Position numbers and translations under genes: made by a program. Shown one piece after another: positions 1-64,000 of a stretch of 64,000 bases of DNA. Source of the DNA: Arenibacter sp. 6A1 (GTDB lineage Bacteria; Bacteroidota; Bacteroidia; Flavobacteriales; Flavobacteriaceae); assembly GCF_012272855.1 (NCBI RefSeq), contig NZ_JAAXCQ010000003.1, positions 186,001-250,000 of the forward strand. The letters are read 5' to 3'. The notes beneath the pieces are model-generated. The model was not told the DNA's origin. It saw only the letters and a program-made list of their open reading frames with translations, and ran no database searches. Each line of letters opens with the position of its first letter. The first letter of the stretch is position 1.

Positions 1-648
1 ACCTTAATATATACGCCAGGAAAAAGAACGATTGGTAATGGGGTGGAACGGAGAAGTATAAATGAAGATTATAGTACCTTATTGTTATCTTATACCAATG
101 GGTTGAAACAATTTTTTAACAGTGATTTCGATTACAAAAAAATTCAGTTCAGTTATACGCAGCCTTGGCAAATTGGTGGTTATGGAAGGTTGTTAAGTAC
201 AGTAGAAACAGGAAAGACTTTTGGTGAGGTTCCTTTGGCATTGTTAAGTCCGGTACCGGGCAACCAAACCTTGTTCTCTATGTATAACACCTTTTCGAAT
301 TTGGATTTTTATGAATTTGTAACAGATACCTATGCCGCCGTTCATTTGGAGCACAATTTTAATGGAAGGCTCCTTTCTAGGATTCCGGTTATCGGTAAAT
401 GGAACCTAAGGGAAATTATAGGCCTAAGAGGGGTGTGGGGCGATATATCTGAAGAAAACATCCAACTAAGTGCGCCTGCCGGTATGCCGCTTTTGGCGCC
501 AACGGATAAAGTTTATTGGGAATATGCAGTAGGTGTCGGCAATATATTTAAGTTCCTAAGGATCGATTTTAACTTTAGGGGGAATTACCTGGATTTGCCA
601 AATGCACGTCCTTTTGGGGTGACAGGATCCTTTGGATTTCATTTTTAA
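1..648 (+). CDS. DUF5686-family outer-membrane protein, C-terminal part (5' end outside window)
   Basis: The frame is open from base 1, so these are the last 215 or so residues of a longer protein whose start lies outside the window. The segment looks like the closing beta-barrel of DUF5686 proteins, which carry an N-terminal carboxypeptidase-regulatory-like domain. Signs are alternating aromatic and polar strands, the stretch YEFVTDTYAAVHLEHNF, the later RIPVIGKWNLREIIGLRG, and a terminal phenylalanine (FGFHF) as in proteins inserted by the BAM machinery. The family is common in Flavobacteriia and its biochemical role is unknown. The pyrophosphatase gene follows after 67 bases. The family assignment is from recognised motifs only. 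Confidence 0.75.
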   Translation, partial: TLIYTPGKRTIGNGVERRSINEDYSTLLLSYTNGLKQFFNSDFDYKKIQFSYTQPWQIGGYGRLLSTVETGKTFGEVPLALLSPVPGNQTLFSMYNTFSNLDFYEFVTDTYAAVHLEHNFNGRLLSRIPVIGKWNLREIIGLRGVWGDISEENIQLSAPAGMPLLAPTDKVYWEYAVGVGNIFKFLRIDFNFRGNYLDLPNARPFGVTGSFGFHF

Positions 649-715
649 GAAGTGTAAGAATAGTGTAGTCAATATTTGTAGAGTAAAGAATTATATAAAG
701 AATAAACATAAGAAT

Positions 716-1243
716 ATGAGTAGTCAAGAAATAACGTCTTTCGACGTTTTGATAGAAATTCCAAAAGGAAGCAGAAACAAGTATGAATATGATTTTGAGC
801 TAAAAAGAATCCGTTACGACAGGATGATTTTTTCCTCTATGATGTACCCTGCAGATTATGGGTTTGTACCAGAAACCTTAGCGTTGGACGGCGATCCATT
901 AGACGTTTTGGTATTGGTTACCGAGCCTACATTCCCAGGATGTGTTATGGAAGTGAAGCCTATCGGTGTTTTTCATATGACCGATGAGAAAGGACCAGAT
1001 GAAAAAGTAATCTGTGTGCCAGTTTCCGATCCGGTTTGGAACAGGATCAATGACCTAACTGAGTTAAATCCACATTTAATCAAAGAAATCGAGCATTTCT
1101 TTAAAGTTTATAAGGATTTGGAAAAGAAAAAAGTTGATGTTGGTGGATGGGGTAATATTGATGAAGCCAAGGAAATAGTAGCAAAATGCATACAGAGATT
1201 TGAAGAGAGCGATGTGCCTACAAAGGACGTTACCATCAGATAA
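716..1243 (+). CDS. ppa: Inorganic pyrophosphatase, soluble family I
   Basis: Hydrolyses pyrophosphate to phosphate in the cytoplasm, pulling biosynthetic reactions forward. The 175-residue product has the family I hallmarks: an early EIPKGSRNKYE segment, YPADYGFVPET, and the metal-binding DGDPLDVLVL. The length matches bacterial family I enzymes. The frame stays open upstream to about 632, but that stretch overlaps the end of the preceding gene and lacks family similarity. The ATG at 716, just before SSQEITSFDV, is therefore the likely start. A terminator follows, and then the membrane pyrophosphatase, so two unrelated PPi-consuming enzymes lie side by side. Confidence 0.95.
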   Translation: MSSQEITSFDVLIEIPKGSRNKYEYDFELKRIRYDRMIFSSMMYPADYGFVPETLALDGDPLDVLVLVTEPTFPGCVMEVKPIGVFHMTDEKGPDEKVICVPVSDPVWNRINDLTELNPHLIKEIEHFFKVYKDLEKKKVDVGGWGNIDEAKEIVAKCIQRFEESDVPTKDVTIR

Positions 1244-1262
1244 GTCATCGTAAATACAATAT

Positions 1263-1303
1263 AAAAAAAGCAATATCATCCCCATGGTATTGCTTTTTTT
1301 ATT
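1263..1303 (+). terminator. Intrinsic terminator after ppa
   Basis: The arms AGCAATATC and GGTATTGCT (one G-U pair) around a short loop are followed by a run of seven T. The hairpin separates ppa from hppA. Confidence 0.8.
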
Positions 1304-1354
1304 CTCGTATATTTTCTTACTTTTAGGGACAACCAATAATAAATAATCAAACCA

Positions 1355-3772
1355 ATGGATTCAATAATTATGTATGTGCCTATTATTATGGCATTAATAG
1401 GCTTGGCTTTTATGGCCGTAAAACGGTCTTGGGTATTAAATCAAAATGCGGGTGATGGAAAAATGAAAGAGATTTCGGAGTACATCTATGAAGGTGCCTT
1501 GGCCTTCTTAAAAGCAGAATATAAATTATTGACTTTCTTCGTGATTGCTGCTTCCATAGCTTTGGCTGCAGTGTCTTTTATTGTTCCTACTACGCATATC
1601 CTTATTGTCGTAGCCTTTATTTTTGGAGCGTTTTTTTCTGCGCTTGCAGGAAATATGGGAATGAAAATTGCAACTAAAACCAATGTACGGACTACCCAGG
1701 CAGCACGTACAAGCTTGCCTCAAGCCTTAAAAGTTTCCTTCGGCGGAGGAACTGTAATGGGGTTGGGCGTAGCTGGTTTGGCTGTTTTGGGTCTGACTTC
1801 CTTTTTTATTCTCTTGTTTCAGTATTTTATGAACGGTACATGGACTTCTACCGATGACATGACCATTGTTTTAGAGACCTTGGCCGGCTTTTCCCTAGGC
1901 GCAGAATCTATTGCGCTTTTTGCTAGGGTAGGCGGCGGAATTTATACGAAGGCTGCCGATGTGGGAGCAGACCTTGTAGGGAAAGTAGAGGCCGGTATTC
2001 CGGAAGACGATCCTCGTAACCCCGCTACTATTGCCGATAATGTTGGGGATAATGTTGGGGATGTAGCCGGAATGGGAGCCGATTTGTTCGGGTCTTATGT
2101 GGCGACTGTTTTGGCCGCCATGGTGTTGGGGAATTATGTGATTAAAGATATGGGGGGTGCCCTTGACGATAATTTTGGGGGGATAGGTCCTATTTTATTG
2201 CCTATGGCTATTGCTGGTTTTGGAATTTTATTTTCCATAATCGGTACCATGTTGGTGAAAATAAAAAGTAATGATGCTAAAGAAAAGCAGGTGCAAGCCG
2301 CTTTAAACGTTGGGAATTGGGTGTCTATTGGACTTACCCTGGTTTCTTGCTTTGTCCTGGTAAAATATTTATTGCCACAAACCATGCAAATGGAATTTTT
2401 TGGGGAGGGATTAAAAGATATATCTTCGATGAGGGTGTTTTATGCCACCGTCATTGGCTTAACAGTGGGGGGTGTTATTTCTTCCGTTACGGAATATTAT
2501 ACAGGTTTGGGAACTAAACCTGTATTGGCTATTGTCCAAAAATCCAGTACCGGAGCAGGAACTAATGTGATTGCCGGTTTGGCAACAGGGATGATCTCTA
2601 CTTTTCCGACAGTTATAATTTTTGCTGCCGCTATTTGGTCCTCTTATGCCTTGGCAGGTTTTTATGGTGTGGCTTTAGCAGCCTCGGCAATGATGGCTAC
2701 TACAGCCATGCAACTCGCTATAGACGCCTTTGGTCCTATCGCTGATAACGCCGGGGGGATTGCCGAAATGAGTGAACAAGATCCCATTGTACGAGAGCGT
2801 ACCGATATTTTGGACTCTGTAGGGAATACTACTGCAGCTACGGGCAAGGGCTTCGCAATTGCTTCGGCAGCCTTAACCTCTTTGGCTTTGTTTGCGGCCT
2901 ATGTAACCTTTACCGGTATAGATGGTATAAACATCTTTAAAGCTCCTGTATTGGCCATGCTTTTTGTAGGAGGGATGGTCCCAGTGGTGTTCTCTGCCCT
3001 TGCTATGAATTCCGTGGGGAAAGCTGCGATGGATATGGTATACGAAGTACGTAGGCAGTTTAAAGAAATTGCTGGCATTATGGAAGGTACTGCAAAACCG
3101 GATTACGCCAAATGTGTAGATATTTCTACCAAAGCCGCCTTGCGCGAAATGATGTTGCCTGGGGTGTTGACCATTGGTTTTCCTATTGCAATTGTTTTGT
3201 TAGGGAAATTGGTATACAATGAAGACAATCAGTTGATTGCCGAAATGTTGGGCGGATATATGGCCGGAGTGACCGTATCTGGGGTCTTATGGGCAATTTT
3301 TCAAAACAATGCCGGGGGAGCTTGGGACAATGCTAAAAAATCTTTCGAGGCAGGTGTCGAAATTAATGGGGAAATGACCTATAAAGGATCCGATGCGCAT
3401 AAGGCTGCTATAACTGGGGATACTGTGGGCGACCCCTTTAAGGATACCTCAGGACCTTCGATGAATATTTTGATAAAACTTACTTGTTTGATAGGCTTGG
3501 TGATAGCGCCTATTTTAGGTGGGCATGCCATTCCTCAGAAAGGGGACAAAAAAGAGGTTAAGGTAGAAATGAAAGTGCAGAACAGTGAAAAGGCCGAAGC
3601 AATAGTTACGTATACCATAGTGGTTGATGGTGTGAAAAAGTCTCATGAAAAGGTTTTTGAGGGCACCAAGGCAGAAGTAAAGGCGCAATTGGATGCCTTT
3701 GAGGAAAACACCTTGAATTCGGCGAACAAAAACCAAAAAATAGTAATCGAAAAAATAGATATTAACAAGTAA
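1355..3772 (+). CDS. hppA: Membrane-bound ion-pumping pyrophosphatase, K+-dependent type
   Basis: Couples PPi hydrolysis to Na+ or H+ export across the inner membrane. The 805-residue protein has about 16 hydrophobic segments. It carries the substrate motif [11 protein letters not shown] near residue 201 and [20 protein letters not shown] just after. Near residue 489 it reads [18 protein letters not shown]. Known K+-independent pumps have Lys after GNTT; here it is Ala followed three residues later by Gly, as in K+-dependent enzymes, many of which pump Na+. The ion cannot be read from the sequence. After the last membrane segment (about residue 727) comes a hydrophilic, lysine- and glutamate-rich tail of about 78 residues, longer than in typical family members. 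Transcribed alone, between two terminators. Confidence 0.95.
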
Positions 3773-3843
3773 ATTTATTTTTAACCGGAATTAAACAGTT
3801 TGAGCAGGTATTGTTGCAGTTGCTGTTTTTTGGTATTATATTT

Positions 3844-3880
3844 AAAAACCTCGTTTAATTTAACGGGGTTTTATTTTTGT
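3844..3880 (+). terminator. Intrinsic terminator after hppA
   Basis: AAAACCTCGT and ACGGGGTTTT arms (one G-T pair) flank an AT loop and are followed by ATTTTTG. The downstream TATTTTTG (3872-3879) also fits a Bacteroidota -7 element for the next gene. Confidence 0.75.
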
Positions 3881-3898
3881 ATCGATTAGTTTTTTAGG

Positions 3899-5167
3899 AT
3901 GAATTATGAAGATTTAACCACATTGGGTATAGCCTTCGGTATTGGATTGTTGGTGGGAATGCAGCGACAAAAATCTAATAGCGAAATGGCAGGGGTACGT
4001 ACCTTTACCTTGATAGCGATATTAGGGGTGCTCGGTGGTTTCTTATCCCGGGACTACGATAATCCGTTTATATTGCCAGTTTTAGGACTGGGCATTACTG
4101 CTCTTTTGGTGGTTGCCAATATTATTAAGGTAAAGGCAATTTCCCGGGCCGACGTGGGGCAGACAACAGAAGTGGCTGCTTTATTGATGTTTGCAATTGG
4201 GGCCTATTTGGTAATGGGCGATAGGATATTGGGAATAATTATTGGCGGTGCAATGGCAGTGCTTTTATATGTTAAAGAACGCCTGCATGCCCTTATAGAT
4301 AATTTGAAAGAAAAGGATCTAGAAGCTATAATGACCTTTGCCGGGATTTCTTTGGTCATTTTACCGTTACTGCCCAATAGAAATTTTGGGCCCTACGAAG
4401 TTTTAAACCCCAGGAATATTTGGTTAATGGTTACCTTAATTGTAGGGTTAAGTGTATTGGGGTATTTTATTTACAAAATTGTCGGTAAAAAATTAGGGGT
4501 CATTTCCAATGGTATATTGGGTGGATTGATAAGTAGTACCGCGACAACGGTCAGTTATGCTCAAAGAACGTCCAATGCTGTTTCTATAAGTAAGCTGTCG
4601 GCTTTTGTAATCACCACGGCATCGACCATAGCCTTGGCAAGAGTGATGGTTGAGGTAGGTGTGGTGATTCCCGAAAGGATATCAGAAGTGTTGTTGCCGT
4701 TATTGGTCCAATTCTTTGTAATGGCCTTTATTTGTGTTGGATTATTTTATAGGATTCAAAAGGACGAATCGGACGATGAAATGCCAGAGCCCGATAATCC
4801 TGCACAATTGAAAAGTGCCTTGATTTTTGGCTTGCTTTACGGGGTAATTTTATTGGCCGTGGCATTTACAAAAGAAGAATTTGGAAATGAAGCCCTGTAT
4901 TTGGTAGCCATAATCAGTGGCCTTACAGATGTAGATGCCATTACCCTTTCTTTATCCCAAATTATAAAGACCAACACCTTGGATCCGACTACTGGATGGA
5001 AGTTGATACTGTTAGCTTCCTTGTCTAATTTAGTTTTTAAGGGTGTTTTAGTGGCTGTTTTAGGACCTAAAGAGCTCACAAAATGGGTGTCATTATCCTT
5101 TGGGATAGCTGTAATATTAGGTTTATGTATAATTGGCTTTTGGCCAGAATCCTGGAATTTTAATTAG
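3899..5167 (+). CDS. MgtC/DUF4010 family membrane protein
   Basis: A 422-residue integral membrane protein with about 12 hydrophobic segments. The N-terminal part (residues 1-140) is MgtC/SapB-like, with GLLVGMQRQ and GVRTFTLIAILG in the first two helices. The remainder is the DUF4010 domain, with GLISSTATTVSYA near residue 206 and SGLTDVDAITLSLSQ near 340. MgtC-type proteins are linked to magnesium stress, but the function of DUF4010 proteins is not established and no substrate is claimed here. The ATG at 3899 is the first in frame. The stop codon directly abuts the next start, so translation of the two genes is probably coupled. Confidence 0.85.
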   Translation: MNYEDLTTLGIAFGIGLLVGMQRQKSNSEMAGVRTFTLIAILGVLGGFLSRDYDNPFILPVLGLGITALLVVANIIKVKAISRADVGQTTEVAALLMFAIGAYLVMGDRILGIIIGGAMAVLLYVKERLHALIDNLKEKDLEAIMTFAGISLVILPLLPNRNFGPYEVLNPRNIWLMVTLIVGLSVLGYFIYKIVGKKLGVISNGILGGLISSTATTVSYAQRTSNAVSISKLSAFVITTASTIALARVMVEVGVVIPERISEVLLPLLVQFFVMAFICVGLFYRIQKDESDDEMPEPDNPAQLKSALIFGLLYGVILLAVAFTKEEFGNEALYLVAIISGLTDVDAITLSLSQIIKTNTLDPTTGWKLILLASLSNLVFKGVLVAVLGPKELTKWVSLSFGIAVILGLCIIGFWPESWNFN

Positions 5168-6175
5168 ATGTGGTTTTTAAAAAAAGCAGATCCTTTACAG
5201 CTAATCGGTTTTCAAACCTACGGAACGGATACTCATCTCTACATTAAAGGGAGGGCCTTGGAGGATGAAAATATAGACCTGTCGGAAAAAAGTGTTTTGG
5301 GATTATTGGTGAATACATGGAAACGTTTTGAGACCGATGTAATTGGGAATAGTAAATTAATTCTTAAGCTTCCTGACGGGAAGGAATACAGCTTTAAAAC
5401 GAATCGAGAAGGGTATTTTTATTTATATCTCACCGGTTCTAATTTGCGGGCGATGTGTAATAAAGAAGGGTGGCTTCCTTATGAGCTCTCCTTTGCCGAT
5501 ACCACAGTAAAAAGAAAAATAATTCAGGAAAATCGTTTTCCTGGAGAAATGTTGATACCTGCGGTCGAGGCCGATTTTGGGATTATCAGTGATATTGACG
5601 ATACTATCTTGCATACCGGAGTGGTTTCTCTATTAAAATGGCGGGTAATTTATAATACCTTTTTAAAAACTCCAGAAAATAGGATACCTCTTAAAGGGGC
5701 TTCGGATTTTTACCATTTGTTGCATAGGGGAGGTGGAGGCAATAATGCAAATCCTATTTTTTATGTCAGTAACAGTCCTTGGAACTTATATCGTTATTTG
5801 GAGTTTTTTTTAAAGAACAATAATTTTCCACGGGGGCCTATATTGCTGCGAAGTTTTAGGGCCTTGTTTAAAAAAGCTGCCTCCTGGGAGCTTTCCCATA
5901 AATATCATGAAATTCAAAATATATTAAAAACATTCCCTCAGCTATCTATTATACTGATAGGGGATGCAGGGGAGAGCGATGCTGATATTTACCGGGAAAT
6001 AGCCCGTAAATACCCCAAGAGAATATTGGCGATTTACCTGCATAGTGTAAAGCATAGGAAAAAAATGGATCGTATAAGAAATCTGTACAAAGACTTTAAG
6101 GCCTGCCCTGTCTTACTTGTAGAGAACAGCGATCAGGCCATTGAACATGCCAGAAAAAATGGCTTTATAAAATGA
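5168..6175 (+). CDS. App1-like phosphatidate phosphatase (DUF2183)
   Basis: A 335-residue protein of the App1 family. The catalytic domain of this family resembles HAD phosphatases and in yeast App1 dephosphorylates phosphatidate. The key motif SDIDDTILHTG lies near residue 141, followed by FYVSNSPWNLY near 200 and IGDAGESDADIY near 265, which fit HAD motifs I, II and III/IV. Residues 1-135 form the usual beta-rich N-terminal region. No signal peptide is visible, so a cytoplasmic or membrane-associated place is likely. It starts at the base after the stop of the DUF4010 gene and converges on the kinase gene, with only six bases between the stops. Confidence 0.85.
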   Translation: MWFLKKADPLQLIGFQTYGTDTHLYIKGRALEDENIDLSEKSVLGLLVNTWKRFETDVIGNSKLILKLPDGKEYSFKTNREGYFYLYLTGSNLRAMCNKEGWLPYELSFADTTVKRKIIQENRFPGEMLIPAVEADFGIISDIDDTILHTGVVSLLKWRVIYNTFLKTPENRIPLKGASDFYHLLHRGGGGNNANPIFYVSNSPWNLYRYLEFFLKNNNFPRGPILLRSFRALFKKAASWELSHKYHEIQNILKTFPQLSIILIGDAGESDADIYREIARKYPKRILAIYLHSVKHRKKMDRIRNLYKDFKACPVLLVENSDQAIEHARKNGFIK

Positions 6176-6181
6176 TAAAAT

Positions 6182-6796
6182 TTAAAATAAACCGTTTATT
6201 TCTGCATCAATTTTATTGATCACCAATCCCAGGTCTTCCGGGGAATCAACGAAATTAAGTTTGTCGACATCAATCACCAATAGGTTCCCTTTGTTATAGC
6301 TCTGTATCCAGGCCTCATACCGCTCATTTAGCCTACTTAAGTAGTCTATAGAAATAGAATTCTCGTAATCTCGGCCTCTCTTATGTATTTGGTCTACAAG
6401 ATTAGGGATGGAGCTTCTTAGGTAAATCAACAAATCGGGAGGCTGTACCAGTGATTCCATCAGTTCAAAAAGACCCGAATAATTTTCAAAATCTCTATTG
6501 GTCATTAATCCCATGGCGTGTAAATTGGGGGCAAAAATATGAGCATCCTCATAAATGGTCCTATCCTGGATGACGTTTTTACCGCTTTTCCTTATCTGTA
6601 ATATTTGCTTGTACCGACTGTTTAAAAAATAAATCTGAAGGTTAAAACTCCATCTTTCCATCTGATTGTAAAAATCATCCAAATATGGGTTGTCTACAAC
6701 ATCTTCGAAATGAGCCTCCCATTGGTAGTGCTTGGCCAGTAATGCGGTTAGTGTTGTTTTTCCGGCCCCGATATTTCCAGCTACTGCAATATGCAT
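6182..6796 (-). CDS. Deoxynucleoside kinase
   Basis: Phosphorylates deoxynucleosides for salvage. The 204-residue protein starts with a P-loop, GNIGAGKTT (about residues 7-15), and has QDRTIYEDAHIF (family DRS/ER region), the LRSSIPNLVDQIHKRGRDYE segment with lid arginines, and YLSRLNERYEAW. It belongs to the dCK/dGK family found in Bacteroidota and Firmicutes. The frame is open 66 bases further upstream, but the ATG at 6796 places the P-loop at the usual distance from the N-terminus. That longer form would also overlap the inverted repeat described at 6825-6840. Which nucleoside is preferred cannot be told. Confidence 0.9.
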   Translation of the reverse strand: MHIAVAGNIGAGKTTLTALLAKHYQWEAHFEDVVDNPYLDDFYNQMERWSFNLQIYFLNSRYKQILQIRKSGKNVIQDRTIYEDAHIFAPNLHAMGLMTNRDFENYSGLFELMESLVQPPDLLIYLRSSIPNLVDQIHKRGRDYENSISIDYLSRLNERYEAWIQSYNKGNLLVIDVDKLNFVDSPEDLGLVINKIDAEINGLF

Positions 6797-6824
6797 AGAT
6801 AATATAATTATAATTAATGTCCAT

Positions 6825-6840
6825 ACCCTACTGATAGGGT
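6825..6840. promoter_or_regulatory. Perfect inverted repeat, possible operator of the deoxynucleoside kinase
   Basis: ACCCTA-CTGA-TAGGGT is a perfect 6-bp inverted repeat 28 bases upstream of the kinase start. On the minus strand a TATATTGT (near -7 consensus) lies just upstream of it, so the repeat would cover the transcription start. The TAGGGT half also occurs in the two repeats before the sulfate operon. Confidence 0.4.
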
Positions 6841-6994
6841 GGTACAATATACAAGATATCATTGATTAAGTTAAAATCTTTATCGCTTTATCGGACAAAA
6901 AATAGCGAGCAAATAGAAAACCAGTTTTTTTAGGCTGTAGGTTTAAACCATATGTTCGTATGACAGTCATAGTATTAATATAAAATGTAAAAAT

Positions 6995-7825
6995 ATGATT
7001 CGGTTTCTTTTTTTAGTAGTAGCCTTAATGATAAGTTCCATAAGGAGTTATTCTCAAGATTTTCAGGGAGAAGTGACTTATTTTAGTAGAACTGCAGTCG
7101 ATTTGGATCTAAGTGATCGTGAGATGCCAGAAGAACGCAAAAAGCAAATCATGCAACGTATCAAAGAAGCCAATGAGCGCTCCTATGTGTTGACCTTCGA
7201 TAGGAATGCTTCCATTTATAAAGAAGAAGTTACAAATAGGCCTGCAAACACACGGGGTAGAATGAGGGTTGGTATGCGAGGCAATTCTGGAGGGGATTTT
7301 TATAAAAATCTTGTCACTGAAAACTATTTGCAGCAACAAGATCTTATGGGGAAGGCTTTTATTGTTGAAGATACTTTAGAGAAATTGGATTGGAATCTTG
7401 TCAACGAAACAAAAAAAATAGGCAATTATACCGTTTCCAAAGCAACCGCAAAAAAAATCGTGAAGCGTCCTAATAGAAATGCATTTAGGCGGAATAGTGA
7501 AAAAGATGCCGAAACGGAACAGCCGCTATTTACAGAAAAAGAAATAGAGGTAGAGGCCTGGTATACGTTGGAAATTCCTATAAACCAAGGACCGGGTGAG
7601 TATTGGGGGCTTCCAGGACTTATTTTGGAAATTAATGATGATACTACAAATCTGCAATGCATTAAAATTGTCCTAAATCCGAGTGAAAAAAAGGATATCG
7701 TAGCGCCTCACAAAGGAAAAAAAATGAGCAAGGATAAATACGAGGAGATCTATCAAAAGAAAATGGAGGAAATGAGACAAAACTTTCGTGGCCGTAATGG
7801 TAATGGTGGTGGGAGAAGGCCTTAA
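6995..7825 (+). CDS. GLPGLI family secreted protein
   Basis: A 276-residue protein with a signal peptide (MIRFLFLVVALMISSIRSYSQ, cleavage likely near residue 20). It contains the family signature YWGLPGLILEIND near residue 205, preceded by WYTLEIPINQGP. GLPGLI proteins are abundant in Bacteroidota and often lie near TonB-dependent receptors; their function is unknown. No receptor is next to this one. The C-terminus is unusual: it is rich in Arg, Gly and Asn (FRGRNGNGGGRRP), a short RGG-like tail. Transcribed as a single gene, followed by over 500 bases of leader and intergenic DNA before metK. Confidence 0.9.
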   Translation: MIRFLFLVVALMISSIRSYSQDFQGEVTYFSRTAVDLDLSDREMPEERKKQIMQRIKEANERSYVLTFDRNASIYKEEVTNRPANTRGRMRVGMRGNSGGDFYKNLVTENYLQQQDLMGKAFIVEDTLEKLDWNLVNETKKIGNYTVSKATAKKIVKRPNRNAFRRNSEKDAETEQPLFTEKEIEVEAWYTLEIPINQGPGEYWGLPGLILEINDDTTNLQCIKIVLNPSEKKDIVAPHKGKKMSKDKYEEIYQKKMEEMRQNFRGRNGNGGGRRP

Positions 7826-8100
7826 TATAAAATCTTGAGGATTAATTTGCCTTTTAAATATGAGGAGTACACCTTGTATTAAGTACTGATTAAAGTTTTT
7901 AGTGTAAGACTTTAGGATTTGTGAGGTTTGTTAAATGACGAGCATCAAAGGTTTTTAGGATGGATTAATGGAGAAAGTAAATGGTGAAAACATATCGTTT
8001 GGAAATAACGAGCAGTGTGTGATTAGGAAGGCCGTGGTTGTAAAGGATTGATCTAATAGCTGTGGGTATTTTTTAGGGGAATAAAAATAGTTGTTAAACC
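7826..8100. other. Non-coding spacer between the GLPGLI gene and the metK promoter
   Basis: No open frame with family similarity, no clear hairpin terminator and no repeat was seen in these 275 bases. The metK promoter starts directly after. Confidence 0.5.
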
Positions 8101-8103
8101 TTT

Positions 8104-8133
8104 TTTGAAAGCTCAAGATTTCTTGTACTTTTG
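8104..8133 (+). promoter_or_regulatory. Bacteroidota-type promoter of metK
   Basis: TTTG at 8104-8107 and TACTTTTG at 8126-8133 match the -33 TTTG and -7 TAnnTTTG elements with an 18-base spacer. Transcription would begin near 8140, leaving a leader of about 205 bases. Confidence 0.75.
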
Positions 8134-8140
8134 TCTGCGA

Positions 8141-8330
8141 ATTTAAAGAGGAAGGATTTGACTGATTGCAACCTCAAATACTGAATTTGTTTTTGGGACT
8201 ATTATAGGAACGGAAATAGGTTCGGCATTCTAAAAATGCTAAAGCAGTTTATGTTGTCTCTACATCGGAATCTCAGCATCCACTCTTCTTTAGTGTACAG
8301 GTCAAATTCTTATTCGTAAAACTAAAGTAA
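8141..8330 (+). promoter_or_regulatory. Candidate SAM-II-type riboswitch with long loop, metK leader
   Basis: The leader opens with GAGG (8148-8151), then GATTTG (8155-8160), TTGCA (8166-8170) and CCTC (8172-8175). This order and spacing match the 5' half of the SAM-II aptamer: P1 stem, GAUUUG loop, UUGCA before the closing strand. A GCTAAAG (8238-8244), like the conserved SAM-II 3' end, lies about 60 bases on, so the loop would be much longer than in classical SAM-II; long-loop variants of this class are known. Two small hairpins fill the gap (GAAC/GTTC at 8208-8222 and GCATT/AATGC at 8225-8239). ATTTGAC (8156-8162) can also pair perfectly with GTCAAAT (8301-8307), which may be an alternative structure. 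The P2 pseudoknot is not clear to me by eye. Confidence 0.45.
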
Positions 8331-8344
8331 GTAAGAAAGAGATT

Positions 8345-9598
8345 ATGGCATATTTATTTACCTCAGAATCGGTTAGTGAGGGACACCCAGATAAAATAGC
8401 AGATCAAATTAGCGATGCCTTATTAGATAACTTTTTGGCATTTGATCCTGATAGCAAAGTAGCTTGTGAAACATTAGTAACCACAGGACAAGTAGTCTTG
8501 GCCGGGGAAGTAAAAAGTCACACCTACTTAGATGTGCAGCAAATAGCTAGAGACGTAATTAACAGAATTGGATATACCAATGGCGATTATAAATTTAGTG
8601 GCGACTCTTGTGGTGTTATTTCTTTAATACACGAGCAATCACAAGAAATCAACCAAGGTGTAGATCGTGGTACTAAGGAAGAGCAAGGCGCAGGTGATCA
8701 GGGGATGATGTTTGGTTATGCTACCAAGGAAACCGAAAACTACATGCCCTTGGCATTGGATATTTCCCATAAAATATTACAGGTATTGGCAGATTTGAGA
8801 CGTGAAGGGAAAGCAATATCCTATTTACGACCAGATGCCAAGGCCCAGGTAACCATAGAGTATTCTGACGACAATATACCACAGCGTATAGATACTATTG
8901 TAGTGTCTACCCAACACGATGAGTTTGGAGAAGATGAGGAGATGTTGGCGAAAATTAAGGAGGATATTTTATCCATTCTTATACCAAGGGTAAAGGAACA
9001 ATTACCAGCGAACATTCAGTTGTTGTTTAACGATACTATTACCTATCATATCAACCCTACCGGGAAGTTTGTAATTGGTGGTCCTCATGGGGATACCGGT
9101 TTAACCGGAAGAAAGATCATCGTAGATACCTACGGGGGTAAAGGTGCCCATGGTGGTGGTGCTTTCAGTGGAAAGGATCCGAGCAAGGTAGATCGTAGTG
9201 CGGCCTATGCTGCAAGACATGCCGCCAAGAATTTGGTAGCCGCAGGGGTAGCCGACGAAATATTGGTGCAGGTAAGTTATGCTATTGGAGTGGTAGAGCC
9301 AACTTCGATATTTGTAGATACTTATGGTACTTCTAAGGTTGCTCTTAGCGATGGTGCCATTGCGGAAAAAGTCGCGCAATTGTTCGATATGCGTCCTTTT
9401 GCCATCGAAGAACGTTTAAAATTAAGAAATCCAATATATTTGGAATCTGCCGCTTACGGTCATATGGGGAAAGAGCCTAAAACAGTTACTAAGGTTTTTG
9501 AATCGCCCTATAACGGTAGAATAGAAAAGGAAGTGGAATTGTTTACCTGGGAAAAACTAGATGCCCTGGATTTGGTGAAAAAAGCATTTAATTTATAA
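8345..9598 (+). CDS. metK: S-adenosylmethionine synthetase
   Basis: Makes SAM from methionine and ATP in the cytoplasm. The 417-residue protein has [18 protein letters not shown] near residue 10, the flexible-loop segment [12 protein letters not shown] near 117, [20 protein letters not shown] near 245 and the phosphate-binding [19 protein letters not shown] near 270. It is slightly longer than the E. coli enzyme, which is usual for Bacteroidota. The gene stands alone behind its own promoter and a 200-base leader. That leader resembles a SAM-sensing RNA, so product feedback on synthesis is the likely control. It opens the sulfur and methionine region of the window. Confidence 0.97.
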
Positions 9599-9637
9599 AT
9601 TATAGGCAAAAGTTAGGAGATTAAAATTTTCCGTGCC

Positions 9638-9645
9638 TATATTTG
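9638..9645 (+). promoter_or_regulatory. -7 element of the metY riboswitch transcript
   Basis: TATATTTG matches TAnnTTTG. It lies 30 bases before the 5' strand of the SAM-I P1 stem, so transcription would start just ahead of the aptamer. The -33 element is weak. Confidence 0.6.
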
Positions 9646-9675
9646 TAATCACAAAGTTCAAACACTTATTGAATT

Positions 9676-9813
9676 GTTATCAAGAAAGGTGGAGGGAATA
9701 GACCCTTTGAAACCTTAGCAACCCTTTGCCACAATATGCAATGAAGGTGCTAAATTCTATTCGAAAAGGAGATCATCATTGGTGAACTCTAAATGTTTTT
9801 CGGAATAGATAAC
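9676..9813 (+). promoter_or_regulatory. SAM-I (S-box) riboswitch upstream of metY
   Basis: The aptamer shows the conserved SAM-I order. GTTATCAAGAAAGGTGGAGGG opens it (P1 strand and K-turn side; first base at 9676). Then come GACCCTTTGAAACCTTAGCAA, the P3 region, AAGGTGCTAAATTC, a long P4 arm, and GATAAC (9808-9813), which closes P1 by pairing with GTTAT. It lies 131 bases before the metY start. The expression platform is not obvious: the AATTAC/GTAATT hairpin at about 9819-9835 followed by a T-rich stretch is only a weak terminator candidate. Confidence 0.93.
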
Positions 9814-9943
9814 GATCAAATTACTTTCCGTAATTTTCACTTTCTTTTTAGCTTTTTGATTTTATGATAGTGCGCAGTGCGCAATTGTCTGTTTTGAATT
9901 TTTAACTTATATATTTTAATAATTTAAAAAAAACAATAAAATC

Positions 9944-11239
9944 ATGAGTACTCAAAAATTTGCAACCAACGCTTTACATGCCGGTCACGACACTAATTTA
10001 ACCGGAGGTACAAGAGCAGTGCCTATTTATCAAAATACGGCTTATGTTTTTAATGATACCGACCATGCTGCCGGGCTTTTCAATTTATCGCAACCTGGTT
10101 ATATCTATACTAGATTGAACAACCCTACCAACGATGTTTTAGAACAGCGTTTAGCCGCTTTAGAAGGTGGAATTGGTAGTGTCGTAACTGCTTCTGGTAC
10201 TGCGGCCATATCTACCGCTTTATTGGTATTGTTAAAGGCAGGTGATCATATTGTAGCTTCTAGCAGTTTGTATGGAGGAACCTATAATTTATTGGCGGTT
10301 ACCCTACCTAGAGTTGGAATTACGACCACTTTTGTAGATCCGTCAGATGCCGCTAACTTTACCGATGCTATCCAAGAAAACACTAGGGCTATTTTTGTAG
10401 AATCTCTTGGGAATCCAAAATTGGACGTATTAGATCTTAAGGCTATTTCTGAGGAGGCTAAAAAAGCTAAATTGCCGTTTATTGTAGATAATACTGTAGC
10501 TACTACAGCTTTAGTAAAGCCTATAGAGCACGGAGCAAACATTGTAATACACTCCTTGACAAAATATGTAAATGGTAACGGAACGGCTATGGGCGGCGTT
10601 ATTATCGATGCCGGTACTTTTGATTGGAGCAGTGGTAAATTCCCGGAATTTACGGAACCTTCACCAGGATACCACGGTTTAGTTTACCACGATGCCTTGG
10701 GGGCAGCAGCCTTTATTGCTAAGGTAAGAATAGAAGGTCTTAGAGATCTTGGGGCGGCATTGAGCCCTTTTAATGCATTTCAGATCATACAAGGTTTAGA
10801 GACTTTGGAGCTTCGTATTAAAAAACACAGTGAGAACGCCTTGACACTTGCCCAATGGTTAGAAAGCAGAGAAGAGGTTGAATGGGTTAATTACCCCGGA
10901 CTAGCTTCGAGCCCATATAATGAGTTGGCGAAAAAATATTTGCCAAAAGGGCAAAGTGGTATCGTTACTTTTGGTGTAAAAGGAGGATTTGAATCTGCAA
11001 AGAAAGTTGTAGATCAAACTAAACTATTCTCTTTATTGGCCAATATTGGGGATTCTAAGTCATTAATAATTCACCCAGCTAGTACTACGCACCAACAATT
11101 GGATGAAAATGCACAGAAAACTACTGGTGTGAGTCCAGATTTAATTCGTTTATGTGTTGGTTTGGAGGATATAGAGGATATTAAAGCTGATTTAGAGCAG
11201 GCGTTTACAGCTATAGACAAATCGGTTTTAACAAAATAA
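9944..11239 (+). CDS. metY: O-acetylhomoserine sulfhydrylase (PLP-dependent)
   Basis: Makes homocysteine from O-acetylhomoserine and sulfide, the direct sulfhydrylation route. The 431-residue length is typical of MetY and longer than cystathionine-type enzymes. Motifs: YIYTRLNNPTNDVLEQRLA near residue 50, TASGTAAISTALL near 85, and the PLP-binding lysine in HSLTKYVNGNGTAMGG (about Lys207). The AHKYLPKG-like segment is LAKKYLPKGQSGIVTFGVKGG. The C-terminus carries HPASTTHQQL. A SAM-I riboswitch precedes it, so expression should fall when SAM is plentiful. The fused gene making its substrate follows after a hairpin terminator. A second enzyme of the same fold, MetZ-like, lies 3.6 kb downstream. 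Confidence 0.93.
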   Translation: MSTQKFATNALHAGHDTNLTGGTRAVPIYQNTAYVFNDTDHAAGLFNLSQPGYIYTRLNNPTNDVLEQRLAALEGGIGSVVTASGTAAISTALLVLLKAGDHIVASSSLYGGTYNLLAVTLPRVGITTTFVDPSDAANFTDAIQENTRAIFVESLGNPKLDVLDLKAISEEAKKAKLPFIVDNTVATTALVKPIEHGANIVIHSLTKYVNGNGTAMGGVIIDAGTFDWSSGKFPEFTEPSPGYHGLVYHDALGAAAFIAKVRIEGLRDLGAALSPFNAFQIIQGLETLELRIKKHSENALTLAQWLESREEVEWVNYPGLASSPYNELAKKYLPKGQSGIVTFGVKGGFESAKKVVDQTKLFSLLANIGDSKSLIIHPASTTHQQLDENAQKTTGVSPDLIRLCVGLEDIEDIKADLEQAFTAIDKSVLTK

Positions 11240-11287
11240 TCACTCGGCCCGTGGTTGGGAATCAACCCGGCTAATGTGAATAATACT

Positions 11288-11335
11288 TGGGAGTGCCTTT
11301 GGAAGCAGTTCTTGTAAAAGGTACTCCCTGTTTTT
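11288..11335 (+). terminator. Hairpin terminator between metY and the fused thrA-type gene
   Basis: GGGAGTGCCTTT pairs with AAAGGTACTCCC (one G-T pair) around a 16-base loop and is followed by TGTTTTT. It may only partly stop transcription, since no strong promoter was seen before the next gene. Confidence 0.7.
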
Positions 11336-11386
11336 ACCAAAACACCCATATTTAGAATTACAAATATTTATACGCACACACAATCC

Positions 11387-14300
11387 ATGCTACAACAACT
11401 TACCCTTAGCAATTACGTTACTATTAGCGGCTTTTCGTTAGATATTACTTTGTCTTATGAGGTCTTCGGACGTCCCTTACATTCGGCGCCAATTATAATG
11501 GTTAATCATGCCCTGACCGGGAATTCGACCGTTGCCGGAGACAAGGGGTGGTGGACTACCTTAATAGGGGAAGGCAAATGTATAGATACCAATAAATATA
11601 CTATTCTTTGTTTTAATATACCCGGAAACGGTTATGACGGATTTGTTATAGAAGAATATAAGGAATTTGTAGCTAAGGATATTGCGAAAATATTTCTTTT
11701 AGGGCTAGAGACCTTAAAAGTAACCAAACTATACTGCCTTATTGGAGGTTCTTTGGGAGGAGGAATAGCTTGGGAAATGGCCGCCATAGATCCAACCCTT
11801 ACCCAACATCTTATTCCTGTGGCTTCCGATTGGAAGTCTACTGATTGGCTGATAGCGAATTGTCAAATACAAGAGCAGTTTTTGGTCAATTCTAAAAAGC
11901 CCGTTCACGACGCCCGTATGCACGCTATGTTGTGTTACAGGACGCCCGAATCTTTTAAGGAGCGTTTTAAAAGAAGCACCAATGAGGAGCTAAAGGTTTT
12001 TAACGTAGAAAGCTGGCTTACCCATCATGGTGAAAAACTTCAGCAACGTTTTCAGTTATCGGCTTATAAATTAATGAATCAATTGTTAAAAACCATCGAC
12101 ATTACTCGGGATGGAGAAGAGGCTTTTATCAATCTTCAAAATAGTAAAACCAATATACATATTATTGGGGTAGATTCTGATTTGTTCTTTACAGCCCAAG
12201 AAAATAAGGATACTTTTAAAAAATTAGCCCAAGCCAATAGCAATGTTACCTATGGGGAAATAAATTCTCTACATGGTCACGATGCCTTTTTATTAGAGTT
12301 TAACCAAATGGAAGAGCTGCTTAAAGGGGTATTTGAACGCAATGGCAAAGCTAAAAAGATCAAAGTTTTAAAATTTGGAGGAAAATCTTTGGCAAATGGC
12401 GAAGGATTGGACACTGTGCTACAAATTGTTGGTGATAAGATTAGCGAAGGAGGACATTTGGCGATGGTGCTTTCGGCAAGGAACAAGGCTACCGATGAAT
12501 TGGAATCCCTATTAGAAAAAGCAGCTAAAGGAAAAGATTATCACAAAGGCTTTGAGGATTTTAAAAAATATCAACAATACAATATTGAAAACGTAGATCT
12601 TTCGCAAGAATTTAATGCTTTGTTAAGATTGTTTGAAGGGGTTGCCCTTCTAGGAGATTACAGCTTAAAAATTAAAGATCAGGTGTTGGCCTATGGCGAG
12701 CTTCTTTCTGCAAAAACAGTAACAGCTCTATTAGTATCGAAAGGGGTGAAGGCAAAGTTTATAGACTCTAGGGAGCTTATAAAAACAGATGCCAATTTTG
12801 GAGATGCCAAGGTGTTGGAAGCTATTTCCAAAGAGAATGTTACTCGGGAATTTGCAAGCTTGGGAGCATATGATGTGGTAGTGACTACCGGTTTTATTTC
12901 ATCTACACTAGCGAATGAAACCACTACCTTGGGTAGAAACGGTAGTAATTATTCTGCCGCCTTGTTAGCCAATTACTTAAATGCCGAAGAGTTGCAGAAC
13001 TATACGCATGTAGACGGTATTTTTACGGCGAATCCTGATTTGGTATCCGATGCAAAAAGAATTTCGGAACTATCCTATAGCGAAGCCAATGAATTGGCCA
13101 ATTTTGGCGCCAATATTTTACATGCCAAAACGATTATTCCTTTGATAGAAAAGAATATTCCACTTAGGATCCTAAATACTTTTAACGGGGACAATGAAGG
13201 TACATTAATCAGTGCCAAAACGAGTAAGGAGGGTATAAAATCGCTCTCTGTGATTGAAAATATGGCCTTGATTAATTTGGAAGGTCGTGGTTTATTGGGG
13301 AAAGTAGGGGTCGATGCCCGTATTTTTAGAGCCTTGGGGAATAATAATATTAGTGTTAGTATTATCTCACAGGGATCTTCGGAGAGAGGAATCGGTTTGG
13401 TGGTAGATGCCAAAAATGCGGCCTTGGCAAAATCGTGCTTGGAAGAAGAATTCCAAACCGATTTTCAACTTCAGGATATCAATAATATCACCGTGGTAGA
13501 TCAGGTATCCGTGGTTTCTATTGTAGGACAGGATCTGAGTACTTTTCACAAGCCGTATAATGCTTTGATAAAAAACCAGATAGTGCCTCTTTTGTTCAAT
13601 AATACCATTTCGGGGAAGAACGTGAGTTTGGTACTTAAGAAAACGGATTTAACCAAGGCCCTTAACGTAATGCACGGGCAGATCTTTGGCTTCAGCAAAA
13701 AGGTGAATATTGCCATATTTGGACATGGGACCGTAGGGGGGACCTTAATTGACCAAATCTTGAAATCGAATGCAACCATAGAAAAACGCAAGGGAGTTCA
13801 TTTAAATGTATTTGCCGTTGCCAATTCTAAAAAGGTGTTGTTGGAAAAGAATGGTATTTCTGAAAATTGGAAGGCTGGTTTAGAGACAAAGGCTGTTCCT
13901 TATACTTTAAAGGATGTTTTTGCCTATGCAAAAGCCAATCATTTAGAGAACCTTATCGCTGTTGATAATACGGCCAATAAGGATTTTGTAGCACATTATA
14001 TCGAATTTGTAGAAAACGGTTTCGACTTGGTGTCATCCAATAAAATTGCCAATACACTCGACTTTGATTATTACCAAGACCTAAGAGAGGTATTGGCTAA
14101 AAACCAGAAACAATACTTGTACGAAACCAATGTGGGAGCAGGGCTACCATTGATAGATACTATTAAGTTGTTGCATTTATCTGGCGAGAATATTACAAGG
14201 ATAAAAGGAGTGTTCTCTGGATCTTTGAGCTATATATTTAATACCTTTTCGGAAAAAGAAGCCCAGTTTTCCGAAATCTTAAAGGAGGCGATGGAAAAAG

Positions 14301-14773
14301 GATTTACAGAACCAGACCCTCGAGAGGACCTTTCTGGGAATGATGTGGGCAGAAAATTATTGATTTTAGCCAGGGAACTCGATTTGCGAAATGAATTTTC
14401 CGATATCAATATTGAGAACCTTATTCCCGAGGCTTTACAGGGAGGTGATGTAAAAGAGTTTTTAGCTCATTTGAATGTCTTGGACGAAAAGTTCAGTGCG
14501 ATAAAGAAGGCGCAAAAACCAGATCATGTTCTTAGGTATATAGGGGACCTGTCTGGGGACCTACAAAGGGAAAAAGGAAACCTAGACGTACAATTGGTGT
14601 CGGTGCCAAAAGAGAGTGCGCTAGGACAAATAAAAGGATCCGATTCTATTATTGAAATTTATACGGAGTCATACGGAGAGCATCCTTTGGTAATACAAGG
14701 GGCAGGTGCCGGGGCTGCCGTAACGGCAAGAGGTGTTTTTGGAGATATTCTAAGGATCGCAGAGAAAGGTTAA
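11387..14773 (+). CDS. thrA: Trifunctional fusion: homoserine O-acetyltransferase-like domain, aspartokinase and homoserine dehydrogenase
   Basis: One 1128-residue frame without a break. Residues 1-320 are an alpha/beta hydrolase of the homoserine acyltransferase type. They show nucleophile elbow IGGSLGGGIAWEMA, an Asp in GVDSDLFFTAQE and a His in SLHGHDAFLLE, a complete triad. Residues 325-760 are aspartokinase (KVLKFGGKSLANGE, TTLGRNGSNYSAALLA) with ACT domains (LINLEGRGLLGKVGVDARI). Residues 770-1128 are homoserine dehydrogenase (IAIFGHGTVGGTLID, YETNVGAGLPLIDT, GFTEPDPREDLSGNDVGRKL). The protein thus contains the first and third steps from aspartate to homoserine and the activation of homoserine for MetY. 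The dehydrogenase product feeds the N-terminal domain, so channelling is plausible but unproven. Acetyl rather than succinyl donor is inferred from metY next door. Confidence 0.93.
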   Translation: MLQQLTLSNYVTISGFSLDITLSYEVFGRPLHSAPIIMVNHALTGNSTVAGDKGWWTTLIGEGKCIDTNKYTILCFNIPGNGYDGFVIEEYKEFVAKDIAKIFLLGLETLKVTKLYCLIGGSLGGGIAWEMAAIDPTLTQHLIPVASDWKSTDWLIANCQIQEQFLVNSKKPVHDARMHAMLCYRTPESFKERFKRSTNEELKVFNVESWLTHHGEKLQQRFQLSAYKLMNQLLKTIDITRDGEEAFINLQNSKTNIHIIGVDSDLFFTAQENKDTFKKLAQANSNVTYGEINSLHGHDAFLLEFNQMEELLKGVFERNGKAKKIKVLKFGGKSLANGEGLDTVLQIVGDKISEGGHLAMVLSARNKATDELESLLEKAAKGKDYHKGFEDFKKYQQYNIENVDLSQEFNALLRLFEGVALLGDYSLKIKDQVLAYGELLSAKTVTALLVSKGVKAKFIDSRELIKTDANFGDAKVLEAISKENVTREFASLGAYDVVVTTGFISSTLANETTTLGRNGSNYSAALLANYLNAEELQNYTHVDGIFTANPDLVSDAKRISELSYSEANELANFGANILHAKTIIPLIEKNIPLRILNTFNGDNEGTLISAKTSKEGIKSLSVIENMALINLEGRGLLGKVGVDARIFRALGNNNISVSIISQGSSERGIGLVVDAKNAALAKSCLEEEFQTDFQLQDINNITVVDQVSVVSIVGQDLSTFHKPYNALIKNQIVPLLFNNTISGKNVSLVLKKTDLTKALNVMHGQIFGFSKKVNIAIFGHGTVGGTLIDQILKSNATIEKRKGVHLNVFAVANSKKVLLEKNGISENWKAGLETKAVPYTLKDVFAYAKANHLENLIAVDNTANKDFVAHYIEFVENGFDLVSSNKIANTLDFDYYQDLREVLAKNQKQYLYETNVGAGLPLIDTIKLLHLSGENITRIKGVFSGSLSYIFNTFSEKEAQFSEILKEAMEKGFTEPDPREDLSGNDVGRKLLILARELDLRNEFSDINIENLIPEALQGGDVKEFLAHLNVLDEKFSAIKKAQKPDHVLRYIGDLSGDLQREKGNLDVQLVSVPKESALGQIKGSDSIIEIYTESYGEHPLVIQGAGAGAAVTARGVFGDILRIAEKG

Positions 14774-14796
14774 TTACCTGCTAAATTAATTGAAGT

Positions 14797-14825
14797 GGTG
14801 CTCCTTGGGGCACCATGGATTTTTA
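14797..14825 (+). terminator. Weak hairpin after the fused gene
   Basis: GGTGCTCC and GGGGCACC can pair (one G-T pair) with a tight loop, followed after ATGGA by TTTTTAA. The T-run is set back, so termination may be partial. Confidence 0.4.
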
Positions 14826-14845
14826 ATAAGTAGAAATAGACAAAA

Positions 14846-16027
14846 ATGAGTGAAATGAAAAAAAGATATGAGTTCGAAACAGAAGCAATACGTACTCAAA
14901 TAGAGCGTACCAAATTCTTAGAACATTCGGCTCCAATATATATGACTTCTAGTTTTGTGTTTGAAGATGCGGAAGATATGCGCGCTTCATTTGCAGAAGA
15001 GAAAGATCGTAATGTATACTCTAGATATAGTAACCCTAATTCTTCGGAATTTATAGACAAGGTCTGTAAAATGGAAGGAGCCGAGGCAGGTTTTGCATTT
15101 TCCTCGGGAATGGCGGCGGTGTTTTCGACCTTTGCCGCATTATTGAATAGCGGGGATCATGTAATTTCTGCGCGTAGTATTTTTGGATCTACCCATACGT
15201 TACTGACTCAATTTTTGCCCAAATGGAATATTTCGACCTCTTATTTTGAGATCGATGCCTTGGACGAAATTGATGCCATGGTTGGCCCGAACACTAAAGT
15301 TCTTTATGCAGAAACCCCTACCAATCCTGGAGTCGATGTGCTAGATCTAGAAGTCTTGGGAGCCATAGCCAAAAAGCACAACCTATTATTGATCATTGAT
15401 AATTGTTTTGCTTCACCTTACTTGCAACAGCCTATAAAATTTGGCGCCGATTTGGTCATCCATTCTGGTACCAAACTTATGGATGGTCAGGGCAGGGTCT
15501 TGGCAGGAATTACCGTGGGGAGTGCCGAATTGATCGATAAAGTGTACCGGTTTTCTAGAATTACGGGTCCGGCATTGTCGCCTTTTAATGCTTGGATACT
15601 CTCTAAAAGTTTGGAGACCCTTGCCCTTCGTGTTGACAAACATTGCGCTAATGCATTGAAATTAGCCGAATTCTTAGAATCTCATCCAAAGGTAAATTGG
15701 GTGAAATACCCATTCTTAAAATCACACCCTCAATATGAGGTGGCTAAAAAACAAATGAAAGCAGGTGGATGTGTCTTAGCTTTTGAAGTTAAGGGAGGGA
15801 TAGAAGCTGGAGAAAAATTCTTTAATGCTATAAAACTACTTTCATTGTCGGCCAATTTAGGCGATTCTAGAAGTATCGTTACGCATCCGGCCTCTACCAC
15901 GCATAGCAAGCTGTCTCAAGAAGACAGGCTAGCCGTTGGTATTACTGGCGGTACCGTACGTGTTTCTGTAGGCTTGGAACATATAAATGACATTATACAG
16001 GATGTAGAACAGGCGTTGGCCCATTAG
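14846..16027 (+). CDS. metZ: O-succinylhomoserine sulfhydrylase-like trans-sulfuration enzyme
   Basis: A 393-residue PLP enzyme of the Cys/Met metabolism family. It has YSRYSNPNSSEFIDKVCKMEG near residue 52, FSSGMAAVFSTFAALL near 86, AETPTNPGVDVLDL near 153, and the PLP lysine in HSGTKLMDGQGRVLAG (about Lys210). The DGQGRVLAG stretch after the lysine is characteristic of MetZ rather than MetB or MetC. It could use acetyl- or succinylhomoserine with sulfide. With metY nearby the two may differ in substrate or in conditions of use. Only 72 bases separate it from the fused gene, so the two are probably co-transcribed. Confidence 0.85.
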   Translation: MSEMKKRYEFETEAIRTQIERTKFLEHSAPIYMTSSFVFEDAEDMRASFAEEKDRNVYSRYSNPNSSEFIDKVCKMEGAEAGFAFSSGMAAVFSTFAALLNSGDHVISARSIFGSTHTLLTQFLPKWNISTSYFEIDALDEIDAMVGPNTKVLYAETPTNPGVDVLDLEVLGAIAKKHNLLLIIDNCFASPYLQQPIKFGADLVIHSGTKLMDGQGRVLAGITVGSAELIDKVYRFSRITGPALSPFNAWILSKSLETLALRVDKHCANALKLAEFLESHPKVNWVKYPFLKSHPQYEVAKKQMKAGGCVLAFEVKGGIEAGEKFFNAIKLLSLSANLGDSRSIVTHPASTTHSKLSQEDRLAVGITGGTVRVSVGLEHINDIIQDVEQALAH

Positions 16028-16169
16028 TTCTAGTCCGATACAGTGTTAATGACCTGTTTATTTTAAAGTAGGTATAGGCTTAGGCCTAATAGGAAGCGGA
16101 AATTATCGCAGTAAATTTGGTATTCGAATTAAAATGGCGATAATTTCCGAATTTCCTTATCTTCGTGCC

Positions 16170-16580
16170 ATGCTTTCAAAAAAGACTAAATACGGATTAA
16201 AAGCACTGACCTTTTTGGCAACACAAAAGGATCAACAGCCTGTGCAGATTTCTGAAATTGCCAAACAGGAGAATATTTCTCAAAAGTTTTTGGAAAGTAT
16301 CCTATTAACATTACGTAAATCGGGCGTTTTGGGTTCCAAGAAAGGAAAAGGAGGAGGTTACTACCTTATAAAGGACCCTGCCGATATTTCTATGACTACG
16401 GTAATGCGTGTTTTGGAAGGTCCCATCGCTATGGTACCCTGTGTCAGTCTCAATTTTTATGAAAAATGTAGCGATTGCCCTAGTGAAGAAAGTTGTTCTG
16501 TACATAAATTGATGCTACAGGTACGCGATAGTACTTTGGAGGTTTTTAGGAATACAACCTTGGCCGACTTAGTGCCGTAA
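16170..16580 (+). CDS. Rrf2 family transcriptional regulator (Fe-S or cysteine-sensing type)
   Basis: A 136-residue winged-helix protein starting MLSKKTKYGLKALTFLA, the typical Rrf2 opening. It contains the recognition helix region ISQKFLESILLTLRKSGVLGSKKGKGGGYYL. The frame is open to an ATG at 16134, but 16170 fits the family. Toward the C-terminus it has four cysteines in CVSLNFYEKCSDCPSEESC, a pattern like the cluster loop of IscR and NsrR, so an Fe-S cluster is possible. It sits between metZ and the sulfate assimilation operon. Two matching 21-bp sites flank the operon promoter. A role as regulator of cysteine or sulfate assimilation (CymR-like) is inferred from this position. Confidence 0.88.
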   Translation: MLSKKTKYGLKALTFLATQKDQQPVQISEIAKQENISQKFLESILLTLRKSGVLGSKKGKGGGYYLIKDPADISMTTVMRVLEGPIAMVPCVSLNFYEKCSDCPSEESCSVHKLMLQVRDSTLEVFRNTTLADLVP

Positions 16581-16686
16581 TCCGTTTATATCCTTCATAA
16601 TATCATCTAATTAGCTTCCGAAACTTTATAAAAGTCTTAAAAACTTGTTTAGGATTTATTAAATATTTGCGTCAATTTTTATTAAT

Positions 16687-16707
16687 CTACTAAAACTATA
16701 GGGTAAT
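16687..16707 (+). promoter_or_regulatory. Upstream putative Rrf2 operator of the sulfate operon
   Basis: CTACTAAAACTATAGGGTAAT is found here, and a near copy, CTATTAAACCGATAGGGTAAT, lies exactly 80 bases downstream (16767). Seventeen of 21 positions agree. The two copies flank the likely promoter. Confidence 0.55.
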
Positions 16708-16752
16708 CGGGAAATTAATTGGCTTTTAGTGTGGTCGATTGAAAAAAACATT

Positions 16753-16760
16753 TACTTTTG
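16753..16760 (+). promoter_or_regulatory. -7 element of the sulfate assimilation operon
   Basis: TACTTTTG matches TAnnTTTG. The -33 element is weak (a TTTTAG lies upstream), which would suit an activator- or regulator-dependent promoter. Transcription would start near 16767, inside the downstream repeat. Confidence 0.6.
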
Positions 16761-16766
16761 CTTACT

Positions 16767-16787
16767 CTATTAAACCGATAGGGTAAT
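16767..16787 (+). promoter_or_regulatory. Downstream putative Rrf2 operator of the sulfate operon
   Basis: The second copy of the 21-bp repeat. It begins seven bases after the -7 element, so a bound protein would cover the transcription start and first bases of the message, as expected for repression. Confidence 0.55.
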
Positions 16788-16805
16788 AAGTAAAACGTTT
16801 TTTAA

Positions 16806-17069
16806 ATGATTGCTGAACAATTCATCACCAAAAATAATACTGCCACAAAAAGCTATAAAGCTGACAGGCATTCTGAAAACCCAAAAAGGAGTATTGTAAA
16901 ATCCATAAGTTGGAGGTTCATTGGTACTTTGGATACCATTGTTATCTCTTGGGTCGTAACAGGTACCTTAAGTGTTGCATTTTCCATTGGGGCAGTAGAG
17001 TTGTTTACAAAAATGATTCTTTATTTTTTCCATGAAAGAATATGGGACAGAATTAGTTGGGGAAAGTAG
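16806..17069 (+). CDS. DUF2061 small membrane protein
   Basis: An 87-residue protein. After a polar N-terminus of about 28 residues comes the DUF2061 core, RSIVKSISWRFIGTLDTIV, two hydrophobic segments (about 40-58 and 63-75) and HERIWDRISWGK at the end. The domain has no known function. In Bacteroidota it is often found in sulfate assimilation clusters, sometimes fused to CysC or CysD-type proteins. Here it is the first gene of that operon, 36 bases before cysH, which suggests a membrane-linked accessory role in sulfur uptake or assimilation. This is inference from position only. Confidence 0.85.
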   Translation: MIAEQFITKNNTATKSYKADRHSENPKRSIVKSISWRFIGTLDTIVISWVVTGTLSVAFSIGAVELFTKMILYFFHERIWDRISWGK

Positions 17070-17105
17070 AAGGGATTAATTAAAAACATTAAAGCATCGG
17101 AACAA

Positions 17106-17729
17106 ATGGGATTTACAGAAGATCAAATTAAGAAATTAAACATACATTTTAAGGGTATTCCGCCAGAGGAAATTATTTCTTGGGCGATTCAAAATGCCAA
17201 AAGACCTGTGGTTACGACAAATTTTAGACCGTATGAGGTAGCCATTTTATATGCTGTTACCCATGTAGATGTAAGTGTGCCGGTGGTGTGGTGCGATACA
17301 GGTTACAATACCCCAAATACTTATAAACATGCCGAGGAATTAATCTCGAGCTTGCAGTTAAATATAAAATTATACGTTCCAAAGCAAACTACGGCTCATA
17401 GAGATGCTGTTATGGGGATCCCTACTATTGATGATCCACGTCATAAAGTGTTTACGGAACAGGTGAAGTTAGAGCCTTTTAAAAGGGCAATGGAAGAGCA
17501 TAAACCAGATGTTTGGTTTACCAATCTTCGCCAGGGGCAGACAGCTTTAAGGGATTCCTTGGATATTTTAAGCCTCAGCAAGGACGGAGTGTTAAAAGTA
17601 AGCCCGTTTTATCATTATAGCGATACCCAATTGGATGCCTATTTAAAGGATCGAAATTTACCTAATGAGCATAAGTATTTTGATCCTACCAAAGTTTTGG
17701 AAAATAGGGAATGTGGCTTGCATACCTAA
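17106..17729 (+). CDS. cysH: Phosphoadenylyl-sulfate (or adenylyl-sulfate) reductase
   Basis: Reduces activated sulfate to sulfite using thioredoxin or a similar donor. The 207-residue protein has the adenylyl-binding fold (VVTTNFRPYEVAILYAV, VPVVWCDTGYNTPNTY) and ends in ECGLHT, whose cysteine forms the thiosulfonate intermediate. The paired CC and CxxC cysteines that bind the [4Fe-4S] cluster in APS reductases are absent, so by motif it is the PAPS-type enzyme. Yet no APS kinase (CysC) is encoded in the operon or fused to CysN. Either cysC is elsewhere or the enzyme accepts APS without a cluster. It is followed by cysD and cysN. Confidence 0.92.
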   Translation: MGFTEDQIKKLNIHFKGIPPEEIISWAIQNAKRPVVTTNFRPYEVAILYAVTHVDVSVPVVWCDTGYNTPNTYKHAEELISSLQLNIKLYVPKQTTAHRDAVMGIPTIDDPRHKVFTEQVKLEPFKRAMEEHKPDVWFTNLRQGQTALRDSLDILSLSKDGVLKVSPFYHYSDTQLDAYLKDRNLPNEHKYFDPTKVLENRECGLHT

Positions 17730-17780
17730 TATTAACTAATCATTTCCGGTTCGGAAATCGTATCATAAAAAGACAATATA

Positions 17781-18728
17781 TTGGAAACAGTAACAGAAGA
17801 AACACAGACAAAAGCAACAATATCCAACACATCGGTTTTGGAAATTAATGCTCTAGAAAGCGAAGCCATTTATATCTTTAGAGAAGTAGTGGCACAGTTT
17901 GAAAATCCCGTTCTTTTATTTTCAGGTGGTAAAGATTCCATCACTTTGGTTCGTTTGGCCCAAAAGGCATTTTTCCCTGCTAAGATTCCTTTTCCTTTAA
18001 TGCATATCGATACCGGACATAATTTCCCGGAAACGATTGCTTTTAGGGATAAATTGGTAAAAGAGTTGGGAGTAGAGTTAATTGTTCGAAACGTTCAGGA
18101 TTCAATCAATGAAGGCAAGGTTGTAGAAGAGACTGGTAAATATGCCAGTAGAAATATGTTGCAAACGACTACCCTCTTAGATGCTATTGAAGAATTTAAG
18201 TTCGATGCTTGTATCGGTGGAGCCCGTAGGGATGAAGAGAAGGCCAGGGCTAAGGAACGAATCTTTTCGGTAAGGGACGACTTTGGTCAGTGGGACGAAA
18301 AAAATCAACGCCCAGAATTATTCGATTTGCTGAATGGGGAAATAGAATTGGGACAAAATGTTAGGGTCTTTCCTATAAGTAACTGGACAGAGTTGGATGT
18401 ATGGAGCTATATAGAAAAGGAACGCATCGAAATTCCGTCTATTTATTTTGCACATCAGAGAAACATATTTGTTAGGGATGGTCTTATTTGGTCTGCCGAC
18501 GATGAGGTGGTATTTAGAGCAGAAGACGAGTTGGTAGAAGAAAAAACAGTTCGATTTAGAACCGTAGGTGATATGAGCTGTACAGCAGCGGTATTGTCTA
18601 CTGCAGACACCATAGAAAAAGTTGTTAGTGAAATTAGGGATTCCAAAATTTCGGAAAGAGGAGCCCGTATCGATGATAAACGTTCCGAAGCGGCAATGGA
18701 AAAAAGAAAACAACAAGGTTACTTTTAA
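17781..18728 (+). CDS. cysD: Sulfate adenylyltransferase subunit 2
   Basis: The catalytic subunit that makes APS from sulfate and ATP. The 315-residue product has the PP-loop FSGGKDSITLVRLA near residue 49, PLMHIDTGHNFPETI near 75, and GGARRDEEKARAKERIFS near 147, all standard for CysD. The start is a TTG at 17781; no ATG precedes the LEINALESEAIYIFREVV region that begins other CysD proteins, so TTG is accepted. It stands 51 bases after cysH and 76 bases before cysN, its GTPase partner. Confidence 0.95.
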   Translation: METVTEETQTKATISNTSVLEINALESEAIYIFREVVAQFENPVLLFSGGKDSITLVRLAQKAFFPAKIPFPLMHIDTGHNFPETIAFRDKLVKELGVELIVRNVQDSINEGKVVEETGKYASRNMLQTTTLLDAIEEFKFDACIGGARRDEEKARAKERIFSVRDDFGQWDEKNQRPELFDLLNGEIELGQNVRVFPISNWTELDVWSYIEKERIEIPSIYFAHQRNIFVRDGLIWSADDEVVFRAEDELVEEKTVRFRTVGDMSCTAAVLSTADTIEKVVSEIRDSKISERGARIDDKRSEAAMEKRKQQGYF

Positions 18729-18804
18729 AAGCTGCAGTTACCCTTGGTCCTAGGATTAAAATGGTAGCGAAAAACGGAATACAAATTACAGAATACAAAA
18801 AAAC

Positions 18805-20052
18805 ATGGAAGTACTTAAAATAGCAACAGCAGGTAGTGTAGACGATGGTAAAAGTACCTTGATAGGGCGGTTGCTTTACGATACAAAATCTTTGACAGAC
18901 GATAAGGTAGAAGCGATTCGAAAAAGTAGTGAACAAAGAGGATATGATTATCTTGATTTCTCCTTTGCTACGGACGGATTGGTAGCAGAAAGAGAACAAG
19001 GTATTACTATTGATGTAGCCCACATTTATTTCTCTACCCTTAAAAAAAGTTATATCATAGCCGATACTCCTGGGCATGTAGAGTATACTCGTAACATGGT
19101 TACTGGGGCTTCGACTTCACAAGTAGCTATTATCCTTATCGATGCAAGGAAGGGTGTGATAGAGCAAACCTACCGTCACTTTTTTATCAATAACTTACTA
19201 AGGGTTAAAGATATCATTGTGGCGGTGAACAAAATGGATTTAGTAGATTACTCCGAGGAGGTCTTTAACGATATCAAAAGCGATTTTGAAGCCTTGAATG
19301 CGGTGAGTACCTATGCGGAGCAACAGCTTACCTATATTCCCGTAAGTGCTCTAAAAGGAGATAATATTGTAGAAAAAACAGATGCCATGCCTTGGTACGA
19401 TGGCGATACTATTTTAGGACATTTAGAGCAACTAGAAGTATCCGATGTACAGGATGGTGGGCAAACTCGTTTTGCCGTTCAGAACGTTATTCGTCCTAAA
19501 ACAGAAGAATACCACGACTTTAGAGGATTTGCCGGAAAAATTAAAGGCGGAAAATTAAAGGTCGGTGACAAAATTACTGTATTGCCTTCCCTGACACAAT
19601 CTAAAGTGAAGGAAATATACTTCTTTGACAAAACGTATCAGGAGGCCGCGGCAGGTAGTTCGGTGGTGATTACCTTAGAAGATGAAATCAATATTACCAG
19701 AGGTGATATGTTGGTGAAATCGGATGAGCTTCCTAAAATAGAAAAACAAATAGAGGCTACAGTTTGTTGGATGGACAACAAACAATTGCAACCAGGTGCA
19801 AAATATTTGATTCAGCACAATACGAATAAGGTGTTGTCTAAAATAGATGGTGTAAAACATGTCATCTCTACGCAATATGGTAGTCATCAGGATGCTAATA
19901 ATAAATTAGCCTTGAATGAAATTGGATCCGTTAGTATAAAACTTAGTAAGCCTATTTTTTATGATTCCTATCAGGACAATAAGGCAAACGGTTCCTTTAT
20001 ACTGATCGACCCCCAAACAAATGCTACGGCCGGAGTAGGTTTTATTGATTAA
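18805..20052 (+). CDS. cysN: Sulfate adenylyltransferase subunit 1 (GTPase)
   Basis: GTP hydrolysis by this EF-Tu-like subunit drives APS formation by CysD. The 415-residue protein shows G1 GSVDDGKST (residues 10-18), DYLDFSFATDGLVAEREQGIT before the switch region, G3 DTPGH near residue 86 and G4 NKMD near 143, followed by two beta-barrel domains. It ends after the second barrel (TNATAGVGFID). No APS kinase domain is fused to the C-terminus, unlike CysNC fusions. The protein begins directly at the GTPase domain, ATG at 18805. Confidence 0.95.
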   Translation: MEVLKIATAGSVDDGKSTLIGRLLYDTKSLTDDKVEAIRKSSEQRGYDYLDFSFATDGLVAEREQGITIDVAHIYFSTLKKSYIIADTPGHVEYTRNMVTGASTSQVAIILIDARKGVIEQTYRHFFINNLLRVKDIIVAVNKMDLVDYSEEVFNDIKSDFEALNAVSTYAEQQLTYIPVSALKGDNIVEKTDAMPWYDGDTILGHLEQLEVSDVQDGGQTRFAVQNVIRPKTEEYHDFRGFAGKIKGGKLKVGDKITVLPSLTQSKVKEIYFFDKTYQEAAAGSSVVITLEDEINITRGDMLVKSDELPKIEKQIEATVCWMDNKQLQPGAKYLIQHNTNKVLSKIDGVKHVISTQYGSHQDANNKLALNEIGSVSIKLSKPIFYDSYQDNKANGSFILIDPQTNATAGVGFID

Positions 20053-20162
20053 CAACGGAGCTGTTTCCATAGGGGAACAGAATCCGTTTGAATTGATAAT
20101 CTATAAAGTCTATAGGATAAGCATATTAAAAATAGTCTCGTACAGAATTAAAATAAAGTAAA

Positions 20163-22256
20163 ATGCAGAGTTTCAGAACAGAAATAGAAAACCCGATAGT
20201 AGAAAAGGACATCATTGCATTGGAAGCCAAAATCCGGGAGTTTAAAGAGGGAAAACTCGATGAGGAAAAATTCCGTAGTCTTCGATTGGCCCGTGGTATT
20301 TATGGCCAAAGACAGCCAGGGGTTCAAATGATTCGGATTAAATTACCATATGGGAAGGTTTCTTCCAATCAGTTGAGAAGAATTACTGATGTCTCCGAGG
20401 AGTATTCTACTGGGCGTCTGCATATTACCACTAGACAAGATATTCAGATTCATTATGTGGATATTGACCGTACTCCGGAATTGTGGGCACAACTTGATAA
20501 AGATGATATTACCATTCGTGAAGCTTGTGGTAATACGGTCCGAAATGTAACCGCAAGTGAAACGGCTGGTATAGATGTTGATGAACCTTTTGATGTTTCT
20601 CCATATGCCCATGCCTTGTTTCAATACTTTTTAAGAAATCCGGTAAGTCAGGAAATGGGAAGAAAATTTAAAGTTTCTTTCTCTGCCAGTGATAAAGATA
20701 CGGGACTTTCCTATATGCACGATTTAGGCTTTATAGCGAAGATAGAAAATGGTGTTCACGGATTTAAAGTATTATTGGGAGGTGGATTAGGTTCTCAGCC
20801 CAGACATGCCGATGTGTTATATTCATTTTTAGAAGCCGAAAAAATAATTCCTTTAATGGAAGGTGTTGTTCGGGTTTTTGATCGCTATGGGGAACGTAAG
20901 AGTAGAGCAAAAGCTAGGTTGAAGTTCTTGTTGAAGGATATAGGTTTAGACGGATTTAAGGAATTATTGGAAGAAGAGCAACTAGCCATACCTTTTGCCA
21001 CCTATGCGATTGATGTAGATGCGTATCCAAAAGTAAAGATTGCCGAGCCTAGTGAGATCCCTTCTGTTGTGATCAAGGACGAGAAAGCTTTTGAACAGTG
21101 GAAATCGACTAACTTGATAGCTCAAAAACAAAAAGGCTATGTCGCTATTGGGATTAAAGTATTGTTGGGCGATTTTTATATAGAAAAAGCGCGAGCCTTA
21201 GCAGATTTAGTAGAAGCGTATGCTGCGGGAGAGTTTAGATTATCTCTTCGTCAGAATATATTGATTCCTTATGTTAAGGAAGAATTAGTACCTTTCTTTT
21301 ACCAAGAATTGGAAAAGTTAGGATTTGCAGAAGCCGGATACAACAAGGCTTTGGATATTACCGCTTGTCCTGGTACGGATACTTGTAATTTAGGGATTGC
21401 CAGTAGTACGGGAATAGCTGAAGAACTAGAACGGGTTATTAAAGCAGAATACCCTGACTATATCAATAATCCAGATGTGGTTATTAAAATCAGTGGCTGT
21501 ATGAATGCTTGTGGGCAGCACAATATGGCCCATATTGGTTTCCAAGGGATGTCTATAAGAACCAAGGATAAATTAGTGGCCCCTGCCTTACAAGTATTGT
21601 TGGGTGGTGGTAATTTTGGAAATGGAGAAGCTCGTTTTGCCGATAAGGTGATTAAAATACCGAGCAAAAGAGGACCAGAAGCATTGCGATTAATACTTGA
21701 TGATTTTGAGGCTCATGGGAAGAATCTTTCTTTTGAGGCTTATTACGAAGAAAAGGGGCAGTTATATTTTTATGATTTCCTAAAGCCTTTATCGGAAATA
21801 GATAATTTAACGGCCGATGATTTCATCGACTGGGGGAACACGGAGAAATATGAGCAAGCTATTGGAGTGGGCGAATGTGCCGGGGTAGTGATTGATTTGA
21901 TAGCGACCCTTTTGTTTGACAGTGAGGAAAAAATAGAGACAGCCAAATTAAACCTAGAAGAGGAGAAGTGGACTGCCAGTATCTATCACGCCTATTCCTC
22001 TATGGTTAATACGGCAAAAGCCTTATTGACCTCCGAAAAGACAAAAGTGAATACCCATGCGAGTATCATCAAGGATTTTGATACCATTTTTGTGGCTTCC
22101 GGAAAGATAGCCTTAGAAGCGAGTTTTGAAGAATTAGTACTTCAAATAAACAAGAACAAACCATCGGAAGAATTTGCGAAAGGGTATTTGGAAACGGCAG
22201 AAGCATTTTTAGCGAAAGCACATACCTATAGAAAATTAGAACTTTCAGAAATTTAG
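20163..22256 (+). CDS. Siroheme sulfite reductase with C-terminal HEPN-like domain
   Basis: Reduces sulfite to sulfide (nitrite is an alternative substrate in this family). The 697-residue protein has two ferredoxin-like and siroheme half-domains: RLHITTRQDIQIHYVD near residue 82 and FRLSLRQNILIPYV near 358. The cluster and siroheme ligands are CPGTDTCNLG near residue 400 and ISGCMNACGQH near 440. From about residue 560 a helical stretch follows (GECAGVVIDLIATLLFDSEE, WTASIYHAYSSMVNTAKALL), which fits the HEPN-like extension of Bacteroidota sulfite/nitrite reductases. No flavin domain is present, so electrons probably come via ferredoxin from the reductase at 23117. In-operon position between cysN and cobA supports sulfite as the substrate. 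Confidence 0.88.
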   Translation: MQSFRTEIENPIVEKDIIALEAKIREFKEGKLDEEKFRSLRLARGIYGQRQPGVQMIRIKLPYGKVSSNQLRRITDVSEEYSTGRLHITTRQDIQIHYVDIDRTPELWAQLDKDDITIREACGNTVRNVTASETAGIDVDEPFDVSPYAHALFQYFLRNPVSQEMGRKFKVSFSASDKDTGLSYMHDLGFIAKIENGVHGFKVLLGGGLGSQPRHADVLYSFLEAEKIIPLMEGVVRVFDRYGERKSRAKARLKFLLKDIGLDGFKELLEEEQLAIPFATYAIDVDAYPKVKIAEPSEIPSVVIKDEKAFEQWKSTNLIAQKQKGYVAIGIKVLLGDFYIEKARALADLVEAYAAGEFRLSLRQNILIPYVKEELVPFFYQELEKLGFAEAGYNKALDITACPGTDTCNLGIASSTGIAEELERVIKAEYPDYINNPDVVIKISGCMNACGQHNMAHIGFQGMSIRTKDKLVAPALQVLLGGGNFGNGEARFADKVIKIPSKRGPEALRLILDDFEAHGKNLSFEAYYEEKGQLYFYDFLKPLSEIDNLTADDFIDWGNTEKYEQAIGVGECAGVVIDLIATLLFDSEEKIETAKLNLEEEKWTASIYHAYSSMVNTAKALLTSEKTKVNTHASIIKDFDTIFVASGKIALEASFEELVLQINKNKPSEEFAKGYLETAEAFLAKAHTYRKLELSEI

Positions 22257-22260
22257 AAAG

Positions 22261-23076
22261 ATGAAGAAGAGCAGTATCAATACCCAAAACAATCCTATAT
22301 CGCCAAAGGCGCGGCTTACTGTAGTAGGAGCCGGACCTGGGGATGTGGAACTGATAACGATAAAGGCTGTTAAGGCTTTGGAGGCGGCAGATGTTGTCTT
22401 GTACGATGCTTTGGTTGATGTTGCCTTGTTGAACTACGCACCTCAGGCCGAAAAGATATTTGTTGGTAAAAGAAAGGGGTGTTATGCCTATCAACAAACA
22501 CAAATTAACGAGCTGATTGTCAGTAGAGGGAAATCGCACGGACATGTGGTTCGGTTAAAAGGGGGCGATCCCTTTGTTTTTGGCCGTGGAGCCGAAGAAA
22601 TGGAATATGCGGCGAGCCATGGTTTAGAAGTGGCCTTAGTTCCTGGAATATCTTCATCGGTTGCGGTACCTGCATCACAGAATATTCCGGTAACAAAAAG
22701 AGGAGCAGCAGAGAGTTTTTGGGTGATTACCGGTACTACAAAGGATCATCAACTTTCTTCCGATGTTGCCTTGGCAGCGAAGTCTAATGCCACAGTAGTG
22801 ATTTTAATGGGGATGAGCAAGCTTTCGGAAATAGTAGCCTTGTTTAATAAGGAAGGAAAAGCCAATACCCCTATAGCCATTATTCAAAATGGAACACGTG
22901 AAGACGAAAAATTAGGGATAGGGACTATTGCCAATATCACGGAAATAGTTGCTCAACAGCAATTGAGCAATCCAGCGATCATTATTATCGGGGAAGTGGT
23001 AAAACACCGCGAAACCGTATTGAATTATACAAACACGATTCAACAACATAACTTAAACAAAGAATCCTTGGTCTAA
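22261..23076 (+). CDS. cobA: Uroporphyrinogen-III C-methyltransferase
   Basis: Makes precorrin-2 from uroporphyrinogen III with two SAM, the first step to siroheme for the upstream sulfite reductase. The 271-residue protein has VVGAGPGDVELITIKA near residue 20, VGKRKGCYAYQQTQINELI near 68, VVRLKGGDPFVFGRG near 96 and VPGISSSVAVPA near 126, all SUMT motifs. It starts five bases after the sulfite reductase stop. The dehydrogenase and ferrochelatase needed to finish siroheme (the N-terminal part of CysG, or Met8) are not in this operon or window. Confidence 0.94.
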   Translation: MKKSSINTQNNPISPKARLTVVGAGPGDVELITIKAVKALEAADVVLYDALVDVALLNYAPQAEKIFVGKRKGCYAYQQTQINELIVSRGKSHGHVVRLKGGDPFVFGRGAEEMEYAASHGLEVALVPGISSSVAVPASQNIPVTKRGAAESFWVITGTTKDHQLSSDVALAAKSNATVVILMGMSKLSEIVALFNKEGKANTPIAIIQNGTREDEKLGIGTIANITEIVAQQQLSNPAIIIIGEVVKHRETVLNYTNTIQQHNLNKESLV

Positions 23077-23116
23077 ATGGGGTTTTAAATATTCATAAAG
23101 AATAAAATAAAGTAGC

Positions 23117-24181
23117 ATGATAAAGACAGATATACTAATTATTGGCGCGGGGCCAACCGGATTGTTTACCGTTTTTGAAGCGGGTTTATTAAAATTGAAA
23201 ACGCATTTAATCGATGCTTTGCCACAACCAGGTGGTCAATGTTCTGAAATCTATCCAAAAAAACCTATATATGATATTCCGGCCTTTCCAGAAATTCTCG
23301 CCGGGGATTTGGTTAAAAATTTAATGCAACAAATTCAGCCTTTCGAACCTGGTTTTACCTTGGGAGAAAGAGCAGAAACCTTAGATACCTTAGAAGATGG
23401 TTCTTTTATAGTCACCACCAACAAAGGTACAAAACACCACGCCCCAGTAGTGGTAATTGCTGGCGGATTGGGGTCTTTTGAGCCTAGGAAACCTTTGATT
23501 CCGAACATTCAGAATTTTGAGGATAAGGGAGTGGCATATATCATAAAAGATCCGGAAGTATATCGCGACAAGAAAGTCGTAATTTCTGGAGGAGGCGACT
23601 CCGCTTTGGACTGGGCGATTTTCCTTTCCGATGTAGCTGCCGAAGTTTCTTTGGTACATAGAAGAAACGAATTTAGAGGCGCTTTGGATTCTGTTGAAAA
23701 GGCTGCCGCATTGGCCAAGGAAGGGAAAATAAAATTGTTTACCGAAGCCGAAGTAGTAAAGATTTTTGGGGACGAACAATTAGAAGCTGTGGTTGTAAAA
23801 CACAACGATGCTGCCAAGGGAGAAACCTATGTAGACGCCGATAATTTTATTCCTTTGTTTGGACTTTCTCCTAAATTAGGGCCTATTGGCGATTGGGGAT
23901 TGGAAATAGAAAAAAATGCTATCAAAGTAGATAATTCCTATGATTACCAGACCAATATTCCAGGGGTGTATGCCATCGGCGATGTAAATACCTATCCAGG
24001 GAAACTTAAATTAATACTTTCTGGTTTTCACGAAGCGGCAGTTATGTGTCAGAGTGCCTACCAAAAGATTAATCCAGGAAAGCGTTATGTGATGAAATAT
24101 ACCACCGTAGGAGGTGTAGAAGGCTTTGATGGAACAAAAAAAGAAGCTAAAAAAGAAGTAGTACAAAGTATTTTGGCCTAA
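23117..24181 (+). CDS. Ferredoxin (flavodoxin)-NADP+ reductase, thioredoxin-reductase-like
   Basis: A 354-residue FAD protein of the TrxB-like FNR family (YumC type). FAD motif IIGAGPTGLFTVFEAGLL near residue 7, the GGQCSEIYPKKPIYDIPAFP segment near 42, an NADP-binding GGGDSALDWA near 158, and FGLSPKLGPIGDWG near 252. It lacks the CxxC redox pair of thioredoxin reductases. As the last gene of the sulfate operon, it most likely supplies electrons through ferredoxin to the sulfite reductase. A strong terminator follows. Confidence 0.92.
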   Translation: MIKTDILIIGAGPTGLFTVFEAGLLKLKTHLIDALPQPGGQCSEIYPKKPIYDIPAFPEILAGDLVKNLMQQIQPFEPGFTLGERAETLDTLEDGSFIVTTNKGTKHHAPVVVIAGGLGSFEPRKPLIPNIQNFEDKGVAYIIKDPEVYRDKKVVISGGGDSALDWAIFLSDVAAEVSLVHRRNEFRGALDSVEKAAALAKEGKIKLFTEAEVVKIFGDEQLEAVVVKHNDAAKGETYVDADNFIPLFGLSPKLGPIGDWGLEIEKNAIKVDNSYDYQTNIPGVYAIGDVNTYPGKLKLILSGFHEAAVMCQSAYQKINPGKRYVMKYTTVGGVEGFDGTKKEAKKEVVQSILA

Positions 24182-24183
24182 AT

Positions 24184-24227
24184 GAGAAATACCTAAGGGG
24201 GAAGTCCTCCTTAGGTATTCTCTTTAA
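24184..24227 (+). terminator. Terminator of the sulfate assimilation operon
   Basis: GAGAAATACCTAAGG pairs with CCTTAGGTATTCTC (one bulge) around GGGAAGTCCT, followed by TTTAATA. It ends the transcript before the second SAM-I riboswitch. Confidence 0.75.
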
Positions 24228-24363
24228 TATTACTTTCCTTAATTTTAAAAGTAGCTAAGATGCTACAATGCACCCTTCAAAGCATTAAAAACCCTTCAAT
24301 TTGCTTGCTTTTGCCGTTGTTGTTACGTTACTTTGTAGCTTGTTCATTACCAAATTGTAAAAC

Positions 24364-24514
24364 GTTATCAAGAAAGGCGGAGGGATTAGACCCAATGAAG
24401 CCTTAGCAACCCTTTTTTCCAAGCCAATAACTCTCGGAAGGAATAAAGAAGGTGCTACTTTCTAATCCTGTCAAGTTGCCCATAAGGGGTCTTCGTGGCA
24501 CAGGAATAGATAAC
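24364..24514 (+). promoter_or_regulatory. SAM-I (S-box) riboswitch upstream of the split metH operon
   Basis: The same conserved order as the metY copy: GTTATCAAGAAAGGCGGAGG (from 24364), GACCCAATGAAGCCTTAGCAA, GAAGGTGCTACTTTC, a P4 arm, and closing GATAAC (24509-24514), which pairs with GTTATC. A hairpin at 24615-24639 lies between it and the coding region and may be the expression platform. An imperfect -7 element, TTACTTTG, is found at 24328-24335. Confidence 0.93.
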
Positions 24515-24614
24515 AAAAGAAACCAGGGTCAACCACTTTTCCTTTACTTGATATTTATTAATTTTTAAACTACCGTTTCTCTTGGCGTGCCCTTTAGTAT
24601 TCGGTTACCAGTTT

Positions 24615-24648
24615 TGGACCTAGTAATTACTAGCGTCCACAAGTTTTT
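24615..24648 (+). terminator. Possible expression-platform hairpin of the metH SAM-I riboswitch
   Basis: TGGAC and GTCCA bracket the palindrome CTAGTAATTACTAG, with one mismatch, and the hairpin is followed by CAAGTTTTTAG. It stands 100 bases after the aptamer and ends 45 bases before the probable start codon. The matching antiterminator strand was not identified. Confidence 0.45.
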
Positions 24649-24683
24649 AGGGAGAAATGTTCCAAACTTATAAGAAAAGGAAA

Positions 24684-25697
24684 ATGAAAAATATACAGGA
24701 GATCTTAAAGGAGAGAATTTTAATCTTGGATGGTGCCATGGGAACCATGTTACAGCGCTATAAATTTACCGAAGAAGATTTTCGGGGCGAAAGGTTTAAA
24801 GATTGGGCTCACCCTTTACAGGGGAATAACGATTTGTTGTCCCTAACCCAACCCGAAGCCATTGCCGATATTCACCGACAATATTTTGAAGCGGGAGCCG
24901 ATATTGTGGAAACCAATACCTTTTCGTCGACCACTATTGCTATGGCCGATTACCATATGGAGGAATTGGTTTATGAGTTAAATTATGAATCGGCGCGTAT
25001 CGCGAAGAAGGTCGCCGACGAATTTACGGCCAAGGAGCCTCATAAGCCTCGTTTTGTAGCAGGGAGTATAGGACCTACGAACAAAACTGCCAGTATGTCT
25101 CCCGACGTGAACGATCCGGGATACCGCGCTATTTCTTTCGATCAGTTGCGCGAGGCCTACAAGCAACAAATAGAAGCTTTATTAGATGGAGGATCTGACA
25201 TTTTATTGGTGGAGACGGTTTTTGATACCCTTAACGCCAAGGCTGCCTTATTCGCCATCGAAGAAGTAAAGGAAGAAAGAAAAATAGAGGTTCCCATCAT
25301 GGTAAGCGGAACGATTACCGATGCCTCGGGAAGAACGCTGTCTGGACAGACGGCCGAAGCATTTTTAATATCTATTAGTCATATTCCTATTTTATCTGTC
25401 GGTTTGAATTGTGCTTTGGGCGCGAGTCAGTTAGTGCCACATTTAGAGGTGTTGTCTGCCAAATCCGATTATGCGATTTCTGCCCATCCCAACGCAGGGT
25501 TGCCCAACGCTTTTGGAGAGTACGATGAGACGCCGGAACAAATGGCGGAGCAAATTAAGGAATATGCCGAAAAACAACTGGTTAATATCGTAGGAGGTTG
25601 CTGTGGGACTACTCCCGAGCATATCGCTGCTATGTTGGCCATCGTAAAGGATCATAAGCCTAGAGGTGTTAATATTTTAGAAAAAGCTATTGTATGA
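24684..25697 (+). CDS. metH: Methionine synthase, homocysteine-binding subunit (split MetH, N-terminal part)
   Basis: The zinc-dependent homocysteine S-methyltransferase domain of cobalamin methionine synthase as a separate protein of 337 residues. Motifs: [12 protein letters not shown] near residue 13, [13 protein letters not shown] near 71, and the three zinc cysteines in LNCALGA and [11 protein letters not shown]. The start at 24684 ([12 protein letters not shown]) fits the family; another in-frame ATG at 24657 would add nine residues. The other MetH domains are encoded by the gene at 26670, a split typical of Flavobacteriia. Expression should be under the SAM-I riboswitch 170 bases upstream. 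The stop overlaps the next start (ATGA). Confidence 0.94.
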
Positions 25698-26635
25698 TAC
25701 CATCCAGAATATCCTTGGAGGAAGCGGGCAAAAGGGTAGCTCCATTTGTTCATAAAACCCCAGTTTTAACCTCCCGTATTTTAAATGAGAAATCTGGGGC
25801 CCAATTATTTTTTAAATGCGAGAATTTTCAAAAAATGGGCGCTTTTAAAATGCGCGGTGCCATTAATGCCATTCAACAATTAAGTGAAACACAAAAAAAG
25901 GCAGGCGTTGTAACGCATTCTTCGGGCAATTTTGGTCAGGCTTTAGCCTTGGCCGCTAAAAGTTTAGCAGTACCGGCCTATATTGTAATGCCGCAAAGTG
26001 CTCCTTCCGTGAAAGTGGAAGCGGTACGTGGGTATGGTGGATTTGTCACGATTTCAGAATCGAGCATGGAAGGAAGGGAAAAAGCTGCCGATAAAATTGT
26101 TCAGGAAAAGGGCGCTGTCTTATTACACCCTTCCAATGATTTGGAAGTGATTTTAGGGCAAGGCACGGCCGCAATGGAACTGCTTGTAGAAATGGATGAT
26201 TTAGACTATATCCTAACCCCTGTCGGCGGTGGTGGTCTCCTTGCAGGGACAGCTCTTGCCGCTCATTATTTTGGAAAAAATAGCAGGGTAGTCGGTGGGG
26301 AACCTATGGCCATGGACGATGCCTATAGGTCTTTGAAAAGTGGAAAAATAGAAACCAATGAATCTGGAGATACCATAGCAGACGGACTTAAAACGAATTT
26401 AGGAGATATTAATTTCCCGATTATTAAAACATTGGTGGCCGATATCATACGAGTAGAAGAAGATGAAATTATAGCCGCGATGAGATTGATATGGGAAAGA
26501 ATGAAAATAATTATAGAACCTTCTAGTGCAGTGGCATTTGCCGCCCTATTAAAGGAAAAAGAACGGTTTAAAAATAAAAAAGTAGGCATAATACTCTCTG
26601 GAGGTAACGTAGACCTACCTAATTTGCCTTTTTAA
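25694..26635 (+). CDS. PLP-dependent serine/threonine dehydratase or racemase-like enzyme
   Basis: A 313-residue fold-type II PLP enzyme. The PLP lysine is in MGAFKMRGA near residue 52, followed by [13 protein letters not shown] near 76 (Phe replaces the common His after SGN), the phosphate-binding loop [14 protein letters not shown] near 176, and SGGNVDL near the C-terminus. No ACT regulatory domain is present, so it resembles the catabolic threonine/serine ammonia-lyase or serine racemase group. It overlaps the homocysteine-binding metH gene by four bases and lies 34 bases before the rest of metH, so it is in a SAM-controlled methionine operon. Its substrate there is unknown; serine is a reasonable guess because of its one-carbon role. 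Confidence 0.85.
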
Positions 26636-26669
26636 AGGAAGTATTACCAAAATCTTTACAGCATAAAAA

Positions 26670-29384
26670 ATGAGTACAGAAAACAATAGCCGGCAAGCGG
26701 ATACAAATAGATATTTAAAGCTTTCAGGATTGGAGCCTTTAGTGGTTACCCCAGAGAGTAATTTTGTAAATGTAGGAGAAAGGACTAATGTGGCAGGTTC
26801 CAAAAAATTCCTGAGGCTGATTAAGGAAGAGAAGTATGAGGAGGCCTTGGACATTGCCAGAGACCAGGTAGAAGGTGGTGCGCAGGTACTTGACGTGAAT
26901 ATGGATGATGGGCTTTTAGATGGGGTTGAAGCCATGGTAAAGTTCTTAAATCTGATTGTAGCCGAACCGGATATAGCCAGGGTACCCATTATGATCGATA
27001 GTTCTAAGTGGGAAATTATTGAGGCAGGACTCCAAGTAGTACAGGGGAAATGTGTGGTGAACTCTATTAGCCTTAAAGAGGGCAAGGAGCAATTTGTGCA
27101 GCATGCCAAAATGATCAGGCGCTATGGTGCTGCCGTGATCGTGATGGCTTTTGATGAGGTAGGACAAGCCGATAATTTTGAAAGACGTTGTGAGATTTCG
27201 AAACGTTCCTATGATATTTTGGTGAATGAAGTGGGGTTTCCTGCTGAAGACATCATTTTTGATTTAAATATATTTCCTGTGGCAACAGGAATGGACGAAC
27301 ACAAATTAAATGCCATCGATTTTATTAAGGCTACGGCATGGGTAAAGGAAAACTTGCCCTATTGTAGCGTTAGTGGTGGGGTTAGTAATGTGTCTTTTAG
27401 TTTTAGGGGGAACAACCCGGTAAGGGAAGCCATGCATTCTGTTTTCCTTTATCATGCTATTAAGGCTGGAATGAATATGGGGATTGTGAACCCCAATATG
27501 TTGGAGATTTATGACGATATACCCAAAGATCTCTTAGAACATGTAGAAGACGTTATCCTTAACCGTAGGGATGATGCTACAGAACGCTTGTTAGATTTTG
27601 CCGAGAATGTTGTTGGAAAAGCCAAAGAGAACAAAGTTGACCTTTCTTGGCGAGAAGAACCTTTGCAAAATAGGATTACAAGAGCATTGGTAAAAGGTAT
27701 AGACCAATACATAACAGAAGATGTTGAGGAAGCAAGGCAGAGTGCTTCTAAAACCATAGAGGTTATTGAGGGGCATTTGATGATAGGGATGAACGTGGTT
27801 GGCGATTTGTTCCAAAGTGGTAAGATGTTCTTGCCCCAAGTGGTAAAATCGGCCAGGGTAATGAAAAGGGCCGTGGCGTATTTGCTTCCTTTTATAGAAG
27901 AAGAGAAGTTGTTAAACCCTGATCATCAGGCAGGGAATTCTCATAATGGTAAAATTTTAATGGCCACGGTAAAAGGCGATGTACACGATATCGGAAAAAA
28001 TATTGTGAGTGTGGTCCTAGCCTGTAACAATTACGAAATAGTAGATTTAGGGGTCATGGTACCCCCAGAAAAAATAATTCAAGCTGCCAAGGACGAAAAT
28101 GTCGATGTTATTGGTCTAAGTGGTCTTATTACCCCATCTTTAGATGAAATGGTCTTTTTGGCCAAGGAAATGGAACGCCAAAACTTTAAGGTACCCCTAC
28201 TTATTGGTGGGGCAACCACCAGTAAGGCCCATACGGCCGTAAAAATAGACCCTCAATACCAAAGTGCCGTGGTACACGTAAACGATGCCTCGCGCGCCGT
28301 TACCGTAGTGGGCGATTTGTTGCAGAAAGAAACTTCTCTAAAATATAAGGAAAGCATTAAGTTAGACTATGAAGACTTTAGGAATAAATTCTTAAATAGG
28401 GGCAAGCATAAAGAGTATTTGGATATCGCCCAGGCGAGGGAAAATAAATATCAGGTAGATTGGAGCAAGGCCGAAATAATAAAGCCTAAAGAATTGGGGA
28501 TTCAGATTATTGAAGAATTTGATTTTAATAAATTATTGCCATTCATTGATTGGTCACCATTTTTTAGAAGTTGGGAATTGCACGGTAAATACCCGGCTAT
28601 CTTAGAAGATGAGGTGGTAGGTACCCAAGCGACCGAGCTTTTTGCCGATGCCCAGCAGATGTTGAAAATGATATTGGATAAAAATTTGTTTAAGGCCAAG
28701 GCTATTTTTGGACTGTTTCCGGCCAATACAGTGAATGATGACGATATTGAGCTGTTGCATGAAGGGAAACCGTATATATTTAGAACACTACGCCAGCAAA
28801 CCAAGAAGTATGCGGGTAAGCCTAATTTTGCCCTTTCCGATTTTATAGCGCCTAAGGATAGTGGTCTTCAGGATTATATAGGTTGTTTTTGTGTTTCTAC
28901 TGGATTTGGTACCGACGAACTTGCCGATACCTACCAAAAGAATTTGGACGACTATAACAGCATTATGGTTAAGGCTTTGGCCGATAGGTTTGCCGAGGCT
29001 TTTGCCGAATACCTACACAGGGAAGTCCGAAAGGAACATTGGGGCTATGTTCCGGAGGAGGGATTGAGCAACGAAGAATTGATCAAAGAATCCTATATCG
29101 GTATACGGCCTGCGCCAGGGTACCCGGCATGTCCCGACCATTTGGAAAAGTTGACCATTTGGGAAGTGTTGCAAGTAAAAGAAAAAATAGGGGTGTCTCT
29201 GACCGATAGTTTGGCCATGTGGCCTGCTGCTAGTGTCAGCGGTTATTATTTTGGTAGTACGGAGGCTAGGTATTTTGGCGTTGGGAAAATTAAAGAAGAC
29301 CAAGTCGAAGATTTTGCCAAACGTAAGAACATGCCGTTGGAGGACGCTACAAGATGGTTGGCTCCGAATATAGCGGATGACTAA
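26670..29384 (+). CDS. metH: Methionine synthase, folate-, cobalamin- and SAM-binding subunit (split MetH, C-terminal part)
   Basis: Transfers methyl from methyltetrahydrofolate to cobalamin and reactivates it with SAM. Domains in the 904-residue protein: pterin-binding (about 25-290, with [16 protein letters not shown] and VNSISLKEG), cobalamin cap (about 320-410, with [21 protein letters not shown]), cobalamin-binding (about 425-560, with [11 protein letters not shown], whose His is the lower cobalt ligand), and reactivation domain (about 580-904, with [12 protein letters not shown]). The protein lacks only the homocysteine domain, which is supplied by the gene at 24684. The two must work together. 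A repeat element separates it from metF. Confidence 0.96.
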
Positions 29385-29410
29385 AGGGGTGTTGATGGTG
29401 ATGGAGGCCC

Positions 29411-29513
29411 GCGTTAGGGATTGAGGTTTTGTTGAAGCTATTTACATTTTATCCTTGCGAAAACAGCAAGGATAAAATGTAAAAGCGACTACCGAACGCC
29501 CGCCCGAACGCCC
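29411..29513 (+). repeat. GCGTTAGGGAT...GAACGCCC repeat, copy 1, with perfect 18-bp hairpin
   Basis: The element begins GCGTTAGGGATTG and ends CGAACGCCC, with a second GAACGCCC just before. In its middle TTTACATTTTATCCTTGC (29441-29458) and GCAAGGATAAAATGTAAA (29466-29483) form a perfect 18-bp hairpin around a 7-base loop. A second copy with the same ends is found inverted at 53247-53326. It lies between metH and metF and may act as a terminator or message-stabilising structure. Confidence 0.65.
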
Positions 29514-29580
29514 TAAAAAATAGAGTTTAAAAGAAATTATTAAATAGAAACCCCAGCGGTTTCGGGTTAGTTTAGTAGAA

Positions 29581-30534
29581 ATGAAAATTACGGATCACAT
29601 TAAGAATGCACAGGGGAAGACCTTGTTTTCGTTTGAAATTGTACCCCCGGTAAAGGGAAAGGGGATTCAGGAACTTTATAATAATATAGATCCTTTGATG
29701 GAGTTTAAGCCGCCTTTTATCGATGTTACTACTTCTAGGGAAGAGTATGTTTACATTGAAAGGGATGGGTTGTTGGATAAAAAACTGACCCGTATGCGTC
29801 CGGGAACCGTGGGAATATGTGCTTCTATTCAGCATAAATACAAGGTAGATACGGTGCCTCATTTATTATGCGGCGGTTTTACAAAGGAGGAAACCGAGTA
29901 TGTGCTGGTAGACTGCCATTACTTGGGCATTGACAATATTATGGCTTTGAGGGGCGATGCCAGAAAGGAAGAGAAATATTTTAATCCTACCCAAGGCGGG
30001 CATTCTTATGCCAAGGATTTGGTGAAACAGATTAAAGATTTGAACTGCGGGAATTATTTGCACGATACGATAGACGCTGCGAATAGCGCTGATTTTTGTA
30101 TAGGTGTGGCTGGATACCCAGAGAAGCACTTAGAGGCACCATCTTTGCAAACCGATCTTAAAAGGTTGAAGGAAAAGGTTGATGCCGGAGCCGATTATGT
30201 GGTGACACAAATGTTTTTTGACAACCAACGTTTTTTTGAATTTGTTGCAGCAGCTAGGGATATGGGGATTGACATTCCTATTATTCCAGGGATAAAACCT
30301 ATTGCCGTGCAAAGGCATATGCAATTATTGCCTCAGGTTTTTAGGATAGATTTACCTGAAGATTTGATTCAAGCGGTCGATGCTTGTAAGAATAATGCCG
30401 CGGTAAGACAGGTAGGTATAGAATGGGCCATTCAGCAGTCTAAAGAATTAAAGGCAGCCGGAGTCCCTGTTTTGCATTACTATTCCATGGGGAAATCTGA
30501 TAATATACACGCCATTGCCAAAGCGCTTTTTTAA
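29581..30534 (+). CDS. metF: 5,10-methylenetetrahydrofolate reductase
   Basis: Makes 5-methyltetrahydrofolate, the methyl donor for MetH. The 317-residue TIM-barrel flavoprotein has FEIVPPVKGKG near residue 18, a DVTTSREEY segment near 43, ALRGDARKEE near 121, GVAGYPEKHLEAP near 178 and DYVVTQMFFD near 205. Length and motifs fit MetF. No promoter was recognised in the 196 bases upstream, which are filled by the repeat element, so it is probably read through from metH. A clear terminator ends the methionine region. Confidence 0.95.
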   Translation: MKITDHIKNAQGKTLFSFEIVPPVKGKGIQELYNNIDPLMEFKPPFIDVTTSREEYVYIERDGLLDKKLTRMRPGTVGICASIQHKYKVDTVPHLLCGGFTKEETEYVLVDCHYLGIDNIMALRGDARKEEKYFNPTQGGHSYAKDLVKQIKDLNCGNYLHDTIDAANSADFCIGVAGYPEKHLEAPSLQTDLKRLKEKVDAGADYVVTQMFFDNQRFFEFVAAARDMGIDIPIIPGIKPIAVQRHMQLLPQVFRIDLPEDLIQAVDACKNNAAVRQVGIEWAIQQSKELKAAGVPVLHYYSMGKSDNIHAIAKALF

Positions 30535-30555
30535 GGCCCAATAGTAGAAGAATTG

Positions 30556-30587
30556 CCCCGGCACCTTTGGTGTTGGGGTTTTTTTAT
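30556..30587 (+). terminator. Terminator after metF
   Basis: CCCCGGCACC and GGTGTTGGGG (one G-T pair) enclose TTT and are followed by seven T. Confidence 0.9.
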
Positions 30588-30734
30588 GCGCTTTTTTCTT
30601 TTAGGGCTGCGATTGCTTTATGGTACAAAGGGCTTACACTAAAGCCATGGCCAATAAAAAAAAAGTGATTTGGTTTCCTGTAATTTAGCAGCTAAGGCCG
30701 TTTGAAAGGCTACTGTTCCCTTTTTAATTTTTCC

Positions 30735-30742
30735 TACATTTG
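30735..30742 (+). promoter_or_regulatory. -7 element very close to the PagL-like start codon
   Basis: TACATTTG matches TAnnTTTG and ends six bases before the ATG at 30749, so the message would have almost no leader. No good -33 element was seen. Confidence 0.45.
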
Positions 30743-30748
30743 TTTTCT

Positions 30749-31849
30749 ATGAACTTAAGGTTACTATTCGTTTGCTGCTTCTGGGCGGGGTGTTGTTTTT
30801 CCCAGGATCAGGAAGAATCCCAAAAGCAGGTGTTGGATATGAGCCATTTCTACGGCTCCATTTTATTGCACAATCCTGATATTTCGCATCTGATCACCGA
30901 CCATCCAGGAGGAGTGATATTAAGTTATAATAAAAAAACATACGGGGATAAGGTATGGCAGCAGCGATTTAATTACCCCGATACCGGTTATTCCTTGGTA
31001 TACCAAAATATGAACAACAATTCCTTGGGGAAAAATATTGGGCTGTATGCACATTACAATTTTTATTTTCTAAGACGGAACCTTCAGTTTAGGCTAGGGC
31101 AGGGCCTAGCGTATAATACCAATCCCTTTGATAAGAATGAAAATTTCAGAAACAATGCCTATGGCTCCCATTTGTTGAGTTCTACCTACTTAATGTTGAA
31201 TTATCAGCGAGAAAATATTTTTGAAGGACTGGGCTTTAAGGCCGGATTATCGGTCATACACTACTCTAATGCAAACGTAAAGGCACCCAATACTTCTACC
31301 AATACCTTGGCGGCGAACATAGGGCTTACCTATGATTTGGACGGGGGAAATACAATGGGGTATAAAAGACATGCGGATACTCTAAAAACCAAGGGAGCTA
31401 TACGTTATAATTTGGCTTTTAGAAGTGGCATTAACGAGAGCGATGTAGTAGACTCTGGGCAATATGCCTTTTATATTTTTTCGGCCTATGCCGATAAACA
31501 GGTGGGACGTATAAGTGCGCTGCAATTGGGGACGGATTTGTTTTTTTCTAATTTTTTAAAGGAACTTATACGCTACCAGGCGGTTTCTTTTCCCGATTAC
31601 GGGGTGAAGGCCGATACCGATTATAGACGGGTGGGCGTATTCGTTGGCCATGAGTTGTTCATTAATAAAATGTCGGTAATTTCCCAATTGGGGTATTATG
31701 TGTATTATCCCTTTGACTTTGAAGGAAGGGTGTACAATAGAATGGGGATAAAGCGTTATTTTAACGATAAGATTTATGGGGCGGTTAGCCTTAAATCGCA
31801 CGGTGCAAAGGCCGAGGCGGTAGAATTTGGTGTGGGGATACGATTGTAA
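30749..31849 (+). CDS. PagL-like lipid A 3-O-deacylase / acyloxyacyl hydrolase, outer membrane
   Basis: A 366-residue predicted outer-membrane beta-barrel. A signal peptide (residues 1 to about 18, ending CCFSQ) is followed by many amphipathic strands. The motif HYSNANVKAP at about His171 and Ser173 matches the HxSNA catalytic motif of PagL, which removes an acyl chain from lipid A. The protein is about twice the size of Pseudomonas PagL, as is common for the Bacteroidota versions annotated as acyloxyacyl hydrolase. The C-terminus, VEFGVGIRL, is barrel-like. The frame extends three codons upstream to a TTG, but the ATG at 30749 is preferred because it starts the signal peptide cleanly. Confidence 0.8.
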   Translation: MNLRLLFVCCFWAGCCFSQDQEESQKQVLDMSHFYGSILLHNPDISHLITDHPGGVILSYNKKTYGDKVWQQRFNYPDTGYSLVYQNMNNNSLGKNIGLYAHYNFYFLRRNLQFRLGQGLAYNTNPFDKNENFRNNAYGSHLLSSTYLMLNYQRENIFEGLGFKAGLSVIHYSNANVKAPNTSTNTLAANIGLTYDLDGGNTMGYKRHADTLKTKGAIRYNLAFRSGINESDVVDSGQYAFYIFSAYADKQVGRISALQLGTDLFFSNFLKELIRYQAVSFPDYGVKADTDYRRVGVFVGHELFINKMSVISQLGYYVYYPFDFEGRVYNRMGIKRYFNDKIYGAVSLKSHGAKAEAVEFGVGIRL

Positions 31850-31934
31850 GGCCTCAAAAAAGGGCAGTATTAAAAGAAGCTCAACACAGCAGCAAACAAG
31901 GAGAACTGTTCTCTTTTTAATAAGAAAAACACTT

Positions 31935-31949
31935 TATGGGAATCCCATA
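31935..31949. promoter_or_regulatory. Perfect 15-bp palindrome before the DUF2807 lipoprotein gene
   Basis: TATGGGAATCCCATA is symmetric about its centre and lies 24 bases before the start codon. It may be an operator; no regulator is identified. Confidence 0.25.
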
Positions 31950-31973
31950 CTGTAAAATTACAACATACATATC

Positions 31974-32771
31974 ATGGGCATTGTAAATAACCTGGGAAGG
32001 AAGATAATTTGGAGGGGATTAAACCCTGTAGGGGTACTCTTGTTAGGGGTCCTAATGCTTAATTGCAATAGCGAAAATGCCTTTGATTGTTTTCAAAATT
32101 CGGGACCTATAGAAATGGAAGTGGTATCTGTAGCCGATTTTACAAAAATTACGGTCTATGAAAATGTCCAATTGATAGTGAAACAGGGCGATACCTTAAA
32201 AGTAGCCGTAGAAACAGGGAGATATTTGCGTGATGAGGTCAGTGTAACCGTAAAAGAAGGGCGTTTGTTGTTGCGGGACTCCAATTCCTGCAATTTCACT
32301 AGAAAGTATGGGGTCACTCGGGTATATGTTACAGCGCCCAATATCACGGAAATAAGGAGTGGTACGGGGCTAGCAGTTAAGAGTGATGGCGTGTTGGCTT
32401 TTCCTAAGCTAAAATTGATTTCTGAAAGTTATGTAGAGCCGGAGGCTGGGCATACGAGTGGAGAATTTACAATGGAGATCGATGCTCAGGAGGTTTCTAT
32501 CATTTCAAATGGCATATCGTACTTTAACCTCAAAGGAAAAACCGTAGATTTTAATATTTTATTTTCTGCTGGAGATTCTCGTCTAGAAGCTGAAGCCTTA
32601 CTGGCCGATAACATCACCTTTAATCATCGTGGTTCTAACGATATACGAGTAAGCCCGCAACTATCCCTTAAAGGAATACTAAGAGGAACGGGCGATTTGG
32701 TTTGTTTTACTGCTCCGCCCATAGTAGAAGTAGAACAATTGTATAAAGGAGCCTTGATTTTTAAGCCCTAG
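31974..32771 (+). CDS. DUF2807 (head GIN domain) lipoprotein
   Basis: A 265-residue protein with a lipoprotein signal: a hydrophobic stretch (residues 18-30) ending LMLNC, with the cysteine near residue 31 as the probable lipid anchor. The rest is the DUF2807 beta-solenoid-like domain (FTKITVYENVQLIVKQGDTLKVAVETG, then repeated short beta units). The domain is common in Bacteroidota surface or periplasmic proteins and has no established function. A second DUF2807 protein without a lipobox is encoded at 45600. The gene seems to stand alone. Confidence 0.82.
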   Translation: MGIVNNLGRKIIWRGLNPVGVLLLGVLMLNCNSENAFDCFQNSGPIEMEVVSVADFTKITVYENVQLIVKQGDTLKVAVETGRYLRDEVSVTVKEGRLLLRDSNSCNFTRKYGVTRVYVTAPNITEIRSGTGLAVKSDGVLAFPKLKLISESYVEPEAGHTSGEFTMEIDAQEVSIISNGISYFNLKGKTVDFNILFSAGDSRLEAEALLADNITFNHRGSNDIRVSPQLSLKGILRGTGDLVCFTAPPIVEVEQLYKGALIFKP

Positions 32772-32870
32772 GGTACTAAAGGTTATCGGGCATAAATACA
32801 AAAGTCATGACAATCGTTGAAAATTTTTGGGGCACTTATTTTGTAGGACTATTTAAAATTACGCTGACTT

Positions 32871-33872
32871 ATGACGTCTAAGGAAATACAACTTGCCGAA
32901 GGAATGCTGCAACAGTTGGTTGAGGAGCATAGGATTCCCGGACTGGCCATTACCGTCCGTAAAAAGAATGCAGTTTTCTTTGAGAAAGGCTTTGGTTGCG
33001 CCAACTTGGAAGCCGGAATACCAATAGATCCCCAAAAAACCATATTTAGGATCGCAAGTGTTTCCAAGCCTATTGCAGCTAGTGCCTTGGCGGTGATGGT
33101 GAACGAAGGGAAAATAAGGCTGGATACTTCATTTTACCATTACGTTCCTTATTTTCCACGGAAAGAATATGATTTTACAATTGGACAATTGGCGAGCCAC
33201 ACCGCTGGCATTCGTAGTTATAGAGGTACGGAATACGGCTTGGACAAGCCTTTTTCTATAAAAGATGGGATTTCTGTTTTTAAGGACGATCCTTTATTGT
33301 TTAGGCCTGGGAGCAACTACCACTACAGCAGTTATGACTGGGTACTGATATCCTTGGCCATGGAAGAGATTAGCGGTTTGCAATTTAAGGACTATGTAAG
33401 GGAAAAAGTGTTGGATCCCTTGGGATTAAAAAATACTTATGCCGAGATTCATGGGGAAGTAATGCCTTTTGCCGCTACTTTTTATTCTAAAAGGAAGTCG
33501 GGTTTTAGAAAAGCCATCCCTGTAAATAATTTTTATAAACTGGCAGGTGGAGGATATTTGTCTACCACTGCGGATATAGCCCTATTGGGAGATTCTTATT
33601 TAAATGGGGAAATGGCCAATAATGCTGTAGTGCCTCAGTTTTTAAGGTCGCAATTAATAGAAGGCATTCCTACCTATTACGGCCTAGGCTGGGAGGTGAG
33701 TACCGATAAAAAAGGTAGGCCGTACTTTGGTCATATTGGGAATGGGATCGGTGGTTATGCCGTTTTTTATGTGTTTCCAGCCCAGGAAATGGTGTTTTCT
33801 ATCATGACCAACTGCACAAACCCAGGCATCTTAGAAGAATTGAACGCTGTTATAGATGTATTCTTAGAGTAG
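32871..33872 (+). CDS. Serine hydrolase of the beta-lactamase/class C family
   Basis: A 333-residue serine beta-lactamase-like hydrolase. The catalytic SxxK is in RIASVSKPIAASAL near residue 65. The second motif is the Tyr in YHYSSYDW near residue 161, and HIGNG near 285 occupies the place of the KTG-type motif. FTIGQLASHTAGIRSY near 105 is the family LLxHTSG segment. No signal peptide is visible, so it is likely cytoplasmic, unlike secreted beta-lactamases; an esterase or peptidase role is more likely than antibiotic hydrolysis. The substrate is unknown. Confidence 0.85.
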   Translation: MTSKEIQLAEGMLQQLVEEHRIPGLAITVRKKNAVFFEKGFGCANLEAGIPIDPQKTIFRIASVSKPIAASALAVMVNEGKIRLDTSFYHYVPYFPRKEYDFTIGQLASHTAGIRSYRGTEYGLDKPFSIKDGISVFKDDPLLFRPGSNYHYSSYDWVLISLAMEEISGLQFKDYVREKVLDPLGLKNTYAEIHGEVMPFAATFYSKRKSGFRKAIPVNNFYKLAGGGYLSTTADIALLGDSYLNGEMANNAVVPQFLRSQLIEGIPTYYGLGWEVSTDKKGRPYFGHIGNGIGGYAVFYVFPAQEMVFSIMTNCTNPGILEELNAVIDVFLE

Positions 33873-34239
33873 TACTGGCCAGTCTTCTATGGTGAAAAAA
33901 GCAAAGACGGCAATATTAATATGAATATGAAGGGCAAGTAAGGAGTAAGATTATTTACCCAAAGTCATGGGCGAAATAAAACCTCCTGATTGGCGCATTT
34001 CTAAAAAATTGTTCCATCGTTTTGTAGAATCATTAGGAAACGTTTGGGAAAGGACACATTATAATAGGAATTGCATTGGATACAGTAGCCTTTATTAAAA
34101 TATAAGCGTAATTTTCTTTAAATTTAAGGAATGATCCAAATGGAGCGTCCATTGGAATTTTATTTTAAGGGCAGCCCATGTTTATGGTGGTGCCTTCGGC
34201 AAACAAAGTTTAATTAGGAATCACTAAAATTTAAGCAAG
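33873..34239. other. Non-coding spacer between the serine hydrolase and osmC-like genes
   Basis: In these 367 bases I see no gene-like frame, no strong hairpin and no clear -33/-7 promoter pair. Confidence 0.45.
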
Positions 34240-34659
34240 ATGAAATTTACAAGAAATGCAAATGCCAATTGGAAAGGTGGCGGAAAAGATGGAAAAGGAA
34301 CCCTAAGTACTGAAAGTTCCGTATTAAACAAGACTCAATATTCTTTCAATACACGATTTGAGGACGGGGTAGGTACCAATCCTGAGGAGCTGGTAGGGGC
34401 AGCACTTTCGGGTTGTTATACAATGCAGTTGAGCTTTTTATTGGGCGAAGCTGGATTTACGCCCACGAACCTAGATACCGAGGCCAAAGTGACCTTCGAA
34501 GATGGTAGTGTAACCACCATCCACTTGGAACTAAAAGGCAAGGTGCCGGGAATAGACGACAAAAAGTTTAAGGAAGTTGCCCAAAAGGCTAAGGAAGTAT
34601 GTCCTATTTCCAAACTTATGAAGGCTAGTATTACTTTAACGGCTACCCTAGTATCCTAA
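34240..34659 (+). CDS. OsmC family peroxiredoxin
   Basis: A 139-residue OsmC-type thiol peroxidase that reduces organic hydroperoxides. The two active cysteines are in ALSGCYTMQLSFLL near residue 55 and EVCPISKLMK near 124. The N-terminal ANWKGGGKDGKGTLSTES is typical of the OsmC subgroup rather than Ohr. The length is as expected. It seems to be a single-gene unit with a hairpin downstream, consistent with a stress gene, but no regulatory site was recognised. Confidence 0.93.
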   Translation: MKFTRNANANWKGGGKDGKGTLSTESSVLNKTQYSFNTRFEDGVGTNPEELVGAALSGCYTMQLSFLLGEAGFTPTNLDTEAKVTFEDGSVTTIHLELKGKVPGIDDKKFKEVAQKAKEVCPISKLMKASITLTATLVS

Positions 34660-34715
34660 GGAATGGCAACGATAAAAAAGTCATTCTAAATTATTTTTTT
34701 TACTGAAATCTATAA

Positions 34716-34758
34716 GATGCCCTACGGATGTAAGGTTTGTCAAAGGGCATCTCCTTTT
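34716..34758 (+). terminator. Likely terminator after the osmC-like gene
   Basis: GATGCCCT pairs perfectly with AGGGCATC around a 20-base loop and is followed by TCCTTTTCTT. The T-run is interrupted. Confidence 0.5.
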
Positions 34759-34759
34759 C

Positions 34760-35034
34760 TTAAGATATTGTTCTAAAAATATGACTTAACGCCCACCGTT
34801 AAGGACAATATCTACATTCATTTTTCCTTACCAAAAATTCTTTTATATAGGATACTTTCCTGAAGGGTATTTTTTGTAATACTCCATAAGATGCTCTTTG
34901 TTGTATGGTCGAGCATAAAATTTATGTAATTTAGTCGACTATCAAAAAAAAGAAGCTATACGCTGAATGCTATAGAAACTATTTAGAGGATCTTCCTGAT
35001 GAAATAAAAAATATCATTCACATTATTACTACTT
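34760..35034. other. Spacer before the S15 peptidase gene
   Basis: Contains a 7-bp inverted repeat, CTTAACG-CCCAC-CGTTAAG (34785-34803), with no T-run, and otherwise no recognised gene or promoter. Its meaning is unknown. Confidence 0.35.
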
Positions 35035-36894
35035 ATGAACAAATACTTTAGATTACAATGTTTCTCTGCCATGCTATTGGCGGTTATATTCTCTGCCACG
35101 GCTCAGCAGTATACCTCACAAAAAGCCGAATTAACAGGGCCGATTTTTGAACAAGGGGAAGCACAGGTCGTTCCGGGATTTACGGACGAAGAAAAATGGA
35201 TTAGACATGACCTATGGGTAGAAACGGAATTTGATACCGATGGTGATGGGAAACGAGATAGGATGCATGTGGCGGTTACTAGGCCTTATCAAACGGATAC
35301 CGAAAAATTAAAGTTGCCAGTAGTCTATATTACCAGTCCTTATTTTGCAGGGGTTGCATCAAATATCGAGGGGTTATTTTGGGATGTAAAACACGAATTG
35401 GGAGAAACACCAAAGCCTCGAAGCCATGTAGAGGTAGTACGAACAGGGGAAAGACCTATAATTTCTAATTCACATATTAAGGAATGGGTGCCAAGAGGGT
35501 ATATTGTAGTACATTCTTCTTCTCCGGGGACAGGATTGTCGCAAGGATCGCCAACCGTTGGTGGGGATAACGAGTCTTTGGCCCCAAAGGCTGTCATAGA
35601 CTGGTTGTGTGGTCGTGGTAAAGGGTTTACGACCCCTTATGGAAAGGAAAGGGTAAAAGCATATTGGTCTACCGGAAAGGTGGGAATGACGGGGACTTCG
35701 TTTAACGGAACCCTGCCATTGGCGGCAGCTACTACTGGTGTTAAGGGACTTGAAGCTATTATTCCAATTGCGCCTAATACTTCCTACTACCACTACTATA
35801 GATCTAATGGCTTAGTGCGTTCTCCAGGGGGTTATTTAGGAGAAGATATTGATGTGTTATACGATTTTATCCATAGTGGAGACGAGTCTAAACGCGCTCA
35901 TAACAATGCTACCGTAAGAGATACTGAACTGAAGAACGGTATGGATAGGATAAGTGGCGATTACAATGATTTTTGGGCTGGAAGGGATTATTTAAATGAT
36001 ATGGAACCTATGAAGGCTGCTTTATTAATGTCTCATGGTTTTAACGATTGGAATGTGATGCCAGAGCATAGTTATAGAATTTATAAGGCCGCTAAAGAAA
36101 AGGGTATTCCTTCACAAATATATTACCATCAAAATGGCCATGGTGGTCCGCCACCGATGAAAATGATGAACAGATGGTTTACCCGTTATTTGCACGGTGT
36201 AGAAAATGGGGTTGAGAAGGATGCCAAAGCATGGATTGTTCGTGAGAACGATCCACAAGACAAGCCTACCGCTTATGAGGATTATCCTCATCCGGAAGCA
36301 TTGCCTGTATCCTTATACCTTGGTGCCGGTGCACCCGAAAAAGGAGGGTTGAGTTTACAAAAGAAAGGTGCTCAGGGACAAGAAACCTTGGTCGATAATT
36401 ATTCGTTTTCTGGTGCCGTGCTGGCACAGGCAGAAAATACCGATCATAGGCTATTATACGTTACTCCAAGCTTATCAGAAGATGTGCATATTTCTGGTGT
36501 ACCTAGGGTAACTATTAAACTGGCCAGTAACAAACCAGCGGCAAACCTTTCGGTTTGGTTGGTGTCCTTACCTTGGAACGAGGGTAGAAATACCAAAATC
36601 ACCGATAACATCATCACCCGTGGATGGGCAGATCCCCAGAACCATAGTTCGCTCACCAAAGGAGAGCCTTTAGTCCCTGGACAATTTTATGAAGTGAATT
36701 TTGATTTGATGCCCGACGATCAAATTATCCCCAAGGGACAGCAAATAGGGTTGCTGATTTTTTCTAGTGATAGGGAATTTACCCTTTTGCCAAAACCGGG
36801 AACAGAATTAACGGTCGATTTGGACGGGACTAGTATTACTCTGCCGATTGTAGGAGGTACTGCAAGCTTTGAAAAGGCGATGGTACAACCATAA
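35035..36894 (+). CDS. Secreted Xaa-Pro dipeptidyl-peptidase, family S15
   Basis: Releases N-terminal X-Pro dipeptides. The 619-residue protein has a signal peptide (residues 1 to about 23, ending ATAQQ) for export. The alpha/beta hydrolase triad is visible: Ser222 in GMTGTSFNGTLPLA, Asp338 in SHGFNDWNVMPEH, and His369 in QNGHGGPPP. The C-terminal jelly-roll (about residues 440-619; GVPRVTIKLASNKPAANLSVWL) is that of X-Pro/cocaine-esterase-type enzymes. The protein is smaller than the lactococcal PepX and matches secreted Bacteroidota versions. A strong terminator follows, and the gene has no operon partner. Confidence 0.92.
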   Translation: MNKYFRLQCFSAMLLAVIFSATAQQYTSQKAELTGPIFEQGEAQVVPGFTDEEKWIRHDLWVETEFDTDGDGKRDRMHVAVTRPYQTDTEKLKLPVVYITSPYFAGVASNIEGLFWDVKHELGETPKPRSHVEVVRTGERPIISNSHIKEWVPRGYIVVHSSSPGTGLSQGSPTVGGDNESLAPKAVIDWLCGRGKGFTTPYGKERVKAYWSTGKVGMTGTSFNGTLPLAAATTGVKGLEAIIPIAPNTSYYHYYRSNGLVRSPGGYLGEDIDVLYDFIHSGDESKRAHNNATVRDTELKNGMDRISGDYNDFWAGRDYLNDMEPMKAALLMSHGFNDWNVMPEHSYRIYKAAKEKGIPSQIYYHQNGHGGPPPMKMMNRWFTRYLHGVENGVEKDAKAWIVRENDPQDKPTAYEDYPHPEALPVSLYLGAGAPEKGGLSLQKKGAQGQETLVDNYSFSGAVLAQAENTDHRLLYVTPSLSEDVHISGVPRVTIKLASNKPAANLSVWLVSLPWNEGRNTKITDNIITRGWADPQNHSSLTKGEPLVPGQFYEVNFDLMPDDQIIPKGQQIGLLIFSSDREFTLLPKPGTELTVDLDGTSITLPIVGGTASFEKAMVQP

Positions 36895-36937
36895 ATAAAA
36901 CAACGGAAAAGCATTCCTGTTCTGAAACAACATACCA

Positions 36938-36978
36938 TAGGGCAATGAATTTCTATTGAAATTTATTGCCCTATTTTT
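36938..36978 (+). terminator. Strong terminator after the S15 peptidase gene
   Basis: TAGGGCAATGAATTTC pairs with GAAATTTATTGCCCTA (one C-A-type mismatch) around TATT, followed by TTTTT. Confidence 0.92.
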
Positions 36979-37251
36979 ATAAAATAACTTGGTGGTTTCC
37001 ATAGTTGGTATTCCAGTTGGTTTTTTTAAAGAATATAAGAGGGAAAAAGAAAAGGGCATTAGCAAGGGTAAGGAAATGAGTTAAACTGTTGTGAAGAATT
37101 TTGGAAGAACGGTAAATGGAATAGAATGAAGTGGTTTCCCCGTTCGACTAAATTAGGCCTGGCAGGACTGTAATACTCAATAATTTTAAATACATTCACA
37201 TATTCTGGTTGGGATAAACATTGATAAGACCTTAGAATATAACAATACGAT

Positions 37252-38013
37252 ATGAGATTAGGGATACGGGTATGTGGGATACTCTTTTGTTGGATTCTTT
37301 TTCTAGGCTGTTCCCAAAAGGAATCCGACAAGCTTAGAATAGCTACGGCTGCCAATATGCAATTTGCTATGGAGGCTATTACGGAAAAATATACGCAAAA
37401 GACCGGAATAGATTGCGAGCTTATTATCGGCTCATCGGGCAAACTAACTTCACAAATTGTTGGAGGTGCCCCATATGACATTTTTTTAGCGGCCAATATG
37501 AAATATCCAGAAGCCGTTTATAATAGTGGACTGGCTTTAAATGCCCCAAAAGTTTATGCTAGTGGAAAACTGGTGTTGTGGTCTATGGAGCCAAATATAG
37601 CGGTGAATATAACGAGCTTAAGTAGTCCGGAAATAACCAATATTGCTTTGGCCAATCCTAAAACAGCACCTTATGGGGTGGCTGCAGCCGAAGTATTACA
37701 AAACTATGGGCTTTTAGAAGCCTTAAGTGACAAGTTAGTTTATGGTGAAAGTATTGCCCAAACAAATCAATTTATTTCCTCAAAAGCGGTACAAATAGGC
37801 TTTACATCCTTGTCTGCCGTATTGTCCCCAACCATAAGAAACAAAGGGACCTGGATAGCCATAGCTCCTGAATTATACACCCCAATTCATCAGGGAGTTG
37901 TGTTGGTCAAACAGGCTAAGGATCCCAAAAAGGCACAAGAATTTTACAACTATCTATTTTCTTCCGAGGCCAAAGAAATCTTAAAAGAATTTGGATATTT
38001 GTTATATGAATAG
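37252..38013 (+). CDS. modA: Molybdate ABC transporter substrate-binding lipoprotein
   Basis: The periplasmic molybdate or tungstate binder. The 253-residue protein has a lipoprotein signal (hydrophobic residues 8-18, then FLGCSQ with the lipid-anchored Cys near 20). The ModA domain shows LRIATAANMQFAMEAI, IIGSSGKLTSQIVGGAPYDIFLAANMKYP, and NPKTAPYGVAAAEVL. It heads a four-gene unit of modA, a Mop protein, modB and modC, overlapping the Mop gene by eight bases. No molybdenum cofactor genes are in the window. Confidence 0.95.
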   Translation: MRLGIRVCGILFCWILFLGCSQKESDKLRIATAANMQFAMEAITEKYTQKTGIDCELIIGSSGKLTSQIVGGAPYDIFLAANMKYPEAVYNSGLALNAPKVYASGKLVLWSMEPNIAVNITSLSSPEITNIALANPKTAPYGVAAAEVLQNYGLLEALSDKLVYGESIAQTNQFISSKAVQIGFTSLSAVLSPTIRNKGTWIAIAPELYTPIHQGVVLVKQAKDPKKAQEFYNYLFSSEAKEILKEFGYLLYE

Positions 38014-38404
38014 TTTTCAGGGGGCTATTACCCACATCCAAACAAGCGGAAACCTCACTATGGTTATCGTAACCATAAAAGGCAATGTGTCTATAAAGGC
38101 AGTATTGATAGACACGCCTAAAACGGCAGCTTATCTGGTTTTAGGGCGGGAAGTAACCCTTATGTTTAAAGAAACGGAGGTGGTTTTAGCCACAAAAGTA
38201 GGGGCGTTGAGTATAGATAACGAACTTAATGGCCGTATTACGGCTATGGAAAATGGAGCGCTATTAAGCCGTATTTGCTTGTCTACCTCGGCAGGTGAAG
38301 TTGTAGCTGTGATCAGTACCGATGCGGCAAGAAAGTTGGCGCTAACCGTAGGGAAAGAAGCTACTGCAATGATTAAGTTAAACGAAGTAATACTGGCGCC
38401 ATAA
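38006..38404 (+). CDS. Di-Mop (TOBE) molybdate-binding protein
   Basis: A 132-residue protein made of two Mop/TOBE-like repeats of about 65 residues: NSFQGAITHIQTSGNLTMVIV... and NELNGRITAMENGALLSRICL.... Such proteins bind molybdate or tungstate at subunit interfaces and act as stores (molbindins) or sensors. No DNA-binding domain is present. It lies between modA and modB with overlaps at both ends (eight bases with modA, one base with modB), so its production is tied to the transporter. The frame is open five codons upstream, but 38006 fits the repeat start. Confidence 0.85.
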   Translation: MNSFQGAITHIQTSGNLTMVIVTIKGNVSIKAVLIDTPKTAAYLVLGREVTLMFKETEVVLATKVGALSIDNELNGRITAMENGALLSRICLSTSAGEVVAVISTDAARKLALTVGKEATAMIKLNEVILAP

Positions 38405-39075
38405 TGGATTGGAATCCACTACTACTCACTTTTAAATTGGCATTAGTTACGACTGTCATATTATTGTTATTGGCAATTCCATTGGCCTATTGGTTATCTT
38501 ACTCTAAAGCCAGGATAAAACCGGTTATTGAAACCTTGGTAAGTATGCCTTTGGTTTTACCGCCAACCGTAATTGGGTTTTATATGCTGGTAGCCTTTAG
38601 TCCAACCAGTGTTATAGGCAGTTGGTTATTAGAATGGTTGGGAATAAAGTTACTTTTTTCCTTTAGTGGTTTGGTGGTCGGGTCCGTTGTATATAGCTTA
38701 CCCTTTATGGTGCATCCGGTACAAGCTGGTTTGGCTTCCTTGTCCCCAAGTTTAAAAGAGGCCGCTTATATGATGGGGAAATCTAAATTTACCACTTTGT
38801 TTAAGGTGTTGTTGCCCAATATAAAACCCGCTCTTTTAACGGGAATAGTATTGACTTTTGCCCATACCGTAGGAGAGTTTGGGGTAGTCTTAATGATCGG
38901 TGGGAATATGCCGGGAAAAACAAAGGTAGCCTCCATAGCCATATATGATGAGGTGGAAGCGCTGAATTATGCTGCGGCAAACAGCTATTCTCTTATTTTG
39001 TTTGCTGTCACCTTTAGTATACTTTTATTAGTTTACCTCACCAATGGCGGGTATTTAAAACGATTTTTAAAATGA
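38404..39075 (+). CDS. modB: Molybdate ABC transporter permease
   Basis: The inner-membrane channel subunit, 223 residues with five or six membrane helices. The coupling segment EAAYMMGKSKFTTLFKVLLPNIKPALLTG near residues 119-147 matches the EAA loop of binding-protein-dependent permeases, with VLPPTVIGFYML near 51 as in ModB. The ATG overlaps the stop of the Mop gene (TAATG), and the stop overlaps the modC start (ATGA). Confidence 0.95.
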   Translation: MDWNPLLLTFKLALVTTVILLLLAIPLAYWLSYSKARIKPVIETLVSMPLVLPPTVIGFYMLVAFSPTSVIGSWLLEWLGIKLLFSFSGLVVGSVVYSLPFMVHPVQAGLASLSPSLKEAAYMMGKSKFTTLFKVLLPNIKPALLTGIVLTFAHTVGEFGVVLMIGGNMPGKTKVASIAIYDEVEALNYAAANSYSLILFAVTFSILLLVYLTNGGYLKRFLK

Positions 39076-39944
39076 TAGGCCTCCATGTACGGAAAACCCT
39101 AAAAGGGAGCGGAAAAAACATAGAATTGCAACTTTCCTTGGATATTAAAAAGGGAGAATTTGTGACGCTTTACGGAGAGTCTGGAGCGGGAAAAACGTCG
39201 GCCTTAAGGTTGCTCAGTGGATTGCTTACTCCCGATGTTGGCACTATAACCGTTGACGGAAGAGTGTGGTTCGATGCGGAAAAACACATCAACCTTCCCT
39301 CACAAACTAGGAAATTGGGGTATGTATTTCAGGATTACGCTCTTTTTCCACATATGACGGTTCGTCAAAATTTAGAATTTGCCCTGACTAAGGCGCAAGA
39401 TGGGGCCATAGTTGTTGAATTGTTGGAGTTTATGGAGCTGTCAGATCTGCAAGACCGTAAACCCATGACCTTGTCGGGTGGACAAAAACAACGGGTAGCC
39501 TTGGCGAGAGCCTTAGTTCAACAACCCGAGATTTTAATTTTGGACGAACCATTATCGGCCTTAGATTATGCAATGAGGGTAAAATTGCAGACCTATATTT
39601 TAAGGATCCATAAAAAGTTTAAGCTTACCACTATTTTGGTGAGTCACGATATTGGCGAGATTGTTAGAATGTCCGATCGGGTTATAGAACTGAAACAAGG
39701 GAAAGTCATAAAAACGGCTACGACGGCAGACTTTTTTGGATTAAACAAAGCTAGCGCCAAGTTTAGGTTTACCGGAGAAATCATCAGTATCCAAAAGGAA
39801 GATGTTATTTATGTGGTAGGGGTCTTGATCGGCAATGAGGTCGTTAAGGTGATAGCCGACCTGGCCGAGGTAAGGCAATTGGCAATAGGGGATAAGGTTT
39901 ATGTGGCATCCAAGGCATTTAACCCTATAATCCAAAAAATATAG
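39072..39944 (+). CDS. modC: Molybdate ABC transporter ATP-binding protein
   Basis: The ATPase subunit, 290 residues. Walker A GESGAGKTS at about 35-43, signature LSGGQKQR near 135, Walker B ILILDEPLSALD near 155, and switch His in LVSHDIGEI. After about residue 225 there is a single TOBE/Mop-like domain (FRFTGEIISIQKEDVIYVVGVL). E. coli ModC has two such repeats, so this one is shorter, and the separate di-Mop protein may make up for it. It is the last gene of the unit. The convergent gldA ends 31 bases away. Confidence 0.94.
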   Translation: MIGLHVRKTLKGSGKNIELQLSLDIKKGEFVTLYGESGAGKTSALRLLSGLLTPDVGTITVDGRVWFDAEKHINLPSQTRKLGYVFQDYALFPHMTVRQNLEFALTKAQDGAIVVELLEFMELSDLQDRKPMTLSGGQKQRVALARALVQQPEILILDEPLSALDYAMRVKLQTYILRIHKKFKLTTILVSHDIGEIVRMSDRVIELKQGKVIKTATTADFFGLNKASAKFRFTGEIISIQKEDVIYVVGVLIGNEVVKVIADLAEVRQLAIGDKVYVASKAFNPIIQKI

Positions 39945-39975
39945 GCGGGCTATAAGGGAGTGCCTTTTGTGATCT

Positions 39976-40881
39976 TTATGATTGCGAAGCTTGGGTGAGT
40001 TCGGTAAACAAACTTTCTAGGTTTTTATTTTTTCTGCTCAATTGTAGCGTTTTTAATTCGTTGTCATGGGCAAAGTCGAAAACCACGGCTCGCATATCCT
40101 TAGTGGTGTCAAAAGTTATCTCATAGATAAACCCACCGGTATTGATAACATTGGTAGCGTAGGGTAGTTTCTTAAGAAATGCTTCTTCAACCCTAAAATC
40201 AAATTCAACCAGTAATACTTGTTCTTCGTCCTTTCTAAGATCCGATAGCCTTTTATCGGCGACTAGGCATCCTTTGTCAATAATGAGCACCCGATCGCAA
40301 ACAGCTTCTACCTCTTTCATAATATGTGTCGATAGTAGAATGGTTTTTTCTTTCCCGATTTCCAGAATTAATTTTCTGATTTCAAGCAACTGGTTAGGAT
40401 CCAGACCTGTAGTGGGTTCGTCTAAGATTAAGACTTTCGGATCGTGTAAAAGGGCAGCGGCCAGGCCTACTCTTTGGCGATACCCCTTAGAAAGTTGTCC
40501 TATTTTTTTATGGGCTTCCGGTCCTAGCCCCGTTTGTTCAATTACTGTAGAAATATTCTCCTTACTAACCTTATATACCTCGGCATTGAAATTTAAGTAT
40601 TCCTTTACATACATATCTAGGTATAATGGGTTGTGTTCCGCGAGGTAACCAATACTCTTTTGGACATTCTTTTTATCCTTGGCTACATCGAATGAATTTA
40701 CATAGGCCTCACCGCTATCGGCCTGGTGATAGGTCGTTAATACCTTCATCATGGTAGATTTTCCTGCCCCATTAGGACCTAAGAAGCCTACAATCTCACC
40801 TTTGTTAATGGTAAAGCTAACGTTATTCAGGGCTTTTGTGTTGCCAAAGGATTTACTGATGTTTTTTACGGTAATCGACAT
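39976..40881 (-). CDS. gldA: Gliding motility ABC transporter ATP-binding protein GldA
   Basis: The ATPase of the GldAFG transporter required for gliding in many Flavobacteriia. The 301-residue protein has Walker A GPNGAGKST at 35-43, FSIGYLAEHNPLYLDMYVKEYL-type Q-loop region near 80, signature LSKGYRQRVGLAAALL (Lys where the second Gly of LSGGQ usually is) and Walker B VLILDEPTTGLDP. The C-terminal part (from about 225) is the GldA-specific tail, KNLESLFTELT. The frame is open six codons further upstream, but MSITVKNISKSFG is the family start. gldF and gldG are not in the window. gldB and gldC lie 17 kb away. Confidence 0.92.
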   Translation of the reverse strand: MSITVKNISKSFGNTKALNNVSFTINKGEIVGFLGPNGAGKSTMMKVLTTYHQADSGEAYVNSFDVAKDKKNVQKSIGYLAEHNPLYLDMYVKEYLNFNAEVYKVSKENISTVIEQTGLGPEAHKKIGQLSKGYRQRVGLAAALLHDPKVLILDEPTTGLDPNQLLEIRKLILEIGKEKTILLSTHIMKEVEAVCDRVLIIDKGCLVADKRLSDLRKDEEQVLLVEFDFRVEEAFLKKLPYATNVINTGGFIYEITFDTTKDMRAVVFDFAHDNELKTLQLSRKNKNLESLFTELTQASQS

Positions 40882-41157
40882 AGCGTGTGTTTTGATCAAA
40901 AATAAAGCAAAATAATGAAAGGGAGATTTGAAAGATAGTTATTCTTAAAATAGCTGATTTACAGTTCTTCTGGAGTCATTGTAGCCTTCAAAAAGACCAT
41001 TTTGGAAATGTAGGGGTTCAATATTCGTAAATTTAGGCGGTACTTATAGGAAGAATTCATAAAAATGTTCCACTGAAAATAAATATTGTAAAAAAAAGAT
41101 GTTTAGCGAAGCAGTTTTTTAAATTTAATGATTACTTTAGCTGAACATTTACGAATA
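40882..41157. other. Divergent spacer between gldA and the aromatic attenuator
   Basis: CAAAAATA (40897-40904), the complement of TATTTTTG, may be the gldA -7 element. TACTTTAG at 41132-41139 is a near match for the aromatic operon promoter. No gene is seen here. Confidence 0.4.
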
Positions 41158-41229
41158 ATGACAAAACAATATTTCTGGATCGGTTTTTATTTTAACTTCT
41201 TTTTTCAAAGAGGCATGGGACTGTTCTAG
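41158..41229 (+). CDS. Phe/Tyr/Trp-rich leader peptide of the aromatic operon
   Basis: A 23-codon frame from ATG to TAG that is too short for ordinary gene calling. It encodes 7 Phe, 2 Tyr and 1 Trp; residues 5-16 run YFWIGFYFNFFF. This is the composition of attenuator leader peptides such as PheL of enteric bacteria. Its last codons overlap the GGGACT segment (41217-41222) that can pair with AGTCCC in the terminator stem downstream. Ribosome stalling on the Phe codons during Phe-tRNA shortage would leave that segment free and prevent termination. The message continues into pheA. The role is inferred from composition, position and pairing. Confidence 0.85.
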   Translation: MTKQYFWIGFYFNFFFQRGMGLF

Positions 41230-41254
41230 CATATTTTAAAGTATATATATAGAT

Positions 41255-41288
41255 AAAAGTCCCGTGAAAACTGGGACTTTTTTTTTGG
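41255..41288 (+). terminator. Attenuator terminator before pheA
   Basis: AAAAGTCCC pairs with GGGACTTTT around GTGAAAACT and is followed by a long T-run. The 5' arm AGTCCC (41258-41263) can instead pair with GGGACT at 41217-41222 inside the leader peptide frame, so terminator and antiterminator exclude each other. Confidence 0.88.
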
Positions 41289-41326
41289 AATAAATTGATT
41301 GAAGTTTCCCTTTAGGAAAAAAAGAA

Positions 41327-42157
41327 ATGGCATTGAAAATAGCGATACAAGGAATAAAAGGTTCAAATCACCATCAGGTTGCAAGGGACTATTTTGGGGA
41401 TGAAGTAGATTTGGTAGAATGTTCGTCATTTGACCTTTTGGTAGAACATTTATTGAATAAAACAGCAGATAAGGGAATTATGGCCATAGAAAATTCTATT
41501 GCCGGATCTATTATTCCTAATTACGCCTTAGTGTTTAGTAAAAACCTTCATATTATAGGGGAACACTATTTAAATATCCATCATAATTTGATGGTATTGA
41601 AGGGGCAGACCTTAGAGGATATTAAAGAAGTGCATTCGCATCCTATGGCACTGTTGCAATGCAAGGACTTTTTTAGGAATTATAAACATATTAAATTGGT
41701 AGAGGATGTAGATACTGCAGAGACCGCCAAGAGAATTCAAGAGGGGCAATTAAGGGGAATAGCGGCCATAGCGCCTAAGGTTGCGGCAGAATTGTACGAT
41801 TTAGAGATCATCGAGGCCAACATTCAGACCATAAAGGACAACTCTACCAGATTTATTGTGGTAAAGACTCAAAATAAAGTTTTGCCCGAATCTGCCATCA
41901 ATAAGGCATCTGTACGATTTATTACAGATCATAAACGAGGGAGTTTGGCAGCTATATTAAATGTGATGAGCGATTGTAATTTAAACCTAACAAAAATACA
42001 ATCCCTACCAGTGATAGAAATGCCGTGGAAATATTCCTTTTTTGTGGATGTTACCTTTGAGAAGTACAAAAATTTTGAAAAGGCAAAAGCCCTTTTACAG
42101 ATTATGTCAGAAGAATTTAAAGTTTTAGGAGAATATAAAAATGCAAGAATAATATGA
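41327..42157 (+). CDS. pheA: Prephenate dehydratase
   Basis: Converts prephenate to phenylpyruvate for Phe synthesis. The 276-residue protein has the catalytic domain (residues 1-185: ENSIAGSIIPNYALV near 46, EVHSHPMALLQCKDFF near 102, and the active-site TRF in DNSTRFIVVKT near 180) and an ACT domain (residues 195-276, RGSLAAILNVMSDCNLNLTKIQSLP) for Phe feedback. No chorismate mutase is attached; that activity is fused to DAHP synthase three genes on. It is first after the Phe attenuator. The stop overlaps the next start (ATGA). Confidence 0.95.
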   Translation: MALKIAIQGIKGSNHHQVARDYFGDEVDLVECSSFDLLVEHLLNKTADKGIMAIENSIAGSIIPNYALVFSKNLHIIGEHYLNIHHNLMVLKGQTLEDIKEVHSHPMALLQCKDFFRNYKHIKLVEDVDTAETAKRIQEGQLRGIAAIAPKVAAELYDLEIIEANIQTIKDNSTRFIVVKTQNKVLPESAINKASVRFITDHKRGSLAAILNVMSDCNLNLTKIQSLPVIEMPWKYSFFVDVTFEKYKNFEKAKALLQIMSEEFKVLGEYKNARII

Positions 42158-43296
42158 TTGCCGCAGACAGACTAAATACCGTTGAAGAGTACTATTTCTC
42201 GAAAAAACTTAGAGAGGTAAGAGGATTAATGGCAGAAGGAAGGCCAATAATTAATATGGGTATCGGAAGTCCAGATCTGGATCCGTCCATAGAAGTGCTT
42301 AATGTTGTAAAGGAAGCCCTTAACCATGACGGGGCCCACCAATATCAAAGTTATCAGGGCTTGCCAGAATTAAGGGCCTCTTTTGCCAGTTTTTATAAGA
42401 ATAAATTTGACGTGGTGATTGATCCTGCAACCGAAGTTTTGCCGTTAATGGGATCTAAGGAAGGTATTATGCATATAAGCTTGGCATTTCTAAATCCGGG
42501 CGATGAGGTATTGATTCCGAACCCTGGATACCCAACTTATACTTCGGTGACCAATTTAGTAGGGGCAGTAGGGAAATATTATGACTTGGTAGGTGAACAG
42601 CAATGGTTTCCGGATTTAGAAAAATTGCAGCAGCAAGATCTTTCTAAGGTAAAAATTATGTGGACCTGTTACCCTCATATGCCAACGGGTGCCACCGCTA
42701 GCTTGGAGCAATTACAAAAGCTGGTTGCTTTTGCTAAAAAGAACGATATTTTATTAGTGAACGACAACCCTTATAGTTTTGTGTTAAATGACAACCCTAT
42801 AAGTATATTAAATATAGAGGGTGCCAAGGAGGTAGCCATAGAGCTAAACTCACTAAGCAAGACCTTCAATATGGCCGGATGGCGTGTTGGAATGATATTA
42901 GGGAATGCAGACCATATTAATGCCGTTTTAAAGGTAAAGAGCAATATGGATTCGGGAATGTTTTACGGCATTCAAAAAGGCGCCATAGCAGCATTAAATA
43001 GTGACGATTCTTGGTTTAAGGAATTAAATAAAATTTATGGCCAAAGAAGGGATTTAATCTATTTGCTGGCCGATAAGCTAAACTGTGTGTACGATAAAAA
43101 TTCGGTAGGGATGTTTGTTTGGGCTAAATTGCCCGAAGGAATCCAATCGGCAGAGAAGTTTATCGATGAGGTCTTGTACGATAAAAATATCTTTATTACT
43201 CCTGGGACCATTTTTGGATCTAATGGAGAAGGATATATCAGGTTCTCCCTGTGTGTGACAGCCGAGAAAATTAAAGAGGCGATAAGTAGATTTTAA
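42154..43296 (+). CDS. Class I/II aminotransferase, probably aromatic
   Basis: A 380-residue fold-type I PLP enzyme. Motifs: INMGIGSPDLDPS near residue 32, PNPGYPTYTSV near 126, NDNPYSFVLND near 207, PLP lysine Lys236 in NSLSKTFNMAGWRVG, and GYIRFSLCV near the C-terminus. The sequence class includes LL-diaminopimelate aminotransferases and aspartate/aromatic aminotransferases. Between pheA and tyrA its most likely job is transamination of phenylpyruvate and 4-hydroxyphenylpyruvate. It overlaps pheA by four bases. Substrate is inferred from context. Confidence 0.9.
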   Translation: MIAADRLNTVEEYYFSKKLREVRGLMAEGRPIINMGIGSPDLDPSIEVLNVVKEALNHDGAHQYQSYQGLPELRASFASFYKNKFDVVIDPATEVLPLMGSKEGIMHISLAFLNPGDEVLIPNPGYPTYTSVTNLVGAVGKYYDLVGEQQWFPDLEKLQQQDLSKVKIMWTCYPHMPTGATASLEQLQKLVAFAKKNDILLVNDNPYSFVLNDNPISILNIEGAKEVAIELNSLSKTFNMAGWRVGMILGNADHINAVLKVKSNMDSGMFYGIQKGAIAALNSDDSWFKELNKIYGQRRDLIYLLADKLNCVYDKNSVGMFVWAKLPEGIQSAEKFIDEVLYDKNIFITPGTIFGSNGEGYIRFSLCVTAEKIKEAISRF

Positions 43297-43424
43297 ACGG
43301 CCTTAGTGTCCATAATAAGGACAACATAAGATAGCTGTTTTGTAAAACTGAAATATAGAATATAGAGGCAAAGTAAAGTGGCCAACAGAGTCGGTCAGTC
43401 TTTACCCTAAAAGCTAAAAGAAAT

Positions 43425-44291
43425 ATGAATTTATTTGTAATCGGAATTGGGCTCATTGGGGGGTCTATGGCAAAAGACGTAAAACGTCTGCGTCCCAATA
43501 CCAAAATTTTTGGAATAGATGCCATTGAAGCGCATCTGGAAGAGGCCTTGTCTTTGTCCCTGATCGATGAGAAGTCGGATTATAGCGAGCTTCATAAGGC
43601 CGATATGGTAATGGTCAGTATTCCTGTAGACGTAATGGTACAGGAATTGCCCAAAATATTGGATGCGGTAAACGACGATGCCGTGGTCATCGATGCGGGG
43701 TCTACCAAAGCCTTAATTTGCAGTGTTTTGGAAGATCATCCTAAAAGAAGAAACTTTTTGGCCTGCCACCCGATCTCGGGAACAGAATTTTCTGGTCCTT
43801 CGGCAGCGATTGAAGGTTTGTATTATGGAAAAACAAATATTATTTGTGAGGTAGAAAAAACGGCCTTTAAACTACAGGAAAGAGCATTGGAGCTCTTTCA
43901 GGAATTAGGAATGCGCATCCGTTATATGAATCCTAAGGCACATGACAAGCATATTGCTTATGTTTCTCATTTATCACACATTAGTTCATTTATGTTAGGA
44001 AAGACGGTTATTGAAAAAGAGAAGAATGAACGTGATATTTTTGACATGGCGGGAAGTGGATTTGAAAGCACGGTGCGCTTGGCAAAAAGTTCCCCTGCCA
44101 TGTGGACGCCTATTTTTCGACAAAATAAGGAGAACGTGGTAGAAACCTTAGGGGAGTATATCCAAAACCTCCAAGCTTTCGAAAAAATGCTGATCGCAGA
44201 TGATTACGAAGGCATTTATAAAGAAATGACCAGTACCAATAAGATTAAAGAAATATTAAACGGAATACCACTTAACAAAAAAAGAGTATAG
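43425..44291 (+). CDS. tyrA: Prephenate dehydrogenase
   Basis: Oxidatively decarboxylates prephenate to 4-hydroxyphenylpyruvate for Tyr synthesis. The 288-residue protein has a Rossmann motif at the start (VIGIGLIGGSMAKDVK), VIDAGSTKALI near residue 88, FLACHPISGTEFSGPSAA near 110 and DMAGSGFESTVRLAKSSPAMW near 205, all standard TyrA features. It has no ACT domain. The 128-base gap to the aminotransferase gene holds a small hairpin (TGTCC/GGACA) but no clear promoter, so it is taken as part of the attenuated operon. Confidence 0.94.
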   Translation: MNLFVIGIGLIGGSMAKDVKRLRPNTKIFGIDAIEAHLEEALSLSLIDEKSDYSELHKADMVMVSIPVDVMVQELPKILDAVNDDAVVIDAGSTKALICSVLEDHPKRRNFLACHPISGTEFSGPSAAIEGLYYGKTNIICEVEKTAFKLQERALELFQELGMRIRYMNPKAHDKHIAYVSHLSHISSFMLGKTVIEKEKNERDIFDMAGSGFESTVRLAKSSPAMWTPIFRQNKENVVETLGEYIQNLQAFEKMLIADDYEGIYKEMTSTNKIKEILNGIPLNKKRV

Positions 44292-44293
44292 AA

Positions 44294-45376
44294 ATGGAAA
44301 ATTCAAAACAAATGAGAACATGGTTGGACGATATGAAATTGGACCATCCATTAGTAATTGCCGGACCATGTAGTGCGGAAACAGAGGAGCAAGTACTAAG
44401 GATTGCCCACGAGTTAAAAGATACAGACGTCAATTATTTCCGTGCTGGTATTTGGAAACCAAGAACGCGTCCAGGAATGTTTGAAGGAGTAGGATCTTTA
44501 GGTTTAAAGTGGTTACAAAAAGTAAAGGAAGAAACGGGTATGAAAACGGCTACGGAAGTTGCTAACAAAGCCCATGTAGAATTGGCTTTGGAGCACGATG
44601 TAGATCTGCTTTGGATTGGTGCACGTTCTACGGTTAGTCCGTTTATAATTCAAGAAATTGCCGATGCCTTAAAAGGGACCGATAAAATAGTTTTGGTGAA
44701 AAACCCGGTAAACCCGGATTTAGCCTTGTGGTTAGGAGCTGTGGAGCGTTTGCATACGGCCGATATCAAAAACCTAGGGGTTATTCATAGAGGATTCTCT
44801 ACTTATGAGAAAACAAAATACAGAAATATTCCAGAGTGGCAAATGGCTATTGAGTTACAGACAAAATTCCCTGATTTGCCAATCATTAACGACCCATCAC
44901 ATATTACTGGTAACAGAGATATGATCTTTGATGTATCGCAAACAGCATTGGATCTAAATTTCGACGGATTAATGATCGAAACGCATTTCGATCCTGATAA
45001 TGCATGGAGTGATGCTGCACAACAAGTAACTCCAGCGAAATTGGTGCAAATCATGAAAGATTTGAAAATCAGAAAAGAGACCAACGAAGAAATGGAATAC
45101 AATAGCAAGCTAACAAATCTAAGAGCACAGATTGATGTTATTGACAATCAATTAATCGATACTCTTGGGAAAAGAATGAAGATAGCTGATGGTATTGGAG
45201 CTCTTAAAAAACAAAAGAACGTTGCCGTATTACAAAGCAATAGATGGAACGCTATTTTAGGCAATATGATCTTGGAAGGAGAATCTAAAGGATTGAGCGA
45301 AGAATTCATTCTTAAAATGTTCAAAGCAATTCACCAAGAATCGATCAACCACCAAGAGAAAATTATCAACTCTTAA
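44294..45376 (+). CDS. Bifunctional DAHP synthase / chorismate mutase (type II)
   Basis: Catalyses the first step of the shikimate pathway and the branch to prephenate. In the 360-residue protein, residues 1-260 are a class I-beta DAHP synthase (VIAGPCSAETEEQVL near 20, GIWKPRTRPGMFEGVG near 53, IINDPSHITGNRDMI near 196). Residues 272-360 are an AroQ chorismate mutase (LRAQIDVIDNQLIDTLGKRMKI, HQESINHQEKIIN). Such fusions let prephenate feed back on the synthase. It starts two bases after tyrA and ends the operon at a strong terminator, so pathway entry is controlled together with the Phe and Tyr branches. Confidence 0.95.
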   Translation: MENSKQMRTWLDDMKLDHPLVIAGPCSAETEEQVLRIAHELKDTDVNYFRAGIWKPRTRPGMFEGVGSLGLKWLQKVKEETGMKTATEVANKAHVELALEHDVDLLWIGARSTVSPFIIQEIADALKGTDKIVLVKNPVNPDLALWLGAVERLHTADIKNLGVIHRGFSTYEKTKYRNIPEWQMAIELQTKFPDLPIINDPSHITGNRDMIFDVSQTALDLNFDGLMIETHFDPDNAWSDAAQQVTPAKLVQIMKDLKIRKETNEEMEYNSKLTNLRAQIDVIDNQLIDTLGKRMKIADGIGALKKQKNVAVLQSNRWNAILGNMILEGESKGLSEEFILKMFKAIHQESINHQEKIINS

Positions 45377-45411
45377 GTAGTTGACCAAAGTTTCTCTTGA
45401 TTCTTAAATAT

Positions 45412-45440
45412 AAAAACCCGCTTTTAGAGCGGGTTTTTTA
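45412..45440 (+). terminator. Terminator of the aromatic operon
   Basis: AAAACCCGC and GCGGGTTTT arms around TTTTAGA, followed by TTTTTT. Confidence 0.92.
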
Positions 45441-45599
45441 GTGTTAGAGCGTTGCAAAAAGTTAATTGTTTCCTTAATTAGATGTAGCGAATTAACTTTT
45501 TTTTCATCTTTACCTTAAATAATGAAAAACACTAAGCTCCGCACTGCCATGCGTCATTAAGGGCATGTCGATGTAGAGTGTATATTAAACAAAAACTAT

Positions 45600-46274
45600 A
45601 TGAAAAATATTGTAGCAATCGGGATACTGTTCTTGACTTTTAATGCTTTTTCTCAACGTGTTGTAGATAAGGCAGTAGGTGATTTTAATGAAATAAAAGT
45701 CTATGATCTAATCGAAGTAAAGCTGATTAAATCTGATGAAAACAGGGTGGTGGTCAAAGGTAATAAGGCCGATGATTTACAGGTTATCAATAAAAATGGC
45801 GTGCTTAAAATAAGGATGCAGTTAGATAAGAAATTTAGTGGAGAAGACACTTTTGTAGAAGTACACTTTACCGATCTCGATTTGATTGATGGGAATGAAG
45901 GTGCAAAAATTAACCTTGCAGAAACCCTGGAACAATCTAAAATAGAATTAAAAACTCAGGAAGGCGCCAAGATTACGGCAAAATTAGATGTCGAAAATGT
46001 TGTGGTACGTGCAGTTACGGGTGGAATCGTGGAAGTGACGGGAAAAACCAAATTTGAGGAGGTAGTACTCAATACCGGAGGTGTTTTCTTAGGGAAGGAT
46101 TTAAAAAGTGAAATGGCGAACATAAAAATTACCGCAGCCGGGGAGGCCAATATCAATACTTCTGAAAAAGTAGATATTAATATTAGAATCGGTGGAGATG
46201 TAAAAGTTTATGGGAATCCTAAAGAAATTAATCAAAATACCTTTGCAGGAGGTAGGGTGAAAATTATCAAGTAA
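45600..46274 (+). CDS. Secreted DUF2807 (head GIN domain) protein
   Basis: A 224-residue protein with a signal peptide (residues 1 to about 18, ending NAFSQ) and one DUF2807 domain (FNEIKVYDLIEVKLIKSDENRVVVKG followed by repeating beta units through KVYGNPKEINQ). There is no lipobox cysteine, so it is probably free in the periplasm or outside the cell, unlike the lipoprotein paralogue at 31974. Function is unknown. A single-gene unit between two terminators. Confidence 0.85.
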   Translation: MKNIVAIGILFLTFNAFSQRVVDKAVGDFNEIKVYDLIEVKLIKSDENRVVVKGNKADDLQVINKNGVLKIRMQLDKKFSGEDTFVEVHFTDLDLIDGNEGAKINLAETLEQSKIELKTQEGAKITAKLDVENVVVRAVTGGIVEVTGKTKFEEVVLNTGGVFLGKDLKSEMANIKITAAGEANINTSEKVDINIRIGGDVKVYGNPKEINQNTFAGGRVKIIK

Positions 46275-46293
46275 GCCCTGTTGTTGCAATGTT

Positions 46294-46332
46294 AAAAGCC
46301 CAATGGATTCCATTGGGCTTTTGGTTTTTTAG
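46294..46332 (+). terminator. Terminator after the DUF2807 gene
   Basis: AAAAGCCCAATGG and CCATTGGGCTTTT form a perfect 13-bp stem around ATT, followed by GGTTTTTT. The 260 bases after it up to rsgA hold no recognised gene. Confidence 0.92.
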
Positions 46333-46594
46333 GCCTCATCGTAATTTCGTTTCGACTACAATTTACAAAGTATGTACAATACCTTACTACTTTGAATTCG
46401 CCTTCTGTTAATAGTCCGCTCTTGAAGAAAATATTATTAGAGGCATTGGGACGGGGATTTTGCCTAAAAATGCCGGTGTGTTTTTAAGTGTTTTATAAGA
46501 GTGATTACCTTAAATAGCTTTAGGAAGCTGCCTTTTTAAAAGGTAGTATAAAACTAAAGTTGTTTCTTTGTATAAAATCTGTTAGTAATTTTTA

Positions 46595-47545
46595 ATGAAA
46601 GGAACCGTATATAAATCTACCGGGAGTTGGTATAGCGTAAAAGCCGAAGACGGAACATTTTACGAATGCCGAATAAAGGGTAAATTCCGTCTTAAAGGTA
46701 TTAAAAGTACAAATCCAGTTTCCGTAGGAGACCTGGTAACCTTTGATATAGAAGATCAGGGCGATGAGGTAAGGGGTGTTATCACGGATATAGAGGAACG
46801 GAAAAACTATATCATTAGGAAATCCGTAAACCTTTCTAAACAGACCCATATAATAGCAGCTAATTTAGATGAGGTGTTTTTGCTGGTGACACTTAATAAT
46901 CCGCCTACCTCTACTAGCTTTATAGACCGGTTTTTGGTGACTTCTGAAGCCTATGGGATTCCAGCTATTCTGTTGTTCAATAAAATAGATAGCTATAAGG
47001 ACGAAGAATTGGACGAAGTAAAGTATTTGGCAGCGATGTATCGAGAAATTGGGTATAAATGCCTAGGTATATCAGCGGTAAGTGGAAAGAATGTCGATAA
47101 GGTGAAGGAATTGATGAAGGGGAAAACAAGTATGTTTTCGGGGCATTCTGGTGTTGGGAAATCTACGTTGGTAAACGCTATAGAACCTAATTTAGATCTT
47201 AAAACCAAGCAAATTTCTGAGCAACATTTACAAGGAAAGCACACTACCACCTTTGCAGAAATGTTCGACTTAGAGTTTGGGGCGCAAATTATTGATACGC
47301 CAGGGATTAAAGGGTTCGGGATTGTAGATATGGAAAAGGAAGAGATTGGTGGGTATTTTCCGGAATTCTTTAAATTAAAAAACGAATGTAAGTTTAACAA
47401 CTGCTTGCATATCGATGAGCCACATTGTGCAGTAAAAAAAGCTTTAGACGAGAATGAGATAGCTTGGAGTAGGTATAGAAGCTATGTACAGATGGTTAAT
47501 GGGGAGCAAGAAAATTATAGAGTAGATATTTACGGAGAAAAGTAA
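46595..47545 (+). CDS. rsgA: Ribosome small-subunit-dependent GTPase A
   Basis: A GTPase that acts late in 30S subunit maturation. The 316-residue protein is circularly permuted as in the family: an N-terminal OB fold, then G4 (FNKIDSY near residue 129), then G1 GHSGVGKST at about 183-191 and G3 DTPG near 235. The C-terminal zinc knuckle is CKFNNCLHIDEPHC (C-x4-C-x-H-x5-C). The stop overlaps the dtd start (TAATG), and dtd overlaps the MazG-like gene in the same way. Confidence 0.95.
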   Translation: MKGTVYKSTGSWYSVKAEDGTFYECRIKGKFRLKGIKSTNPVSVGDLVTFDIEDQGDEVRGVITDIEERKNYIIRKSVNLSKQTHIIAANLDEVFLLVTLNNPPTSTSFIDRFLVTSEAYGIPAILLFNKIDSYKDEELDEVKYLAAMYREIGYKCLGISAVSGKNVDKVKELMKGKTSMFSGHSGVGKSTLVNAIEPNLDLKTKQISEQHLQGKHTTTFAEMFDLEFGAQIIDTPGIKGFGIVDMEKEEIGGYFPEFFKLKNECKFNNCLHIDEPHCAVKKALDENEIAWSRYRSYVQMVNGEQENYRVDIYGEK

Positions 47546-47997
47546 TGAGGGCAGTTATTCAAAGGGTAACCCAAGCTAGTGTTACCGTTAATGAAGAAAT
47601 TATTTCTGAAATCGGCTCCGGTCTTTTGGTGCTTTTAGGAATAGAAAGTGAAGACACAGAAGAAGATATTATTTGGTTGTCTAAAAAAGTTGCCAATCTA
47701 AGAGTTTTTAATGATGAGGAAGGGGTTATGAACCAATCCCTATTACAGGTCAATGGCGATGCTATTGTCGTAAGTCAGTTTACCCTTCATGCTGCAACCA
47801 AAAAAGGCAATAGGCCTAGTTATATCAAGGCAGCAAGGCCAGATATAGCTATTCCGGTATATGAGAAATTTGTAGAACGATTGGAGTTAGATCTAGACAA
47901 AAAAGTGGGTACAGGCGTTTTTGGGGCCGATATGAAGGTAGCCCTCCTAAACGACGGACCGGTAACCATACAGATAGATACTAAAAATAAGGAATAA
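47545..47997 (+). CDS. dtd: D-aminoacyl-tRNA deacylase
   Basis: Removes D-amino acids and glycine from mischarged tRNAs. The 150-residue protein has the two signature motifs SQFTLHA near residue 77 and NDGPVTIQID near 137 that build the active site across the dimer. It begins with MRAVIQRVTQASVTV, the usual start. It is coupled to rsgA and to the MazG-like gene by one-base stop/start overlaps, a small translation-quality unit. Confidence 0.96.
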   Translation: MRAVIQRVTQASVTVNEEIISEIGSGLLVLLGIESEDTEEDIIWLSKKVANLRVFNDEEGVMNQSLLQVNGDAIVVSQFTLHAATKKGNRPSYIKAARPDIAIPVYEKFVERLELDLDKKVGTGVFGADMKVALLNDGPVTIQIDTKNKE

Positions 47998-48323
47998 TGA
48001 ATATAGAAAATGCACAGCTCGCTGTAGATGAATGGATAAAAGAACATGGGGTTCGCTATTTTAATGAACTAACCAATATGGCACAGCTCACCGAAGAAGT
48101 GGGGGAAGTAGCCCGTATTATTGCCAGACGTTATGGTGAGCAAAGTGAAAAAGAATCTGATAAAAATAAGGACCTAGGTGAAGAACTTGCCGATGTGGTG
48201 TTTGTAGTATTGTGTTTGGCCAATCAAACAGGAGTTGACTTGCAGCGAGCCTTTGATAAAAAGTTGGATCTAAAGACACGTCGCGATCATGATAGGCATC
48301 ACAACAATAAAAAGCTGAAATAG
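47997..48323 (+). CDS. MazG-like nucleotide pyrophosphohydrolase
   Basis: A 108-residue single-domain MazG-type all-alpha NTP pyrophosphatase. The metal-binding acidic residues are in QLTEEVGEVARIIARRYGE near 28 and DLGEELADVVFVVLCLA near 61 (ExxE...ExxD). Such enzymes remove non-canonical nucleotides; the substrate here is unknown. It starts on the last base of the dtd stop. The next gene, aroA, has its own -7 element. Confidence 0.88.
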   Translation: MNIENAQLAVDEWIKEHGVRYFNELTNMAQLTEEVGEVARIIARRYGEQSEKESDKNKDLGEELADVVFVVLCLANQTGVDLQRAFDKKLDLKTRRDHDRHHNNKKLK

Positions 48324-48326
48324 TAG

Positions 48327-48334
48327 TATATTTG
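48327..48334 (+). promoter_or_regulatory. Possible -7 element upstream of aroA
   Basis: TATATTTG matches TAnnTTTG, but no -33 TTG is well placed. A TGCTC/GAGCA hairpin (48341-48353) follows in the leader. Confidence 0.4.
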
Positions 48335-48405
48335 TTGTTATGCTCTTTGAGCACAAGACCTAAATATAAATTGCCAATACTAAAGTTTTAAAATACATAA
48401 ATACA

Positions 48406-49632
48406 TTGAAACTACATTTATCTGCCCCTTCGAACACTCTTTTTACATCGAACATAAAAATAACAGGTTCTAAAAGTGAATCTAATAGATTATTGCTTTT
48501 ACAGGCATTGTTCCCAAGTATAACCATAAAAAACCTTTCTAATTCCGACGATGCCGAGGTAATGCAAAAAGGCTTGCAAATAAGCAACGGTGTTGTCGAT
48601 ATTCACCATGCAGGTACTGCCATGCGCTTTTTAACGGCCTATTTCGCTTCCCAACCAGGGAAGGAAGTGACCCTTACAGGATCGCAACGAATGACAGAAA
48701 GGCCTATTAAAGTTTTGGTAGAGGCCTTAAAGGCATTGGGCGCCGATATTACTTATGTTAAAAATGATGGATATCCGCCTATTAAAATAAAAGGTCAAAA
48801 ATTAGTGGAACACAAGGTGAGTTTGCCTGCTGATATCAGTAGCCAATATATTTCTGCCTTGTTATTGATAGCGCCTGGATTAGAAAACGGATTGGAATTG
48901 GAGTTGGTAGGTAAGATTACTTCAGTGCCCTATATAAAAATGACCCTAGGATTATTGTCTCAGATAGGAGTAGAAAGCTCCTTTGAAGGGAACACTATTA
49001 GGGTATTTCCAAAAGATGCCATAACTCCTAAAACTTTGGTAGTAGAATCGGACTGGAGTTCGGCTTCATACTTTTATAGTATCGCTGCACTGTCAGAGGT
49101 AGGTAGTGAAATAGAACTATCGGCTTACAAAAAGGATAGTTTGCAAGGAGATAGTGTTTTATCAGAAATTTATAAATCTTTTGGAGTAGAAAGCGAATTT
49201 AAGGAGAACCAAGTTGTTTTAAAAAAGGTCCGTAGTGAAATTTCAGAACCTATAGAGATCGATTTAAGCAATGCTCCGGATATAGCGCAGACTATAGCAG
49301 TTACTTGTTTTGGTTTGGGCGTTGGTTGCCATCTTACAGGATTGCATACCCTTAAAATTAAGGAAACAGATAGGCTAGAAGCCTTAAAAACAGAACTGAC
49401 AAAACTTGGGGCAACGATAAGCGTTACAGATAAATGCCTAAGCTTGTCGGCTTCGGAAACTATCAACAGCGAAATTGCTATAGATACCTATAACGACCAT
49501 AGAATGGCCATGGCTTTTGCTCCCCTTGCATTAAAAACAAGCTTGTTTGTCAACGATGCGGAAGTGGTATCCAAGTCCTATCCCGACTTTTGGAATGATA
49601 TGGAAGCGCTAAAAATTAAAGTAGGAAAGTAG
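48406..49632 (+). CDS. aroA: 3-phosphoshikimate 1-carboxyvinyltransferase (EPSP synthase)
   Basis: Joins PEP to shikimate-3-phosphate. The 408-residue protein carries GSKSESNRLLLLQALFP near residue 21, AGTAMRFLTAYFA near 67, RMTERPIKVL near 92, DWSSASYFYS near 211, KETDRLEAL near 317 and NDHRMAMAFAPLAL near 363. The start is a TTG (48406) just before KLHLSAPSNT; no ATG fits. It lacks the first few strand residues of longer homologues, as is usual in this family branch. It is separate from the aromatic operon. Confidence 0.95.
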   Translation: MKLHLSAPSNTLFTSNIKITGSKSESNRLLLLQALFPSITIKNLSNSDDAEVMQKGLQISNGVVDIHHAGTAMRFLTAYFASQPGKEVTLTGSQRMTERPIKVLVEALKALGADITYVKNDGYPPIKIKGQKLVEHKVSLPADISSQYISALLLIAPGLENGLELELVGKITSVPYIKMTLGLLSQIGVESSFEGNTIRVFPKDAITPKTLVVESDWSSASYFYSIAALSEVGSEIELSAYKKDSLQGDSVLSEIYKSFGVESEFKENQVVLKKVRSEISEPIEIDLSNAPDIAQTIAVTCFGLGVGCHLTGLHTLKIKETDRLEALKTELTKLGATISVTDKCLSLSASETINSEIAIDTYNDHRMAMAFAPLALKTSLFVNDAEVVSKSYPDFWNDMEALKIKVGK

Positions 49633-49659
49633 GCCAATTTTATTTAAATCGGTATTTAC

Positions 49660-49691
49660 TTGACAACGCTACCATTAGCATCGTATATTTG
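49660..49691 (+). promoter_or_regulatory. Bacteroidota-type promoter of queA
   Basis: TTG at 49660-49662 and TATATTTG at 49684-49691 are separated by 21 bases, within the range for this promoter type. Start codon 41 bases further on. Confidence 0.7.
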
Positions 49692-49732
49692 CATTCTCTA
49701 AAAACATTAATTAAAAATAAGGTATTTAATAA

Positions 49733-50782
49733 ATGAAATTATCACACTTCAATTTTGAACTTCCAGACGGCTTATTAGCAGAATACCCTTCAGAAAACAG
49801 GGACGAATCCAAATTAATGGTCGTTCATAGGGAAACAGGGAAAATAGAACATAAGATGTTTAAAGATCTTATTAACTATTTTGATGAGGGAGATGTGATG
49901 GTACTTAATAATACCAAAGTTTTTCCTGCCAGATTATATGGAAACAAGGAAAAGACCGGCGCTAGAATCGAGGTTTTTTTATTGAGAGAATTAAATGAAG
50001 AACAACGTCTTTGGGATGTATTGGTAGATCCGGCACGTAAGATTCGAATAGGAAACAAATTGTATTTTGGAGATGATGATACCTTGGTTGCCGAGGTAAT
50101 AGACAATACCACCTCTAGGGGTAGAACTTTACGTTTCTTATACGATGGGTCTTATACCGATTTTAGAAGGAAATTGAAAGAGTTAGGAGAAACTCCTTTG
50201 CCGAAATATATTAAAAGAGATGTTGAGCCAGAAGATGAAAAACGTTATCAGACTATTTATGCCAAGCATGAAGGAGCGGTAGCAGCACCAACGGCCGGTT
50301 TGCATTTTTCTAAACATTTATTAAAAAGGCTAGAAATTAAAGGTGTAGATTTCGCAGAGGTAACCCTACACGTAGGATTGGGAACTTTTAATCCGGTAGA
50401 GGTAGAGGATCTATCCAAGCATAAGATGGACAGTGAAGAACTGATCATAGAGGAAAAGGCTACGGAAATCGTAAACAACGCAAAACTTAAGAAACGTAGG
50501 GTTTGTGCTGTAGGTACTACCGCTATGCGAGCTTTGGAAAGTGCTGTTTCATCGAAACAAACATTAAATACTTTCGAAGGATGGACCAATAAATTTGTGT
50601 TCCCTCCGTACGATTTTAGCATCGCCAATGCGATGATAACCAACTTTCATTTACCAAAATCGACCCTTTTAATGATGGTTTCGGCCTTTATGGGACACGA
50701 TTTAATGAAGAAGGCGTACAAAGAAGCAATCTTGGAAGAATATAAGTTTTATTCTTACGGAGATGCTATGTTAATCATATAA
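49733..50782 (+). CDS. queA: S-adenosylmethionine:tRNA ribosyltransferase-isomerase
   Basis: Adds the epoxycyclopentane ring to preQ1 at tRNA position 34 in queuosine synthesis, using the ribosyl part of SAM. The 349-residue protein has the family start [29 protein letters not shown] near 58, [13 protein letters not shown] near 182, [12 protein letters not shown] near 208 and [17 protein letters not shown] near 303. No other queuosine genes are in the window. It ends at a terminator whose 3' arm lies just before the rlmN start. Confidence 0.96.
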
Positions 50783-50800
50783 GCTTATAAATTTCAGATC

Positions 50801-50848
50801 AAATCCCGTCAGTCTATAAGTTAAATCAGGATTGACGGGATTTTTTTA
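50801..50848 (+). terminator. Terminator after queA
   Basis: AAATCCCGTCA pairs with TGACGGGATTT around a 21-base loop and runs into seven T. Confidence 0.92.
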
Positions 50849-50870
50849 TAGAAACAATTATCTTTATAAA

Positions 50871-51917
50871 GTGGAAATCGCAAAAAAGAAAAGAGATATT
50901 AGGGCATTTACCAAAGAACAACTTAGGACGTTCTTTGAGACCAACGGGGATCAACCTTTTAGAGGGAATCAAGTCTATGAATGGTTGTGGCAAAAGTCTG
51001 CCCATACCTTTGAAGACATGACCAATCTTTCTAAAAAAACCAGGGAAATGCTCCATGATAACTTTGTGATCAACCACATTAAAGTCGATCAAATGCAGCG
51101 CAGTTCGGACGGTACCATCAAAAATGCGGTCCGCTTGCACGATGATCTTATCGTAGAGTCTGTTTTAATTCCTACTAAAACCAGAACTACTGCTTGTGTC
51201 TCTAGTCAGGTTGGTTGTAGTTTGGATTGTAAGTTTTGTGCAACATCACGGCTTAAACGAATGCGGAATTTAAATCCAGATGAAATTTATGACCAAGTAG
51301 TTGCTATAGACAACGAAAGTAGGTTGTATTTTGATAGGCCGTTGAGCAATATCGTTTTTATGGGGATGGGAGAGCCTCTGATGAATTATAACAATGTCTT
51401 AAAAGCTATTGATAAGATTACCTCTCCAGAGGGCTTGGGCATGTCTCCAAAACGAATTACCGTTTCTACCTCGGGGGTGCCTAAGATGATTCGTAAAATG
51501 GCCGATGAAGAAGTTAAATTTAAGCTCGCAGTATCCCTACATTCGGCTATCGATGAAATAAGGACTTCCATAATGCCTTTTAATGCCACTTTTACATTAA
51601 AAGATTTAAGGGAGGCACTAGAGTATTGGTATCAAAAAACAAAAAGTAGGATTACTTACGAATATGTGGTTTGGGATGGTATCAACGATTCTCAAAAAGA
51701 TGTGGATGCCTTGGTAGAGTTTTGTCGCTTTGCACCTTCCAAAGTAAATTTGATCGAATACAACCCTATTGACGATGGCGAATTTCAACAAGCCAGCAAT
51801 AAGGCTATAGAAAGATATGTGGCTACATTGGAAAGAAACGGCATAACGGTTACCGTAAGGCGTTCTAGGGGTAAGGATATTGATGCCGCTTGTGGTCAAT
51901 TGGCTAATAAGTCTTAA
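50871..51917 (+). CDS. rlmN: 23S rRNA (A2503-C2)/tRNA (A37-C2) methyltransferase RlmN
   Basis: A radical-SAM enzyme that methylates adenine C2. The 348-residue protein has the cluster motif CSLDCKFC (CxxxCxxC) near residue 116, GMGEPLMNYNNV near 168, and a C-terminal IDAACGQL with the cysteine that forms the protein-RNA intermediate. The frame is open back to a TTG at 50832, but that start lies inside the queA terminator hairpin. The GTG at 50871 before EIAKKKRDIRA is therefore preferred. TATCTTTA about ten bases before it may be the -7 element, which would make the message almost leaderless. Confidence 0.93.
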   Translation: MEIAKKKRDIRAFTKEQLRTFFETNGDQPFRGNQVYEWLWQKSAHTFEDMTNLSKKTREMLHDNFVINHIKVDQMQRSSDGTIKNAVRLHDDLIVESVLIPTKTRTTACVSSQVGCSLDCKFCATSRLKRMRNLNPDEIYDQVVAIDNESRLYFDRPLSNIVFMGMGEPLMNYNNVLKAIDKITSPEGLGMSPKRITVSTSGVPKMIRKMADEEVKFKLAVSLHSAIDEIRTSIMPFNATFTLKDLREALEYWYQKTKSRITYEYVVWDGINDSQKDVDALVEFCRFAPSKVNLIEYNPIDDGEFQQASNKAIERYVATLERNGITVTVRRSRGKDIDAACGQLANKS

Positions 51918-52014
51918 TAGAGGGATTTTAATGATCTTATGGCTGATATTAGTATTTTATTTTTCCTAATTTTGAACTTCCGAAAAGGCAACCTCTAATA
52001 CCTGTATTATTAGC

Positions 52015-52992
52015 TTGAAAATAGTATCACAAATAAAGGAACCGGTAAATCATGAAATGGAACTATTTGAAAAAAAGTTCTATGAATCCATGTCTTCAAA
52101 GGTGGCCTTGCTCAATAGAATCACCTATTATATTGTCAATAGAAAAGGGAAGCAAATGCGTCCTATGTTCGTTTTTTTGGCCGCCAAACTTCTAAATAAC
52201 GGCGAGGTCAACGAAAGAACTTATAGGGGGGCTTCCGTGATAGAGTTAATCCATACCGCTACATTGGTCCATGATGATGTGGTAGACGATAGCAATAAAC
52301 GTCGCGGGTTTTTCTCGGTAAATGCGCTGTGGAAAAATAAGATCGCTGTTCTGGTAGGCGATTACTTATTGTCTAAAGGGCTGTTGTTGTCCATAGATAA
52401 TGAGGATTTTGATTTGTTGAAAATAATTTCTGTCGCCGTTCGCGAAATGAGTGAGGGAGAATTGTTGCAAATTGAAAAAGCAAGACGATTAGATATCACC
52501 GAGGATGTGTATTACGATATCATCCGTCAAAAAACTGCTACCCTTATCGCGGCCTGTTGTAGTTTGGGGGCTTGCTCGGTAAAACCGGGATCTACAGACG
52601 TAGAGACCTTTCGGAAATTTGGCGAGCTCATAGGAATGGCTTTTCAGATAAAAGACGATTTGTTCGACTATGGGGAAGAGCAAATAGGAAAACCGACCGG
52701 GATAGATATCAAGGAACAGAAAATGACCTTGCCTTTAATACATGTTCTGAACAATTGTACTAAAAGTGAGAAAAAATGGTTGATTAATTCTATTAAAAAC
52801 CACAACAAGGATAAAAAACGGGTGAAGGAAGTCATCGGTTTTGTAAAAGAAAATGGCGGTTTGGAGTATGCGGTAAAAAAGATGCTTGCGTATAAGCAAG
52901 AGGCTTTAAACTTATTGGCGGCCTACCCTGATTCCGATTATAAAAATTCACTAGAGCTTATGGTGAATTATGTTGTAGATAGGAAAAAATAG
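52015..52992 (+). CDS. Polyprenyl diphosphate synthase (trans-isoprenyl family)
   Basis: Elongates isoprenyl diphosphates, probably to the menaquinone side chain. The 325-residue protein has the first aspartate-rich motif in LVHDDVVDDSNKRRG (about 85-99), the second in FQIKDDLFDYGEEQIGK (about 211-227), and RKGKQMRPMFVFLAA near 43. The start is a TTG (52015) before KIVSQIKEPVNHEMELFEKK, which resembles the N-terminus of relatives. The chain length of the product cannot be told from motifs alone. It is followed by about 640 bases with no convincing gene. Confidence 0.9.
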   Translation: MKIVSQIKEPVNHEMELFEKKFYESMSSKVALLNRITYYIVNRKGKQMRPMFVFLAAKLLNNGEVNERTYRGASVIELIHTATLVHDDVVDDSNKRRGFFSVNALWKNKIAVLVGDYLLSKGLLLSIDNEDFDLLKIISVAVREMSEGELLQIEKARRLDITEDVYYDIIRQKTATLIAACCSLGACSVKPGSTDVETFRKFGELIGMAFQIKDDLFDYGEEQIGKPTGIDIKEQKMTLPLIHVLNNCTKSEKKWLINSIKNHNKDKKRVKEVIGFVKENGGLEYAVKKMLAYKQEALNLLAAYPDSDYKNSLELMVNYVVDRKK

Positions 52993-53246
52993 AATCCTTT
53001 ACATTTAAAAATCTATACGAACGACAATTTAATCACCTCTGTTTTACTACTTGGCACTTTATTAGGGAATGCCAAAGGGGGTAAGTAGGGCAGCTTAACG
53101 GCTAGAATTTAATTTTTCTTCATTTTGCTAAAGCTCTGTTTGTCTTTCAGAATTTCACGGCTTAAGATGAAAGTAAAAGGCTCCAGATAAAAGCGTGTAG
53201 AAGCCTAATCAATATCTAAATTCATTCATCTTTATTAAAATAATTT
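52993..53246. other. Non-coding spacer after the polyprenyl synthase gene
   Basis: No terminator, promoter or gene-like frame was recognised before the repeat element. Confidence 0.45.
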
Positions 53247-53326
53247 GGGCGTTCCCTCCTTCGTCGGTCGGGCGCTACGCTATATCCCTTGCTTTGCTGC
53301 GGGGATGCCGCTGCGATCCCTAACGC
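53247..53326 (-). repeat. GCGTTAGGGAT...GAACGCCC repeat, copy 2
   Basis: Read on the minus strand it begins GCGTTAGGGATCGCAGCGGC and ends GGGAACGCCC, the same ends as copy 1 at 29411-29513. Its middle differs and is rich in G+C. It contains short self-complementary stretches such as GCATCCCCGC. It is the only marked structure in a 640-base gene-free gap. Confidence 0.65.
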
Positions 53327-53633
53327 AAAAAATGAGTAAGGAATAAATAGGGGAGACCATACGGTATGCGGTGTGCCTTTTAAGAAGTCTATAGAGCAAG
53401 AATTTTAAATATAACACCGTTACAAGACACAAAGGAAGGAATTTGGGAAAGCTACAATAGTTTAAGATAGGTTCCTTTTTCAGATAAAATAGCATCGCTT
53501 TACTAAAATTTATGTGCTAATCGGGGCAAGGTGTTATTGCAGGCAAACAAGAGGTAGGGTCTAAAGCAGGTTTGCGATTGTTTAAGCAGTGTTGGTAGAA
53601 TTGCGAGGTGTCTGGGTGGTTTGAGTGTAAAGC
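53327..53633. other. Gene-poor spacer downstream of the repeat
   Basis: A minus-strand frame overlaps the repeat (53280-53495), but its product has no recognisable motif. Nothing else was seen. Confidence 0.4.
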
Positions 53634-53894
53634 CTATTTAGGAAGCTTTTTTTGGTCCTCGAGATGTTGCTGCATCGCTGGGGTGAATTCTTTTTCGAAA
53701 TATACTTTCTTGCAGTGAGAGCACTGTATTTCTGTAGAGGTGCTGATTTTAAAAAGGGAGATCCAAAATATATGAAAATAGGAGGAATGAGAAGTAGCTG
53801 TCAGGGTATTGTTTATTTGGCAGTAGGGGCAAGGTATTCCGCTTAGGACTTGGGACGATGTTTTGCCGGGTTTGGTGCCAAGGAATAATATCAT
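53634..53894 (-). CDS. Small zinc-ribbon protein
   Basis: An 86-residue protein with two knuckles, IPCPYCQ near residue 21 and IQCSHCK near 57, spaced as in a zinc ribbon. Between them is a hydrophobic stretch (YFHIFWISLFKI) and at the end a charged tail (ALQQHLEDQKKLPK-like). Short proteins of this kind are found across Flavobacteriia. Function unknown. It is divergent from dnaG, 117 bases away. Confidence 0.7.
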   Translation of the reverse strand: MILFLGTKPGKTSSQVLSGIPCPYCQINNTLTATSHSSYFHIFWISLFKISTSTEIQCSHCKKVYFEKEFTPAMQQHLEDQKKLPK

Positions 53895-53983
53895 AGTTGT
53901 AGGGTGCTTTTAAAACTTATTTAGGAGCTTAAATCCTTTAAAAAATGCTGCAGTCTTAGGTTTTCTGACGCTTACAAAAATAG

Positions 53984-53991
53984 TACCTTTG
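53984..53991 (+). promoter_or_regulatory. -7 element upstream of dnaG
   Basis: TACCTTTG matches TAnnTTTG, 20 bases before the TTG start codon. A loose -33 element (TTTTCTG) lies at 53961-53967. Confidence 0.55.
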
Positions 53992-54011
53992 AAGTTGTAA
54001 AAACAAATATT

Positions 54012-55991
54012 TTGATTTCAAAAACTACTATCGACAAAGTATACGAAACCGCTCGTTTAGAAGAGGTGATCGGAGATTTTGTACAATTGAAAAAATCGGG
54101 TTCCAATTTCAAAGGCCTTAGTCCATTTAGTGACGAGCGTTCCCCTAGTTTTATGGTCTCACCGGTAAAACAGATTTGGAAAGACTTTAGTAGTGGAAAA
54201 GGGGGTAACGTGGTTGCCTTCTTAATGGAACACGAGCATTTTACCTATCCCGAAGCTATAAAATACCTCGCTAAAAAATACAATATTGAAGTAGAGGAAA
54301 CAGAACAGAGCAATGAGCAAAAAGAACAGGCCGATGAAAGGGAAAGCATGTACCTGGTGTCTGGATATGCCCAAAAATATTTTTCGGAGGTACTGTGGGA
54401 ACGAGAACTGGGAAAGGCTATTGGGTTGAGTTATTTTAAAGAACGAGGATTTACCGATGATACTATTAAAAAATTCGAACTAGGGTATTGTTTAGATCAA
54501 TGGGATAGCTTTAGTAAAACAGCCTTGAATAAAGGCTATCAGTTAGAGTATTTGGAGAAAACCGGACTTTCTATAGTGAAGTCAGATGCTAAAGATCCCA
54601 CTAATAGCCGGACTTTTGATAGGTTTAAGGGTAGGGTGATGTTTCCTATTCATAGTATGAGCGGTAGGGTGTTAGGTTTTGGTGGACGTATTTTGTCCAA
54701 TGATAAAAAAGCGGCAAAATATTTAAATTCTCCCGAGAGCGATATCTATCATAAAAGCAAGGTTTTATACGGAATATATTATGCCAAACAAGCTATAGCC
54801 AAGGAAGACAATTGTTATTTGGTGGAAGGATATACCGATGTAATTCAATTGTATCAAAGAGGTATCCATAATGTGGTAGCCTCAAGTGGAACTGCATTGA
54901 CTCCAGATCAAATTAGATTGATCAATAGGCTGACAAAAAACATAACTGTTCTGTTTGATGGGGATGCAGCGGGGTTAAGGGCATCCTTAAGAGGGATAGA
55001 TCTGATCCTAGAACAAGGAATGAATGTAAAGATTTGCACTTTTCCACAAGGAGAAGATCCAGATAGTTTCGCTAAAAACAACAGCTTGGAAGCGGTAAAG
55101 GAATATCTGGCAGAAAACTCCAAGGACTTTATACAGTTTAAAGCTTCTTTGTTGGTAAAGGAAGCTGCCAATGACCCTATTAAAAGAGCCGATACTGTCA
55201 GGGATATTATGAACAGTATTTCTAAAATTCCCGATAAGATCCAAAAGGAAGTATATATTCAGGAGTGTGCCAAAATAATGAATATTTCCGAGGCAGTATT
55301 GTTTAATACCTTGGCTCAATTGGGGAAAAAGGAAACTTCTGAAAGTGCTAAAAATGTCCAAGCGCAACAGGAGGCTTTTCAGGTTGTTAAAAATGAACCT
55401 GCCCAACAAAAAGTAGATGTGCAGTACGAGTTAGAAAGGAAAATTATAGAAGTACTGTTGTTATACGGAGGGATGCGTCAGGAGTTCGAGGATTTGGTGT
55501 TAAAGGAAAATGAAAGCGGCGATCTTGTGCTAGAGCCAGAGTCATTGGATGCGCGTGTGTACGAAAAAATATTCTTAGATCTTCAGGATGACGAAATTGA
55601 ACTGGCCAATGAGCAGTTTAGAAATATCTATTATAAGCTGATCGAAGAATTAAATAAGGACGAGAATTTCTCTGTCAATAAATTCTTGGCAGATTTGGAC
55701 CAACAATTGGTTTCTGAAATCTCCTCCATTTTAATGGAAGAAGAGAAATATGTACTGCACGATTGGGAGCGAAAAGATATTTTTCCAAAGGAAAAAGAGA
55801 AAGGTATTGCCCAATTGGTCAGTGAGACTATTTTAACCCTGAGGTGCTTCCTTATTAAAAAACGGATTAGTAGCCTGCAAACGAATACCCAAGACAGCTT
55901 TGATAGTCATAATGAGGTTTTGGAAGAGATCATGAACTATATTCAGCTCAACATGTTGTTGAACAAAAAATTAAATAGAGTGATTTCCTAA
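54012..55991 (+). CDS. dnaG: DNA primase with degenerate zinc finger
   Basis: Makes RNA primers for replication. The 659-residue protein has the N-terminal CHC2-type region (1-95), a TOPRIM core with YLVEGYTDVIQLYQRG near residue 272 and FDGDAAGLRASLRG near 317, and a C-terminal helicase-interaction region. In the zinc-finger region the four ligands of other primases (Cys, His, Cys, Cys) are replaced: Ser37 and Ser40 in KGLSPFSDE, Asp58 and Ser61 in WKDFSSGKGG. The surrounding fold residues are kept. Start TTG at 54012 (ISKTTIDKVYETA). Followed by a bidirectional terminator shared with the convergent response-regulator gene. Confidence 0.95.
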   Translation: MISKTTIDKVYETARLEEVIGDFVQLKKSGSNFKGLSPFSDERSPSFMVSPVKQIWKDFSSGKGGNVVAFLMEHEHFTYPEAIKYLAKKYNIEVEETEQSNEQKEQADERESMYLVSGYAQKYFSEVLWERELGKAIGLSYFKERGFTDDTIKKFELGYCLDQWDSFSKTALNKGYQLEYLEKTGLSIVKSDAKDPTNSRTFDRFKGRVMFPIHSMSGRVLGFGGRILSNDKKAAKYLNSPESDIYHKSKVLYGIYYAKQAIAKEDNCYLVEGYTDVIQLYQRGIHNVVASSGTALTPDQIRLINRLTKNITVLFDGDAAGLRASLRGIDLILEQGMNVKICTFPQGEDPDSFAKNNSLEAVKEYLAENSKDFIQFKASLLVKEAANDPIKRADTVRDIMNSISKIPDKIQKEVYIQECAKIMNISEAVLFNTLAQLGKKETSESAKNVQAQQEAFQVVKNEPAQQKVDVQYELERKIIEVLLLYGGMRQEFEDLVLKENESGDLVLEPESLDARVYEKIFLDLQDDEIELANEQFRNIYYKLIEELNKDENFSVNKFLADLDQQLVSEISSILMEEEKYVLHDWERKDIFPKEKEKGIAQLVSETILTLRCFLIKKRISSLQTNTQDSFDSHNEVLEEIMNYIQLNMLLNKKLNRVIS

Positions 55992-56012
55992 AGAAGAAAT
56001 AAGGTTGTCAAT

Positions 56013-56050
56013 AAAAAAAGCTCCCTATTTTTAAAATAAGGAGCTTTGTT
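56013..56050. terminator. Bidirectional terminator between dnaG and the response regulator
   Basis: AAAAAAAGCTCC and GGAGCTTT arms enclose an AT-rich inner stem. There are A and T runs on both sides, so both converging transcripts can end here. Confidence 0.8.
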
Positions 56051-56074
56051 GCTGTTAAGGAGTTTCTTGTGTTT

Positions 56075-56704
56075 TTAATACAATTCCAGCGCTTTAGCTT
56101 GTTGTAGTAAATCTACGATATTGTCTACATTTAATTTACGCATCAATCGTGCCTTGTAGGTACTGACTGTTTTTTCGTTTAAATCTAGGCCTAAAGCTAC
56201 TTCCTTGTTTCGTTTTCCGCTGGCCAATAGCTTAAGTACCTCGACTTCCCTAGTAGAAAGTTTTCTGAAAAATCTTCTAGGTTTTTGGGTGCTTTCATCA
56301 AAGGCTAAACGTTGTGCCAATTCATTGGTAATAAACATACTACCTGCGCTTACTTTTCTGATAGCGCTTAGGATATAATCTACATCCGATGCTTTGGAAA
56401 GATATCCGAAAGCTCCTGCGCGAATAGTACTAAGAGCATATACATCTTCCGATTGACCGCTGTATATAATAACCTTAATAGAAGGGTGTTCTTTTTTTAG
56501 TTTTCTAAGGGTAGCAATTCCGTTAATTTCAGGAATATCCATCTCCAAAAGAACAATGTCTGGAGTTAAAGTTTCAAGTTGTTGAAATAATTCTGTTGTT
56601 GTTGAGGCATCAGCAATGACTTCAATATCGGAAACTGGTTCTAAAACTTGTCTTACACCCATCCGAATGATAGGGTGATTGTCTGCAACTAAAATTTTGA
56701 TCAT
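56075..56704 (-). CDS. LuxR/NarL-type response regulator with Glu at the phosphorylation site
   Basis: A 209-residue transcription factor: receiver domain (1-120) and a LuxR-type helix-turn-helix (about 145-205; LSTREVEVLKLLASGKRNKEVALGL, EKTVSTYKARLMRKL). In the receiver the position of the phosphorylated Asp is Glu54 (PDIVLLEMDIPEING), and the acidic pair is Asp8-Asn9. Lys in YLSKASD is kept. The domain thus may not be phosphorylated and could sit in an active-like state. No histidine kinase gene is nearby. Relatives with changed receivers occur in other Flavobacteriia. Targets are unknown. Confidence 0.9.
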   Translation of the reverse strand: MIKILVADNHPIIRMGVRQVLEPVSDIEVIADASTTTELFQQLETLTPDIVLLEMDIPEINGIATLRKLKKEHPSIKVIIYSGQSEDVYALSTIRAGAFGYLSKASDVDYILSAIRKVSAGSMFITNELAQRLAFDESTQKPRRFFRKLSTREVEVLKLLASGKRNKEVALGLDLNEKTVSTYKARLMRKLNVDNIVDLLQQAKALELY

Positions 56705-56875
56705 CTTGAATTATTTTTCTTTATTTCACCATCAATATTCCGCAACAATAAAAACGTTCAAAATATGATATGCAATGTAAGGTTAATTTGGCTTAATTTC
56801 AGGGTAAAATTCCTTTTTTTTATTTACATTAAGAAATATTTGGCCTTTTTTTCGACTTAAGTGGTATAATTACTG

Positions 56876-57673
56876 CTAAAGAGTAAGTTTTAACGTACTA
56901 GGGATCTCACAAATTGGAATTGGATTCATTTTGTGTAAGTTAATAGTGTTAAGGCGTTTATAGATTTTAAAAACTTCCTTTTTCCTGTCTTTAAAATCAT
57001 CCTCGGTTTTTCCGTCTTCCACCATTTCCATCGCCCATTCCAATTCTGGATAGGAAGCTCCGATCTGATCTTCGTCCGTTCTATCATCTCCCCAAAGTCC
57101 ATCTGTAGGAGCAGCTTGGATAATGTCGTTTTGGATTCCCAATACTTTGGCAATTTCGTAGACTTCGCTTTTTAATAAATCGGCAATCGGACTTAAATCT
57201 ACTCCGCCATCTCCGTATTTTGTGTAAAATCCGATCCCAAAATCCTCTACCTTGTTCCCTGTTCCTGCAACTAGTAACCTGTCTAAGGCAGCAAAGTAAT
57301 ACAAGGTAGTCATTCGTAGTCGAGCCCTGGTATTTGCAAGGGACATAAATCGCTCTTCTTCATTTTCAACGGTGGGAAGCGCTGCTATTAAACTGTCGAA
57401 AACTGGAGTTAAGTTTATTTGTTTTCTGTCTACATTGGGAAAGTTGTCCTGTAGCCAATCGATATGGTTTGAGGCTCGGGTTACTTGGTTTTTGGCCTGG
57501 TGTATAGGCATCTCTATACATAGAAGGCTTAGTCCGGTTTTGGCACATAAGGCAGAAGTTACGGCGGAGTCTATTCCCCCGGAAATACCAATGACAAAAC
57601 CTTTCATATTGGCCTTGTTGGCATACTCTTGTAGCCAGGTTACTATGTGGTCTATAACTTTTTCAGTTTGCAT
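56876..57673 (-). CDS. nadE: NH3-dependent NAD+ synthetase
   Basis: Amidates nicotinate adenine dinucleotide with ammonia. The 265-residue protein has the PP-loop GISGGIDSAV (SGGIDS at 31-36), RMTTLYYFA near 117, GTGNKVEDFGIGFYTKYGDGGVD near 135 and PTDGLWGDDRTDEDQIG near 190. No glutaminase domain is attached, so free ammonia is the donor. It is divergent from gldB, and TAACTTTG at 57701-57708 in the gap may serve gldB. Confidence 0.95.
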   Translation of the reverse strand: MQTEKVIDHIVTWLQEYANKANMKGFVIGISGGIDSAVTSALCAKTGLSLLCIEMPIHQAKNQVTRASNHIDWLQDNFPNVDRKQINLTPVFDSLIAALPTVENEEERFMSLANTRARLRMTTLYYFAALDRLLVAGTGNKVEDFGIGFYTKYGDGGVDLSPIADLLKSEVYEIAKVLGIQNDIIQAAPTDGLWGDDRTDEDQIGASYPELEWAMEMVEDGKTEDDFKDRKKEVFKIYKRLNTINLHKMNPIPICEIPSTLKLTL

Positions 57674-57765
57674 TAGAACATTTAATTAGGTTTAAAAACT
57701 TAACTTTGTCGGTAAAAATAAAACCTCTGGTTTAATTAATGAAACTAAAAGAGAATTACTTTATA

Positions 57766-58728
57766 ATGAATTACTTCACACTGTTTTTTGGGATTTTAGT
57801 TTTAATGTTTGTCGGTTGTAAGAAAGACGATAAAATTGCCGAGGAAATTTCGAGGGTTAAGGTAGAAATTGATATTTCTAGGTTCGAACGGGAATTTGCT
57901 CAGGCCGAGGCCAAGGACATTCCTGTACTAAAACAAAAATATCCATATCTATTTCCTGAACAATACCCAGATAGTGTTTGGGTCCAAAAATTGAATGATA
58001 GCCTACAAGTAGAGATTTTAGAACAAGTGGGGCAGGTTTTTCCCGATTTTAATACCGAACAGGAGGAGCTGGAGAGGCTGTTTAAACATATAAAGTATTA
58101 TTTTCCTAAGGCAAAGGCTCCTAAAGTAATCACTTTAATTTCTGATGTCGATTATCATAATCGTGTTATTTTTGCAGATAGCTTATTGTTGTTAGGCTTG
58201 GATAATTACCTAGGGCCTTCCCATAAATTTTATCAAGGAATATCTAGCTATATCGCAGCTGGTTTAGATAAGGGTTTATTGGTTAGTGATGTCTGTAGTG
58301 CTTGGGCAAAAACAGTGATTCCGGCTCCTAAAGACCGTAGTTTTTTGTCGCAGCTTATTTATTACGGCAAGGAATTATATCTCAAGGATAAAATAATGCC
58401 GTTTAAAAGCGATTTTAATAAAATAGGATATGCCCCGCAACAATTAGATTGGGCGGTAGAAAATGAAGATTATATTTGGCGATATTTTATAGAACGAGAA
58501 TTGTTGTACAGTACAGACTATGGTTTAAGGGCACGTTTTTTAGACCCAGCACCGTTTTCTAAATTCCGTTTGACCTTAGATAATGAAACGCCAGGAAGAA
58601 TTGGTCGGTTTGTAGGTTGGCAGATCGTTAGAGCCTTTATGGAAAATAACAAGGTGGGATTGGATGAAATGTTGTCCCTGCCAGAAGAAGAGTTGTTCAA
58701 GAAATCGGGCTATAAACCAAAAAAATAA
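57766..58728 (+). CDS. gldB: Gliding motility lipoprotein GldB
   Basis: A lipoprotein needed for gliding in Flavobacterium johnsoniae. The 320-residue product has a lipoprotein signal (hydrophobic residues 3-15, then MFVGCKKD with the lipid-anchored Cys). The body has GldB features: EIDISRFEREFA near 38, FKHIKYYFPKAKAPKVITL near 115, and NETPGRIGRFVGWQIVRAFM near 270. The frame is open nine codons upstream to 57739, but the start at 57766 gives a proper signal peptide. gldC follows after 32 bases. gldA is 17 kb away, as usual for the scattered gld genes. Confidence 0.93.
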   Translation: MNYFTLFFGILVLMFVGCKKDDKIAEEISRVKVEIDISRFEREFAQAEAKDIPVLKQKYPYLFPEQYPDSVWVQKLNDSLQVEILEQVGQVFPDFNTEQEELERLFKHIKYYFPKAKAPKVITLISDVDYHNRVIFADSLLLLGLDNYLGPSHKFYQGISSYIAAGLDKGLLVSDVCSAWAKTVIPAPKDRSFLSQLIYYGKELYLKDKIMPFKSDFNKIGYAPQQLDWAVENEDYIWRYFIERELLYSTDYGLRARFLDPAPFSKFRLTLDNETPGRIGRFVGWQIVRAFMENNKVGLDEMLSLPEEELFKKSGYKPKK

Positions 58729-58760
58729 AAGAGGTTATAATTTTAATAAAATAAAAATAC

Positions 58761-59096
58761 ATGGCAAAAACGCATACATCCGAAATTACTTTAAAAGTTG
58801 AATTGGACGAAAATAGGGTACCGGAAGAGCTGAGTTGGTCTGCTGAAGACGGCGGTATAAAAAATGAAAAAGCAAAGGCAATGCTATTGTCTGTTTGGGA
58901 TAGTCAAAACCAGGAATCATTGAAAATAGATTTATGGACGAAAGATATGCCTGTCGATGAGATGAAGGTGTTCTTTCATCAGACTTTAGTGTCTTTGTCC
59001 GATACCTTTTTTAAGGCTACCCAAGACGAAAAAATGACGGCAACAATGAAGGATTTTTGCGACTATTTTGCAGAAAAACTTGAATTGAAGAAATAA
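58761..59096 (+). CDS. gldC: Gliding motility protein GldC
   Basis: A 111-residue cytoplasmic protein paired with GldB and required for efficient gliding. Recognised by the start KTHTSEITLKVELDENRVPEEL, then SWSAEDGGI and DLWTKDMPVDEMKVFFHQTL. It has no signal peptide or membrane segment. In the same operon as gldB, ended by a strong terminator. Confidence 0.93.
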   Translation: MAKTHTSEITLKVELDENRVPEELSWSAEDGGIKNEKAKAMLLSVWDSQNQESLKIDLWTKDMPVDEMKVFFHQTLVSLSDTFFKATQDEKMTATMKDFCDYFAEKLELKK

Positions 59097-59102
59097 GAGT
59101 TT

Positions 59103-59131
59103 AAAAGGGCGGTCAAAACGCCCTTTTTTTT
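59103..59131 (+). terminator. Terminator after gldC
   Basis: AAAAGGGCG and CGCCCTTTT arms around GTCAAAA, followed by TTTT. Confidence 0.92.
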
Positions 59132-59186
59132 GGTTGCTCTATTAATGACCAGGTGCTTTTTGCGGTAAAGTTAAGGATAGATAGTT

Positions 59187-59579
59187 ATGGAAGACAAAGA
59201 ACTGCAGACGGTAAAAACCCTTATGCTGGTGTACAAGGCAGATTCTGGTATTGGAAATGCCATCCTAGATAGTGTACATAAAATTTGGAGTCCAAATACG
59301 TATCAATGTAAATTATGTGAATTGACACATGGGGTATTTGTGGAGCGGAAAGTTTGGAAAGAATTCAGGAAAAAAACGGCTGTTCAATTAAATGTGCTTC
59401 ATAGAGATGAATTCCAAGAACACTATGGAGAAAAATACGGATATAACTTTTCTTTTCCTGTTATTTTATGTGGTCCTATGAATAATCTCCGCGTTTATCT
59501 TAGTAGTATAGAAATCAATGCGTTGGAAAGTCCAGAGGATTTAATAAGGTTGATTTTGGGAAAAGAAGAAAAGCGATAA
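59187..59579 (+). CDS. Conserved hypothetical protein with a CxxC motif
   Basis: A 130-residue soluble protein of unknown function. It begins with a hydrophobic strand (LQTVKTLMLVYKADSG), has a CKLCELTHGVFVERKVWKEF segment near residues 39-58, and ends in a charged tail. The Cys pair with a following His could be a redox or metal site. Proteins like it occur in Flavobacteriia without assigned function. It lies between gldC and the convergent engB, with a terminator on each side. Confidence 0.65.
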   Translation: MEDKELQTVKTLMLVYKADSGIGNAILDSVHKIWSPNTYQCKLCELTHGVFVERKVWKEFRKKTAVQLNVLHRDEFQEHYGEKYGYNFSFPVILCGPMNNLRVYLSSIEINALESPEDLIRLILGKEEKR

Positions 59580-59632
59580 GCATTTTAGCTTTCCTGGACG
59601 GGGGTATTAGCTTCTTTGTTAGGCTTGAAGCA

Positions 59633-59658
59633 CAAAAAAAGGCCTAGAGGCCTTTTTT
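59633..59658. terminator. Bidirectional terminator overlapping the engB stop codon
   Basis: AAAAAAAGGCC-TAGA-GGCCTTTTTT; the GGCC arms bracket the engB stop codon on the minus strand. Serves both converging genes. Confidence 0.85.
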
Positions 59659-60258
59659 GTAATATTGTTCATTGATAGGTTCAATAAAATTAAGAACCTC
59701 TTCTTGTCCTATACCGGAAGAGGAGGAGGTTATAAAATATTGAGGGGCCTCTTCCCAAACACCTTCCAGTAATTTTTCGATATAAGAATTTACATGGTTC
59801 TCAATGGCTTTAGGTTTTAACTTATCGGCTTTGGTAAATATGATGCAAAACGGAATCTGGTTTTCTCCCATCCATTCCAAAAAATCCATGTCAACCTTTT
59901 GGGGCTCGTGTCTAATATCGATCAGTACAAAGGCGCATACTAACTGTTCGCGCTCTAGAAAATAATCGGTAATGTATTTTTGGAATGTTTTCTTGTCTTT
60001 CTTAGAAACGCGGGCATAACCGTACCCTGGTAAATCTACTAAAAACCAATTTTCATTAATTTTAAAGTGATTTATCAATTGGGTCTTACCAGGCCTTCCC
60101 GAAGTTTTTGCTAGATTTTTTCGCTGCGTTAGCATGTTAATCAGGGACGATTTACCTACGTTAGAGCGACCAATAAATGCATATTCGGGTATAGGGTCCT
60201 TTGGGCAATGGGCAACCTTGGAGTTGCTCATGACAAAGTCAGCCGACTTTATTTTCAT
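59644..60258 (-). CDS. engB: Ribosome biogenesis GTPase EngB (YihA/YsxC)
   Basis: An essential GTPase of large-subunit assembly. The 204-residue protein has G1 GRSNVGKSS (30-38), a switch region RPGKTQLINHF near 56, G3 DLPGYG near 73 and G4 TKAD near 141, with SSSGIG as G5 near 178. The family start YAFIGRSNVGKSSLIN is complete. It is preceded by the alpha/beta hydrolase gene on the same strand, 53 bases away, and the two are likely co-transcribed. Confidence 0.95.
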   Translation of the reverse strand: MKIKSADFVMSNSKVAHCPKDPIPEYAFIGRSNVGKSSLINMLTQRKNLAKTSGRPGKTQLINHFKINENWFLVDLPGYGYARVSKKDKKTFQKYITDYFLEREQLVCAFVLIDIRHEPQKVDMDFLEWMGENQIPFCIIFTKADKLKPKAIENHVNSYIEKLLEGVWEEAPQYFITSSSSGIGQEEVLNFIEPINEQYYKKGL

Positions 60259-60311
60259 CTGTTTTTTTTAATTATGATATTATAAGGATTGGCTCCTTGT
60301 GTGTAATTTAC

Positions 60312-61076
60312 TTAAAAATTACGTTTGGTTAACCACTGGTCCAAAATTGAGTTGAATTCTAACGGGTGCTCCATCATGGGGGCATGACCACATTTGTCTA
60401 TCCAAAATAATTCAGAATCCGGTAGTAATAATTGAAATTCTTCTGCTACATTAGGAGGGGTAACCGCGTCGTTCTTGCCCCAAATAATGCAGGTAGGAGT
60501 GTGCATGTGTGGTAAGTCTTTAGACATGTTGTGGCGAATGGCGCTTTTGGCAATAGCTAAAGTTTTTACCAGTTTAATCCGGTCATTCACCGTAGCAAAA
60601 ACTTCATCTACGATCTCCTTGGTAGCAACTGCAGGATCGTAAAAAACATCCTGAGCCTTCTTTTTAATAAATTCGTAATCCCCTCTTTTTGGGTAACCGT
60701 CGCCCATGGCACTTTCATAAAGTCCCGAGCTTCCGGTAATGATAAGGGCTTTTGTGGTGTCGGGGTACAATTTGGTGTATAATAATCCTATATGTCCCCC
60801 TAAGGAATTTCCCAGCAATATGACGTCTTTAAGGCCTTTGTGCTTTATAAAACCATCTAAAAACTTAGCAAAGCTTTTTACATTGGTTTTTAATAAAGGC
60901 ATGTTGTATATTGGTAGTTCTGGTACTAAAACCTTATATCCCTTGGCGGGGAAATGACTCATGACCCCATGGAAGTTACTTAGTCCTCCCATAAGCCCGT
61001 GTAGAATTATAATGGGGGTACCATCTCCTATTTCTATGTATCGGTATTTTCCTTCGCTAATTATTTTTTCTTCCAT
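60312..61076 (-). CDS. Alpha/beta fold hydrolase
   Basis: A 254-residue alpha/beta hydrolase. Oxyanion region ILHGLMGGLSNFHG near residue 24, nucleophile Ser in LLGNSLGGHIGLLY near 88, an acid in WGKNDAVTPP near 200 and His in DKCGHAPMMEHPLEF near 231, so the triad is complete. No signal peptide, so cytoplasmic. The substrate is unknown. Upstream of engB on the same strand, behind its own promoter. Confidence 0.9.
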   Translation of the reverse strand: MEEKIISEGKYRYIEIGDGTPIIILHGLMGGLSNFHGVMSHFPAKGYKVLVPELPIYNMPLLKTNVKSFAKFLDGFIKHKGLKDVILLGNSLGGHIGLLYTKLYPDTTKALIITGSSGLYESAMGDGYPKRGDYEFIKKKAQDVFYDPAVATKEIVDEVFATVNDRIKLVKTLAIAKSAIRHNMSKDLPHMHTPTCIIWGKNDAVTPPNVAEEFQLLLPDSELFWIDKCGHAPMMEHPLEFNSILDQWLTKRNF

Positions 61077-61102
61077 TAAGGACAGCTTCTAATCTTGATG
61101 CG

Positions 61103-61130
61103 CAAATATAGGCATTTCCTAATTATGCAA
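61103..61130 (-). promoter_or_regulatory. Promoter of the hydrolase-engB pair (minus strand)
   Basis: Read on the minus strand, TTG (61128-61130) is followed by 17 bases and TATATTTG (61103-61110), a good match to the Bacteroidota promoter. Confidence 0.7.
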
Positions 61131-61266
61131 GCACAGCTAACTTTTGTGAACCGTAACTTTCGAATATTTTTTTGTAAAAATCGAGATTTTTGCCAGCTTT
61201 TTTGATCTGTTTTTAAGCCGTAAAAATCTGTCTATTTGTCGAAAATAAACATTATTTATCAACAAT

Positions 61267-61290
61267 GTGGTATTAAGTGGTAAATAGTGG
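61267..61290 (+). promoter_or_regulatory. MraZ operator (MraZ box) before mraZ
   Basis: GTGG occurs three times at an exact 10-base period (61267, 61277, 61287), each followed by a TA-rich hexamer. This is the pattern of repeated TGG-type half-sites at 10-bp spacing bound by MraZ ring proteins in other bacteria. The repeats lie just ahead of and into the -33 region. Confidence 0.7.
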
Positions 61291-61312
61291 TAATAATTTC
61301 TATATATTTGAG

Positions 61313-61320
61313 TTATCAAT
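61313..61320 (+). promoter_or_regulatory. -7 element of the dcw (division) cluster
   Basis: TATATTTG matches TAnnTTTG, 20 bases before the mraZ start codon, with the MraZ box upstream. Confidence 0.65.
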
Positions 61321-61339
61321 TAAAAACCAGCCATTTTAA

Positions 61340-61804
61340 GTGATAAATTTCATAGGGACATATGATTGTAAAGCAGACTCCAAAGGAAGGGTGATGCTAC
61401 CTATGGCCTTGAAGAGTCAATTGGCACCTGTTCTAAATGAGGGCTTTGTGATAAAGCGCTCTGTTTTTTCGCCTTGTTTAGAGTTGTATCCGATGGCAGA
61501 ATGGAATTTGTTGATGCAGAAGTTGAGTAAGAAAAATAGATTTATAAAAAAGAATAACGATTTTATAAGAAGGTTTTCGGCAGGAGTGAAAATTGTCGAG
61601 ATAGATGCTACTGGGAGATTGTTAATTCCTAAAAATTTAGTCGAAGTGGCTGGGATAACGAAGGAGGTAGTTTTGAGTTCTTCGATTAAAATATTAGAAA
61701 TTTGGGACAAGGATAGTTATGAGAAGGTATTGGAAGAAACAACTGACGACTTTGCAGGTCAGGCAGAAGAAATAATGGGAGATGACACAGATGAATTATC
61801 ATAA
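61340..61804 (+). CDS. mraZ: Transcriptional regulator MraZ
   Basis: The DNA-binding autoregulator at the head of the dcw cluster. The 154-residue protein has two SpoVT/AbrB-like repeats: GTYDCKADSKGRVMLPMALK near residue 5 and VEIDATGRLLIPKNLVEVAG near 88. The start is a GTG (61340), directly before INFIGTYDCKADSK, which is the family N-terminus. Its own operator repeats lie 50-73 bases upstream. The stop overlaps rsmH. Confidence 0.95.
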   Translation: MINFIGTYDCKADSKGRVMLPMALKSQLAPVLNEGFVIKRSVFSPCLELYPMAEWNLLMQKLSKKNRFIKKNNDFIRRFSAGVKIVEIDATGRLLIPKNLVEVAGITKEVVLSSSIKILEIWDKDSYEKVLEETTDDFAGQAEEIMGDDTDELS

Positions 61805-62687
61805 TCCGGTATTGTTAAAGGAGTCCGTAGATGGACTAAATATTAAGCCTGACGGTATTTACGTTGATGTTACCTTCGGTGGAGGTGGGCATTCTAGGGA
61901 AATATTAAAACGATTGGGAGAAAATGGAAGGCTGTTGGCCTTTGATCAGGATGAAGATGCTTTGGAAAATGCTATTGATGATAGTCGTTTTCAATTGATA
62001 AATGAAAATTTTAGATATATAAAGCAGTTTTTGAAGTTCTATGGGGTGCGGAAGGTAGATGGTATCTTGGCCGATTTTGGGGTTTCTTCCCATCAGTTCG
62101 ATAAGGCAGAAAGAGGGTTTTCGACTCGCTTTGATGCAGACCTGGACATGAGGATGAGCAAAAAAAATACGGTGTCGGCCTTTGAGGTGGTAAATGTGTA
62201 CGATTACGATGAGCTTAGAAGAGTTTTGTTTCAATATGGCGATTTGCGAAATGCCAATGCCATGGCTAAAACAATTATAGCTTACAGGGAAACAACACCT
62301 ATAAAAACTACCGAGCAATTAAAAGAAGTCTTGCAGCAATACTTGCCAAAGTTTAGGGAGCATAAAATATTGGCTCAAATTTATCAGGCGATACGTATTG
62401 AAGTGAATCAAGAGATTCAAGTGATCAAAGAATTCTTGGAGCAGTCTTCAGAGTTAATGGAAAAGGGAGGAAGGTTAAGTATGATTAGTTATCATTCTTT
62501 AGAAGATCGTTTGGTGAAACGGTATATAAGATCTGGTCAGTTTGAAGGAGAGCCAGAGAAAGATTTTTACGGAAATATCAATGTGCCTTTTAAGAAAGTA
62601 GGTGGGTTAATTGTGCCGACTAGAGAAGAGATAAAAATAAATAATAGAGCCAGAAGTGCAAAATTAAGAATAGCCGAAAAACTATAA
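61791..62687 (+). CDS. rsmH: 16S rRNA m4C1402 methyltransferase RsmH
   Basis: N4-methylates C1402 of 16S rRNA with SAM. The 298-residue protein has YHNPVLLKESVDGLNI at the start, the SAM site VDVTFGGGGHSREIL near 28, LADFGVSSHQFDKAERGFS near 100 and SYHSLEDRLVKRYI near 235. Two ATGs fit (61782 and 61791); the second gives the usual MNYHNPVLL start. It overlaps mraZ by 14 bases and lies in the normal mraZ-rsmH-ftsL-ftsI order. Confidence 0.95.
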   Translation: MNYHNPVLLKESVDGLNIKPDGIYVDVTFGGGGHSREILKRLGENGRLLAFDQDEDALENAIDDSRFQLINENFRYIKQFLKFYGVRKVDGILADFGVSSHQFDKAERGFSTRFDADLDMRMSKKNTVSAFEVVNVYDYDELRRVLFQYGDLRNANAMAKTIIAYRETTPIKTTEQLKEVLQQYLPKFREHKILAQIYQAIRIEVNQEIQVIKEFLEQSSELMEKGGRLSMISYHSLEDRLVKRYIRSGQFEGEPEKDFYGNINVPFKKVGGLIVPTREEIKINNRARSAKLRIAEKL

Positions 62688-62740
62688 CTTTTCTTTAGAT
62701 TCTTGATGGTGTTTTTGGAATAGTTAAAACCTTATGCTGC

Positions 62741-63073
62741 ATGTCGAATATGAAGGATGGAATCATAGGCATATTAAAAGGAAAGTTTCTGGTAGACGGA
62801 GGTGCTCCTAAAAACTGGATGTTTATTGTTTTTGTTTCGTTTTTAGCAACTATAATGATAGCGAGTTCGCATAAGGCCGATGGATTGGTTCATAAAATAG
62901 CAGCCTTGAACGAGGAGGTGAAAGAGCTTAGAAGTGAATTTGTAGATGTGCGATCCGATGTGCAGGAATTAAAACTAGAGTCGTCCATATTGCAAAAGGT
63001 AGAAAATCGAGGCTTGTTTCCTTCCGAAACTCCCCCTAAAAAAATAAAAGTAAAAAGACTAACAAAAGAATAG
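62741..63073 (+). CDS. ftsL: FtsL-like cell division protein
   Basis: A 110-residue bitopic membrane protein: about 25 cytoplasmic residues, one membrane helix (WMFIVFVSFLATIMIASS, about 26-43), then a coiled coil (about 50-90; IAALNEEVKELRSEF and a heptad-like run) and a basic tail. This layout and place between rsmH and ftsI are those of FtsL, part of the FtsBLQ complex at the septum. Sequence similarity of FtsL proteins is always low, so the call rests on topology and context. The stop overlaps the ftsI start by one base. Confidence 0.85.
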   Translation: MSNMKDGIIGILKGKFLVDGGAPKNWMFIVFVSFLATIMIASSHKADGLVHKIAALNEEVKELRSEFVDVRSDVQELKLESSILQKVENRGLFPSETPPKKIKVKRLTKE

Positions 63074-64000
63074 TGCCGATAACAGAAAAGAGCATATTGA
63101 CTAGGTTATATATTGTGGCAGGATGTCTATTCTTGTTCGCAATTGCTGTTTTGGTCAAATTGGTCAGTATTCAGATGGTAGACGGGGACAAATATAGGAA
63201 GTTGGCCATGGAGAGCACTTCCAAATTGTTTACTATAGCTCCCAACAGGGGAAATCTATATTCGGACGATGGTAGTTTGTTGGCAACCTCTGTGTCTAGG
63301 TACACTATTAGATTCGATGCCGAAACCGTTAGTAGTAAAGATTTTGAAGAAAATATAAAACCGTTATCCGACGCCTTGGGGAAATTGTTTGGAAGAACAT
63401 CTTCTTACTATCAACAATTGTTGAGAAAGGCAAGGGCCAATAAAAACCGATATGCTTTAGTCGCTAGGAATTTGGACTATTCGGAGTATATGGCGGTAAA
63501 GAAAATGCCTTTGTTTAAAAAAGGGCCCTATAAAGGCGGACTGATTATTGAGCAAAAAACGGTTCGAGAGCATCCTTTGGGGAAAATTGCAGAACGCAGT
63601 GTAGGTTATGAAAGAGTAGATGAGAACGGGTACTATACGCGTGTGGGGTTAGAAGGCGCCTTTGGGGATTACCTAAGAGGGCAGGAAGGTAAGCGATTGA
63701 AGCAAAAAATAGCCAAGGGGCAGTGGAAACCTATAGGATGGGATAATGAGGTAGAGCCAAAAGACGGGTATGATGTAATTTCTACTATTGATATCAATAT
63801 ACAGGATATTGCGCATCATGCTTTATTAGGTCAATTAGAAAAGTATAAGGCAGATCACGGTACAGTAATAGTGATGGAGACAAAAACAGGAGAGGTTAAA
63901 GCTATTTCTAACCTGGGGCGTACCAATGATGGTCATTATTATGAAAGATTAAATTATGCGATAGGAGAATCTCACGAGCCTGGTTCTACCTTTAAGTTGG
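63073..64000 (+). CDS. ftsI: Penicillin-binding protein, FtsI/PBP3 type (3' end outside window)
   Basis: Septal peptidoglycan transpeptidase, cut by the window edge after about 309 codons. It starts at a GTG (63073) that shares a base with the ftsL stop. A short cytoplasmic stretch is followed by a membrane anchor (VAGCLFLFAIAVLVKLVSI, about 15-33), then the dimerisation region (IAPNRGNLYSDDGSLLATS near 55; IGYERV-like SVGYERVDENGYYTRVGLEG near 182). The visible end contains SHEPGSTFKL, with the catalytic Ser of the SxxK motif at residue 305. The rest of the transpeptidase domain is missing only because the window ends. Next genes are expected to be murE and mraY. Confidence 0.94.
   Translation, partial: MPITEKSILTRLYIVAGCLFLFAIAVLVKLVSIQMVDGDKYRKLAMESTSKLFTIAPNRGNLYSDDGSLLATSVSRYTIRFDAETVSSKDFEENIKPLSDALGKLFGRTSSYYQQLLRKARANKNRYALVARNLDYSEYMAVKKMPLFKKGPYKGGLIIEQKTVREHPLGKIAERSVGYERVDENGYYTRVGLEGAFGDYLRGQEGKRLKQKIAKGQWKPIGWDNEVEPKDGYDVISTIDINIQDIAHHALLGQLEKYKADHGTVIVMETKTGEVKAISNLGRTNDGHYYERLNYAIGESHEPGSTFKL

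Follow-up and report, generated by a model that had tools for sequence, protein, structure and literature searches.

A probable ribosome-controlled transcription attenuator with an aromatic leader peptide upstream of pheA in Arenibacter and other Bacteroidia

Leader-peptide attenuators and the pheA locus of Arenibacter

Leader-peptide attenuators are known in Escherichia coli from pheL-pheA/pheST and from trpL. Work on leader-peptide attenuation has mostly concerned Proteobacteria and Actinobacteria; according to the cited part of a 2010 survey, its authors knew of no case demonstrated outside these groups before their own in Firmicutes, ermC aside (PMC2965389). Strong clues of leader-peptide attenuation at amino-acid operons were obtained in a 2021 transcriptome of Flavobacterium psychrophilum, the main text of which states that the 5' elements of pheA and hisG occur in other Flavobacteriaceae genera and have no Rfam hits (PMC9723704). 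The pheA element in that study belongs to the same gene in the same family as the leader described below, and in outline the existence of a pheA attenuator is already published there; the sequence-only reading from which our analysis started knew of no well-studied Phe case in Bacteroidota, and such a case is thus not wholly unreported. For the pheA element, the main text gives neither the leader sequence nor its codons, and it is silent on geometry, on covariation and on occurrence outside the family. Elsewhere in the phylum, in Bacteroides thetaiotaomicron, sORFs located within long 5' UTRs were called reminiscent of leader peptides, the example in the cited part of that paper being the hypothetical protein gene BT_4401 and not an aromatic operon (PMC7366714). 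Judged by titles and the beginnings of abstracts, none of the papers found in our full-text searches treats the leader codons, the covariation, the class-wide spread or the Trp-Trp variant. Apparently new are the class-wide extent, the geometry, the covariation, the mixture of aromatic codons, the switch in codons and the lack of a detectable 1:2 hairpin.

The window analysed here is a stretch of 64,000 nucleotides from Arenibacter sp. 6A1 (contig NZ_JAAXCQ010000003.1, positions 186,001 to 250,000), and the features of its pheA locus are collected in Table 1. Like the E. coli pheL-pheA/pheST systems, the locus combines a Phe-rich leader, a terminator before pheA and a mutually exclusive antiterminator. 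In the family leaders, unlike pheL and trpL, region 2, the 5' arm of the putative antiterminator, is mostly in-frame and lies directly past the sensor codons, and 1:2 pairing was not detected. A further difference from pheL is that Tyr and often Trp codons are mixed in, with an operon that holds tyrA and DAHP synthase.

Every sequence detail of the sequence-only reading was confirmed in the window. The frame of 23 codons with seven Phe, two Tyr and one Trp codons matches the translated sequence base for base, and the cluster of Phe codons had been placed correctly at 41185-41205 (the last sensor codon is 41203-41205). The terminator 25 bases past the stop codon, followed by a T-run, is present as described and is the sole terminator-like site between 40900 and 41400, where shuffled sequences average 0.2. 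The proposed exclusive pairing of GGGACT (41217-41222) with AGTCCC (41258-41263) also held; in the predicted fold of the nascent RNA it extends to 9 bp (41214-41222 with 41258-41266), with region 2 inside the leader frame and 8 nt past the last sensor codon, and it covaries among relatives. The label "translational attenuator" had to be given up: the predicted output is transcription termination, so the element would be a transcription attenuator.

Table 1. Features of the pheA locus in the window
Feature	Position	Strand	Basis or remark
ABC-transporter ATPase gene, divergent, adjoining the attenuator	39976-40899	-	PF00005
Putative -7 promoter element TACTTTAG	41133-41140	+	One mismatch to TANNTTTG
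Leader peptide frame MTKQYFWIGFYFNFFFQRGMGLF	41158-41229	+	ATG 41158-41160, TAG 41227-41229
Sensor codons Tyr5 Phe6 Trp7, Phe10 Tyr11 Phe12, Phe14 Phe15 Phe16	41170-41205	+	Translation
Region 2 CATGGGACT, putative antiterminator 5' arm	41214-41222	+	Nascent-RNA fold; covariation with region 3
Region 3 AGTCCCGTG, common to putative antiterminator and terminator	41258-41266	+	Nascent-RNA fold; covariation
Predicted intrinsic terminator: regions 3 and 4 as stem (41255-41281), then T-run	41255-41287	+	Terminator search
Prephenate dehydratase gene pheA, at the head of the operon	41327-42157	+	PF00800, E 1.6e-57
Class I/II aminotransferase	42154-43296	+	PF00155
tyrA, prephenate dehydrogenase	43425-44291	+	PF02153/PF20463; NF006307 over its cut-off
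DAHP synthase-chorismate mutase fusion, pathway entry	44294-45376	+	PF00793 and PF01817

We consider it very likely, with a probability of roughly 0.92 on the comparative evidence below, that the pheA leader region is a ribosome-controlled transcription attenuator. RNA polymerase would transcribe the leader with a ribosome trailing through the aromatic-rich frame. With charged tRNAs for Phe, Tyr and probably Trp available, the ribosome would arrive at the stop codon and cover region 2, and regions 3 and 4 would then pair as a terminator ahead of pheA. When an aromatic tRNA is scarce, the ribosome would stall on the sensor codons, its leading edge reaching region 2 or stopping shortly before it; the exposed region 2 would capture the emerging region 3, formation of the terminator would be blocked, and the operon of pheA, the aminotransferase, tyrA and DAHPS/CM would be transcribed. 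The sequences show the parts with their conservation, covariation and geometry, and a change of sensor codons with the content of the pathway; from these we infer that leader translation, stalling, termination and antitermination proceed in this way in living cells. An input from Trp is suggested by the codon content and by the Trp-Trp leaders of relatives that lack pheA and tyrA. In Bacteroidota, described in the cited part of one paper as being without Shine-Dalgarno sequences (PMC6847099), attenuation of the aromatic operon would presuppose tight coupling of transcription and translation.

The sequence TANNTTTG, which we take to be the Bacteroidota -7 promoter consensus, has its putative counterpart upstream of the window leader, and transcription would start near 41147. 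The TTAGC of this putative promoter is unchanged in all 18 sequences of the genus. At the level of the family, a TANNTTTG-like site with at most one mismatch lies within 60 nt 5' of the leader in 83 of 86 cases, which is weak evidence because 43 of 88 control windows have one too. Terminated leader transcripts would be about 140 nt long. The leader peptide peTrpL of Sinorhizobium meliloti has an in-trans role, as stated in the cited part of the source (PMC7298713), and a variant of the attenuation reading in which the released leader RNA or peptide has a second role in trans seems to us improbable.

Distribution and codon content of the leader

We searched upstream of pheA for an aromatic sORF of 10 to 45 codons followed by a terminator, with dinucleotide shuffles as controls. 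The family sample consisted of 100 genomes, one per genus, and pheA was found in 88 of them; two loci (L033 and L107) were exchanged for longer stretches of the same genomes (L254 and L255), where the leader lies farther upstream. A leader with a terminator was recognised in 86 of the 88 pheA-bearing genomes, compared with 11 of 3,520 shuffles, a difference that rules out chance. These values refer to the final rule, which allows three G-U pairs and under which the shuffles were recomputed; a stricter first pass, limited to two G-U pairs, gave 83 of 88 genomes and 1 of 440 shuffles. When the search was made with single amino acids, Phe alone gave 61 of the 88 genomes and each other amino acid at most 9. 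Runs of histidine codons in the genome of Arenibacter sp. 6A1 amounted to 30 sites compared with 19 in a reversed control, and were set aside as unspecific.

The two family genomes without the leader are G037, the only one in which pheA is unlinked to DAHP synthase, and G049, a genome of 1.6 Mb and 91% completeness whose contig stops 382 bases 5' of pheA. A DAHP synthase gene lies within 4 kb 3' of pheA and on the same strand in 87 of the 88 genomes, in agreement with the earlier suggestion that one peptide would govern the entry of the pathway and both of its branches. The organisation between these genes varies. In nine family genomes (G023, G028, G053, G070, G073, G084, G093, G107, G115) the end of pheA and DAHP synthase are 41-161 bases apart, which leaves no space for the aminotransferase and tyrA between them, and the leader is retained. 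In the two genomes represented by the longer stretches, G029 (L255) and G087 (L254), several hundred bases separate the terminator of the attenuator from pheA; visual inspection of this stretch in G029 showed several inverted repeats resembling ATCCCGCC...GGCGGGAT as well as a AGTGAAACGTTCATTTTA stretch that recurs.

The leader is found at narrower and wider taxonomic ranges. All 18 genomes of the genus have pheA, and all 18 keep the leader and terminator. In a sample of the order, pheA is present in 32 of 59 genomes, and the leader and terminator were found in 9 of 10 genomes of other families and in 8 of 8 extra genomes of the same family. Two additional same-family genomes (L308 and L311) have both. 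Neither leader nor terminator was detected upstream of pheA in any of six genomes of 0.6 Mb (L062, L064, L065, L066, L069, L070) or in any of the six examined, out of seven, from family f4 (L073-L077, L093), which is consistent with lost regulation in the reduced genomes and with divergence of the f4 pheA. Most genomes from other orders of the class gave no recognisable pheA (it was found in 57 of 197 and 17 of 60, nearer relatives counted in). Of 48 other-order genomes examined, a number that leaves out two pheA-bearing ones (G287 and G303), 34 have the leader and terminator, compared with 1 of 480 shuffles; among the 14 misses, L271 and L297 at least have a leader-like frame without a called terminator. 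Outside the class, 77 genomes have pheA, and one of the seven examined has the leader and terminator. This one, G420 (locus L316), belongs to another class of the same phylum and has a high-scoring pheA together with the aromatic leader MTKNFSTYSPFFYFGYFYFIYPKKGTCMVLR and a terminator; it possibly reflects horizontal transfer. In a named set that overlaps the other sets, 77 of 78 loci score, the set being the best 80 of 590 confirmed relatives minus two without upstream sequence (L186 and L202). From these sequence comparisons the class Bacteroidia appears to run its aromatic pathway by leader-peptide attenuation, and the leader could serve throughout the class as a simple means of annotating aromatic operons under regulation and probable auxotrophs.

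Phe and Tyr codons occur in all 86 family leaders and Trp codons in 62, with TTT/TTC used 330 and 153 times and TAT/TAC 247 and 59 times. Control by Phe, as first proposed, thus holds in that every leader contains Phe, but not in the sense of Phe only. The T-rich tract and the TTT/TTC codons for Phe could also be taken to mean that the site is a constitutive premature terminator or a processing site, with the aromatic frame as a by-product of T-richness. The rarity of frame plus terminator among the 3,520 family shuffles speaks against this, as do the Trp-Trp leaders described below, which are not T-rich runs. The mean aromatic codon fraction of the family leaders is 40% in frame against 13% and 18% off-frame, with frame 0 the most aromatic in all 86; this excess is description rather than evidence, because the frames were picked by their aromatic content. 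Taken together, we regard the T-tract explanation as highly improbable.

Within the genus, comparison of the 23 leader codons over 18 genomes gave 8 that are invariant, 6 with synonymous changes only and 9 with replacements. Among codons 5-7 and 10-16, five are invariant, Phe6 and Phe10 change only synonymously, and three have replacements: Trp7 to Gly in one genome, Tyr11 to Ser in two, and codon 13, which is Tyr in 16 genomes and Asn in two, the window among the two. We rejected these codon changes as a proof of translation, the changes being too few and the replacements too many, so that the case for translation is built on the geometry, the codon switch and the comparison with shuffles. 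The locus is very probably a genuine attenuator, and its comparative setting is unusually clear.

The architecture of terminator and antiterminator is one that a ligand-binding riboswitch or a T-box would share. No riboswitch, T-box or leader family of Rfam matches the pheA leader at gathering score. A permissive Rfam search of 41000-41420 gave 21 matches, all of them below gathering score, the top one being BSnc120 on the other strand with 25.2 of 114 bits. The Phe_leader family RF01859 scores 21.8 bits at the window leader (E 0.25, gathering score 55), which does not make it a member, and RF00513, the trpL family, scores 14.5 bits against a gathering score of 41. On these Rfam matches, a terminator governed by a riboswitch or T-box is, in our estimate, extremely improbable. 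Elsewhere in the window, on the + strand, two SAM riboswitches (RF00162) and one SAM-II (RF01726) lie above gathering score, at 9674-9778, 24362-24516 and 8142-8252.

Alternative pairing and ribosome position

The sequence-only reading had proposed looking across Flavobacteriaceae for an aromatic short frame with covarying pairs, and both were found. The 5' arm of the terminator differs among genera (AGTCCC, AGTCTC, AGTCCT, AATCCC, AACCCGG and others) and region 2 changes alongside it (GGGACT, GAGACT, AGGACT, CCGGGTT and others). The 2:3 pairing score in the family is 17.4 when region 2 is combined with its own arm, compared with 13.9 ± 0.29 with arms swapped (200 permutations, maximum 14.9) and 10.8 with a shuffled region-2 window. 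The permutations ignore phylogeny, and kinship was handled by de-duplication only: with one genome for each of 53 distinct types of regions 2 and 3, the score is 17.8 compared with 13.7 ± 0.37, and none of 1,000 permutations is as high. The class set gave 18.8 against 14.5 ± 0.47 (500 permutations, maximum 15.6). As judged from this covariation, the alternative 2:3 pairing is under selection. The terminators themselves have a mean z of -4.9 against shuffles (n = 86 family leaders), a value to be read with the fact that they had been selected beforehand as hairpins.

The position of region 2 follows the sensor codons more closely than the stop codon. In the 86 family leaders its centre lies at a median of 14 nt past the last sensor codon with a standard deviation of 1.8 nt, whereas relative to the stop codon it lies anywhere between 23 nt 5' and 8 nt 3', with a standard deviation of 5.9 nt. 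In shuffled windows the corresponding standard deviations are 12.4 nt (10.5 in the lowest of 100 runs) and 13.4 nt. Region 2 begins 8-12 nt past the last sensor codon in 78 of the 86 leaders and is mostly in-frame.

We modelled the ribosome on the assumption that it covers 15 nt in front of the first P-site base and 14 nt on the other side. With this footprint, a ribosome stalled on the last sensor codon would leave at least 5 nt of region 2 exposed in 84 of 86 leaders, and a ribosome at the stop codon would cover region 2 fully in 76 and partly in 10. In the cited part of an earlier study the ribosome is described as reaching about 12 nt past the codon being translated (PMC4833913). With the front edge set 12 nt beyond the A-site codon, 78 of the 86 leaders leave 5 nt of region 2 open; with 13 nt, 27 leave 5 nt and 78 leave 4 nt. 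In these models the front edge of the stalled ribosome just touches region 2 or ends just short of it.

Free nascent RNA of the window is predicted to adopt the antiterminator, with forced folds of -18.3 kcal/mol for the antiterminator and -16.2 kcal/mol for the terminator, and at equilibrium with all RNA present the 2:3 pairing beats the terminator there (0.86 compared with 0.01). Under the same conditions the 2:3 pairing beats the terminator in 14 of 86 family leaders, and the terminator is favoured in 72. We therefore rejected equilibrium folding as a proof of antitermination; in most leaders the antiterminator must win kinetically, by the order of synthesis. In 55 of the 86, the fold present before synthesis of region 4 equals or exceeds the terminator in stability.

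The classical 1:2 hairpin was not found. Region 2 has no upstream partner in the 86 family leaders that scores above shuffles (8.6 compared with 8.9), and the pheL/trpL logic first attributed to the locus therefore applies to the choice between 2:3 and 3:4 and not to a 1:2 hairpin. Default termination by such a hairpin is not expected, so that loss of leader translation would turn the operon on and not off, a sharp prediction that is the reverse of the trp paradigm. A weak hairpin spans the sensor codons and the spacer in the family leaders (mean z -1.4); it might stand in place of the 1:2 hairpin, and we found no other candidate pause signal.

Trp-Trp leaders in genomes without pheA and tyrA

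No match to pheA was found in 12 of the 100 family genomes, a profile search agreeing for all 12, and for tyrA nothing better than E 0.08 was found in the same 12 genomes. A strong DAHP synthase match is present in 11 of them and a weak one in G068. In 6 of these 11 genomes a leader with a Trp-Trp pair and a terminator stands directly 5' of DAHP synthase (loci L242, L243, L247, L248, L249 and L250; MYNTSLYWWHPYKL and MTTRSNFWWHHITN are examples). Trp-Trp is absent from all 86 leaders of the pheA-bearing genomes, and the search for a Trp-Trp leader with terminator gave 0 of 88 in these genomes; in shuffles it gave 0 of 550 for the pheA-less and 1 of 4,400 for the pheA-bearing genomes.

In the other 5 of the 11 genomes no Trp-Trp leader was found. 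In G103 the frame, MIITVQKHPILIRWRHSLNCC, contains a single Trp and is accompanied by a terminator seen by eye; G100 has the frame MPLNFNFNHNENVW without a called terminator; and in G055, G056 and G065 no leader was recognised 5' of DAHP synthase. Loss of the attenuator can also occur, as shown by those pheA-less genomes in which no leader is recognisable.

The Trp-Trp leaders of the pheA-less relatives resemble E. coli trpL in their Trp-Trp codons and in having region 2 near the stop codon, and differ from it in that they stand before DAHP synthase and not before trpEDCBA. Region 2 begins 23-32 nt past the Trp pair and ends 8-12 nt beyond the stop codon; its pairing with region 3 is retained.

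A leader containing YWWH occurs in 6 of 7 genomes labelled as the genus of G066, the absence of pheA having been searched in G066 alone. In the seventh, G464, a genome of 55% completeness, pheA immediately precedes DAHP synthase and the leader is rich in Phe and Tyr. The contrast between G464 and its six Trp-Trp relatives within one genus was weakened by a tree of DAHP synthase, in which G464 falls outside the clade of the six (support 100/100), and there is therefore no clean within-genus contrast. In the same tree the 11 Trp-Trp genomes are not one clade, their joint grouping being rejected with p-AU 0.0013, and G047 is separate from the other ten. The Trp-Trp state requires three changes on the tree, gains or losses, when set against the pheA rows and four against all rows. 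We read this, from the sequences and the tree, as sensor codons that follow the products still made by the cell, more than once.

These leaders also bear on the nature of the sensor. It is possible that the frame and terminator are real and that sensing occurs by arrest of the nascent peptide, as in TnaC, instead of by shortage of charged tRNA, and the good conservation of the leader within the genus would fit such a mechanism. Arrest peptides usually keep specific residues. The peptides of the family, by contrast, vary widely outside the aromatic cluster, and the aromatic residues themselves differ (WW) where pheA and tyrA are absent. We therefore hold peptide arrest to be very unlikely and retain ribosome-controlled attenuation by charged-tRNA shortage as the preferred reading.

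The observations lead us to speculate, at about even odds, that the attenuator is old within the Bacteroidia and differs in construction from the trp and phe attenuators of Proteobacteria, with Phe, Tyr and Trp sensed by one peptide, no 1:2 hairpin, and codons that evolution retunes to the remaining pathway. On this reading, with the loss of pheA and tyrA most Phe and Tyr codons would vanish and a Trp-Trp pair would appear before DAHP synthase, in more than one lineage. The Trp-Trp leaders of genomes without pheA and tyrA represent a natural experiment on the role of the sensor codons. Upstream of several of them, what appears by eye to be the beginning of a divergent gene resembles the ABC ATPase gene of the window.
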